Assembly (NCBI GenBank): GCA_016839915.1
Contig: JAEOTH010000137.1
Span: 1 to 37,438, forward strand
Length of the DNA: 37,438 nucleotides
Direction: 5' to 3'
DNA from: Promethearchaeota archaeon
GTDB lineage: Archaea; Asgardarchaeota; Lokiarchaeia; Sigyniarchaeales; SOKP01
Shown: positions 1 through 37,438 of the stretch, one piece after another
Layout: each line of letters opens with the position of its first letter
Position numbering within the stretch: position 1 is the first letter of the stretch
Notes under the pieces: model-generated
What the model was told of the DNA's origin: nothing
Seen by the model: the letters and a program-made list of their open reading frames with translations, nothing else
The model's database searches: none
Program-made: the position numbers and the translations under genes

Positions 1-2
1 AC

Positions 3-377
3 CAAGGAAAACATATCGGAACTGGCATATTTCTTTTAAATTTTATCGGAAAGCACCCTAATTGTTCGATGTCTGATTTGAAAGAATTTCTAACATTAAT
101 ACCTAGTGCTGCTACTAGGAGAATTGAAAAATTGGTTAATTTAGGATTTGTTGACCGTATTAATGATGAGAGTGATCGCCGGCTTGTCAAATTAATTTTA
201 ACTGAAGAAGGGAGGGGCTTATATCAGAAATTTCTGCAAAACCGAATATTTGGCATGCAGATGATGAAAAATGAATTTTCCCAGGAAGAATTGGCAATAT
301 TTTTTAAAGTTCTAGAAAGATCTGTTGAATTAAAATCAAAATTCCCAAAAAAGCCAGATTTTTTCAAAAATCAATAA
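3..377 (+). CDS. MarR-family transcriptional regulator, 5' end cut by the window
   Basis: The reading frame is open from the first bases of the window, so the gene begins upstream; the ATG at 69 is internal. The visible part holds the recognition helix region (SAATRRIEKLVNLGFVDR), the beta-wing (DESDRRLVKLILTEEG) and the C-terminal dimerisation helix, the usual order in MarR winged-helix proteins. MarR proteins bind DNA as dimers and often repress neighbouring genes in response to small ligands. The next gene on the same strand, an enoyl-CoA hydratase 134 nt downstream, is a possible target, but nothing in the sequence proves it. The N-terminal helix of the family is missing only because the window starts here. 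Confidence 0.85.
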   Translation, partial: QGKHIGTGIFLLNFIGKHPNCSMSDLKEFLTLIPSAATRRIEKLVNLGFVDRINDESDRRLVKLILTEEGRGLYQKFLQNRIFGMQMMKNEFSQEELAIFFKVLERSVELKSKFPKKPDFFKNQ

Positions 378-511
378 AATTCTTCGTGAAACAGACCTTT
401 CACGTTGTTTTATATGTACCAAGAGAATTCCTCAATAATATTGAAAATTATCACTTTAAAATTGTATCCATATAAAGAAACTTTAATAACGATATTATTG
501 AAACTAAATTT

Positions 512-1345
512 ATGAAATTTGAACAACTAATATATGAAGAAAAAGAAAAAACGGCCTGGATAACTCTCAATAGACCAAAAGTATTGAATGCACTAAGCAT
601 GCAGCTTTCAGATGAGATCGTATATGCTATTGAAAAAGTCCGCAAGTCAACAAGCATAAAATTTCTTGTTATAAAAGGCGCTGAGAATAATTTCAGTGTT
701 GGAGATGATATTAAGGAAATGTTGAAATGGGGTGATGCGAATGATATCACTCGTCGTTGCCGGTACTATCAAAATATGGCAAATCAATTAGAAGAATTGG
801 ATAAAATTACTATCGCCGCTGTTGATGGTTATGCTGTTGGAGGCGGATTGGAAATTACAATGGTATGTGATTTTGTTATTGCTACAGAGAGAGCTAAATG
901 GGGTATGCCCGAAGTTGATGTTGGTATCACTCCCGGTTGGGGAGGCACTACACGCTTATCACGTCTGATAGGTAGGCGCCGAGCTAAGGAAATAAATTTA
1001 ATAGGTGCCTTGCATTCAGCAAAAAGAGCTGTTGAGTGGAATTTATGGAATCGTGTTGTTTCTAATGATAAACTTGATTCAGAAGTCGAAAAATTGCTAG
1101 AAGTATTAAGTTCGAAGAATCAACAAGGGATGCGACAATTAAAATTTATAATAAATCGCGGAGTTGAATCTGATTTATATACTGCACAAGGATTTGAAGT
1201 TTTGTCTGGTGCATTAAGTGGGGCTGTTAGTGGATTGTGGCAGATTAAAGATGCAGATAAGGGTGCAGGTGTAATAGGATTTTCTAAAAAGGATGAACTT
1301 TGGAAAAAGCGACGAAGTTTAGCAAAAGATTTTTGGTCAGATTGA
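512..1345 (+). CDS. Enoyl-CoA hydratase/isomerase (crotonase) family protein
   Basis: This 277-residue protein has the size and motif order of crotonases: LNRP near residues 19-22, the oxyanion-hole strand NFSVGDD at 60-66, GGGLE at 110-114 and MPEVDVGITPGWGGT at 132-146. The two catalytic acids of true hydratases (Glu144 and Glu164 of the rat mitochondrial enzyme) correspond to Glu114 and Glu134 here, with the same 20-residue spacing, so hydration of a 2-enoyl-CoA is likely. Substrate chain length cannot be read from sequence. It would act in the cytoplasm in fatty-acid or amino-acid beta-oxidation-like metabolism, together with enzymes such as the acyl-CoA synthetase at 17.6-19.4 kb. A MarR regulator lies just upstream. 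Confidence 0.92.
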   Translation: MKFEQLIYEEKEKTAWITLNRPKVLNALSMQLSDEIVYAIEKVRKSTSIKFLVIKGAENNFSVGDDIKEMLKWGDANDITRRCRYYQNMANQLEELDKITIAAVDGYAVGGGLEITMVCDFVIATERAKWGMPEVDVGITPGWGGTTRLSRLIGRRRAKEINLIGALHSAKRAVEWNLWNRVVSNDKLDSEVEKLLEVLSSKNQQGMRQLKFIINRGVESDLYTAQGFEVLSGALSGAVSGLWQIKDADKGAGVIGFSKKDELWKKRRSLAKDFWSD

Positions 1346-1407
1346 TCAAAATCTATGATAAAATCTTGATATTTATTAATTAAAATAAATCATAAAACTA
1401 AATCAAT

Positions 1408-2424
1408 TTATAGATGAAATTCAGTTCCTACTATTCCAGAAGAATGAGATGGGTGTCTAGACATTATTTTGTTAAACTCAAAGCCAGTACAGTGCATTCC
1501 ACAAGTAATTTCTGGATTCAATTCTTCGATAAAACGAACTGAGTCTTCAATATCTTCAGTTTTTTCCCATTCTTTATGAAATCCACCAATTACAGCATAA
1601 ATTTTGTTAATCCCAGTTAATTTTTGCCCATGTTTTATGATATTTACTATCCCTGTGTGTCCACATCCCGTAATTACTACAAGTCCTTTATCCTTAACAT
1701 TAATATAGATTGATATTTCGTCTCTAAACGTATTTTTTTCAAATTCTTTTCTACTTTTCATTAAGTAAAACCCTTTGGTAAGTTCTTTTTCATCAAATAT
1801 TTCAATTTCTCCACTTGTAGTAATTCCTGATGTTAATTTTATTGGTTTATTTGTCTCTATAATTTTTAGATTATTTTGATTAACTAAATTTTCAATTATA
1901 GATTTGTTCATTGAAGGCAATTTGAAATTGTAAATAAACTTCTTTTCTTTCTGTAAATCACGGAACTTTTCTGTTAAAACTTCAGGTGAATAAAATGCTT
2001 GACCTGATTTTGGAACTAAGATCATGTTTTGATTATAGGAATTAGGTGTTAGGATTAATTCAGTGCCTTCTTTTAATTTAGGGAGGACATTCATTAAACC
2101 ACCATAATGATCTACATGGCCATGACTTAAAATTAATTTGTTATAGTCCTTGAAATCTATGCTCATAGCTTCTGCGTTCATAATTATAGAATTCCTAGGC
2201 CCTCCTGCATCTAAAAGATATTTTCTTATTTGTTCTCCTTGCTTTATTTCTATACTCATAGCAAGACCATGTTCTGCTAAATATTTACTTCCATTTGTAT
2301 GGGGTTGTATAATTTTTCCTTCAAATTTCTCCTCTGTTAATAATGTTGAAATAGCAGTATTTGTTGTCAAAACTTTAATCGTTAAATTACCACTTTCAAT
2401 ACTATCTGATATATCTGCACTCAT
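1408..2424 (-). CDS. Metallo-beta-lactamase-fold protein, COG1237 (dihydropterin-RFAP synthase-like)
   Basis: The 338-residue product carries the metal-binding signature HGHVDH at residues 101-106, followed by a GCGHTG segment, a GGFH segment and a C-terminal GMHCTG stretch. This succession is typical of the COG1237 subgroup that includes Methanocaldococcus Mj0301, annotated as a 7,8-dihydropterin-6-methyl-4-(beta-D-ribofuranosyl)aminobenzene-5'-phosphate synthase in tetrahydromethanopterin synthesis. The fold assignment is firm; the exact reaction is not, because many COG1237 members occur outside that pathway. The start is the ATG at 2424. It is transcribed alone, convergent with the enoyl-CoA hydratase. 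Confidence 0.85.
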   Translation of the reverse strand: MSADISDSIESGNLTIKVLTTNTAISTLLTEEKFEGKIIQPHTNGSKYLAEHGLAMSIEIKQGEQIRKYLLDAGGPRNSIIMNAEAMSIDFKDYNKLILSHGHVDHYGGLMNVLPKLKEGTELILTPNSYNQNMILVPKSGQAFYSPEVLTEKFRDLQKEKKFIYNFKLPSMNKSIIENLVNQNNLKIIETNKPIKLTSGITTSGEIEIFDEKELTKGFYLMKSRKEFEKNTFRDEISIYINVKDKGLVVITGCGHTGIVNIIKHGQKLTGINKIYAVIGGFHKEWEKTEDIEDSVRFIEELNPEITCGMHCTGFEFNKIMSRHPSHSSGIVGTEFHL

Positions 2425-2517
2425 ATTTGACTCCTATATATTAGGTTAATAAATTATAATATTATCTATTTTTTTAATAGTTTATTCATTTCAGATCTTC
2501 TTTTATTGAAAAGAAGA

Positions 2518-2610
2518 CTATTTTTTTTCGATTATTACTTTCCAGAGTCCTTCTCTTTCTTCCTTTGAAGAAGTATTCAATTTGTCATATAATCTCTTGA
2601 TTTCTTCCAA
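2518..2610 (-). CDS. Possible 30-residue small ORF or gene remnant
   Basis: Between the COG1237 gene and tRNA-Gly, the minus strand reads from a TTG start into LEEIKRLYDKL and EEREGLWKVIIEKK and then TAG. The composition is charged, helical and looks coding. A GGGGAT stretch lies about 8 nt before the TTG, which could serve as a ribosome binding site. It may be a real microprotein, or the surviving C-terminal end of a decayed gene. I recognise no family. Confidence 0.2.
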   Translation of the reverse strand: MEEIKRLYDKLNTSSKEEREGLWKVIIEKK

Positions 2611-2640
2611 GAATTAGATCCCCTTTTTAAACAAATAAAA

Positions 2641-2743
2641 TGCGCCGCCCGGGAATTGAACCCGGGTCGCCAAGTAATTGCGAACAATGCCTTTTTTCAT
2701 AGCTCATGGCAACCTGGCATACTTACCACTATACTAGCAGCGC
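2641..2743 (-). tRNA. tRNA-Gly (anticodon GCC) with a 31-nt intron
   Basis: On the minus strand the transcript folds into a full cloverleaf: acceptor GCGCTGC/GCGGCGC, D arm with GG in the loop, anticodon stem CCAGG/CTTGG, T arm CCGGG-TTCAATT-CCCGG, discriminator A; CCA is not encoded. The anticodon loop reads TTGCCA then an intron at the canonical 37/38 position (plus-strand 2676-2706). Around the junctions there is a bulge-helix-bulge: a 4-bp central helix TTGC/GCAA flanked by 3-nt bulges CAT and TTA. The intron itself closes as a hairpin GAGCTATG/CATTGTTC with one mismatch. This is the standard substrate of the archaeal tRNA splicing endonuclease. The mature tRNA is 72 nt. Confidence 0.97.
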
Positions 2744-2939
2744 AAAATTGTTAATAATAAGAATATATTAAAAAATTAAAATTTAATGATTCCTAAGAAA
2801 TAACAAATAAAAAAGAATTTATTCTTCTTTTTTTAAATTAATTGAAACTTCCATCGTATCAGTAATTCCAAGAATTGGATTATTAAAGCAGGAACACTAG
2901 GAATAAAAAACATCCACTTTAATATATTTTTAATATAAT

Positions 2940-3953
2940 TTAGATTATCTGCGAAATAACCTGTTTAATCGTATTATTGCTTATAAAGGATTCGAGTTCT
3001 TGTATACTGTTAGGTAATCCTTCTCGTACTCCAATTTCTTTGGTCTCCAAAAAACTCATCGCAGTTGCCATTTTTGATGTTTTTTCGAGAGTAAAATTGT
3101 GTAAACGAGAAACCAAGATTCCTGCTAAGAAAGCATCACCTGCTCCTGTTGTGTCTTCAACTTTTCCTGCACTGTAAACTCCACTATTTATTATAATCTT
3201 CCCATCTGATATAATTGAACCATTTGGACCATCAGTCATTGAAATCAGTTTTATTCCCATATCTAAGAAATTCTTTATCATTAGTGTTTTTTTATTTTCA
3301 CCTGTAAACTCTTGTGCTTCTTCTAAATTCATAGATACTACGTCAGAATTAGATATCAAGATTTTTGCCCAGTTTGGGGCATTTTTAATAATTGACATAC
3401 TTGGAGCTGCAAAAACTATCCCTCCCTTGTCTTTTGTAAGAGTAATTGATTTTTCTATAGCTTTACACGCATCATCAGTGGTTAAAGATGTCCAAGCAAA
3501 TGCTTTAATATTATCGAATAATTCATTTTTGACATCTGAGGGTTTTAAAAGATTATTGGCTCCTTTATATGCTAAAATGCTTCGATCTTTTCCCCATGGG
3601 GTTTTTAGGATAATTGATAGTGCTGTAGTGTCTTTATCAGTCTGAATTACCTGAGATAAATCTACACCTCTTTTTTTCAAATCAGTTAAACAAATTTCTG
3701 CTGAAAAATCATTACCCATAACCCCAATATATGCACTTTTTAATCCTAGCATAGAACAATTTGCTGCGATATTACCTCCTGAACCTCCTGGTACAAATCT
3801 GATGTTTTTAACATTCAGTTTACGAGAATATTCAATAGCAGTATACTTTTTTATGATCTCTTTATCAAATAATTCAAAGCGTAAAATATCATCGATATCA
3901 ATTAAAATATCTAAAGTATTGCTTCCGATCGTAATTAATTCTGGAAAATTCAT
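2940..3953 (-). CDS. PfkB-family carbohydrate/nucleoside kinase
   Basis: The protein is a ribokinase-fold enzyme of normal length (about 337 residues). The N-terminal GGSGGNIAANCSMLGL segment is the substrate-side PfkB signature, and the C-terminal DTTGAGDAFLAG is the second signature, whose Asp is the catalytic base for phosphoryl transfer from ATP. The substrate (ribose, fructose, adenosine or another sugar) cannot be told from sequence. I choose the ATG at 3953; a GTG three codons upstream (3962) is possible. An A+T box at about 3967-3980 lies at the distance expected for a leaderless message starting at that ATG. The gene stands alone. Confidence 0.88.
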   Translation of the reverse strand: MNFPELITIGSNTLDILIDIDDILRFELFDKEIIKKYTAIEYSRKLNVKNIRFVPGGSGGNIAANCSMLGLKSAYIGVMGNDFSAEICLTDLKKRGVDLSQVIQTDKDTTALSIILKTPWGKDRSILAYKGANNLLKPSDVKNELFDNIKAFAWTSLTTDDACKAIEKSITLTKDKGGIVFAAPSMSIIKNAPNWAKILISNSDVVSMNLEEAQEFTGENKKTLMIKNFLDMGIKLISMTDGPNGSIISDGKIIINSGVYSAGKVEDTTGAGDAFLAGILVSRLHNFTLEKTSKMATAMSFLETKEIGVREGLPNSIQELESFISNNTIKQVISQII

Positions 3954-4092
3954 AATTTTCACTAAATAAATATATAATTTTGATATATGGAATAAGTTTA
4001 AAATAGAATATAGTCTTTTAATAATTTTGCTTAGAAAGGATTTTTATTGAATTTAAAATATAGATTTCGTACTCATTTCTCCTTATTTGGTT

Positions 4093-4680
4093 TTAAAATC
4101 TTTCTCTATCATTGTTAATAAGGTTCACCATTTTTTTTACCATGTGATGAGTAAGTTCGAGAAAAGCAGTTTCAACATTTTCTCCAGTTTTAGCTGATGT
4201 TTCAATATATAAACAGCCTTCTTTTTTTGCGAATTCTTTTACTTCATTCCTGTCTATTATCAGACCAATTTCAGGTATTAAATCGGATTTATTGCCAATT
4301 ATTACCCTAGGAATCTCATCATTTAAGATACTGTGCATTTCAGAAAGCCAGGTTTTCATACCTGAGAATGTATGTTGTCTTGAAAGATCAAATACAACCA
4401 ATGCACCAAATGCACCTTCATAAAAGCTACGATGAAGGAATTTAAATCTTTCTTGGCCACCAATATCCCATATCTGGAGTTTAGCAAATTTTTTTGGTTC
4501 ATATTCTAGAGTTTTTGTTAAGAAGTCAACCCCAATTGTTAATTTATATTTCAAATCAAAATGTTCATGAACAAATCTGTTTAACAAGCTCGTTTTACCA
4601 ACTGCACCGGGTCCAACAAGAATAATTTTAAAGGAAAAGCTTGGGACTTCTACATTATTTGATTTTTGCTGTTCATTCAT
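4093..4680 (-). CDS. Rab/Ras-like small GTPase (eukaryotic signature protein)
   Basis: All five G boxes are present in 195 residues: GPGAVGKT (P-loop, 23-30), the switch I Thr in KLTIGVDF (Thr48), WDIGGQERF (71-79) with the catalytic Gln, NKSD (130-133) and ETSAK (160-164). The overall pattern is closest to the Rab/Ras group that is expanded in Asgard archaea; switch II reads WDIGGQ rather than the WDTAGQ of most Rabs. The C-terminus ends NNDRERF with no cysteine, so classical prenylation is not possible and membrane attachment, if any, would be indirect. Expected to be a GTP-dependent switch. No GEF or GAP gene lies beside it; longin-like proteins that could belong to GTPase systems are at 13.6 and 34.2 kb. 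Confidence 0.93.
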   Translation of the reverse strand: MNEQQKSNNVEVPSFSFKIILVGPGAVGKTSLLNRFVHEHFDLKYKLTIGVDFLTKTLEYEPKKFAKLQIWDIGGQERFKFLHRSFYEGAFGALVVFDLSRQHTFSGMKTWLSEMHSILNDEIPRVIIGNKSDLIPEIGLIIDRNEVKEFAKKEGCLYIETSAKTGENVETAFLELTHHMVKKMVNLINNDRERF

Positions 4681-4918
4681 TATCCAGTTAAACGCAATTC
4701 GCGCCAGTTAGAATTTAAATTAAATTTAATAAATTGAATTAGATTAATAATAATTTATTATCTTTTTAAATTTAATTAAAATTATTATTTTCAGTACTAG
4801 TAATAACAACAACTATAAGAAGGCTAAATTGGGACAAACAATTTTTTTCATAAGTATGATGATTTCATGGAGAAAATAATTAAAAAAATATTTATTTTAT
4901 TGATTATGTTGACAAGGT

Positions 4919-5476
4919 ATGGAGTATCCATTTTACGCTACATTTTCCTCCCCTTTTGACTCTTTTACTATTGTATGGCATAGAACGGGCTCCGAGTTAA
5001 AAATACAACATATATATCTTAGTGACCCTAAACTCAACTCAGAAGCAAAAACTCTAGAATCTTTCAAGCAAATAAAACTAGAATCTTCTTCTTCCATTAC
5101 TTCACTAGGTGAGAAAATACAGCGGTTTCTTAAAGGTGAAAATGTACAGTTTGATTTAGAATTACTTGATTTTAATCGATGTTTAGAAATTCAAAAAAGG
5201 GTACTCTTAGCAGAATATAGGATTCCTAGAGGATATATTAGTACCTATAAACGAATAGCAAATCATATAGGGATAAATAATGGAGCCCGAGTTGTTGGAA
5301 ACGCACTTGCTAAGAATCCTTTCCCAATCGTTATTCCTTGTCATCGAGCAATTAAGACAAATAGAGAAGTTGGGGGATATCAAGGCGGTATTAATATGAA
5401 ACGAGTGTTACTGGAGATGGAAGGAATAGAATTTTCAATTAAAGGAAAAGTCATTACAGATAAAATTTATTATTAA
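4919..5476 (+). CDS. ogt: Methylated-DNA--protein-cysteine methyltransferase
   Basis: The C-terminal half is a clear MGMT/Ogt domain: PRGYISTYKRIA (103-114), RVVGNALAKNP (124-134) and the active site IPCHR, with acceptor Cys141. These proteins repair O6-alkylguanine in DNA by irreversible transfer of the alkyl group to that cysteine. The N-terminal ~85 residues are the poorly conserved ribonuclease-like domain. Length (185 aa) is normal. It is divergent from the small GTPase gene and convergent with the ESCRT-III gene, so it probably has its own promoter in the A+T-rich 240-nt gap upstream; no clear ribosome binding site is visible at the ATG. Confidence 0.92.
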   Translation: MEYPFYATFSSPFDSFTIVWHRTGSELKIQHIYLSDPKLNSEAKTLESFKQIKLESSSSITSLGEKIQRFLKGENVQFDLELLDFNRCLEIQKRVLLAEYRIPRGYISTYKRIANHIGINNGARVVGNALAKNPFPIVIPCHRAIKTNREVGGYQGGINMKRVLLEMEGIEFSIKGKVITDKIYY

Positions 5477-5568
5477 TAGAACGATTAAAAACTAACTTTG
5501 ATAAGATAATCATTAAAAATAAAAAGATCCTTAGTAAAAAGGCTTTTTAATATGAAATGAATTACTGA

Positions 5569-6198
5569 TTACTCATCCGATTTAAGACGGTTTAATTCTT
5601 TTTCTAATTCAGCTATTTTTTCATCAGAACCAGCACTTGGTAATGCTACACCCATTTCTACTTGGATTTCAGCATCTATTTCTCCTAAAACGTCCTTAAC
5701 ATCAGTATCTGTAACTGCTGTGTCGACCATTATGTCACTTATTCCATCAGTTGTGATTTCCTCAGTAACAGCAAAGTCTTCCATATCAACTCCAATAGAG
5801 GTCATCAATTCTGTAAGTTGTGGTATAGATAGTTGATTTTTTAACATCCCTAGACTTGTCGCAATTCCTTTCATTACTTCGGCAACATCTTTTACTGCGT
5901 GCGCCTGTTCTAATTTAAATACCATTCCTTCAAGGTTTGTTCTAAAGAGATCAATTGCTCTGGCCTGTTTTTTTACTTGGAGATAATTTCGTGCGTGGAA
6001 CTCAGAACCTTGCAAGTCGCCTTGTTTTCGAAGATTTACAGCCTTATCTCTTGCTAGTTTTGCTGACATCTCCATTTTTTTAGTCTGTCTCATTAATCGT
6101 TTGTTAAAAACTTTCAATTTAACTGTTGCGGAGCGAACGGTGTCCTTTCCTCGCTTTCCGCCTGATAACCAATTACTTATATCTTTAAGAAAACCCAT
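5569..6198 (-). CDS. ESCRT-III (Snf7/CHMP-like) filament protein
   Basis: The protein has the ESCRT-III layout: a short amphipathic start (MGFLKDISNWL), a long basic helical hairpin (residues 15-85, many Lys/Arg, with KRLMRQTKKMEMSAKLARDKA), a middle helix and an acidic C-terminal half. The final helix IAELEKELNRLK has the Leu spacing of an MIT-interacting motif (MIM1) and could bind the MIT domain of the Vps4 encoded next door. ESCRT-III polymers remodel membranes in cell division and vesicle scission. I place the start at the ATG at 6198; a TTG at 6207 would add three residues. A TATA box at about 6221-6235 lies some 30 nt upstream. It resembles the CHMP1-3/Vps2-24-46 class, which sits beside vps4 in other Asgards, but that subclass call is uncertain. 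Confidence 0.88.
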   Translation of the reverse strand: MGFLKDISNWLSGGKRGKDTVRSATVKLKVFNKRLMRQTKKMEMSAKLARDKAVNLRKQGDLQGSEFHARNYLQVKKQARAIDLFRTNLEGMVFKLEQAHAVKDVAEVMKGIATSLGMLKNQLSIPQLTELMTSIGVDMEDFAVTEEITTDGISDIMVDTAVTDTDVKDVLGEIDAEIQVEMGVALPSAGSDEKIAELEKELNRLKSDE

Positions 6199-6220
6199 AT
6201 TTATCAATTAGTTAGTAATT

Positions 6221-6235
6221 ATATAATATATAAAT
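6221..6235 (-). promoter_or_regulatory. Candidate TATA box of the ESCRT-III gene
   Basis: On the minus strand the sequence reads ATTTATATATTATAT, centred about 30 nt before the chosen ATG at 6198. That spacing fits an archaeal TATA box feeding a leaderless or near-leaderless message. It forms one half of the divergent promoter region shared with vps4. Confidence 0.5.
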
Positions 6236-6348
6236 GCTATGATGGGTATTTAATTTTTTGGAGACCAATCATTATTCTCGTTAGGTTAAAGAGTAAATTT
6301 GATATATGCAAATAAGATTATTAAATATATTTATGCTAAATTAGATTA

Positions 6349-6361
6349 GCTATAAATAGAA
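6349..6361 (+). promoter_or_regulatory. Candidate TATA box of vps4
   Basis: TATAAATA at 6351-6358 is centred about 30 nt before the vps4 ATG at 6384, the spacing expected for a leaderless archaeal transcript. No Shine-Dalgarno-like sequence precedes this ATG, in contrast to the downstream vps25 gene. Confidence 0.5.
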
Positions 6362-6383
6362 TAATTATTTTGATTTAGTTATT

Positions 6384-7601
6384 ATGTCATCAGTAGATTC
6401 GAAACTTTATCAATATGCCGTTCAAACGGCAAAAGAAGCAGTTAAATTTGATAACCAAGGCAAATATAGACAGGCTATAAATCAATATCAAAGAGCAGCT
6501 GAGATTTTGATGCAATTTATGAAATATAATAAAAATCCTCAAATGAGAATGTTATGTCAAAGAAACATTGAAGAATATGTTGATCGGGCAAAAATTCTAA
6601 AATCACATTTAAGTGGGGTAAGGCCGAGGAGAGCAAGACCTATTGGTAGACGCGGTGACGCCCAAGATGCTGAAGCAGATTCCGGAGAAGTTGGAGTTTC
6701 GTCAGAAGAACAAGAACTTATTGATAGCATCTCGGGAACTATTGTTACAGAATCTCCTAAAGTAAACTGGGAGGATATTGCGGGTTTGGATAATGTTAAA
6801 CAAGCTTTAAGAGAAGCCATAGTTCTCCCAATAGCAAAGCCAGAATTATTTGTTGGTGCTAGAAAACCATGGTCTGGAATATTATTATTTGGTCCGCCTG
6901 GATGCGGGAAGACTTTACTAGCAAAAGCTGCAGCTACCGAATGTAAAGCTACATTTTTTAGTGCTTCTTCCGCTGACTTGCTAAGTAAATGGTTAGGTGA
7001 AAGTGAAAAATTAATTAGCTCGTTATTTAAAGTTGCCCGGTTAAAAGCACCTAGTTTAATATTTATGGATGAAATAGATTCTATTACTACAAAACGGGGA
7101 GAAGGTGCTGAGAGCGGTGGTGAGAGGAGAGTTAAAACACAGCTTTTAAGTGAAATTCAAGGTCTAAAGTCGACTCACGACAAACCATTATTAGTTTTAG
7201 GAGCCACAAATCGCCCTTGGGATATTGATAATGCTATGCTAAGCAGATTTGAGAAAAGAGTGCATGTACCCCTTCCAGATTTAAAAGCTAGGGTAGGAAT
7301 CTTTAAAATTCATACAGAAGGAGTAACATCATCGCTAAGTGATGAAGATTTTGTAGAATTAGCAGTAAGAACTGAAGGATACTCTGGTCGGGATATAGCA
7401 AACATATGTCGTGAAGTAATAATGCTACCAGTGCGTGAACTAGATATGGGTGGACTTTTAGAAGACTCGAGCAAAGAAGTGAAAGTTAGAGATATTAATT
7501 TAAAAGATTTTAAGAAAACTCTCAAAAAAGTCAAACCTATGACGAATAAAGTATTATTAAAGCAATATAACGACTGGGCAGAAGAATTTGGGGAAATATA
7601 A
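6384..7601 (+). CDS. vps4: Vps4-type AAA ATPase with N-terminal MIT domain
   Basis: Residues about 5-75 form a three-helix MIT domain (AVQTAKEAVKFDNQGKYRQA is typical of it), followed by a flexible Arg/Gly/Asp-rich linker (80-105) and one AAA+ module. Visible motifs are GPPGCGKT (Walker A, 170-177), LIFMDEID (Walker B, Glu230 catalytic), ATNRPWD (sensor 1, Asn276) and SRFEKRVHVPLPD (arginine-finger region). The length of 405 residues matches eukaryotic Vps4. The enzyme would bind ESCRT-III tails through MIT and pull subunits out of the filament using ATP. Its neighbours, ESCRT-III (divergent) and Vps25 (19 nt downstream, same strand), support this role directly. Confidence 0.96.
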   Translation: MSSVDSKLYQYAVQTAKEAVKFDNQGKYRQAINQYQRAAEILMQFMKYNKNPQMRMLCQRNIEEYVDRAKILKSHLSGVRPRRARPIGRRGDAQDAEADSGEVGVSSEEQELIDSISGTIVTESPKVNWEDIAGLDNVKQALREAIVLPIAKPELFVGARKPWSGILLFGPPGCGKTLLAKAAATECKATFFSASSADLLSKWLGESEKLISSLFKVARLKAPSLIFMDEIDSITTKRGEGAESGGERRVKTQLLSEIQGLKSTHDKPLLVLGATNRPWDIDNAMLSRFEKRVHVPLPDLKARVGIFKIHTEGVTSSLSDEDFVELAVRTEGYSGRDIANICREVIMLPVRELDMGGLLEDSSKEVKVRDINLKDFKKTLKKVKPMTNKVLLKQYNDWAEEFGEI

Positions 7602-7610
7602 AATCATTTA

Positions 7611-7615
7611 GAGGG
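7611..7615 (+). promoter_or_regulatory. Shine-Dalgarno sequence of vps25
   Basis: GAGGG ends 5 nt before the ATG at 7621. It lies in the 19-nt gap after the vps4 stop, which suggests a vps4-vps25 operon in which the second gene is translated by ribosome binding while the first looks leaderless. Confidence 0.65.
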
Positions 7616-7620
7616 TTAAA

Positions 7621-8514
7621 ATGGAAAGGCAGAGAGAAAAATCTACAGAAGTTCCTAAAGAGGTTAAGGAAAGAGCAGAAAAAGAGTTAGGAGAATTACG
7701 AAAAGAGCTTTCAAGATTAAGAAAAATAAAAAAAGAGAAAGAACAATTAGAAATCGAGGCAGCTCAGAAACAAATTATTAAGGAAGATGAAATTAAAACG
7801 ACTGAATTAAATTACATAGAAGAACAATTTGATAAACTTGAAGATATATTATCCTCTAAAATAGGTGAAATAGACCAAAAATTATATCGCCAGCATGCTA
7901 AACAGGTTGAAGCTGAACTACAAAACCTCGAAGAAGAAATTGTTGGTGAGAAGGGTTTAATCGAAAAAAAAATAACTGCTTATGAAAATTTAGTAAAATC
8001 ATATCCTTGGCTTGAAGAAGAACGCAAGAAGTTTATGTATACTATGCCTAACAAGAAGCAAAGTAAAAATGAATATGAATCTTGGAAAATTGAATGGGCA
8101 AAAGTTCTTTTTGATTACGCTAGATTTGCCGTTCTTCATATTATATATATCAGAGAATTGAATTCTCAAAAACCATTTTTTGATTTTACTAAACGAGAGC
8201 AATATATTAGAGAAATTGCTGAAGAATTGATCAGCCAAAATCAGGCAAAATGGCTATCAAAAGAGAAAAAAGGATTAAGAGTATATTGGAAAACACTCGA
8301 ATCTTGGTCAAAAGAAATTTATAAATGGTGTTATGATAATGGAAAGCTCGAGCCGATAATGATTTATGAATTAAGGGAAGCAACACAAGAAGATTTTAGT
8401 TCACTTCCACTGGAGGATCTGGAAGAGATTTTTAAGATTTTAGCTAAAAATCGTAAGGCAAAAATTCTAAAACTAGAAAATGGACAATTAGCGTTTAAAA
8501 TCAAATTGGAGTAA
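7621..8514 (+). CDS. vps25: ESCRT-II subunit Vps25 with N-terminal coiled-coil extension
   Basis: The C-terminal ~172 residues (126-297) match Vps25 in order: the YPW start, NKKQ and ESWKIEW of the first winged helix, then AKWLSKEKKGLRVYWKTLESW, IYKWCYDNG, IYELREAT and the last winged helix ending KAKILKLENGQLAFKI. Human Vps25 is about 176 residues, so this part alone is a complete Vps25. Ahead of it are about 110 residues of almost uninterrupted charged helix (15-125), a predicted coiled coil absent from eukaryotic Vps25. In ESCRT-II, Vps25 links the complex to ESCRT-III. It follows vps4 by 19 nt, has its own ribosome binding site, and is convergent with the vps22 gene. Confidence 0.9.
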   Translation: MERQREKSTEVPKEVKERAEKELGELRKELSRLRKIKKEKEQLEIEAAQKQIIKEDEIKTTELNYIEEQFDKLEDILSSKIGEIDQKLYRQHAKQVEAELQNLEEEIVGEKGLIEKKITAYENLVKSYPWLEEERKKFMYTMPNKKQSKNEYESWKIEWAKVLFDYARFAVLHIIYIRELNSQKPFFDFTKREQYIREIAEELISQNQAKWLSKEKKGLRVYWKTLESWSKEIYKWCYDNGKLEPIMIYELREATQEDFSSLPLEDLEEIFKILAKNRKAKILKLENGQLAFKIKLE

Positions 8515-8528
8515 TAGAATCCGTTCTT

Positions 8529-9242
8529 TTATAAGGAAGGGAAGTACCATTGCTTTCCTGTCAAAATATTTTCTCTGAATTTTGCAATACCAGTCTTTTC
8601 GAGCGAATCTAAAGCTCGAAGTGCACGATCTTGAGACCACTCTAAATTAACGCACACATCTTCTAAAGTAAGGACTCCTTTCTCTTTTGCTAAATCTACA
8701 ACTTTCGATTCATCTCCAGTGTATTGAATAGGAAAAAATCTAACAATAATTGCTCCTGAATCTAATTGAGTTATATCCTCTATTACCCTCGTTTTTTTTA
8801 ACAGCTTCAATGCTTTTTCAACATCTTTCACCTCAATGTTGCCTATTAGAATTCCAGTATTGACTAGTTCAAATACTTCTGATAAAGGAATTATTCCACC
8901 TGTTTCTTCCTTGCTCATCAACACTCTTTGGTAGGCTAACATCCCTAATTTCTGATGATCAATTTTAGAGAACTTTCTTAATACATCATGCTCTGTTATT
9001 TGTTCAGTTATGATTTTCGAAGATGGTATCTTATATTTTTTCTGAAGTTCTTTTATTTCTTGTCTCAACTCTGGTGTTAAAGCTAATAATATACCATGTT
9101 TCTTTGCTAGATCACGAAGTCGGTCTTTAGTAAATTTTTCAACGGAGGCTTTAGCTTGCATATCTTTCATTTTTAGTTCAGCAGCCTTTTTTTTCATTGC
9201 TTCCTTTAAATCTATCTCATCTTCAATCTTTCGTATTCCCAT
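8529..9242 (-). CDS. vps22: ESCRT-II EAP30-domain protein (Vps22/SNF8-like)
   Basis: The 237-residue product aligns by eye with SNF8/Vps22: an N-terminal basic helix (AMKKKAAELKMKD), a helix with Asp/Arg repeats, LTPELRQEIKELQKK near residues 55-69, then two winged helices containing KIDHQKLGMLAYQ, GGIIPLSEVFELVN, VEKALKLLKK, GAIIVRFFPI and LEWSQDRALRALDSLEKTGIAKF. The end GKQWYFPSL corresponds to the C-terminal YWLP of SNF8. It would pair with Vps25 in ESCRT-II; a separate Vps36 is not seen in the window, so this protein might fill both EAP30 positions. A TATA box sits about 28 nt upstream of the ATG at 9242. Confidence 0.88.
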   Translation of the reverse strand: MGIRKIEDEIDLKEAMKKKAAELKMKDMQAKASVEKFTKDRLRDLAKKHGILLALTPELRQEIKELQKKYKIPSSKIITEQITEHDVLRKFSKIDHQKLGMLAYQRVLMSKEETGGIIPLSEVFELVNTGILIGNIEVKDVEKALKLLKKTRVIEDITQLDSGAIIVRFFPIQYTGDESKVVDLAKEKGVLTLEDVCVNLEWSQDRALRALDSLEKTGIAKFRENILTGKQWYFPSL

Positions 9243-9262
9243 ATTGTTATCAATCTTAAGCT

Positions 9263-9277
9263 AATTTATATAAATAG
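9263..9277 (-). promoter_or_regulatory. Candidate TATA box of vps22
   Basis: CTATTTATATAAATT on the minus strand is centred about 28 nt before the vps22 ATG, consistent with a leaderless message. The plus-strand gene at 9327 has a separate candidate box (TTATAAAA at about 9289-9296, 34 nt before its ATG) in the same 84-nt gap. Confidence 0.5.
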
Positions 9278-9326
9278 TCTAATGTTTATTATAAAATAAT
9301 TATCTTATTTCTATTTTTTTTATTAC

Positions 9327-9905
9327 ATGAGTGAAATCGCCAATTTTAGAGAAGTGAATGAAAACGAGAAAAAAATCATTTCGAATTCACTATATAAAGT
9401 TTCGTCTAAAATGTTCAAACTTTTAGAAGAAAATAACTATCTGTTATACATCTCATTTAATAATTTGGTTGAAAAGGTATTTCCATCAATATACTTAATT
9501 CCGTTAGCTATTGTCAATAATTTTGATAGCAAAAATGTAAAAACTAATATAATTTCTGCTGGGATATATTTTGGATTCATAAAAAAAGGGGAATTTATGT
9601 TAAGCTTAGAAGCAGCAGAATTTCTTATTAGCCATAATTGGATTTCTGAAGAGCAGAAACTTTATTTGACAGTTGAAGGAGAAAAATCTGTGTTATATGG
9701 TAATCGAATCGTAAAAAAGATGATTGATGAAATGCCTCAAAGATTTAACAAGGATTCTCTCTTTTTTATTTTTAATAACAAAAAAGAATTTTTAGCTATA
9801 GGAAAATCTAAGATAAATTATGAGGATTTTAAAAATATTAAATCTAATGATATAGTTGCGATAAATTTAGTTGATAAAGGATATTATTTAAGGAAAAGTC
9901 AATGA
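9327..9905 (+). CDS. Nip7-like PUA-domain RNA-binding protein
   Basis: The 192-residue protein resembles eukaryotic and archaeal Nip7. The N-terminal alpha/beta domain contains FREVNENEKKIISNSL and an ISAGIYFGFIKKGEFMLSLEAAEFL segment equivalent to the [23 protein letters not shown] region of human NIP7. The PUA domain starts at VLYGNRIVKKMI, matching FLYGNHVLK in the human protein. Nip7 acts in large ribosomal subunit assembly and rRNA processing. It lies beside an RNA m5C methyltransferase (convergent), an RNA-modification theme in this short stretch. The protein is A/I/N-rich and more divergent than most archaeal copies. Confidence 0.82.
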   Translation: MSEIANFREVNENEKKIISNSLYKVSSKMFKLLEENNYLLYISFNNLVEKVFPSIYLIPLAIVNNFDSKNVKTNIISAGIYFGFIKKGEFMLSLEAAEFLISHNWISEEQKLYLTVEGEKSVLYGNRIVKKMIDEMPQRFNKDSLFFIFNNKKEFLAIGKSKINYEDFKNIKSNDIVAINLVDKGYYLRKSQ

Positions 9906-9939
9906 TAATTTTCCCTATAAATCTATATAGACTAAAAAT

Positions 9940-10842
9940 CTACACTTTTTTTATAAGGCAGAAGTAAAATCCAATAGTGTCATGTATATGAGGATACAAT
10001 CTTTGTGAGAAATGCAAGTCTTCCAATAACTTCATTCCAAAAACCTTCGTTAGTCCTTTCACACCATATTTCTTAGAAATATCAATTATCTTAAATTTTT
10101 TTAAATTTTTTAATATATCATTTACAACTAGCTCATTTTCTTCAGGTGCAATTGAACAAGTACAATACAACAACGTTCCTCCAGGTTTTAATGCATTCAA
10201 ACCTGCATTTAATAATTTTCTCTGGATTAATGCCATTTTTTCAATATCTGCCTTCTTTTTACTTCTTTTTCGAAGAGGATCTTGTCTTATCAATCCTTCT
10301 CCTGTACATGGAGCATCTAGCAAAATTTTATCTACTTTAATATTTAACTTTGATAGTTTTATTGCGTCCATATTAAGAACAATTGAATTCATGACTCCTA
10401 ATCTGCGAAGATTAATTTCTAAAGCAGGGATTCGATTTTTATTCCTGTCTATTAAAATCAATGTCCCTTCATTAGCCATAAGTTGGGATAAGTGTGTAGA
10501 TTTACTTCCTGGAGCTGCACACATATCAATTACAGTATCAGTAGGTTTAGGATCGAGAATGACTGCTGAAAGCATTGAAGCTGCATTTTGCAAATAATAA
10601 TAACCTTGAAGAAATTCATGAGATGAACCCAAGTTATAAGATTCTTTGAGCACTTTAAATCCATATGGAATCCATTTAATTGGCTCAAACTTAAAACCTT
10701 TTATTTCTAATCTTTGTCTTAAATCTAAGGGTGATATTTTGAGAGTATTAACTCGGATGGATGGTGCTAAAGGGATTTCATTTGCTTTTAATAAGTCTAC
10801 TGTTCCATCTAAGCCTAGGAATTGAAAATATCTTTCTACCAT
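9940..10842 (-). CDS. NOL1/NOP2/Sun-family RNA cytosine-5 methyltransferase
   Basis: The SAM-binding motif DMCAAPGSKSTHL (106-118), the motif IV cysteine in DAPCTGEG (Cys179) and the catalytic TCS cysteine in YCTCSIAPEENE (Cys229) identify an RNA m5C methyltransferase acting on tRNA or rRNA. The coordinates use the first ATG. However, the frame stays open for another 26 codons upstream to 10920, and the added peptide (KKLAGEYSYLPYMVERYFQFLG across the junction) reads like the pre-domain helix of this family (compare YPEWLVERW). No ATG, GTG or TTG exists in that stretch, so the true start may be a non-canonical ATC (10908) or ATT (10902), or the 5' end has suffered a mutation. The target base is unknown. 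Confidence 0.9.
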   Translation of the reverse strand: MVERYFQFLGLDGTVDLLKANEIPLAPSIRVNTLKISPLDLRQRLEIKGFKFEPIKWIPYGFKVLKESYNLGSSHEFLQGYYYLQNAASMLSAVILDPKPTDTVIDMCAAPGSKSTHLSQLMANEGTLILIDRNKNRIPALEINLRRLGVMNSIVLNMDAIKLSKLNIKVDKILLDAPCTGEGLIRQDPLRKRSKKKADIEKMALIQRKLLNAGLNALKPGGTLLYCTCSIAPEENELVVNDILKNLKKFKIIDISKKYGVKGLTKVFGMKLLEDLHFSQRLYPHIHDTIGFYFCLIKKV

Positions 10843-10945
10843 ATAAGGTAGATAACTATATTCCCCAGCAAGTTTTTTAGCAGATTTTTGTAATTGCGAA
10901 ATTGAGATGACAACTCGATTTCAATATATTAATACTAATAAAAAA

Positions 10946-10960
10946 TAATATATTATAATT
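10946..10960 (+). promoter_or_regulatory. Candidate TATA box of the CYTH-domain gene
   Basis: ATAATATATTATAAT-type sequence is centred about 31 nt before the ATG at 10984, the same spacing seen for vps4 and vps22. The surrounding region is very A+T-rich, so the assignment rests mainly on spacing. Confidence 0.4.
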
Positions 10961-10983
10961 GTTATTAAGAGTAAATCACTCCG

Positions 10984-11592
10984 ATGATTGAAGTAGAAAT
11001 TAAAGTAAATATTTCAGATCTTGATCTAATTTTAAAAAAGTTTGAGGAAAACAATGGGATTTATAAAGTTTCACTTTTTCATGAAGATACTTATTTTAAC
11101 ATGCCAAAAGGATTAAGAAATTTTAAAAAAACTGATGAAGCTTTAAGGTTGAGAAAATCTATTGAATTTAATAAAAATAATAAAGCTAAAGGCCAAAATA
11201 TCAATTACTATCTTACATATAAAGGCAAAAAAATAGATATATCTACAAAAACTCGGAAAGAAATTGAAGTTAAGATCGATGATTTTAAAAAAATGAGAAC
11301 ATTGTTACAAGAATTGGGCTTTCAGGAAATCATTACAGTGAATAAAGAAAGAGAATTGCATGAGTTTGAATTTAAAAACTATTATATTGAAGTATTATTA
11401 GACTATCTACCAATATTAAACCAATTTTTTATTGAAGTTGAATTTTTGTTAGATTCTCCTGAAAATCTTGAAGAATCTAAAGAAGTATTATTTGAATTTT
11501 TAGAATTACTGGGTATTAAAAGACAAGAGTCTATTAGAAAATCATATTTAGAATTGATAGTTGAAAAACTTAAAGAAAATTTAAATAATTAA
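10984..11592 (+). CDS. CYTH-domain protein (class IV adenylate cyclase / triphosphatase-like)
   Basis: The protein opens with the CYTH signature MIEVEIKVNI (ExExK pattern), which coordinates the triphosphate and metal. Further charged strands follow in order: HEDTYFNMP, EALRLRKS, YLTYKGKK, RKEIEVKID and the IEVLLDYLPILNQFFIEVEF barrel strands. Length (202 aa) fits CyaB-like proteins. Members act on triphosphate substrates, either as adenylate cyclases, thiamine triphosphatases or inorganic triphosphatases; archaeal members are often of unknown specificity. It is transcribed alone and convergent with the 92-residue hypothetical gene. Confidence 0.88.
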   Translation: MIEVEIKVNISDLDLILKKFEENNGIYKVSLFHEDTYFNMPKGLRNFKKTDEALRLRKSIEFNKNNKAKGQNINYYLTYKGKKIDISTKTRKEIEVKIDDFKKMRTLLQELGFQEIITVNKERELHEFEFKNYYIEVLLDYLPILNQFFIEVEFLLDSPENLEESKEVLFEFLELLGIKRQESIRKSYLELIVEKLKENLNN

Positions 11593-11600
11593 AGAATCAA

Positions 11601-11879
11601 TTATTTCTTTAAATCTTTATAATGTCCATCAAAAATTTGTGCGATATATCGTCGCCCTTTAATAATCCACATAATCTGATGGCCCTCTCTCGCTTTTTTA
11701 CCCCACTCTGATTTTTTATTGCGATTTTGCTCAATGTAGCGATATCCGAAAAGATCTACATATCGAACACCATTTGAGAACTTCTTAATAGGATATTCGA
11801 TATCATCAATTTCGACTAATTTTTTCCGTTCGAATATGGCATTAAAGATCTTCAAACCATTTGATTTTAACTCTTCCAT
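11601..11879 (-). CDS. Small hypothetical protein, 92 aa
   Basis: I do not recognise a family. The protein is basic and mixed alpha/beta, with aromatic-rich segments (VRYVDLFGYRYIEQNRNKK, WGKKAREGHQIMWIIKG) and an end of RRYIAQIFDGHYKDLKK. No membrane segment, signal peptide or cysteine motif is visible. It starts 14 nt after the stop of the HD-domain gene on the same strand, so the two are probably co-transcribed and may act together. The composition looks coding and the frame is intact. Confidence 0.65.
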   Translation of the reverse strand: MEELKSNGLKIFNAIFERKKLVEIDDIEYPIKKFSNGVRYVDLFGYRYIEQNRNKKSEWGKKAREGHQIMWIIKGRRYIAQIFDGHYKDLKK

Positions 11880-11893
11880 ACTTTCAAATCAAC

Positions 11894-13375
11894 TCAGATA
11901 ATTATAGTATCATGTGCTATGATTTTTTCCTTCTTTTCCTTTTTGTCTTTCTTAATTTCAATATCTTGAAGGTTAATCGTGGTTTTGGGAAACTTCTCTC
12001 CACTATCTAGCCTTCCAAATGTTTTTTTCTTCTCTCTTGAAAATAAACTGAAATTAAATTCCATGAGTTCTTTAGCTTGTTGATTTTTAAACTGCATTAG
12101 CCAAGAAAATTCATCTAAATTTAGTATTAATTCATCTAATAGCGTTACTTTTTGTAATTCAGTTGTAAAATATGTGTCACGTATTTGGATTGGAATAGGC
12201 CTTCCCCACTCTTGTAATTCATCTATTAACATTAAATAGAATGCCAATGGTTGCTCTTCAAACACATAGTCTTTGAGTTGGGCTTTAAAATTATGTAATG
12301 CCATTGCTCTTGATGCTAATATGTATCCTATATTTTCGTCGTTATCCATAATTTCTTGGGGTGTTCCAAGCCCCCGTAAAAGAGAAAGTGCTGAAATTAC
12401 ACCGTGATCAAGTTGTACTAAACTTTTATAGTTGTATTCAGGATGACCTTCTGGTTGATTTAGGTAAATTCTAGGACCTTGGGCAGACATTTTTGGAAGA
12501 TTATATCCGGCTCCTTCTCTAATTAATGCCCGAGCTTCTTTGGAAAGTCCTTCTTCAATAATCTTTAGATAATCTTCTTGGTCTCCTTTCCAGGCTAAAT
12601 TAATCTCAAAAGGAATAAATTCCAAATCAATTGTAGGATAGCATTTTAAAATTTGGTTAATAAGTGAATAATTCACAGCAGTTGTCATTTTTCCTAATGG
12701 ATATCCAATATCATGAAGCAGTCCGACAATCCACCAAAATTTATCCTTTAATAACTTCTTATCTAACTCAGTTAATTCAGAAATTAGACCTTCAAGAGAT
12801 CCTTGCCCTAAATCTTGTTCTAAAAGAAAATCGCCTAATACTGCCACTCGAAGAGCATGCTCAGTATGGTCTCTATAATATTTTTTAACGCTCGTACTAT
12901 AAAGGAAAGCTTCAAGGTCAGGTAGCGCTCGGATTAAATATAATAATCCATCTGATTCAATGCCTCTCTCTTTAGAAACATCATAAAGAGCTGTAGATAA
13001 ATCCTTTTTTTTACCGGTTAGAAAATCTAATTCAGGAATTAAATCCAAACCTTCCATACCTTTAAGAGATTGTTGAATTGTTTTCTGAATCGGGTTCTTG
13101 ATTTTATCAAGTATTTTAAATCCAAAACCTGAGAACATTTTTCCCATTCCTCCTAATTTTGCAAGTTCTTTTTCTGCTATGGCTAGGTCTTTATCTAGAT
13201 TTTGAAGTGAATACAAATCTTTACTTTTTTTAAATTCCTCAGCAACTTCTGGTGGAGCGTCCTCTAATGATTTTTCAACTGTTTGTAAAATATTACCTAA
13301 CCATTGAGAAAAGCTATTACTTTGAGAAGATATTCGGTTTAATATCCATTCATCATTAATTTGGAAATCTGGCAA
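11894..13375 (-). CDS. Large HD-domain phosphohydrolase-like protein
   Basis: Residues about 160-335 contain an HD-domain pattern: YYRDHTEHALRVAVLGDFLL (His170, His173), GLLHDIGYPLGKM (His221-Asp222) and QLDHGVISALSLLRGLG (Asp323-His324). HD domains are metal-dependent phosphohydrolases, often acting on nucleotides. The N-terminal ~130 residues are helical, with no recognised domain; the C-terminal ~100 residues end in a Lys/Glu-rich tail. The only usable start is a TTG at 13375; no ATG occurs in frame for about 75 codons, and a TATAAAAT box lies 24-31 nt upstream, supporting leaderless TTG initiation. The 92-residue gene follows 14 nt downstream. The substrate is unknown. Confidence 0.8.
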   Translation of the reverse strand: MPDFQINDEWILNRISSQSNSFSQWLGNILQTVEKSLEDAPPEVAEEFKKSKDLYSLQNLDKDLAIAEKELAKLGGMGKMFSGFGFKILDKIKNPIQKTIQQSLKGMEGLDLIPELDFLTGKKKDLSTALYDVSKERGIESDGLLYLIRALPDLEAFLYSTSVKKYYRDHTEHALRVAVLGDFLLEQDLGQGSLEGLISELTELDKKLLKDKFWWIVGLLHDIGYPLGKMTTAVNYSLINQILKCYPTIDLEFIPFEINLAWKGDQEDYLKIIEEGLSKEARALIREGAGYNLPKMSAQGPRIYLNQPEGHPEYNYKSLVQLDHGVISALSLLRGLGTPQEIMDNDENIGYILASRAMALHNFKAQLKDYVFEEQPLAFYLMLIDELQEWGRPIPIQIRDTYFTTELQKVTLLDELILNLDEFSWLMQFKNQQAKELMEFNFSLFSREKKKTFGRLDSGEKFPKTTINLQDIEIKKDKKEKKEKIIAHDTIII

Positions 13376-13398
13376 TTTAAAACAACAATTATTTATTG

Positions 13399-13406
13399 AT
13401 TTTATA
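13399..13406 (-). promoter_or_regulatory. Candidate TATA box of the HD-domain gene
   Basis: The minus strand reads TATAAAAT, 24-31 nt before the TTG at 13375. The spacing matches the leaderless pattern of other genes in the window and supports the choice of a TTG start. Confidence 0.5.
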
Positions 13407-13614
13407 CTAATAGCTTAATTTTCTTAGATTATTAAATTTACGTTAAGTCTTTATAAATATGAAGTGTACAAAACAAATGATAGCTTCCTCCTAAAAATTT
13501 ATATGATCGTTAAGGTATGTTAAACCAAATAAAAATAAGATTTAATTTAGTTACAGCAATTAAAGACAGTCATCTAATTTTACAAAAAAAAATATAACGC
13601 TGCTGAAACCTCTC

Positions 13615-14988
13615 ATGGTTTACTTTGAAATTGATCATTTAGGATTTAATTGTGGAAAAATTAAGGAAAAATGTTCAAAATACCCAAATTCTTGTATGAC
13701 ATGTATTAAAAATAAATTAAAACAACTTGGATTTGAAATCGATTCTAATCTTGCAGTATTTGAAGTTGATTCTTATGAACGTCGCCTTCAGATGGAAAGA
13801 GAATTAATATGGCGCATTTTTTTAGATGTATTAAATATAAGGCATGTCATAATTATGGATAAAGAATCAGGGTTAACTCTATTGAATTATCCTGTTTCGG
13901 GAGAAGAAATTAATGCAGATTTGTTGAGTGGATTCATTCAAGCGAATATAACATTCTCTGAATCCCAAAAAGGAATTAATAAAAATCTATATTCATCAAG
14001 AAATCATAAATTTTATGAATTTCAATATCAAAACTTCAATATCCTCCTGAGGGATGGAGAATTTGTTAGATTATGTTTAATGCTTGATCACCAAGCCTCT
14101 GATAATATGAGAACCCAGGTTATCGACTTCATACCTGAATTTGAAGAAATATTTAATCAAGAGCTTCTTAATTTTAGAAATGCTGGAATGTTTTTCTTTA
14201 AGAATATGATAGACTATATAGTTGATTCATTTGAAATTAAGCTGGTTTTCCCTATGGTTCTCGCTCATTCAATTGCTCCAAGAGATTTGGAGAATATTAA
14301 TCAAATTCAAATTCAAAAAGCTATATTTAATCTCGTTAAAGAGATACTAAATACAAAACAATTCTTTTTTATAAATAATTTATTGAATCGAGTAAAAAAA
14401 ATCGTTGACTTGGATGCAAATGTTATTTTATATCAGATATATCAGTTAGTTGTAAATAAAATTATAATACCTACAAATCTAGAAGCAGCTGTGAGTAATA
14501 TCGAAATGAGTCAAGAGGCTCATGATGAAAAAGTTGCTAAATACAAGCCTATATCTTCAATAATTATTACAGATTCAGATTTTGAAAGCCTTAAGGAGAA
14601 AGTCGAAGAAATGGATGATGTTTCAGCAATCAAATTAATAAAAGAATTAATGAAAAAAGGTAAAACCGCCGAGAAATCTTTAGCATACCAAATAGGTGAA
14701 AAAGAATATAAAAAAGCGTTATTCATCGCTAGGGAATTCAATTTGAAAACCGAAATCGATAGAATTTCAAAAATGTTACTTGAGTTAGATAAACAAGTTA
14801 AACAAATAGAGCTGGACTTTACTTTGAAGGCAGGAGAAAATGCTGAAAAGAGCGGTGATTATATTAATAGTATTCAACACTACCAAAAAGCATTAAAGAT
14901 ACTCGAAAGTTTTCTAATTTATAACATTTCTGATTCTCGGATTAAGAAACTAAAGAAAAAAATTATTAAACTTCGCGAAGAGATATAA
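13615..14988 (+). CDS. Longin-like protein with N-terminal Cys cluster and C-terminal helical repeats
   Basis: The 457-residue protein begins with four cysteines (Cys13, Cys20, Cys27, Cys30; spacing C-x6-C-x6-C-x2-C) that could bind zinc or an Fe-S cluster. Residues about 70-185 look like a longin/roadblock-type fold: HVIIMDKESGLTLLNYPVSG, then NADLLSGFIQANITFSES, then strands and a helix. The same pattern recurs in the protein at 34239-35084. The C-terminal part (about 325-457) is helical; the last 60 residues resemble a TPR or MIT-like hairpin (AEKSGDYINSIQHYQKALKIL). Longin and roadblock proteins are common partners of small GTPases in Asgard archaea, so a trafficking or signalling role is a reasonable inference. 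Its stop codon directly abuts that of the convergent gene. Confidence 0.6.
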   Translation: MVYFEIDHLGFNCGKIKEKCSKYPNSCMTCIKNKLKQLGFEIDSNLAVFEVDSYERRLQMERELIWRIFLDVLNIRHVIIMDKESGLTLLNYPVSGEEINADLLSGFIQANITFSESQKGINKNLYSSRNHKFYEFQYQNFNILLRDGEFVRLCLMLDHQASDNMRTQVIDFIPEFEEIFNQELLNFRNAGMFFFKNMIDYIVDSFEIKLVFPMVLAHSIAPRDLENINQIQIQKAIFNLVKEILNTKQFFFINNLLNRVKKIVDLDANVILYQIYQLVVNKIIIPTNLEAAVSNIEMSQEAHDEKVAKYKPISSIIITDSDFESLKEKVEEMDDVSAIKLIKELMKKGKTAEKSLAYQIGEKEYKKALFIAREFNLKTEIDRISKMLLELDKQVKQIELDFTLKAGENAEKSGDYINSIQHYQKALKILESFLIYNISDSRIKKLKKKIIKLREEI

Positions 14989-16125
14989 TTAGGATACATC
15001 TAATCTCACCACATCATGATGACATACTGTTAACGAAGAAGTAGAGGGAGCAATTAACTTCACATTATCTAAAACTTCCACAAAAGATGAAAGAATTACC
15101 AAATTATTATTATTTCCAATTAATTGAACTCCATCACGAAGTAAACAGCTATCCGCTATTATTGTTTTTTCACATTTAACATTCTCTGAAATGTAAGCCT
15201 CATTATAAATTAAAGCTTCTTTAATTTCTGTGTTTGTTCCTATATAGACATTGTCACCAATTATTACATTTGGTCCTATTTTACAATTCTTTCTAATGAC
15301 GACATTTTCTCCAATAGTAACAGGAGGATATATTGTGGTTTTACCTTCTATGTCCAGATTCTCATCGATTAAATTCTCTTTTATTTCCTTTTGATTTTTC
15401 AATAAATCGTTCATGAGTAGAATATTTCCTTCTAATAATTCTTCAGGTTTACCAATATCCTTCCAAATACCCGGTATTGAGTAGTGGTATAATTTTTCTT
15501 CTCTCGCAAGAATAGGGAAAACCTCCCTTTCTATTGATACTTTCTTTCTAGGATCAATGTATTGGAAAATTTCGGGATCTAAAAGATAAACACCCGCATT
15601 AATAGGCATCGGAATTGATTTTCCATTTGGAGGGATATATTCAGATTTTTCAAGAAATTTTAAGATTTTATTATCCTCTTCATTTACTATTAAAACACCA
15701 TACCTTGAGGGATCATCTAATACTTTACTAGCAATTAAACCTTTTCCTTTATAATGCTCATGAGCTTTAATCATTTCTTTAAAGTTAAAATTTAATATAA
15801 CATCTCCATTCAACATAAAAAAATTGTCATCTTTTAGAAAATCTTCAGCTAATTTAATTGCCCCTGCTGTTCCTAATGGATTTTCTTCATCAGTATAGTG
15901 AATATTGAGTCCTAACTTCTCACCATTTCCAAAATAATTTCTTAAAATATCCGACATCACACTAACAGCTAAAATAATTTCATTTATCCCTGCAGATTTT
16001 AATAATAATATCTGGCGTTCAATCACAGGCTTATTTACTACTGGAATTAAGGTTTTAGGTATAGTACAAGTTAAAGGACGTAAACGAGTTCCCCAACCTC
16101 CAGATAGAATTATAGCTTTAGTCAT
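14989..16125 (-). CDS. Sugar-nucleotide pyrophosphorylase with left-handed beta-helix tail (GMPPB/GlmU-like)
   Basis: The N-terminal ~230 residues form a nucleotidyltransferase: GGWGTRLRPLT (9-19), PKTLIPVVNKPVIE, GTAGAIKLA, NGDVILNF (metal-binding Asp) and PINAGVYLLDPEIF. The C-terminal part holds hexapeptide-repeat turns (IYPPVTIGENVVIRKN, IGPNVIIGDNVYIG) of a left-handed beta-helix. This architecture is that of archaeal mannose-1-phosphate guanylyltransferases and glucose-1-phosphate nucleotidyltransferases; the base and sugar used are not certain. The product would feed glycan or lipid-linked sugar synthesis. It is 378 residues, full length, and transcribed alone. Confidence 0.9.
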   Translation of the reverse strand: MTKAIILSGGWGTRLRPLTCTIPKTLIPVVNKPVIERQILLLKSAGINEIILAVSVMSDILRNYFGNGEKLGLNIHYTDEENPLGTAGAIKLAEDFLKDDNFFMLNGDVILNFNFKEMIKAHEHYKGKGLIASKVLDDPSRYGVLIVNEEDNKILKFLEKSEYIPPNGKSIPMPINAGVYLLDPEIFQYIDPRKKVSIEREVFPILAREEKLYHYSIPGIWKDIGKPEELLEGNILLMNDLLKNQKEIKENLIDENLDIEGKTTIYPPVTIGENVVIRKNCKIGPNVIIGDNVYIGTNTEIKEALIYNEAYISENVKCEKTIIADSCLLRDGVQLIGNNNNLVILSSFVEVLDNVKLIAPSTSSLTVCHHDVVRLDVS

Positions 16126-16224
16126 CGTAAGAATAAGATAAATGCATAAATAATCTTTTTAGTTATTTGTAAGGAATTAAAACAAAAATTAAAATGTATT
16201 TACATCTAATTAAATAATTTATAA

Positions 16225-17520
16225 TTATAATTCAACTTGCTCAGGTCTTAGTTTTATTTCTTCTTCTAATTGTTCTCTCTCTCCAAGTTTTGATTCTTCA
16301 CGGATAATTCGTCTTAGATCAGTTAGAAACCAAGTTACTAACACACAGTAAGTTTGTAAAAATAATGCTATCATAAATAATACCGGAATTCCAAGTAATT
16401 CTGCTAGTGGCCCAGAAATTATCATGCCAAGTGGAGTAACAGCAGCAGCAATGCTAGCGACAATTGAAAAAACTCTACCCTGCATTTCTGGATGTATTTT
16501 TGTTTGGAGGATTGTAAGAAACATAGTGTTTGCTAGAGGAATCATAGCTGCGTGAATCATTGCTCCAATGCCCATTAAAATAAAATTTCCTGTTGGAGTA
16601 AATGTTGTAATCGAATATCCAGAAATTCCAATAAATACAGAAAACAAAATGATTAATTCCTTATGTTTCCAATGTTTTTTAGTAAAAGCAATTAACGCAC
16701 CTATAACAATTCCAATTTGCAAGAATGCTATTACAAAAGCATAATCTAATTTTCCACCGAAGTGATAAATAAAAACGAATAATGACATTTGAGTCGTAAA
16801 TGGCATGTTTAAGAGATTAATAACCGAGATAAAAATTATTAGTATAAGAAAACTTTTTACAGACTTTAAAATTTTTAAACTATGTTTGAAATCTTTAAAA
16901 TATGAACCTTTTTCTTTCTGGTTAGAATTTGTTGTGATTGAGGGGATAGTGGTTAGAACTAATGGAATAATTGCTATAAAAAAAGTGAAAATGTCAATCC
17001 ACAGTATAAGTTCGATATCAAGAAACGCTAATAAAAAACCTCCTACTAGAGGGCCAATGATTTGTATAATCCCAGTGAAGAAATAATTAATCGCATTCAT
17101 TCTACTTAAATTTTTCTTTGGAATCATTATTGGAATTATAGCATTTACGGCTGGAAAATGAATAGCTTGACATATCCCTCGAAAAACATTCAATAAAATA
17201 ATAAGCCAAAAATTAGCAATGCCAGTAAAAAAGAATAAAATCATCATGAAAGTTACAAAAGCTTGGAGTGAATCTGTTAATGCGATAGTAAGCTTTCTGT
17301 TCCATCTATCAATAAACACTCCTAAGAGGGGAGGTATAATAACCATTGGAATGGCACCTACGAAATAAGCAATAGAAACGTAAATTGGGCTTAAGGTTTC
17401 TAAAGCTATCCACACAACGATAACAAACCGTATAATAGAGGACCCTAATATGGAAAATAATTGACCCCCCCAGAAAAACAAATAACTTTTAAATGAGTGA
17501 TCAGTAGTGGTGCTATCCAT
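16225..17520 (-). CDS. Major facilitator superfamily exporter (12 TM)
   Basis: The 431-residue protein has about 12 hydrophobic helices. The MFS loop signature appears after TM2 (GVFIDRWNRKLTIALTDSLQ), and the N-terminal helix carries FFWGGQLFSILGSSIIRFVIV, a start typical of the MFS_3/EntS-like drug and siderophore exporter branch. A Lys-rich cytoplasmic loop (NQKEKGSYFKDFKHSLK) separates the two six-helix halves, and the C-terminal tail is charged. It probably exports small hydrophobic compounds by proton antiport. The substrate is unknown. It lies 75 nt downstream of the acyl-CoA synthetase gene on the same strand and may be co-transcribed. Confidence 0.88.
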   Translation of the reverse strand: MDSTTTDHSFKSYLFFWGGQLFSILGSSIIRFVIVVWIALETLSPIYVSIAYFVGAIPMVIIPPLLGVFIDRWNRKLTIALTDSLQAFVTFMMILFFFTGIANFWLIILLNVFRGICQAIHFPAVNAIIPIMIPKKNLSRMNAINYFFTGIIQIIGPLVGGFLLAFLDIELILWIDIFTFFIAIIPLVLTTIPSITTNSNQKEKGSYFKDFKHSLKILKSVKSFLILIIFISVINLLNMPFTTQMSLFVFIYHFGGKLDYAFVIAFLQIGIVIGALIAFTKKHWKHKELIILFSVFIGISGYSITTFTPTGNFILMGIGAMIHAAMIPLANTMFLTILQTKIHPEMQGRVFSIVASIAAAVTPLGMIISGPLAELLGIPVLFMIALFLQTYCVLVTWFLTDLRRIIREESKLGEREQLEEEIKLRPEQVEL

Positions 17521-17595
17521 GAAAAGTTTAATTAAATATTATATCAAAACTTTATGAAAATACTAAGATTTCAATAAAAAAGTAAAAAAAAAGAA

Positions 17596-19362
17596 TTATT
17601 TTTTATACAATGGGTCGGCTTCTTGTAAAACACGTCTCTGGACCTTCCCCATGATACTTTTAGGAATTTCATCAATTATATCAATCATAGCAGGACATTT
17701 CCATTTTGTCATATTCTTTTCTGTCCATGCTATTAATTCTTCTCCAGTAATTTTGCCTTGATATTCAGGTCTTAGAGAAACCCATGCTTTTGTGATTTCA
17801 CCAACTTTTCCCTTCGGATCAGGCAAACCAGCAACGGCAGCTTCTGAAACTGCCTCATGACTCATAAGTAAGCTTTCAACTTCTGCGGGAAAGACTGAAT
17901 GACCAGCAACTTTGATTAATTGCTTCTTTCTATCTCTAATAGCTATTGTTCCATCTTCATTCATAAATCCGATATCACCAGTTAAAAGCCATAAGCGACC
18001 ATCCCATTTTTTTATTGTGTCTGCTGTTTCTACAGGTTGGTTTAAATATCCTTTCATAACTTGTGGACCGCAAACACAAATTTCACCTGTATTATCTTCT
18101 CCATATTTTGACCCTGCTGAGCCATTCGCTATTGGCCCTTTTTCAAAATCATTCGAATCAAAAATTCCCCAATCAGTACCTGTCAGGGGCATCCCAATAG
18201 TTCCAATGGGGCTCTCACCGAATAAATTCCCCGCACTTACTACAGGACTTGCTTCTGAAAGTCCATATCCTTCTACAATTTTTCCGCGGGTATTTTCTTG
18301 GAACGCTTTTTGTACAGGAGCATGTAAAGGTCCAGCACCTGAAATACAAAGTCTTAATCTACCCATTACATTCGGGAACTTTTCTAAATTTGGAAAATCC
18401 GCGATTCTCTTGAATAATATTTCAGCACCCGCATAAAAGAGACCTTTTGGGGCATCAATATGCGTAATTTCTTTTAAGAAATCTTCTGTTGGCGGGGGTC
18501 TTGGAAAAAGCATCATCCAACCTCCCAAGCCTATTGCTACATTCATAACTGCTGTCATCGCAAAGGAATGATACAATGGTATTGCCCCAATATCACCTAC
18601 TCCAGGATCTTCACCACCTACCCATAATACACATTGAATCGCATTAGATACTAAATTAAAGTGCGTTAAAACTGTTGATTTAGGAATTCCCGTTGTACCA
18701 CCAGTCATAATATATGTCGCTGTTTGCTCAGTGGGATCAAATTTTACTTTTGGAAGATCTGGTTCGGCATTAAGAAGATCTAAAAAGTTAATAGCACTTG
18801 GAAAATCAACTTTTCCTTTTGGAATTTTACCAATCAATTTTCCTAAAGTTTTCTTTAATCCTGATAACCCTGAAGCTAAATCAGCTATATTTGTGTAAAT
18901 CACCATTTCAACATTAGTCTTATTAATGATTGGGCGTGCTAATTCTCCGTATAACGCATCTAAGGTAATTAAAACTTTTGAATTTGTCATTTTGAGTTGA
19001 TGCAATACCTCTAATGGTTTGTAAGTAGGGTTTATACCTGTAGCAATTGCTCCTAATTTTACGGTTGCGTAAAAACAAATAACATATTGAAAACAATTTG
19101 GCATTAAGAAAGCCACAACATCGTCCTTCTTAATTCCCAATTTATGGAGTGAAGTTGCTAAAGAATCTATAGCTTTTCCTGTTTCCTCGTAAGTCATCCA
19201 TGATTCTATAAACCACATTAGCTTTTCATCAGCATACTTTTTTCTCTGCCTCTCAAAAAACTCTCCTAATGAAATATTTTCGAACAGTTGGTTTTTTGGT
19301 GTTTTTTGGGGCCACCATTTCATAAACCATGCTTTATTTTCATCTACTTGCCATTCTGACAT
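17596..19362 (-). CDS. Long-chain acyl-CoA synthetase (AMP-forming)
   Basis: The ANL-family signatures are complete: the phosphate-binding loop YIMTGGTTGIPKSTVLTH, the GYGLSEASP adenylate motif, LTGDIGFMNEDG and IRDRKKQLIKVAGHSVFPAEVE hinge region, and the C-terminal lysine segment PKSIMGKVQRR. The enzyme activates a carboxylic acid with ATP to acyl-AMP and then forms acyl-CoA. Length (588 residues) fits FadD-type enzymes. It may supply substrate to the enoyl-CoA hydratase at 0.5 kb. I choose the ATG at 19362; a GTG three codons upstream (19371) is possible. The MFS gene follows on the same strand. Confidence 0.92.
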   Translation of the reverse strand: MSEWQVDENKAWFMKWWPQKTPKNQLFENISLGEFFERQRKKYADEKLMWFIESWMTYEETGKAIDSLATSLHKLGIKKDDVVAFLMPNCFQYVICFYATVKLGAIATGINPTYKPLEVLHQLKMTNSKVLITLDALYGELARPIINKTNVEMVIYTNIADLASGLSGLKKTLGKLIGKIPKGKVDFPSAINFLDLLNAEPDLPKVKFDPTEQTATYIMTGGTTGIPKSTVLTHFNLVSNAIQCVLWVGGEDPGVGDIGAIPLYHSFAMTAVMNVAIGLGGWMMLFPRPPPTEDFLKEITHIDAPKGLFYAGAEILFKRIADFPNLEKFPNVMGRLRLCISGAGPLHAPVQKAFQENTRGKIVEGYGLSEASPVVSAGNLFGESPIGTIGMPLTGTDWGIFDSNDFEKGPIANGSAGSKYGEDNTGEICVCGPQVMKGYLNQPVETADTIKKWDGRLWLLTGDIGFMNEDGTIAIRDRKKQLIKVAGHSVFPAEVESLLMSHEAVSEAAVAGLPDPKGKVGEITKAWVSLRPEYQGKITGEELIAWTEKNMTKWKCPAMIDIIDEIPKSIMGKVQRRVLQEADPLYKK

Positions 19363-19494
19363 CTTTTTCACATTTAAATTGTTTTTATTGGATAAAAGTA
19401 TATTTTATGATTGAACATTAAGTAAAATTAGCTTAAATTTATAAAGTTTATAAAAAATAACATTCATCAAGTTATATAGACACATTCTATTGAA

Positions 19495-20274
19495 TTAAGA
19501 AATGAATTGTAAATTGAGTATTTGATATAATTCTCTTAACCGCGAAATAGTCTTAAAAGGTATCATTTTTGAATTATGGTAGATTATTTTTTTTTCTTTG
19601 ACTTTTTTTTTTGAGAAATAATCATTTCCTATCATTCTTTTCTTTAAGCTTCGATGTTGAATTAATATAGGCTCAATACAAGCATTAATAGCCCCCTCAA
19701 TATCCTCTTTACTATCCCCGATAAAAACAACCTCCAGAGGTTTTAATTTTACCTTTTCAAGAGTAATATTAAAGATCTGTGGATCAGGCTTTTTAACACC
19801 AATTTCTCCCGAAATGGCTATAAATTCAAAATATTTAATGAGCTTATATTTAGATAGAATTGAGTAAAGAAAAGGGGGATGATCAAAATTAGTTATTAGT
19901 GCAAGATTTTTCTTATTTTTTAAAAAATTTAATAACGGAATTGCATCTGGATCAATTTCTACATACTTATGCCAAGAAGTAACGCATCTATTAGCAATTT
20001 TTTTGATCTCATTAGTATTAAGATCCAATTTTAAATCCATTGCAAAACTCCTAATCCTATTCTCATAAATTGTTAGTTTTTTATCGCACTCTGCAGGTTC
20101 TTCTCTTGAAAAAAATCCACTACATATATCTGCAAATTTTTTTCTTGATAATGTTAGACCATTATCTCTCATAAGTGTATAAAAGGTTAAAAGCCAGTTA
20201 TCCCATGCTTTTTTGCTATTTTTTGGTATTAATATTGTACCATAGAGATCAAAAAAAACTCCTCTTATCAACAT
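19495..20274 (-). CDS. HAD-superfamily hydrolase (haloacid-dehalogenase-like phosphatase)
   Basis: All HAD motifs are in place: FFDLYGTIL with nucleophile Asp9 (the DxYGT variant typical of the dehalogenase/phosphatase branch), ALITNF (motif II), KKPDPQIFN (motif III Lys) and VVFIGDSKEDIEGA (motif IV). A helical cap domain lies between motifs I and II. It probably dephosphorylates a small metabolite, which cannot be named from sequence. The last ~50 residues, rich in Lys and Ile, extend slightly beyond the core. Transcribed alone; the gap to the acyl-CoA synthetase is about 120 nt. Confidence 0.87.
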   Translation of the reverse strand: MLIRGVFFDLYGTILIPKNSKKAWDNWLLTFYTLMRDNGLTLSRKKFADICSGFFSREEPAECDKKLTIYENRIRSFAMDLKLDLNTNEIKKIANRCVTSWHKYVEIDPDAIPLLNFLKNKKNLALITNFDHPPFLYSILSKYKLIKYFEFIAISGEIGVKKPDPQIFNITLEKVKLKPLEVVFIGDSKEDIEGAINACIEPILIQHRSLKKRMIGNDYFSKKKVKEKKIIYHNSKMIPFKTISRLRELYQILNLQFIS

Positions 20275-20394
20275 TTTAATTCATTAAAGAAGTGCGTGTT
20301 AAAAAAGTATCTAAAAATTATAATAATAAAAATTATATGATCCTAATAATTCGAAATACTTAGAACTTTAAAAAAAAAAAAATAAAAGAAAAAA

Positions 20395-20754
20395 ATGACC
20401 TGTATTCACGGTTTGGATGAAACAAATTGTCCAACTTGCCGAATAATAAGATCTAGTATGCCATTAAAAAGTCCTAGTGTAAAAAAGATTAATTTTCTTA
20501 ACGCTGATAATTTTATTTCAAAGAAAATCATAAACCTTGAAAAAAAATTAATAGAAGAAATAACATCTAAAAAATCTAGGTCACATCCTCCTAATCTTAT
20601 TACTAAACCACATTTTATAACTGAAATTCCTAATTTTATGGACAAATTATCCTTAGAAAAATTTAAAGATCTCGATATAACTAAGGAAGATAATTACGGA
20701 ATCACTAAAAAAATTCCTCTTGAAAGCCCCGAATGGGAATTTGAGGAAGAATAA
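20395..20754 (+). CDS. Small Cys/His-motif protein of unknown function
   Basis: The 119-residue protein begins MTCIHGLDETNCPTCR: Cys3, His5, Cys12 and Cys15 form a C-x-H-x6-C-x2-C cluster that could bind one zinc ion. The rest is hydrophilic, rich in Lys, Ser, Pro and Ile, probably largely disordered, with a conserved-looking acidic tail (ITKKIPLESPEWEFEEE). No enzyme or known domain is evident. It could be a small adaptor that binds a partner through its tail. An A-rich stretch just upstream (20371-20394) contains no obvious ribosome binding site. I am fairly sure it is a gene, because the N-terminal motif and composition are not random, but do not know its role. Confidence 0.6.
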   Translation: MTCIHGLDETNCPTCRIIRSSMPLKSPSVKKINFLNADNFISKKIINLEKKLIEEITSKKSRSHPPNLITKPHFITEIPNFMDKLSLEKFKDLDITKEDNYGITKKIPLESPEWEFEEE

Positions 20755-20870
20755 TAAGTTTTTCTAGAAAAATTTTAGTTAATCTTCAGTTTGTATCTTA
20801 CCATATGCATTATTATTTTAAGGTATAGTATCATTATAATAAATTATAATCTTGTCTAAAAATTAATTAA

Positions 20871-20876
20871 GAGGTG
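20871..20876 (+). promoter_or_regulatory. Shine-Dalgarno sequence of the UPF0173-like gene
   Basis: GAGGTG lies 8 nt before the ATG at 20885, one of the clearest ribosome binding sites in the window. An A+T-rich box (ATTATAATAAATTATAAT) lies about 25-45 nt further upstream. Confidence 0.6.
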
Positions 20877-20884
20877 GAAATTAC

Positions 20885-21556
20885 ATGCAAATTACGTGGC
20901 TAGGTCATGCAGCATTTAAAATTAAAACGCCTAGCGGGAGAATTATATACCTTGATCCTTACCAAATTAAAAAAGGAGCAGAGAAAGCAGACATAATTGT
21001 TTCGACACATTCTCACGGGGATCATTTCGATTCAAGTAGTATACAACAACTTATGAGAGATGATACGGTTGTCATAGGTCCTGAGAGTATTGCCAGCAGT
21101 TTACAAAAATTTGATGGCACACCCTTGAAATTAGGACATTCATTCGACTATAAAGACCTTTCAATTGAATTAGTTCCCGCCTATAATATTGTGAAGCCAA
21201 ATCATCCTAAACGTAATGAATGGGCAGGAGTAATAGTAACAACGGAAGGCAAGAGTGTATACCATGCTGGTGATACTGAAAGAATCCCTGAAATGAAAGA
21301 TTTAGCTAAGAGAAACATAACTGTTGCTATGATGCCATGTGGTGGAACATATACAATGGATTTTGACGAAGCTACTGATTCCATTGTAGACGTAAAACCT
21401 GAAATTGCTATTCCAATGCATAATTTACACGTAATTAATGTGTAAAGGCAAAATTGGGGTAAAGATCTAAGCAAATTCAGAGAATTACTCGAGAAAAAGG
21501 ATCCAAGTATCAGAGTCGAAATATTACAAGAAAACGGTGATGCTTTAATAATCTAA
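20885..21556 (+). pseudogene. UPF0173/UlaG-like metal-dependent hydrolase with an in-frame TAA
   Basis: The frame encodes a metallo-beta-lactamase-fold hydrolase: LGHAAFKI at the start, the metal site STHSHGDHFD, YHAGDTERI and PEIAIPMHN. It then meets TAA at 21443. In the same frame the sequence continues for 36 coherent codons (RQNWGKDLSKFRELLEKK ... VEILQENGDALII) to a second TAA at 21554-21556. That tail is the normal C-terminus of this family, and the combined length of about 223 residues equals the usual family size. The stop may be a recent nonsense mutation (CAA to TAA), an assembly error, or a readthrough site. TAA cannot be explained by pyrrolysine, which uses TAG. The truncated 186-residue form keeps all metal ligands I can see. 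Confidence 0.8.
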
Positions 21557-21560
21557 AAAT

Positions 21561-21698
21561 TTAATTACCATTTTTTTTTATTTCATTAATTATATCTTGA
21601 ACTGTATCTCTCCTTAACCCTGTTTTTTTGCATATATTATAAGCAGTTTTGAGTGGATTTTCAATAAAATCTCTTATCTTGAAATAATATATGATTTT
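21561..21698 (-). pseudogene. Coding-like fragment without a start codon (HTH-like?)
   Basis: In the 255-nt gap before the phosphorylase gene, the minus strand is open for 45 codons between TAG (21699) and TAA (21561). It reads KIRDFIENPLKTAYNICKK followed by TGLRRDTVQDIINEIKKNG, a sequence that resembles a helix-turn-helix unit. No ATG, GTG or TTG is available before it. It may be the relic of a regulator gene. Confidence 0.25.
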
Positions 21699-21811
21699 CT
21701 AAGGGAATTGATATTTCAATTATTTATTAGGATAAGATTTTAAACTATGGATTTTAAAAATATTATATAAAAATCGAAATATCAATAATAATTTTGAAAT
21801 GTGGAACTAAA

Positions 21812-23530
21812 ATGGAAATTGATGATGATTTAAAATCAAGTACTACTGTAGCATATATTTCCATGGAAATTGCGATTGATAGTAACATTCCTACTTACTC
21901 TGGGGGGTTAGGAGTATTATCGGGTGACACTGTAAGGTCTGCTGCGGATTTAGAGATTCCTATGGTTGGGATTTGTTTATGCTATAGTTCTGGATACTTT
22001 TATCAGTTTTTTAATGAATATGGAGAACAGAAAGAAAAAGAAATTGCGTGGAACTTCTATTATGAGTTTGAAAGAGTCGAAAAGCCAATTATAATAAAGA
22101 TAGAAAATAAAGATGTCCAGGTTAGTGCGTGGCTCTATCGTGTAATAGGTCAATCTGGTCACGTGCTTCCTATTTACCTACTAACTACAGATGTTGACGG
22201 TAATGAAGAGTGGATGAAAAAAATGACAGGTTCTTTGTACGATAGTACAAGTCGCTGGAATCGAATAGTCCAAGAGATGATTTTAGGAATTGGAGGAGTT
22301 AAGCTTTTAAGATCCTTGGAGTATAATAATATTGAAACCTATCATCTTAATGAAGGTCATGGTTCTTTTTCTACTCTAGAATTATATAATGAATTAGGAA
22401 GTATTGAAAAAGTAAAAGAAAAAGTAGCATTTACAACCCATACTCCTGTACCGGCGGGTCACGATCGCTTTAAACAAAGTTTAGTTGATAAAGTCTTTGG
22501 AAATAGGATGCCAAAAGAAATTCGAAAACTCGCAGATGATAATGGAGATTTTAACATGACTTTTTTAGGGATGGCTCTTTCAAGATACCGAAATGCTGTA
22601 GCTCGAAAACATGGAGATATATCAAGAAAAATGTTCCCTCAATATGAAATTGACTACATTACTAATGGAATACACTTGCCTTTCTGGGTCTCCAAACCTT
22701 TCCGGAAAATGTTCGGTCGAAAATGGCCAAACTGGCGAGCCAATCCTATTGTGTTAACTAACGCAATTGAGTTAGATCCATTGGAAATATTCGATAGCCA
22801 TATTGAAAACAAATTTAGTTTAATTAATTATCAGAAAGGGAACAGTTGGAACTTATTAGACGAAGAACTGACAACTATTGGATTTGCAAGGCGTTTCGCA
22901 TCATACAAACGAGCAATTCTTATATTCCATGATATTGATAGATTGGGAAAAATAGCAAAAGACCATCTCCAATTTATTTTTGCAGGAAAAGCACATCCGA
23001 AAGATCAAATGGGCAAGGATTATATCAAAAAAATCCACGAATCCGGCGAATATCTATACGATAATTATGGAGTGAAGGTTGTAATGATGGAGAATTACAA
23101 TATGGATCTCGCTCACATGCTTGCGTCAGGAGTAGATGTTTGGTTAAATACTCCTAATAGATACCGTGAAGCAAGTGGCACAAGTGGAATGAAAGCCGCA
23201 CTTAATGGAGTATTGAATTTATCAGTCCAAGATGGGTGGTGGTTAGAGGGTTATAAAATGAATCATTTAGCTGGCTGGGCGATTGGTCCCGATGATTCAA
23301 ATCCCGATGATCCCGGAGTTTCAAATGATTGGGATATTGACTCGAATGCGATATATGAAATTCTTGAAAACAAAATCATTCCAACTTATATGAATCACGA
23401 TGAGTGGCTCTATATGATGCAATGTGCAATTTCACTAGCAGCTTATTTTAATACACATCGGATGGTTGAAGAATACGCCGAAAAGGCTTATAAGCTAAAG
23501 AGACAACATAGATGGAAATTTGAAATATAG
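21812..23530 (+). CDS. glgP: Alpha-glucan phosphorylase (GT35), short form
   Basis: Phosphorylase motifs are abundant: VAYISMEIAI, YSGGLGVLSGD, YHLNEGHGSF, THTPVPAGHD and the PLP-lysine motif EASGTSGMKAALNGV, followed by DGWWLEG. These are typical of the glycogen/starch phosphorylase family that releases glucose-1-phosphate from alpha-1,4-glucans. At 572 residues it is clearly shorter than the ~800-residue classic enzymes and fits the compact archaeal/bacterial alpha-glucan family phosphorylases. I choose the ATG at 21812; a TTG six codons upstream (21794) is in frame but less likely. Glucose-1-phosphate could feed the nucleotidyltransferase at 15-16 kb. Confidence 0.92.
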   Translation: MEIDDDLKSSTTVAYISMEIAIDSNIPTYSGGLGVLSGDTVRSAADLEIPMVGICLCYSSGYFYQFFNEYGEQKEKEIAWNFYYEFERVEKPIIIKIENKDVQVSAWLYRVIGQSGHVLPIYLLTTDVDGNEEWMKKMTGSLYDSTSRWNRIVQEMILGIGGVKLLRSLEYNNIETYHLNEGHGSFSTLELYNELGSIEKVKEKVAFTTHTPVPAGHDRFKQSLVDKVFGNRMPKEIRKLADDNGDFNMTFLGMALSRYRNAVARKHGDISRKMFPQYEIDYITNGIHLPFWVSKPFRKMFGRKWPNWRANPIVLTNAIELDPLEIFDSHIENKFSLINYQKGNSWNLLDEELTTIGFARRFASYKRAILIFHDIDRLGKIAKDHLQFIFAGKAHPKDQMGKDYIKKIHESGEYLYDNYGVKVVMMENYNMDLAHMLASGVDVWLNTPNRYREASGTSGMKAALNGVLNLSVQDGWWLEGYKMNHLAGWAIGPDDSNPDDPGVSNDWDIDSNAIYEILENKIIPTYMNHDEWLYMMQCAISLAAYFNTHRMVEEYAEKAYKLKRQHRWKFEI

Positions 23531-23556
23531 CTTTTTTCACTTTTTCTAATATTAAG

Positions 23557-24066
23557 TTAAAGAGAATTACCGCAATGGTTTAATTGAAAAGGGCATACTT
23601 GGATATAATCATCAAATTTTTGTTGATTTATGTAATCTTCTAAAACTTGTTTTAAAATAGTTTCCATGGTGTCAATACCATATTTTAATCCTTCAATGTC
23701 TCTAGATACGAGGAGCATGAAATCAGATTTTGTTTCAAGATAGAAACAACCAGGATCTAGTGTTTTATCTGATATTGATTCAAAGAATTCATTAGATTTT
23801 CTGATTTTTTCGGATGTTGTAAATAAAACTATCAATAAATTTTCTGAATATTCTTCTTTTAAATAAGAATCTCTTATTCCAGCAGCATGTAAAGGTATTT
23901 TAGTAAATTTTTTGAATAAGTATTGAAGCCGGGTGAGTTCTTTTCTAAATTTGCTTTTATTATGAAAAAAAATAAATTCATTACTTAATTTTAATGGTTC
24001 TTCATCGAAATATGTTATTTTGGATGGAGATTTTTTAAATTTAAATTCTTTGAGGAAAGTTGACAT
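23557..24066 (-). CDS. Stand-alone domain resembling the GH20 N-terminal accessory domain
   Basis: The 169-residue protein has a pattern found in the zincin-like alpha/beta domain that precedes catalytic barrels of GH20-type hexosaminidases: ITYFDEEPLKL near the start, a central strand ENLLIVLFTT, and PGCFYLETKSDFMLLVSRDIEGLKYGIDTMETIL near the end. In those enzymes a catalytic barrel follows; here the protein stops about 30 residues later (CPFQLNHCGNSL). No signal peptide or membrane helix is visible. It may be a free-standing relative or a truncated enzyme. It lies convergent with the alpha-glucan phosphorylase. Family assignment is by pattern only. Confidence 0.5.
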   Translation of the reverse strand: MSTFLKEFKFKKSPSKITYFDEEPLKLSNEFIFFHNKSKFRKELTRLQYLFKKFTKIPLHAAGIRDSYLKEEYSENLLIVLFTTSEKIRKSNEFFESISDKTLDPGCFYLETKSDFMLLVSRDIEGLKYGIDTMETILKQVLEDYINQQKFDDYIQVCPFQLNHCGNSL

Positions 24067-24172
24067 TTTAATTAATGGGCTATTGTATTATTTATTAATA
24101 GTAAATTGTACTTAATAAAAAACTTCATCATTATAGCTTGTAAATCAACATCAAGAAATAAATATAATAATT

Positions 24173-25171
24173 ATGAAATTAGGAACGCTTAATTTAGAAA
24201 ATAGGTATGTATTAGCTCCAATGCAAAATGTCACAACCGCCCCTTATAGGAGATTTTGTAGAAAATTTCAAAAAATTGGCCTTGTGAGTGTACCTATGTT
24301 ATATTGTAAGCGTATTGAAAATGATCCTACATCTGTTGAAAAAGACTTATACAAGATAGAAGAAGAACGTCCAATCAGTGTTCAATTAATTGGGTCTGAT
24401 CCCAATGCGTTGAAGAGTACTATTGATTATCTTAATAGTTATAATTTTGATATAATAGATTTAAATGTTGGATGTCCATCAAAGAGGGCAATTAAAGCAC
24501 ATGAAGGAGGTTATTTGATGAAAGATTTAGAGAAACTAAGTGTTTTAATTAATACAGCTGTAAAATATTCTTCTAGACCGATCTCCCTGAAAATCAGAGT
24601 GGGTTATGAAAAACCAGTGAAAATAGAGAAATTAGCACAATTAATAAATAATTCTGGAGTATCCTTATTGATAGTTCATGCCCGGACTGTTTTAAGTAAA
24701 TTCACAGATGGAACATTAGATTTAGATACTGTAAAACACTTGAAGGAAAGAGTGAGGATACCCATTATTGGAAACGGTGATATTATCAATCCTATTAGTG
24801 CTAAGCATTTTATAGATTATACCAATGTTGATGCATTTATGATTGGTAGAGAATCTATGGGGAATCCAATAATTTTTAGTCAAATTCATGAATATTTAGT
24901 GAAGAATAAGGAAGTATCTTTCAAAAACAATAAAGAATCAATGGAAAAATATGTTAAAATTTATGAGAGTACTATTGATGAGTTCCTTAATGGGATTTCA
25001 CATCCAATTGGTAATGAACTAATTAAATTTGTCGAATTAAAAAGAAATGCTATATGGTTATCAAAAAATATTGATGGTTCTACAAAAATAAGAAATCTGC
25101 TGAGTAAAACCAAGGATCTAAAGAGCTTAAAAGAATTACTAAGTAACTATTTCAATTCTAAATTTTATTAA
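24173..25171 (+). CDS. tRNA-dihydrouridine synthase (Dus family)
   Basis: A FMN-binding TIM-barrel enzyme of 332 residues with the family motifs APMQNVTTAPYRRFCR (15-30), QLIGSDP, IDLNVGCPSKRAIKAHEGGYLM with catalytic Cys101, LKIRVG, VHART and GNGDI, and the phosphate-binding MIGRESMGNP. It reduces specific uridines in tRNA to dihydrouridine. The C-terminal helical tRNA-binding region is present. The substitution KRAIKAHEGG for the more common KVxxxGxGA after the catalytic Cys is a mild variant. It is divergently arranged from the GH20-like domain gene, with an A+T-rich gap of about 105 nt. Confidence 0.93.
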   Translation: MKLGTLNLENRYVLAPMQNVTTAPYRRFCRKFQKIGLVSVPMLYCKRIENDPTSVEKDLYKIEEERPISVQLIGSDPNALKSTIDYLNSYNFDIIDLNVGCPSKRAIKAHEGGYLMKDLEKLSVLINTAVKYSSRPISLKIRVGYEKPVKIEKLAQLINNSGVSLLIVHARTVLSKFTDGTLDLDTVKHLKERVRIPIIGNGDIINPISAKHFIDYTNVDAFMIGRESMGNPIIFSQIHEYLVKNKEVSFKNNKESMEKYVKIYESTIDEFLNGISHPIGNELIKFVELKRNAIWLSKNIDGSTKIRNLLSKTKDLKSLKELLSNYFNSKFY

Positions 25172-25178
25172 GCGAAAC

Positions 25179-25349
25179 TTAGAGTTTTTTAATAAAAAAT
25201 AGGGCGATCAATAAACATGCCAACACTCCGCCTTTAATAGAAGAAACTATCAATATTAAGCTAATTATTTCAATAGCAGATAAAAACAGAGGATTTCCAG
25301 TATAATAGGTGAGTATAGAAAATAATTTAAAATGATTATTTATACTTTT
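25179..25349 (-). pseudogene. Hydrophobic coding-like fragment without a start codon
   Basis: Downstream of the MtnA-like gene and overlapping its end by 14 nt, the minus strand stays open for 56 codons. It reads YYTGNPLFLSAIEIISLILI, then VSSIKGGVLACLLIALFFIKKL and stop. This looks like two membrane helices of a small protein or the C-terminal end of a larger one. There is no ATG, GTG or TTG before the first helix. Either it is a relic, or it is translated from an unusual start coupled to the upstream stop. Confidence 0.3.
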
Positions 25350-26355
25350 TCAAAAGCTCTTCTGGCGTATAAACGCCATCTTCAGTAATAATTCCAGTTA
25401 CCAATCTAAAAGGTGTAATATCAAACGCGTAATTTAAACATTCAACACCATCTGGAACGATTTGAACTTTCCCTAAAACATTACTAACTTCTGTGCTATC
25501 TCGTTGTTCGATTATAACATCATCAACAGTCTCATCAAGAGATAACGTAGAGGTAGGTGCGGCGACATAAAATGGTATATTATTATCTTTTGCAGCTAAG
25601 GCAACTAAATATGTACCAATCTTATTGAAGACTGCATCTGAAGTGACCCGATCTGTTCCGACTATCACCTTATTTACTTTTCCAAGTCTCATCATTAATC
25701 CAGAGGAGGTATCAGAAATAACATTAACTGGGATTTTATCATATTGTAACTCATATGCTGTTAATCTTGCTCCCTGTAATCTAGGCCTTGTCTCATCAGC
25801 AATTACACTAATTTTCTTTCCTTGTGCTATTGCTGATCTTACAGGCGCTAGAGCAGTTCCATATTGGACAGTAGCTAGCGAGCCGGCGTTGCAATGAGTT
25901 AAAACTACGTCTCCATCTTCTAATAATTCGGCTCCATTTTTCCCAATATTTTTATTAACATTGATATCTTCTTGAGCCATTAATTTAGCCTCTTCAACAA
26001 CTAAATCTGATAAACTTGAAGGATTATCTGGATAAGAACTAATAATTTTCCATATTCTATCGACAGCCCAAAATAGATTAGAAGCAGTTGGTCTTGTTTT
26101 TTTAATTACCTCGGCAGCTTCTTCCATCCTTTTAAGAAATTCCGATTTTGGTAGTTCCTTATATTCGATTGTAGCTAAAGCCATACCCATAGCAGCAGCT
26201 ACTCCAATAGCAGGAGCACCTCTTATATTCATAAGTTTAATCGAAATAGCAACATCTCTAAAATCTTCAAACTCTAAAAATTTAAGCTCGTGTGGTAGAA
26301 CTGTTTGATCAATCATCTTTACTTTATTATCAATCCACTCAATAGAAGGAATCAT
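25336..26355 (-). CDS. mtnA: MtnA/eIF2B-like sugar-1-phosphate isomerase
   Basis: The 339-residue protein has the S-methyl-5-thioribose-1-phosphate isomerase pattern: RGAPAIGVAAAMG (45-57), TRPTASNLFWAVDR (87-100), the catalytic cysteine in LTHCNAG (Cys155), DETRPRLQGARLTAYEL, and GTDRV with catalytic Asp235. It interconverts methylthioribose-1-phosphate and methylthioribulose-1-phosphate in methionine salvage; related archaeal enzymes act on ribose-1,5-bisphosphate in AMP metabolism. No other methionine-salvage gene is visible nearby, so the physiological pathway is not settled. The start MIPSIEWIDN is typical. A small hydrophobic open frame follows directly downstream. Confidence 0.9.
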   Translation of the reverse strand: MIPSIEWIDNKVKMIDQTVLPHELKFLEFEDFRDVAISIKLMNIRGAPAIGVAAAMGMALATIEYKELPKSEFLKRMEEAAEVIKKTRPTASNLFWAVDRIWKIISSYPDNPSSLSDLVVEEAKLMAQEDINVNKNIGKNGAELLEDGDVVLTHCNAGSLATVQYGTALAPVRSAIAQGKKISVIADETRPRLQGARLTAYELQYDKIPVNVISDTSSGLMMRLGKVNKVIVGTDRVTSDAVFNKIGTYLVALAAKDNNIPFYVAAPTSTLSLDETVDDVIIEQRDSTEVSNVLGKVQIVPDGVECLNYAFDITPFRLVTGIITEDGVYTPEELLKKYK

Positions 26356-26449
26356 GACTATATCTAATATTTTAAACTTTAAATAATTGTATCTACCTTA
26401 AAATGAAAAATTTAATCAAAATAATCTTTGAAATTGTCTTTTATTTGCC

Positions 26450-26845
26450 TTAGTAATCATTATCCATTACACAATCAGCCTCAATTTCAATTAACCAGTT
26501 AGGATCCACAAATCTGTTAATTTCTAAAAACGTACATGCAGGCCTAATTTCAGAAAAGAATTCTCCGTGTGCTTGAGCTGCTTCTTTCCACTTAGAGATA
26601 TCCGTTAGCATTACTCTGGTGCGAATAACATTTGACAAATTCCCTCCTGCATCTTCAATAGCTTTTTTTATGATTTCTAAACATTGTTTAGTTTGACTAT
26701 ATAAATTATTTGGATATGCTGTTGAACCTTTGGGTGCTATTGGTGCAGTCCCTGATACTGAGATAAAATTCCCAATTCTAACCGCTCTAGAAAAGCCAAT
26801 AGGTTTTTCATATGGAGATCCAGAAGAGATATTCTTTCTTACCAT
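26450..26845 (-). CDS. RidA/YjgF/YER057c family protein
   Basis: The 131-residue sequence is a typical RidA fold: SRAVRIGNFISVSGTAPI near the start, YSQTKQCLEIIKKAIEDAGG in the middle, and the arginine of IRPACTFLEINRF with the final IEIEADCV. RidA proteins deaminate reactive enamine/imine intermediates from amino-acid metabolism; the conserved Arg binds the substrate carboxylate. Archaeal paralogues can have other roles. It is transcribed in the same direction as the MtnA-like gene, about 95 nt upstream of it, and the two may be linked. Confidence 0.9.
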   Translation of the reverse strand: MVRKNISSGSPYEKPIGFSRAVRIGNFISVSGTAPIAPKGSTAYPNNLYSQTKQCLEIIKKAIEDAGGNLSNVIRTRVMLTDISKWKEAAQAHGEFFSEIRPACTFLEINRFVDPNWLIEIEADCVMDNDY

Positions 26846-26948
26846 AAATATTTAAAAAATTATAAACCTTAAAAAATTAGATTTGAAATTAAATAATAAC
26901 TTATTTATTATGATTTGATATAATCATAGAAAACTAGTATATTTTTTC

Positions 26949-27815
26949 ATGAACTTAACAAAATCTACTATTATTTCCTGTAGTAGGAGGACGGATATAC
27001 CCGCGTTTTTAATGAATTGGATTGTAGAGAAAATTCAATTGGGATATGTTGATGTAGTGAATCCTTTTAATCGAAAACAGATATATCGTGTTTCTTTAAA
27101 ACCAGAACATGTTAAATGTTGGGTTTGGTGGTCAAAAAATTTTGAAAAATGGATAGAAGCATATAATGAAAATGAAAATCTATTTAGGATGTATAAAGGT
27201 CATTCATTCCAATTTACGATAAATTCACCTTCTGAATTAGAGAATAATGTAAAAATCTCATTAGAAAGTAGATTCAAGCAATTAGAATGGTTAATAAATG
27301 AATTTAAATCATTGGCTATTAATTTCAGGTTTGATCCAATAATTCTGTACAAAAAACATAATTCTAATAAAATACATAGTAATTTGGATAAATTTGAATA
27401 TATTATTGAGAATGTTTCAAATCTAGGAATGAATGAAATGATTTTTTCTTTTGCAACTATGTATGAGAAAGTAAAAACTCGTATGTGTGCTAGGGGTTAT
27501 ACTCCAATTGAACCAGTTTTAGAAAAGAAAAAAGAAATTCTTGACAAGTTAATTAGGATTTGCAATAAATATGATATTAAAATGAAAGCTTGTTGTCAAC
27601 CAGACCTTCTTGAATTAGAAGGGATTGAACAAGCACATTGTATAGACGCCTATAAAATTGAAAAAATAGTTGGCGAACCTATCACTAAAATAAGGGATAC
27701 TGGACAAAGAAATGCCTGTGGATGTTTTAAATCGAAAGACATTGGTGGATATTCAGGAATTTTTCGATGTAAGCATAATTGTGCATATTGTTATGCTTCT
27801 CCAGCAAAAAAGTAA
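26949..27815 (+). CDS. DUF1848 family protein (radical-SAM-like C-terminal Cys motif)
   Basis: The 288-residue protein matches the DUF1848 pattern: ISCSRRTDIPAFLMNW near the start, VDVVNPFNRKQIYRVSL, WVWWSKNFEKW and NFRFDPIILYKK. The C-terminus carries cysteines in CCQPDLLELEG, RNACGCFKSKDIGGY and CKHNCAYCYA, probably binding an iron-sulfur cluster. The C-x3-C-x2-C spacing of the last group recalls radical-SAM motifs, but its position at the C-terminal end is unusual for them. The biochemical function of DUF1848 is not known to me. The gene is transcribed alone. Confidence 0.82.
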   Translation: MNLTKSTIISCSRRTDIPAFLMNWIVEKIQLGYVDVVNPFNRKQIYRVSLKPEHVKCWVWWSKNFEKWIEAYNENENLFRMYKGHSFQFTINSPSELENNVKISLESRFKQLEWLINEFKSLAINFRFDPIILYKKHNSNKIHSNLDKFEYIIENVSNLGMNEMIFSFATMYEKVKTRMCARGYTPIEPVLEKKKEILDKLIRICNKYDIKMKACCQPDLLELEGIEQAHCIDAYKIEKIVGEPITKIRDTGQRNACGCFKSKDIGGYSGIFRCKHNCAYCYASPAKK

Positions 27816-27824
27816 TAGATAAAA

Positions 27825-28280
27825 CTACTCTTTTAAACCAGAAACATATTTATGTAATTCCCAAAACGGTGGAACAACTCCAAGTTCATAAAATATATCA
27901 TAAAAACAAAAAGCTCCCCACTGATCCACAATTTTACCTTCTGAATTTATATATAAAATTGTTGCACCCTCAAACGTAACCTCTTTTTTTGTTGGTTCGA
28001 AACCCCATCCTTTTCCAAGATGTGTACCATGTCCTTTATAACGAACCCAAACTTTATGTTCTTCCCCTCTCAGCTCAATAATATCATATTTTAAATCTGG
28101 AAAGAGAGTACGAAAATGTGTGATTTCATGTTTTACTTGAGCTGGACCAACTTTTTCTATTGAGATCCAACTTGGATTATATTTAGGATCAATAATTTCA
28201 TCAGCAATAATAAGATCAGGTTTACTCCACATCACTTCAAAAAACAATCTTCCAATTTTTTCAGTTTCTTCAATCTTCAT
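27825..28280 (-). CDS. SnoaL-like (NTF2-fold) protein
   Basis: The 151-residue protein has the SnoaL/ester-cyclase pattern: ETEKIGRLFFEVMW, DEIIDPKYNPS, HFRTLFPDLKYDI, VWVRYKGHGTHLG and an end of KIVDQWGAFCFYDIFYELG. NTF2-fold proteins of this type include polyketide cyclases and many small binding proteins or lyases; the function here is unknown. Acid and His residues at the pocket positions (His131-equivalent GHGTH) are kept. A candidate TATA box (28303-28321) is centred about 30 nt before the ATG. It is convergent with the DUF1848 gene. Confidence 0.8.
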   Translation of the reverse strand: MKIEETEKIGRLFFEVMWSKPDLIIADEIIDPKYNPSWISIEKVGPAQVKHEITHFRTLFPDLKYDIIELRGEEHKVWVRYKGHGTHLGKGWGFEPTKKEVTFEGATILYINSEGKIVDQWGAFCFYDIFYELGVVPPFWELHKYVSGLKE

Positions 28281-28302
28281 TTTTTTCAGCTTTTTAAATA
28301 AA

Positions 28303-28321
28303 AAATATAATTATAAATTTT
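28303..28321 (-). promoter_or_regulatory. Candidate TATA box of the SnoaL-like gene
   Basis: The minus strand reads AATTTATAATTATATTT, centred about 30 nt before the ATG at 28280, again the spacing of a leaderless archaeal message. Confidence 0.4.
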
Positions 28322-28444
28322 AATAGAATCTAATATATTGAATATTAAAGAAAAACCAAAATAAATACATATTAAAAACAAATTAGTTTTTATATTATAC
28401 GTAATATTATTGTTGAGGTTTTAACCAAAAAAAGAGGTTTTTTC

Positions 28445-29329
28445 ATGCCAAAATGTAAATTTTACATAGTAGATGTATTTGCTGAAAGAAAATTCGAAGG
28501 AAATCAACTTGCGGTATTTATTTGCGAAGAATCTCTCTTTGAAGCTGAAATGCAAAAGATAGCCAAAGAGATGAATTATTCGGAAACAACTTTCATTACT
28601 TCAAAAGAAAATTATGATGTCCGTATTTTTACACCAGAGGTTGAATTGCCATTTGCGGGACATCCAACTATTGGAACTGCGTTTGTAATTCAACAAGAAT
28701 TAATCAAGGGAAATGTTAAAACACTACTTCTTAATTTAAAGATCGGTCCTATCCCTGTGCTGTTTAAATACAAATCAGGGAAGCCTGATATAATATGGAT
28801 GGAACAGAACCCTCCTACATTTAGTAGATTCTTTGATACAGACTCAATAGCAAAGATATTAAATCTAAATGAAGAGGATATCGATGATAGATTTCCAATA
28901 CAAGAAGTTTCTACGGGAGCACCTTTTATCATCGTCCCACTAAAGACTTTAGATGCTTTAAAACGAGCAAAAGTAGATGTAGATAAATGTTTTGATCTAA
29001 TGGAGAAAACAGAAGCAAAAACGATTCTAATTTTTTGTCCAGAAACACGCAATAAAGAAAATGATTTAAGTGTCCGTGTTTTTGCTCATTACCATGGTAT
29101 ACCAGAAGATCCTGCAACAGGTTCTGGAAATGGATGTCTTGCTGGATATTTGGTGAAACATGAATATTTTATTAAAAATCATATTGATATTAGAGTGGAG
29201 CAGGGTTATGAAGTAGGACGTCCCTCTTTGCTTTACTTGAGAGCTGATGGAACTGAAGAAGGTGGAATTAGTGTATCTGTTGGAGGAAAAGTAATCTTAT
29301 CTGCTACAGGAGAATTAGCAGATAATTAG
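28445..29329 (+). CDS. PhzF-family isomerase/epimerase-like protein
   Basis: The 294-residue protein has both halves of the PhzF/diaminopimelate-epimerase-like fold: YIVDVFAERKFEGNQLAVF at the start, MNYSETTFI with the conserved active-site Glu47, LPFAGHPTIGTAFV and DPATGSGNGCLAGYL. PhzF in phenazine producers isomerises trans-2,3-dihydro-3-hydroxyanthranilate, but most family members have unknown substrates, and there is no phenazine pathway here. A ribosome binding site GAGGT lies 7 nt before the ATG. Length is normal. It is transcribed alone, convergent with the radical SAM gene. Confidence 0.9.
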   Translation: MPKCKFYIVDVFAERKFEGNQLAVFICEESLFEAEMQKIAKEMNYSETTFITSKENYDVRIFTPEVELPFAGHPTIGTAFVIQQELIKGNVKTLLLNLKIGPIPVLFKYKSGKPDIIWMEQNPPTFSRFFDTDSIAKILNLNEEDIDDRFPIQEVSTGAPFIIVPLKTLDALKRAKVDVDKCFDLMEKTEAKTILIFCPETRNKENDLSVRVFAHYHGIPEDPATGSGNGCLAGYLVKHEYFIKNHIDIRVEQGYEVGRPSLLYLRADGTEEGGISVSVGGKVILSATGELADN

Positions 29330-29348
29330 TTTATTAATTTTATATTTT

Positions 29349-30464
29349 TTATGCACTAGTTCTATATGCTTTAACTTTTTTTACGATTACATTTACTTCT
29401 TCCGAATGAGAAAATAAAGCGCATGGAGATCCATTAGTTTCTAATAAATGTTCACTTTCTCGAATAATCTTAAATAATTGGCTATTTAATCCTGCTCTTA
29501 ATGAAGTTTTGGTTAAATTATGGGTTGCGATGTTAGAAACCGGACATGGGGTCAAATCTCCTGATGGTGTTATATGAGCAAAACCTCTCCCTGCAGACAC
29601 ACAACCCCCCATATATTCTTCATCTCCAGGAGAATGAACAAGAAATATCTGTTTGGTTTCTCGATAATATAAAACCATTTCTCTAAATTTTTTTCTTTCT
29701 TCAGTTGTGAGCATTAATTCTGTATCATTATCTACGGGGATATATTCAAGAAAGAAAGCTAAGCGTACACCTTTAGATATTAGATCATCGACATTTGTTG
29801 GTTCCATCCAAAATTTAACATTTTTTCGGTTTATAGTCACAGAAATTCCACTAATCACTCCCTTGCTATCTAACTCGTTAATTGTATTAATAGCTTTTTC
29901 ATAAACTCCGATTCCTCTCCGTTTATTAGTTAAATCTTGATCTCCTTCAATACTAACCATTATTATAGTATTTCTTAATCGTTTAAGCTTTTCAATTTCT
30001 TGACTCTCCAAGATTGTTCCATTAGTAAAAATTAAGAATAATCTATCTTTGAATTCTTCACTAATTTTTAATAAATTTGGCTTTAAGAAAGGTTCTCCTC
30101 CTGCGATAATAAACGCAAATACACCTAGTTCTTTTGCTTCTTGAATAATTTTTATCCATTGCTCTAAATGTAATGAGTTTTTGGTCCTTTGGTTGCATAT
30201 TGTTCCTGTTGCTGTAACATAACAACCTGCACATTTAAGGTTACAATTGGAGGTTATGCTTAGAATCAAGAATGGGGGCACTTTTAAGCCTTTAAGTAAC
30301 TCTTCTCCTCTTATCTTTCGAGATTTTCTGTAAGATTTCGCTAATCTCATCATTGCGTACATACTTTTTGGATGCTTTAAAATCCAGGGCATGAAGATTT
30401 TTGCCATTGAAGGATCGACTTTTTTTAGAGTACGGTTTATATAATTAGAATTTTTTTCGTCCAT
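29349..30464 (-). CDS. Radical SAM protein with C-terminal Cys region (SPASM-like)
   Basis: Residues 70-85 carry the radical SAM motif ITSNCNLKCAGCY (Cys74, Cys78, Cys81; C-x3-C-x2-C), which binds the [4Fe-4S] cluster that cleaves S-adenosylmethionine. Further SAM-binding features are FIIAGGEPFLKPN and SIEGDQDLTNKRRGIGVY. The C-terminal part has CVSAGRGFAHITPSGDLTPCPVSN and a final SPCALFSH, the kind of extra Cys set used for an auxiliary cluster in SPASM/twitch proteins. Such enzymes often modify peptides, cofactors or heme. No obvious small peptide substrate gene lies next to it, so the target is unknown. Confidence 0.87.
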   Translation of the reverse strand: MDEKNSNYINRTLKKVDPSMAKIFMPWILKHPKSMYAMMRLAKSYRKSRKIRGEELLKGLKVPPFLILSITSNCNLKCAGCYVTATGTICNQRTKNSLHLEQWIKIIQEAKELGVFAFIIAGGEPFLKPNLLKISEEFKDRLFLIFTNGTILESQEIEKLKRLRNTIIMVSIEGDQDLTNKRRGIGVYEKAINTINELDSKGVISGISVTINRKNVKFWMEPTNVDDLISKGVRLAFFLEYIPVDNDTELMLTTEERKKFREMVLYYRETKQIFLVHSPGDEEYMGGCVSAGRGFAHITPSGDLTPCPVSNIATHNLTKTSLRAGLNSQLFKIIRESEHLLETNGSPCALFSHSEEVNVIVKKVKAYRTSA

Positions 30465-30637
30465 AATTTCTTCCTTTTTCCATTATCTTATTAGACTTAA
30501 ACATTATATTATTTGTATGATTTTTAAGAAAGTTATGCTTAACTTATAATTTCAGTAGTCCAATTTTTACTGCAAAGAGAAAAACTAATAAAAATTTACC
30601 TGAAGAAAATAAATAAAACGTCTTAAAAGATTATAAG

Positions 30638-30667
30638 AAATAAACTAACTAAATAAATAAACTAACT
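30638..30667 (+). repeat. Pair of 13-nt direct repeats upstream of the methyltransferase gene
   Basis: AAATAAACTAACT occurs at 30638-30650 and again at 30655-30667, offset by 17 bp, about 40-65 nt before the TTG start at 30705. Tandem repeats at this position can be operator sites, but the region is A+T-rich and could contain them by chance. Confidence 0.35.
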
Positions 30668-30704
30668 TATTTCTATTCCTTATACCTTAAGTTGATGTTA
30701 AAAA

Positions 30705-31211
30705 TTGAATACTCTGGTTGAAGGAAAACCTAAAGAAAAATTGCCATTAGGTGGAATTGGTCCAAAAATATTAATATCGATTTGCCCCTTTTTTGTTTTA
30801 TTTGGGATTTTGAATTCAATATTTTATCCAATTTTTCAAATTCCGATAACTTATTATTGGATGGTAATAATTGGTTGTATATTAATAGCACTTGGGATAT
30901 ATGTGTTTATTTATTCTGAAAGAATTTTGAGTTCTGCACTTGGTTCCTCGGAATTAATCACAATAAAAACTTATGCATATGTAAGAAATCCAATGTACGC
31001 TTCTTGGGGTTTAGGAATACTTCCAGGTATATTCTGCCTTTTCAACAGCTGGATCCTCTTTTTAATACTCGTTATATATTATTTATTAGTAAGAATTTTT
31101 TTAGGCAAAGAAGAAAGTTATTTATTAGACAATTATGGTGAGAAATATACACATTATAAAAAAAATGTGAATGCTTTCTTCCCTAAATTGAAAAAATATA
31201 AACGAGAATAA
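30705..31211 (+). CDS. Isoprenylcysteine carboxyl methyltransferase-like membrane protein
   Basis: The 168-residue protein has about four hydrophobic helices and the C-terminal ICMT/phospholipid methyltransferase signature: TYAYVRNPMYASWGLG followed after two helices by FLGKEESYLLDNYGEKYTHYKK. Enzymes of this family transfer a methyl group from SAM to a lipidated cysteine or to a phospholipid at the membrane. The only in-frame start after the upstream TAA is a TTG at 30705. The CDF transporter gene begins 18 nt downstream, so the two are likely one operon. The small GTPase at 4.1 kb has no C-terminal Cys, so it is not an obvious substrate. Confidence 0.8.
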   Translation: MNTLVEGKPKEKLPLGGIGPKILISICPFFVLFGILNSIFYPIFQIPITYYWMVIIGCILIALGIYVFIYSERILSSALGSSELITIKTYAYVRNPMYASWGLGILPGIFCLFNSWILFLILVIYYLLVRIFLGKEESYLLDNYGEKYTHYKKNVNAFFPKLKKYKRE

Positions 31212-31229
31212 AATTACTGAATATTTAAC

Positions 31230-32672
31230 ATGAATATCAAATTAAAATATGCGTTTTTCACACTCGTTATCATTTTATTCCAGTCAGCTTTAAAGGTAAT
31301 TGGGGTGTTACTAACTGGAAGTTTGAGTTTTTTATCTGAAACCGCAGATACTTTAATCGATATCCTATTTGTCTCTATAACTTTATATTCATTATATTAT
31401 AGTGAGAAACCTGCGGATTACGAACATATGTATGGGCATAGTAAAATTGATTCTATTTCAGGATTAATTCAAGGCATAATTTTGATGAATGTTTATGTTT
31501 TATTAATTTATAATGCAATCCAAGTGCTTTTATCAAGCAATTTTAATATTCTAAACCCTGAAATCGGTTTGTTTTTATTAATTTCTTCTTTTATTGTAAA
31601 TCTCATTTTCTCAAGAATACTCATTGCCAAAGGAAAGCAACAAAAAAGCATAACATTGGAAATTCAGGGTCTCAACCTATTTCAAGATGCTATGAGAGCA
31701 ATTATAGTTTTGTTAAGTTTTATCTTTGCATATTTTAATATTATTTTTCTTGATCCAATATTTAGTATTGTTCTTTCTGTTTGGATAATAATAAGTGCAC
31801 TTAAATTAGCTAAAAGAGGTGTTAAAGAACTTACAGATACGAATCCTGTAAATAAATTTATAATAGAAGATTTAAGGAATAATATTTTTGTTTTAGAACA
31901 TGTTGTTGGAATTAACGATATTAAAATAAGAACAACAGGAAAAATTATGTTCTTAGAAGTTCATTTATTAGTTGAAGATCATATTTCAATTGTCCATGCA
32001 AATGAAATTATTAAATCTATAAGAAGTATGAGTGAGAAGCTATTTCCTTCATATGAAGTAGAGTGTATTGTTGAAATGAATCCTATGGCTAGTGAAAAAT
32101 CGATTGGGGAGGGATTAATAAATTTAATATTCTCCATGAAGTCAGAATACCCAAAAATTGTGAACTTTAAAGATCTTAATATTTTTCGAATCGAAAACAA
32201 TTATTTTATCTCTTTAGTTGTTGTTGTTGATGAGTCTCTTTCACTCTTAAAAGCACATGATATTTGCTCAAATTTTGAAGATGAGATAAAAAAACAAGCA
32301 TCCCTTATCTCAAGAGTTATTACTCATATTGAAAGTCAACCTCATAAGGAAGTTTTAATCTCGGATCAGATAAAATGTGCTGATGTAGGACCAGAAATGA
32401 TAGAACAAATAAGCGAGATAGTTGAAAAGGTCTTAAGATCGCACCCTCAAGTTAAGGGATTTCATGGGGTAGAATTTTGGGCGACATTGGATTATTGTGT
32501 CTTGGAAGCTCATGTATTTTTTGATGGTTCATTAAATATCTCACAAACTCATTCTTATATCTCTGAATTAGAAACTGAACTTAGAGAAGAATTAGGGATT
32601 GATAATTTGGATACAATATTTCTTCATTCTGAACCAATTGAAGGTCAAAAGGAAGGTGTGATATTTAAATGA
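31230..32672 (+). CDS. Cation diffusion facilitator with a triplicated cytoplasmic domain
   Basis: The N-terminal ~205 residues are a six-helix CDF module: SLSFLSETADTLIDILF with Asp40 and Asp44 in TM2, and PADYEHMYGHSKIDSISGLIQ in the TM2-TM3 loop. In TM5 the usual HxxxD pair reads NLFQD (Asn149, Asp153), so one metal ligand is changed. The rest, about 270 residues, appears to be three tandem copies of the ferredoxin-like cytoplasmic domain (about 205-275, 285-365 and 385-470), each with an LEVHL/ISLVV/LEAHV strand and a following HA or TH helix start. Ordinary CDF proteins have one. Likely a divalent metal (Zn, Fe, Mn) exporter. It follows the ICMT-like gene by 18 nt. Confidence 0.85.
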   Translation: MNIKLKYAFFTLVIILFQSALKVIGVLLTGSLSFLSETADTLIDILFVSITLYSLYYSEKPADYEHMYGHSKIDSISGLIQGIILMNVYVLLIYNAIQVLLSSNFNILNPEIGLFLLISSFIVNLIFSRILIAKGKQQKSITLEIQGLNLFQDAMRAIIVLLSFIFAYFNIIFLDPIFSIVLSVWIIISALKLAKRGVKELTDTNPVNKFIIEDLRNNIFVLEHVVGINDIKIRTTGKIMFLEVHLLVEDHISIVHANEIIKSIRSMSEKLFPSYEVECIVEMNPMASEKSIGEGLINLIFSMKSEYPKIVNFKDLNIFRIENNYFISLVVVVDESLSLLKAHDICSNFEDEIKKQASLISRVITHIESQPHKEVLISDQIKCADVGPEMIEQISEIVEKVLRSHPQVKGFHGVEFWATLDYCVLEAHVFFDGSLNISQTHSYISELETELREELGIDNLDTIFLHSEPIEGQKEGVIFK

Positions 32673-32680
32673 AGAGTGAT

Positions 32681-33820
32681 TTAGAAGGGAAAATTATATT
32701 TATTCAATCCGAGTTCTTTTTGCATTATCTTAATATCCTTCTGTAAACTTTTATTTAAGGGGATTCCATTTTTTCTTCTTTCTACATCAGAATTGTATTC
32801 TTTCTCTCCTGCAGTGTAAATTCTTTCTTTTCCAGGTGTTTTTTTAGAACTTCTTAATTCTCGCATAATATTTCCAGTTATTTCTTTAAATCTTTCCAGT
32901 GGAATGAAATTTTGTATATTAATTACCAAAAAGAAATGTCCTACCTTTAATCTTTTTTGACCATTTTCTATAACTCCAGCTGTATCTTTAAGATATACGC
33001 CGTCCTGTAATGCTGAAGATAGAATCTCAGCAAAAGTAGCATAGCCATACCCTTTATGACCCGAAGTATCTTCACCTTTACCTCCTAAAGGTAATAATGC
33101 TGCAGAACGATCCAATAATTTGTTTAATACTATATTAGCGTCTGTTTTTGAATTACCATTATTAGAAATAATTACTCCATCAGGAAGTTGCTTATGCATT
33201 CTATTATAAACTTCAACTTTCCCTCGTTGAATAATAGATGTCGCACAATCAAGAAGAAATGGAAACTCTTCATCAGTAGGAACCCCATACGTTAAAGGAT
33301 TTGTACCTAACATAGGTTCGATACCAAAAGTTGGAGGAACCGCAGGTCGTGTATTTGTAGTAACAAACCCTATCATCCCCTCTTGTATTGCCATCAAGGA
33401 ATAATAACCAGCTATACCAAAATGAGTAGAGTTTCTTACTGCTACTGCTCCCAGTCCATATTTTTTAGCTTTTTCAATTGCTAATCTCATCGCTAGATAC
33501 GCAATCACATGCCCCATCCCACACCCTCCATCAAGAACTGCTGTGGATTTATCATCTTTGATAACACTTATCTTGGTTTTTGGATTATAAATTCCCTCTC
33601 TAATTCTGTCATAATACATTTTACATCTCTGGATACCATGAGAATCAATACCTCTTAAATCGGATGTAATCAGGACTTCAGCTATGATTTCTGCGTGACC
33701 CTCTGGAACTTCTAAACTTATAAAAACATCTTTTATAAAAGCCTTGAGCTTCTCTACATCTATGTAAACAATATCATCTGAGGGTGTAGAATTAGTTTCC
33801 TCTTTTACTTCTTCTAACAT
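32681..33820 (-). CDS. Malate/L-lactate dehydrogenase family oxidoreductase (Ldh2/COG2055)
   Basis: The 379-residue protein carries family-typical segments in order: RGIDSHGIQRCKMYYDRI, VLDGGCGMGHVIAYLAM, GLGAVAVRNSTHFGIAGYYSLMA, TNTRPAVPPTFG, LGTNPLTYGVPT and FLLDCATS, then GHKGYGYATFAEIL. These NAD(P)-dependent 2-hydroxyacid dehydrogenases oxidise malate, lactate, sulfolactate or ureidoglycolate; which one applies here is not visible. The N-terminus has a ~15-residue acidic extension before the conserved VYIDVEKLKAFI. It is convergent with the CDF gene and faces a 418-nt gap that contains the candidate structured RNA. Confidence 0.9.
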   Translation of the reverse strand: MLEEVKEETNSTPSDDIVYIDVEKLKAFIKDVFISLEVPEGHAEIIAEVLITSDLRGIDSHGIQRCKMYYDRIREGIYNPKTKISVIKDDKSTAVLDGGCGMGHVIAYLAMRLAIEKAKKYGLGAVAVRNSTHFGIAGYYSLMAIQEGMIGFVTTNTRPAVPPTFGIEPMLGTNPLTYGVPTDEEFPFLLDCATSIIQRGKVEVYNRMHKQLPDGVIISNNGNSKTDANIVLNKLLDRSAALLPLGGKGEDTSGHKGYGYATFAEILSSALQDGVYLKDTAGVIENGQKRLKVGHFFLVINIQNFIPLERFKEITGNIMRELRSSKKTPGKERIYTAGEKEYNSDVERRKNGIPLNKSLQKDIKIMQKELGLNKYNFPF

Positions 33821-34027
33821 TTTCTTAAAATCATTAAAATATTGTGATTGAATCTATTTAGGATACTTTCTATTTAATTAAAATCATATTTAATATAACA
33901 TGAAAGTTGTGATTAGAAATTTTAAGATCCCCAATAAATAGGGGCTATATTAAGAGCTAAAATTTTTATATGAGTTAACTAATTTATATTGTAATGGCAA
34001 AAATTTTCTTAGAAAGCCTTGAATCAC

Positions 34028-34155
34028 AAAAAATGGCTCCTGTCAATCCCCTGGATTTTTGTCTTTTGGTTGTGTAATTATTTACACATAGGAATAACCT
34101 ACTCTGCCTTTAGAAATTTAATGCCTCGTATTGAGGCTTTTTGGCAGGAGCCACC
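34028..34155 (-). ncRNA. Candidate structured non-coding RNA with a multi-branched fold
   Basis: This lies in the 418-nt gap between the Ldh2-type and longin-like genes, where no good open frame exists. The ends pair in a 13-bp helix (34141-34153 with 34034-34046; one G-U). Inside, on the minus strand, are hairpins GCCTC-AATAC-GAGGC, TGTGTAA-ATAA-TTACACA and AATCC-AGG-GGATT, giving a multi-branched junction. The closing helix is followed by T6 (34028-34033), a typical archaeal terminator, and TTATATTAA lies about 20-25 nt before its start. An outer 13-bp A/T helix (34000-34012 with 34156-34169) also exists. The element is richer in G+C than its surroundings. It matches no RNA family I recognise; the strand is inferred from the T-run and TATA box. 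Confidence 0.45.
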
Positions 34156-34238
34156 CTTAAGAAAGTTTTAATATAACTTTTATGGTAAAGTTTTTAATAA
34201 GAAATATAATGAGGGATACTTTTGAAAGTAAGATTAAG

Positions 34239-35084
34239 CTATAATAATAGAAATATTTCTAATAAGAACAAATCTAACTTAAGATCTTTTAATAATCTCA
34301 TATTATTAAATAAATAGGCGTATATATTTTCTTCGCTGAAATATTTGAAGCACGCATTTCTACCTTTTACTTCTTTAAGAATATTAACAATTCCAGAAAG
34401 TAAAGATTTTAAATTTTTAAAAACGAGGTCTTTATCACTTTTAATTAAATTAATATCTATAAGGTTGAACCAAGATTCTTTACTAAAAGTGATATTTTTA
34501 AGCTCTGGTGTATTCTGAAAATATTCTTGTGTTAAAAAATCATTAAACATATCTCCTATTTTATTGAGAATTGATGTTTTTGATTTAGTATACATTTTAT
34601 TATCTACAATGTTTCTTAACATTATTAATATTTTTTGAAAGATACCTAGAATATCAAAAAAATCAGCTACTTGAGCAAGATCTTCTACTTCTTCCCATTG
34701 ACTATGATAATCTTCAATTTCATTAAGAAATGGGAGAAAAATATTAATATCACCATCCCAATTATGTCCTTTCTTTTCCCACACAGGCTCAAACTCTTTT
34801 ATAAAAGCATTTCTGATTACATTTAGTCTCGCTAGTATAAGCTCAGTCTTGGTAATTTTTGTATCAGCAGCCACAAAAAGTAATTTAAACTTATCCTCTA
34901 ATATGTAGACCCATCTTAGTCCACCCATTTCTATGGAATCCAATGATTCTTTAAATTCTACCATAGAAAAATGGTAAAAGGCTGTTAGAAATCCAGAGAC
35001 AATATCTTCATCCGCATCAGTCTTCAAAAATGATTTATACAATAATTTAGTTCCTGATTCAGAATCCATTACCCATACATTCAT
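34239..35084 (-). CDS. Longin-like domain protein, Asgard type
   Basis: The 281-residue protein starts with the pattern VWVMDSESGTKLLYKSF, then DADEDIVSGFLTAFYHFS, IEMGGLRWVYILEDKFKLLFVAAD and a helix ending FIKEFEPVWEKKG. This is the arrangement of longin/roadblock-type domains (strand, strand, helix, three strands, helix) seen in many Asgard proteins thought to work with small GTPases. It resembles residues about 70-185 of the protein at 13615-14988. The second half (about 130-281) is helical, ends in a hydrophobic LDLFLLEIFLLL, and matches nothing I know. The frame is intact and starts at an ATG. Confidence 0.55.
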   Translation of the reverse strand: MNVWVMDSESGTKLLYKSFLKTDADEDIVSGFLTAFYHFSMVEFKESLDSIEMGGLRWVYILEDKFKLLFVAADTKITKTELILARLNVIRNAFIKEFEPVWEKKGHNWDGDINIFLPFLNEIEDYHSQWEEVEDLAQVADFFDILGIFQKILIMLRNIVDNKMYTKSKTSILNKIGDMFNDFLTQEYFQNTPELKNITFSKESWFNLIDINLIKSDKDLVFKNLKSLLSGIVNILKEVKGRNACFKYFSEENIYAYLFNNMRLLKDLKLDLFLLEIFLLL

Positions 35085-35261
35085 ATCATTAACTACACAA
35101 AATACGCTTCTATAATAGGAAATAAAAATAGTTTTCTTTTAAATTATTTCCAAATATGATTAAAATAATTCAATAGACGAGAATAACTATTTATAGTTGC
35201 TTAAAAAAGCAATTAAAATATTAGCTAAAAAAATAAATTTAATTTCCTTATCGTCTTAAAT

Positions 35262-35657
35262 ATGGAAAATCTTGAAAAAATCTTTTTAGAATTAAAAAAA
35301 ATCTTGGAAAAACTTTCAGATACATTCCTAATAGAAGAGAAGTACATAGGTTCTCAAGCTAAGCAAAAAAAACCTGCTTTTCATTTATATGGTAGTAAAG
35401 AAGTCAGTTTATTTGGAAAGAAACCGCAACCTACATATATCGCGGGTGTTATACAACAAAAAAACTATGTAAGCTTCTATTTTTCTCCCATTTATTCTCA
35501 CCCTGATTCATTCAAACATATCAGTATAGATCTTAAAAATTTTTTGAAAGGAAAGTCCTGCTTTAATATAAATAAAACTACTCCTCACCTTCTTAGAGAA
35601 ATTGAAGAAATCCTAAAGATGGGAATAGATAAGTATAAAGAAATTGATTGGATCTAA
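35262..35657 (+). CDS. Hypothetical protein, DUF1801-like pattern
   Basis: The 131-residue protein begins with a charged helix (LEKIFLELKKILEKLSDTF) and then a compact alpha/beta region: EVSLFGKKPQPTYIAGVIQQ, KNYVSFYFSPIYSH, LKNFLKGKSCFNINK and a C-terminal helix ending GIDKYKEIDWI. The strand-turn pattern and the LKGKSCF motif recall DUF1801/YdhG-type proteins, but this is only a resemblance. No catalytic motif, signal peptide or membrane segment is visible. It stands alone between the longin-like and profilin-like genes, which point away from it. Confidence 0.6.
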   Translation: MENLEKIFLELKKILEKLSDTFLIEEKYIGSQAKQKKPAFHLYGSKEVSLFGKKPQPTYIAGVIQQKNYVSFYFSPIYSHPDSFKHISIDLKNFLKGKSCFNINKTTPHLLREIEEILKMGIDKYKEIDWI

Positions 35658-35733
35658 AGAATGGTTTTTTTAATTCATTTTACATATTTAAACTAACGTA
35701 TAAGTATTTGAAGTTGCCACATTATTTAGATTA

Positions 35734-36114
35734 TTAAACTCTCCCATTCAACTTCAGTGCTGCATTCCTGATGCTGGATAGCGAATTGTGTGGATCTGCT
35801 TTAGGCATGATATAACATATAAGTATTCCTCCTTTGAATGGTGCTAAGATAACATGTCCTTTCCCCGCATCGTTTGTTCCGATTATAGCTTCAGGAGTTT
35901 TATAAATGACCATAAACTCCGTTCCCATTATAGTGAGGGATTTACTACCTTTGAGGGTTTCCAGAATAATCTTTGATTCATTGGTTAGATCCCAATTACC
36001 GCCTACTTGATGAATTATTTTTCCAACACTCGACATGACTGTAACAGCAGCTACTTTATACCACTCGAGTTCAACCAATTCGTCGATGATCTTTTCAACT
36101 TCAGTAATTACCAT
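35734..36114 (-). CDS. Profilin-like protein (eukaryotic signature protein)
   Basis: The 126-residue protein matches the profilin fold in order and size: an N-terminal helix (EVEKIIDELVELEW), a strand pair (KVAAVTVMSSVGKIIHQVG), a helix (LTNESKIILETLKG), then the central strands MGTEFMVIYKTPEAIIGTN, GKGHVILAPFKGG and ILICYIMP, and a C-terminal helix (SLSSIRNAALKL). The run GTEFMVIYKTPEAIIG corresponds to the GxKYMVIRxxxxxIxG stretch of profilins. In Asgard archaea profilins bind actin and regulate its polymerisation. A roadblock/LC7 protein is the main alternative, because the folds are topologically similar. No actin gene is in the window. Confidence 0.6.
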   Translation of the reverse strand: MVITEVEKIIDELVELEWYKVAAVTVMSSVGKIIHQVGGNWDLTNESKIILETLKGSKSLTIMGTEFMVIYKTPEAIIGTNDAGKGHVILAPFKGGILICYIMPKADPHNSLSSIRNAALKLNGRV

Positions 36115-36247
36115 TTATAATTACGTCAAGTTTTTCATTATTTTTAAAGTTAGAGTAAAACTATAAGCCAAGAATACCATGCGATTGATTTTTTATATTT
36201 CTTTATTCCAAGGGTTGTTCTTGCTATAGATCTTGGGTTGAAAAATA

Positions 36248-37018
36248 TCATTTTATAGGATTTAATTTCTGAATTTTGAATGTCTCAAAAATAAATATTA
36301 GAGTACCAATAACTAAAAAAATTAATAAAAGTAAATTAAATGGGTTCTCGAAGAATTCAACCTTATCAATCAGAAAAAGGATGAAATACATAATAAAGCC
36401 AATAATATAGAGTATTAAATACAGAGATATTCTAGGGAAAGCATGAGTACCAATACGTATAAAAAGTTTTAATATTCCTCCCTTTATTTCTTCGTTTATT
36501 GAATACTTTTCTTCCTCTTTGGTTTTAGATATAACACCTGCTTTTAATAATTTAGAGATTTGATAAGAAACTGTACCAGAGGATGAAATATTCAACGCTC
36601 TTTGAATTTCTCTCACTCCAGCTTGTCGATGAGTAAAAAAGTACCAATAAACTTGAAGAGTTTTACCTTGCAGTAAATTATCAGGAATTTCTAATTTTGA
36701 TTCTTTTATAGGTGGTACAATCTGTGAAGGTTTGGGAATAAATGTATCGATATGAGGCTTTTCAAGAAAATGTATCCCTAATATCATAAATCCATACGCA
36801 ATGAATACAGTAATTGAGAAATAAAGATAAAAATCCATAATATTTTGATCAATAACACTTTGAAAATACATTAGTAAAAAGAATATGGTCATTATCCCTT
36901 GAAGAAGTGTTAGATAATGAATAATTCTTTTAATATAATAACTAACAAAATGCTTAACAGAACTTTTTCGGGTTTTAAATGATGGAGGACGTTCAAAATC
37001 GTTATGTGATCTTTTCAT
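36248..37018 (-). CDS. Membrane-anchored winged-helix regulator
   Basis: The 256-residue protein has a basic start (MKRSHNDFERPPSFKTRKSS), two hydrophobic segments (about 33-85), then a soluble winged helix (about 110-170: LQVYWYFFTHRQAGVREIQR, SSGTVSYQISKLLKAGVISK, EKYSINEE), and two more hydrophobic segments (about 180-245). The winged helix resembles MarR/ArsR-type DNA-binding domains, with a recognition helix after SSGTV. Four membrane helices around a cytoplasmic DNA-binding domain suggest a one-component regulator that reads a membrane signal. It is divergent from the ABC permease gene, a possible target. Confidence 0.78.
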   Translation of the reverse strand: MKRSHNDFERPPSFKTRKSSVKHFVSYYIKRIIHYLTLLQGIMTIFFLLMYFQSVIDQNIMDFYLYFSITVFIAYGFMILGIHFLEKPHIDTFIPKPSQIVPPIKESKLEIPDNLLQGKTLQVYWYFFTHRQAGVREIQRALNISSSGTVSYQISKLLKAGVISKTKEEEKYSINEEIKGGILKLFIRIGTHAFPRISLYLILYIIGFIMYFILFLIDKVEFFENPFNLLLLIFLVIGTLIFIFETFKIQKLNPIK

Positions 37019-37221
37019 GTGTTTAAATATCTCGACAATTCGTAATTTTCCATTTTATTGAATTTCTTTATTTGATTATTAAATATTTTTGAAATAAATA
37101 TAATAATATTTATTTTTGTTAATAGGTATTCAAAAATTTGAACAAAATAATGTTTTTAAACCTATGTATGCGATTTATTTTTGAAGGTTTTTTAACTTTA
37201 ATTATTACTGATCGAAGAGAA

Positions 37222-37248
37222 ATGAGTTTGAAAAATGAGGAGATGTGA
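37222..37248 (+). other. Eight-codon leader ORF ahead of the ABC permease
   Basis: ATG AGT TTG AAA AAT GAG GAG ATG TGA precedes the permease start at 37255 by 6 nt. The GAGGAG within it (37237-37242) may double as the permease ribosome binding site. It could be chance or a short coupling peptide. Confidence 0.3.
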
Positions 37249-37254
37249 GCAAAA

Positions 37255-37438
37255 ATGAGTATGATTAAATATATAATCAGAAGATTAATATCACTGATTC
37301 CAGTGGTACTGGGAGTGATGACATTAACGTTCATACTTTCAAGAATGATGCCAGGTGATCCTGTCTTAGCATTTATGCCAGAAGGACACCCTGATCCAGA
37401 TCTATATGCCTATTATTACCGTCTACTTTGGCTTGACA
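37255..37438 (+). CDS. Oligo/dipeptide ABC transporter permease (DppB/OppB type), 3' end beyond the window
   Basis: The visible 61 residues begin MSMIKYIIRRLISLIPVVLG and continue through VMTLTFILSRMMPGDPVLAF, the standard first membrane helix and the MPGDP motif of DppB/OppB permeases. The segment after it (GHPDPDLYAYYYRLLWLD) matches the start of the periplasmic loop in that family. The protein would form half of the membrane channel of a peptide or oligosaccharide importer; the other permease, ATPases and binding protein should lie beyond the window. Purine-rich GAGGAG and GTGAGC precede the ATG. The gene is cut by the window end. Confidence 0.9.
   Translation, partial: MSMIKYIIRRLISLIPVVLGVMTLTFILSRMMPGDPVLAFMPEGHPDPDLYAYYYRLLWLD

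Follow-up and report, generated by a model that had tools for sequence, protein, structure and literature searches.

ESCRT proteins are membrane-cutting proteins that are also at work in human cells, and the locus described here raises the question of whether four of their genes in a row, encoding ESCRT-III, Vps4, Vps25, and Vps22, form a self-sufficient set or one part of a larger system. The window, that is, the whole stretch of 37,438 nucleotides that was analysed, makes up the whole of contig C97 in a MAG of 3.65 Mb (estimated to be 94% complete with 6.9% contamination). All named relatives are Candidatus Lokiarchaeota/Lokiarchaeia MAGs (53-86% identity), in agreement with the predicted Lokiarchaeal (Asgard) origin of the DNA. 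The explanation that we consider very probable is that the island is a conserved core locus within a two-locus ESCRT-III system, that its partners are encoded elsewhere in the genome, and that a shared promoter box probably serves co-regulation.

The original prediction comprised four contiguous ESCRT genes, with ESCRT-III divergent from a vps4-vps25 operon and vps22 convergent behind it. All four ORFs were recovered at the predicted positions and in the predicted order and orientation (Table 1), and in searches with the Snf7, MIT, AAA, Vps25, and EAP30 profiles, all four proteins scored above the curated Pfam cut-offs of their families. The 212-, 297-, and 237-residue proteins fall inside the ESCRT families according to both HMMs and matches to solved structures, and the Vps25 and Vps22 models fit ESCRT-II folds.

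Table 1. Features of the ESCRT island and its divergent promoter region (positions in the window)
Feature	Position	Strand	Basis
ESCRT-IIIA (CHMP1-3 / Vps2-24-46-like), 209 aa	5569..6198	-	Snf7 Pfam, CHMP2A/CHMP1B matches, conserved start and tail
ESCRT-IIIA/vps4 divergent promoter region	6199..6383		Conserved non-coding blocks in relatives
Putative TATA-like element of ESCRT-IIIA, TTAAATA (TTATATAA in most relatives)	6247..6255	-	Columns 67-100% at -57 to -49
Candidate regulatory box ATTGGTCTCCAAAAAA	6254..6269	-	Found in the same sense in promoters of ESCRT-IIIA, ESCRT-IIIB, and the TM/zinc-ribbon gene
Box core ATTGGTCT	6262-6269	-	-71 to -64 from ESCRT-IIIA ATG
Second conserved block GTAAATTTGATATAT, vps4 side	6293..6307 (ends approximate)	+	Columns mostly 67-97% identical, -108 to -95
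Vps4 AAA ATPase, 405 aa	6384..7601	+	Pfam; aligned to Vps4/VPS4B structures; motifs kept in relatives
Vps25, 297 aa	7621..8514	+	PF05871 (ESCRT-II), structure matches, AlphaFold model
Vps22/EAP30, 237 aa	8529..9242	-	EAP30 Pfam, SNF8 match, model fold

Read from a TTG codon, the ESCRT-III ORF spans 5569-6207 (-) and encodes 212 aa, of which the first three residues are not conserved. Because the N-terminus conserved among 23 relatives, MGFLKD, corresponds to the ATG at 6198, the start was moved to this codon as the more likely one, and the N-terminal segment then reads MGFLKDISNWL. The protein matches PF03357 (Snf7) at 5.4e-15 over profile positions 3-169 of 171, with the Snf7-family core helices present. 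Among solved structures it matches CHMP2A (1.2e-10) and CHMP1B best, with Asgard ESCRT-IIIB ranking behind (44.9 bits for CHMP2A versus 25.6 for the Vps20/32/60-like structure), and a profile of the 23 relatives gives the same ranking (CHMP1B/CHMP2A 58.8, ~6e-15, versus 40.7 and 29.3 for ESCRT-IIIB). By match scores and profile ranking, rather than by a phylogenetic tree, the island protein is assigned to the A-type (ESCRT-IIIA), closer to CHMP1/2/3 than to CHMP4-7/Snf7. Its C-terminus, IAELEKELNRLK, resembles a MIM1; such a tail is present in all aligned relatives, which share its key positions, and it carries E where the CHMP2A consensus has R.

Vps4 contains MIT (2.7e-15, residues 10-74), AAA (3.5e-40), AAA_lid_3, and Vps4_C domains, all above cut-off, and its alignment with solved Vps4 structures covers MIT through AAA. 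Its Walker A (GPPGCGKT, 170-177), Walker B (IFMDEID, 226-232), and pore loop (KWLGES) motifs are intact, while the segment of the arginine-finger pair (first residue at 287) reads LSRFEK here and in close relatives and LRRFEK in more distant ones, the second R being kept and the first replaced by S. Vps25 matches PF05871 at 8e-13, 9uyv at 1.2e-46, and the Odinarchaeal Vps25 crystal structure 7pb9 at 1.5e-22. In its AlphaFold model, the chain forms tandem winged helices from about position 120 onwards (mean pLDDT of at least about 90 for 121-240), preceded by a helical N-terminal extension (1-118) modelled at low confidence, with 7pb9 as the top fold match (E 7.9e-11, TMt 0.80) and human and yeast Vps25 (3cuq_C, 1xb4) also recovered. 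Vps22 matches EAP30 (PF04157, 4.5e-13) over residues 1-219, comprising an N-terminal helix of low model confidence and tandem winged helices. It is nearer to human SNF8 (7e-9) than to VPS36 (5e-4) in sequence, and its modelled fold likewise ranks SNF8 (3cuq_A, 2.6e-10) over 3cuq_B, with yeast Vps22 at 9e-8. It is the sole EAP30 protein found in the genome, which agrees with published accounts of Asgard archaea as having one Vps22-like protein (Hatano et al. 2022, PMC9192718; Makarova et al. 2024, PMC10936438), and the extended N-terminus of Vps25 likewise has its counterpart in the additional N-terminal subdomains published for Asgard Vps25 (PMC10936438). As a side observation, three fairly complete family genomes (G114, G127, G132) contain ESCRT-IIIB, and Vps25 was not matched among the 10 candidates scored per genome, a number that may have been too small to reveal it.

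Gene order was compared across the window and 78 relative loci, all of which were picked for encoding Vps25. The pair vps4> vps25> is retained in 79 of 79 loci across the phylum, and vps22< follows in 41/42 family loci (14/14 in the genus and 27/28 in the further family). Among the 37 testable family loci, 36 carry ESCRT-III in divergent orientation to vps4 (10/11 in the genus and 26/26 among further family loci with enough sequence), the single genus exception having ESCRT-III 4.2 kb away. The order ESCRT-III< vps4> vps25> vps22< is thus near-universal in the Lokiarchaeal family of the window, and the island is a conserved core ESCRT locus of this family. In families f3 and f4 of the same order, ESCRT-III adjoins vps4 in 0/10 loci. 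Some loci of other Asgard classes (L101, L107, L111, L112) share the core of the window within the larger arrangement ESCRT-IIIB< ESCRT-IIIA< vps4> vps25> vps22< Vps28<; in these loci a Vps28-like gene and the two ESCRT-III types stand side by side or almost so, whereas in the family of the window the genes for the B-type and for Vps28 lie apart from the core. The family therefore seems to have split a larger ESCRT cluster, although the direction of this change is inferred. A Ras/Rab-like small GTPase gene lies two genes from ESCRT-III (window 4093-4680, -); most of the genus loci have it close to ESCRT-III, loci beyond the genus rarely do, and it was dropped as a conserved ESCRT-III partner for this reason.

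The gene set itself is of an already known kind, since this arrangement can be deduced for GC14_75, the first Lokiarchaeum, whose Vps4 (KKK42121.1) and CHMP1-3/Vps2-24-46 (KKK42122.1) carry neighbouring accession numbers and whose CHMP4-7/Vps20-32-60 (KKK44605.1) lies elsewhere (PMC7240154, PMC11791191). In both genomes the A-type ESCRT-III therefore sits beside Vps4, with adjacency in GC14_75 deduced from the accession numbers, and the two differ in sequence divergence and in nothing fundamental. Surveys of Asgard Ub-ESCRT systems (PMC9192718, PMC10936438) likewise describe Vps25 as tightly linked to Vps4 and ESCRT-III, with the ubiquitin and ESCRT regions separate in Lokiarchaeota. The typical arrangement in PMC10936438, however, is vps25 co-directed with vps4 and ESCRT-III, in contrast to the divergent ESCRT-III of this family.

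ESCRT-I, ubiquitin, and a second ESCRT-III are all absent from the 37 kb window, as the original prediction had stated, and this absence is what would favour reading the island as a minimal ESCRT-II/ESCRT-III/Vps4 set acting alone. A whole-genome search for Vps28, Ub, E1/E2, and a second Snf7 protein nevertheless placed these parts on other contigs of the same genome. The second Snf7 protein, on C188, is ESCRT-IIIB (9fn1, a Vps20/32/60-like structure, E=6.8e-101), and the same contig encodes a steadiness-box protein, which is a marginal match (24.9 bits in the genome search, and 27.4 against a cut-off of 26.8 for the protein). Vps28-like proteins are encoded on C82 and C46, and C208 carries Ub-like proteins, E1, E2, and JAMM in one row, so that Ub, E1, E2, a deubiquitinase, and ESCRT-I parts all occur in the genome of the island. 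C188 was tied to the organism, like C109 (see below), via close orthologs in the same genus. Of 65 family genomes, 63 gave a match to ESCRT-IIIB, which in a few cases was a short fragment or a weak match to the A-type paralog. Because ESCRT-IIIB is matched in most family genomes and lies on C188 here, the ESCRT-III system is divided between two loci, one of which is the island. Of the two possibilities originally left side by side, location of the missing parts elsewhere is therefore borne out, whereas an island working on its own is highly improbable.

Several features of these distant genes were recorded in passing. The ESCRT-IIIB frame (L005:1684-2355, -) has ATC where 9fn1 has its start Met, with no in-frame ATG, GTG, or TTG upstream, and ESCRT-IIIB of some relatives likewise has ATC or ATA at this position. 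Three Ub-like proteins (L128:4956-5381, L128:7248-7580, and L130 on C163), two of them within the Ub-E1-E2-JAMM cluster, lack a terminal Gly-Gly and instead finish with ...IPASTAG or ...IPASIAG. On C46, L008:3969-6338 encodes a protein of 789 aa whose PCI/winged-helix repeats resemble UFL1/DDRGK and whose C-terminal domain is Vps28-like.

How these parts may act together can be outlined by analogy with what has been published on proteins from Loki, Heimdall, and Odin, from which the biochemical order is taken. Vps22 and Vps25 would form ESCRT-II and recruit ESCRT-IIIB encoded on the other contig, consistent with the Vps25-ESCRT-IIIB contact seen in two-hybrid tests of Asgard proteins (PMC9192718). 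ESCRT-IIIB would in turn recruit ESCRT-IIIA into composite membrane-bending polymers; Asgard ESCRT-IIIB coats membranes and recruits ESCRT-IIIA (PMC11804906), and Loki CHMP4-7 tubes are altered by CHMP1-3 (PMC11791191). The MIT domain of Vps4 would then bind the MIM1-like tail of ESCRT-IIIA and disassemble the polymer, and interactions between the Asgard Vps4 MIT domain and ESCRT-III subunits have been both modelled and measured (PMC7240154). Upstream parts would be contributed by the Vps28-like and steadiness-box proteins and the ubiquitin cluster. Since ESCRT-III and Vps4 are also common to Cdv, the locus could instead be a Cdv-type cell-division operon as in Sulfolobales, and control of cdvA transcription by aCcr1 in Saccharolobus (PMC7617429, PMC12796447) would suit such a reading of a regulated ESCRT promoter. 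The presence of Vps25 and Vps22 within the same locus, the eukaryote-like split into A- and B-type ESCRT-III, and the reported absence of CdvA from Asgard archaea (PMC7617429) make this unlikely compared with ESCRT-I/II-linked membrane remodelling. A role in division is nonetheless compatible with everything found at this locus, next to vesicle release and protein sorting as conceivable functions.

What is new is a candidate box in the divergent promoter region, ATTGG(T/A)CT, and the candidate third gene to which that box leads. The box core lies immediately upstream of the TATA-like element, itself a putative part of the ESCRT-IIIA promoter, and the same word, in the same sense, precedes the ESCRT-IIIB gene both here and in relatives. 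Strict TTGGWCT was found within 220 bp upstream in 24/37 ESCRT-IIIA, 25/30 ESCRT-IIIB, and 18/30 C109-type promoters, the last belonging to the third gene, compared with 5/356 control promoters (1/202 for six families of neighbouring genes and 4/154 at other ORFs). The resulting Fisher p-values (7e-19 or lower for each of the three sets) overstate the significance, since orthologs were treated as independent. Because this non-independence inflates the p-values, all 7-mers with one free position were scored over the three promoter sets and compared with control gene-family triples: TTGGNCT came out on top with a minimum -log10 p of 13.2, versus 4.6 for the best word of any control triple. Against shuffles, the worst-group log enrichment of 7-mers (3.49) was only slightly above the null (3.00), and it is the count-weighted comparison with control gene families that gave the clear result.

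The box could also be an ordinary core-promoter feature, ATTGGWCT being a BRE-like element of strong genes, and in ESCRT-IIIA promoters it is indeed followed immediately downstream by a BRE-like, A-rich stretch and the TATA-like box. Such a feature would hardly be so rare in the control promoters. Moreover, the pattern ATTGGWCTMNNNWAAA, built from both ESCRT-III promoters, has only 7 sites in the 3.65 Mb genome (1 for the reversed control), of which two are the ESCRT-III promoters, one lies upstream of a gene on C109, and most others fall within or just after genes. The distance from box to start is also unequal among genes (about -72 versus -135). A core-promoter element is thus an improbable explanation, and a specific regulatory site is preferred. 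The box was absent from ESCRT-IIIA promoters of genus g2 (L086-L088), was undetected at ESCRT-IIIA in L078 and L072, and was not found in this genome upstream of the steadiness-box (114 bp examined), Vps28-like, or Ub genes. Two other approaches were set aside: the strict 14-mer TTTTGGAGACCAAT as a regulon marker had its only other exact copy inside a thiolase-like gene (C12), and the longest common substring of the ESCRT-IIIA and ESCRT-IIIB promoters was not above shuffles, because these regions are AT-rich. Elsewhere in the window, a Radical SAM/SPASM gene (29349-30464, -) has ATTGGACTA upstream at 30556, about 99 bp before its start, and is a first additional candidate for the set.

The C109 gene (C109:782-1354 of G000, locus L192) encodes a protein of 191 aa that has a zinc ribbon at its C-terminus and hydrophobic segments likely to lie in the membrane, and that gives weak winged-helix-like hits; this protein type is conserved across most of the Lokiarchaeal family. 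The box lies about 75 bp upstream; this site was chosen by the pattern, and therefore only the orthologs count as a test. Orthologs in other genera (about 55-65% protein identity) also have the box. Genus g2, in which the box is missing at ESCRT-IIIA, has no clear C109 ortholog, a joint absence that fits the link and yet is a single event.

On these grounds, ATTGG(T/A)CT is a candidate ESCRT-III regulon box shared by ESCRT-IIIA/vps4, ESCRT-IIIB, and the membrane/zinc-ribbon gene. As a putative binding site for a shared regulator it probably co-regulates these unlinked genes, and a promoter signal common to them suggests that the ESCRT genes are turned on jointly, along with that of a membrane protein. 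Neither the box nor the third gene was found described in the literature searched (open-licence full texts). Saccharolobus aCcr1, a transcription factor whose recognition sequence occurs in several promoters, that of an ESCRT-linked gene included (PMC7617429, PMC12796447), belongs to another lineage and acts on other genes, and is a precedent in kind only. We put forward more tentatively the possibility that one transcription factor acting on ATTGG(T/A)CT co-regulates ESCRT-IIIA with Vps4-Vps25, ESCRT-IIIB, and the ~190-aa C109 protein, and that the latter is a partner of ESCRT-III not recognised before, which perhaps serves as membrane anchor in the place of CdvA.

Collectively, the island contributes a well-supported case, and its comparison a map of gene order across the family, to the study of Asgard ESCRT genes, which are central to the origin of eukaryotic membrane trafficking and division. 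The box offers a direct handle on genes that may be switched on alongside ESCRT-III and names a candidate partner; if the proposed co-regulation is true, the C109-type protein may be a new ESCRT-III partner in Lokiarchaea.
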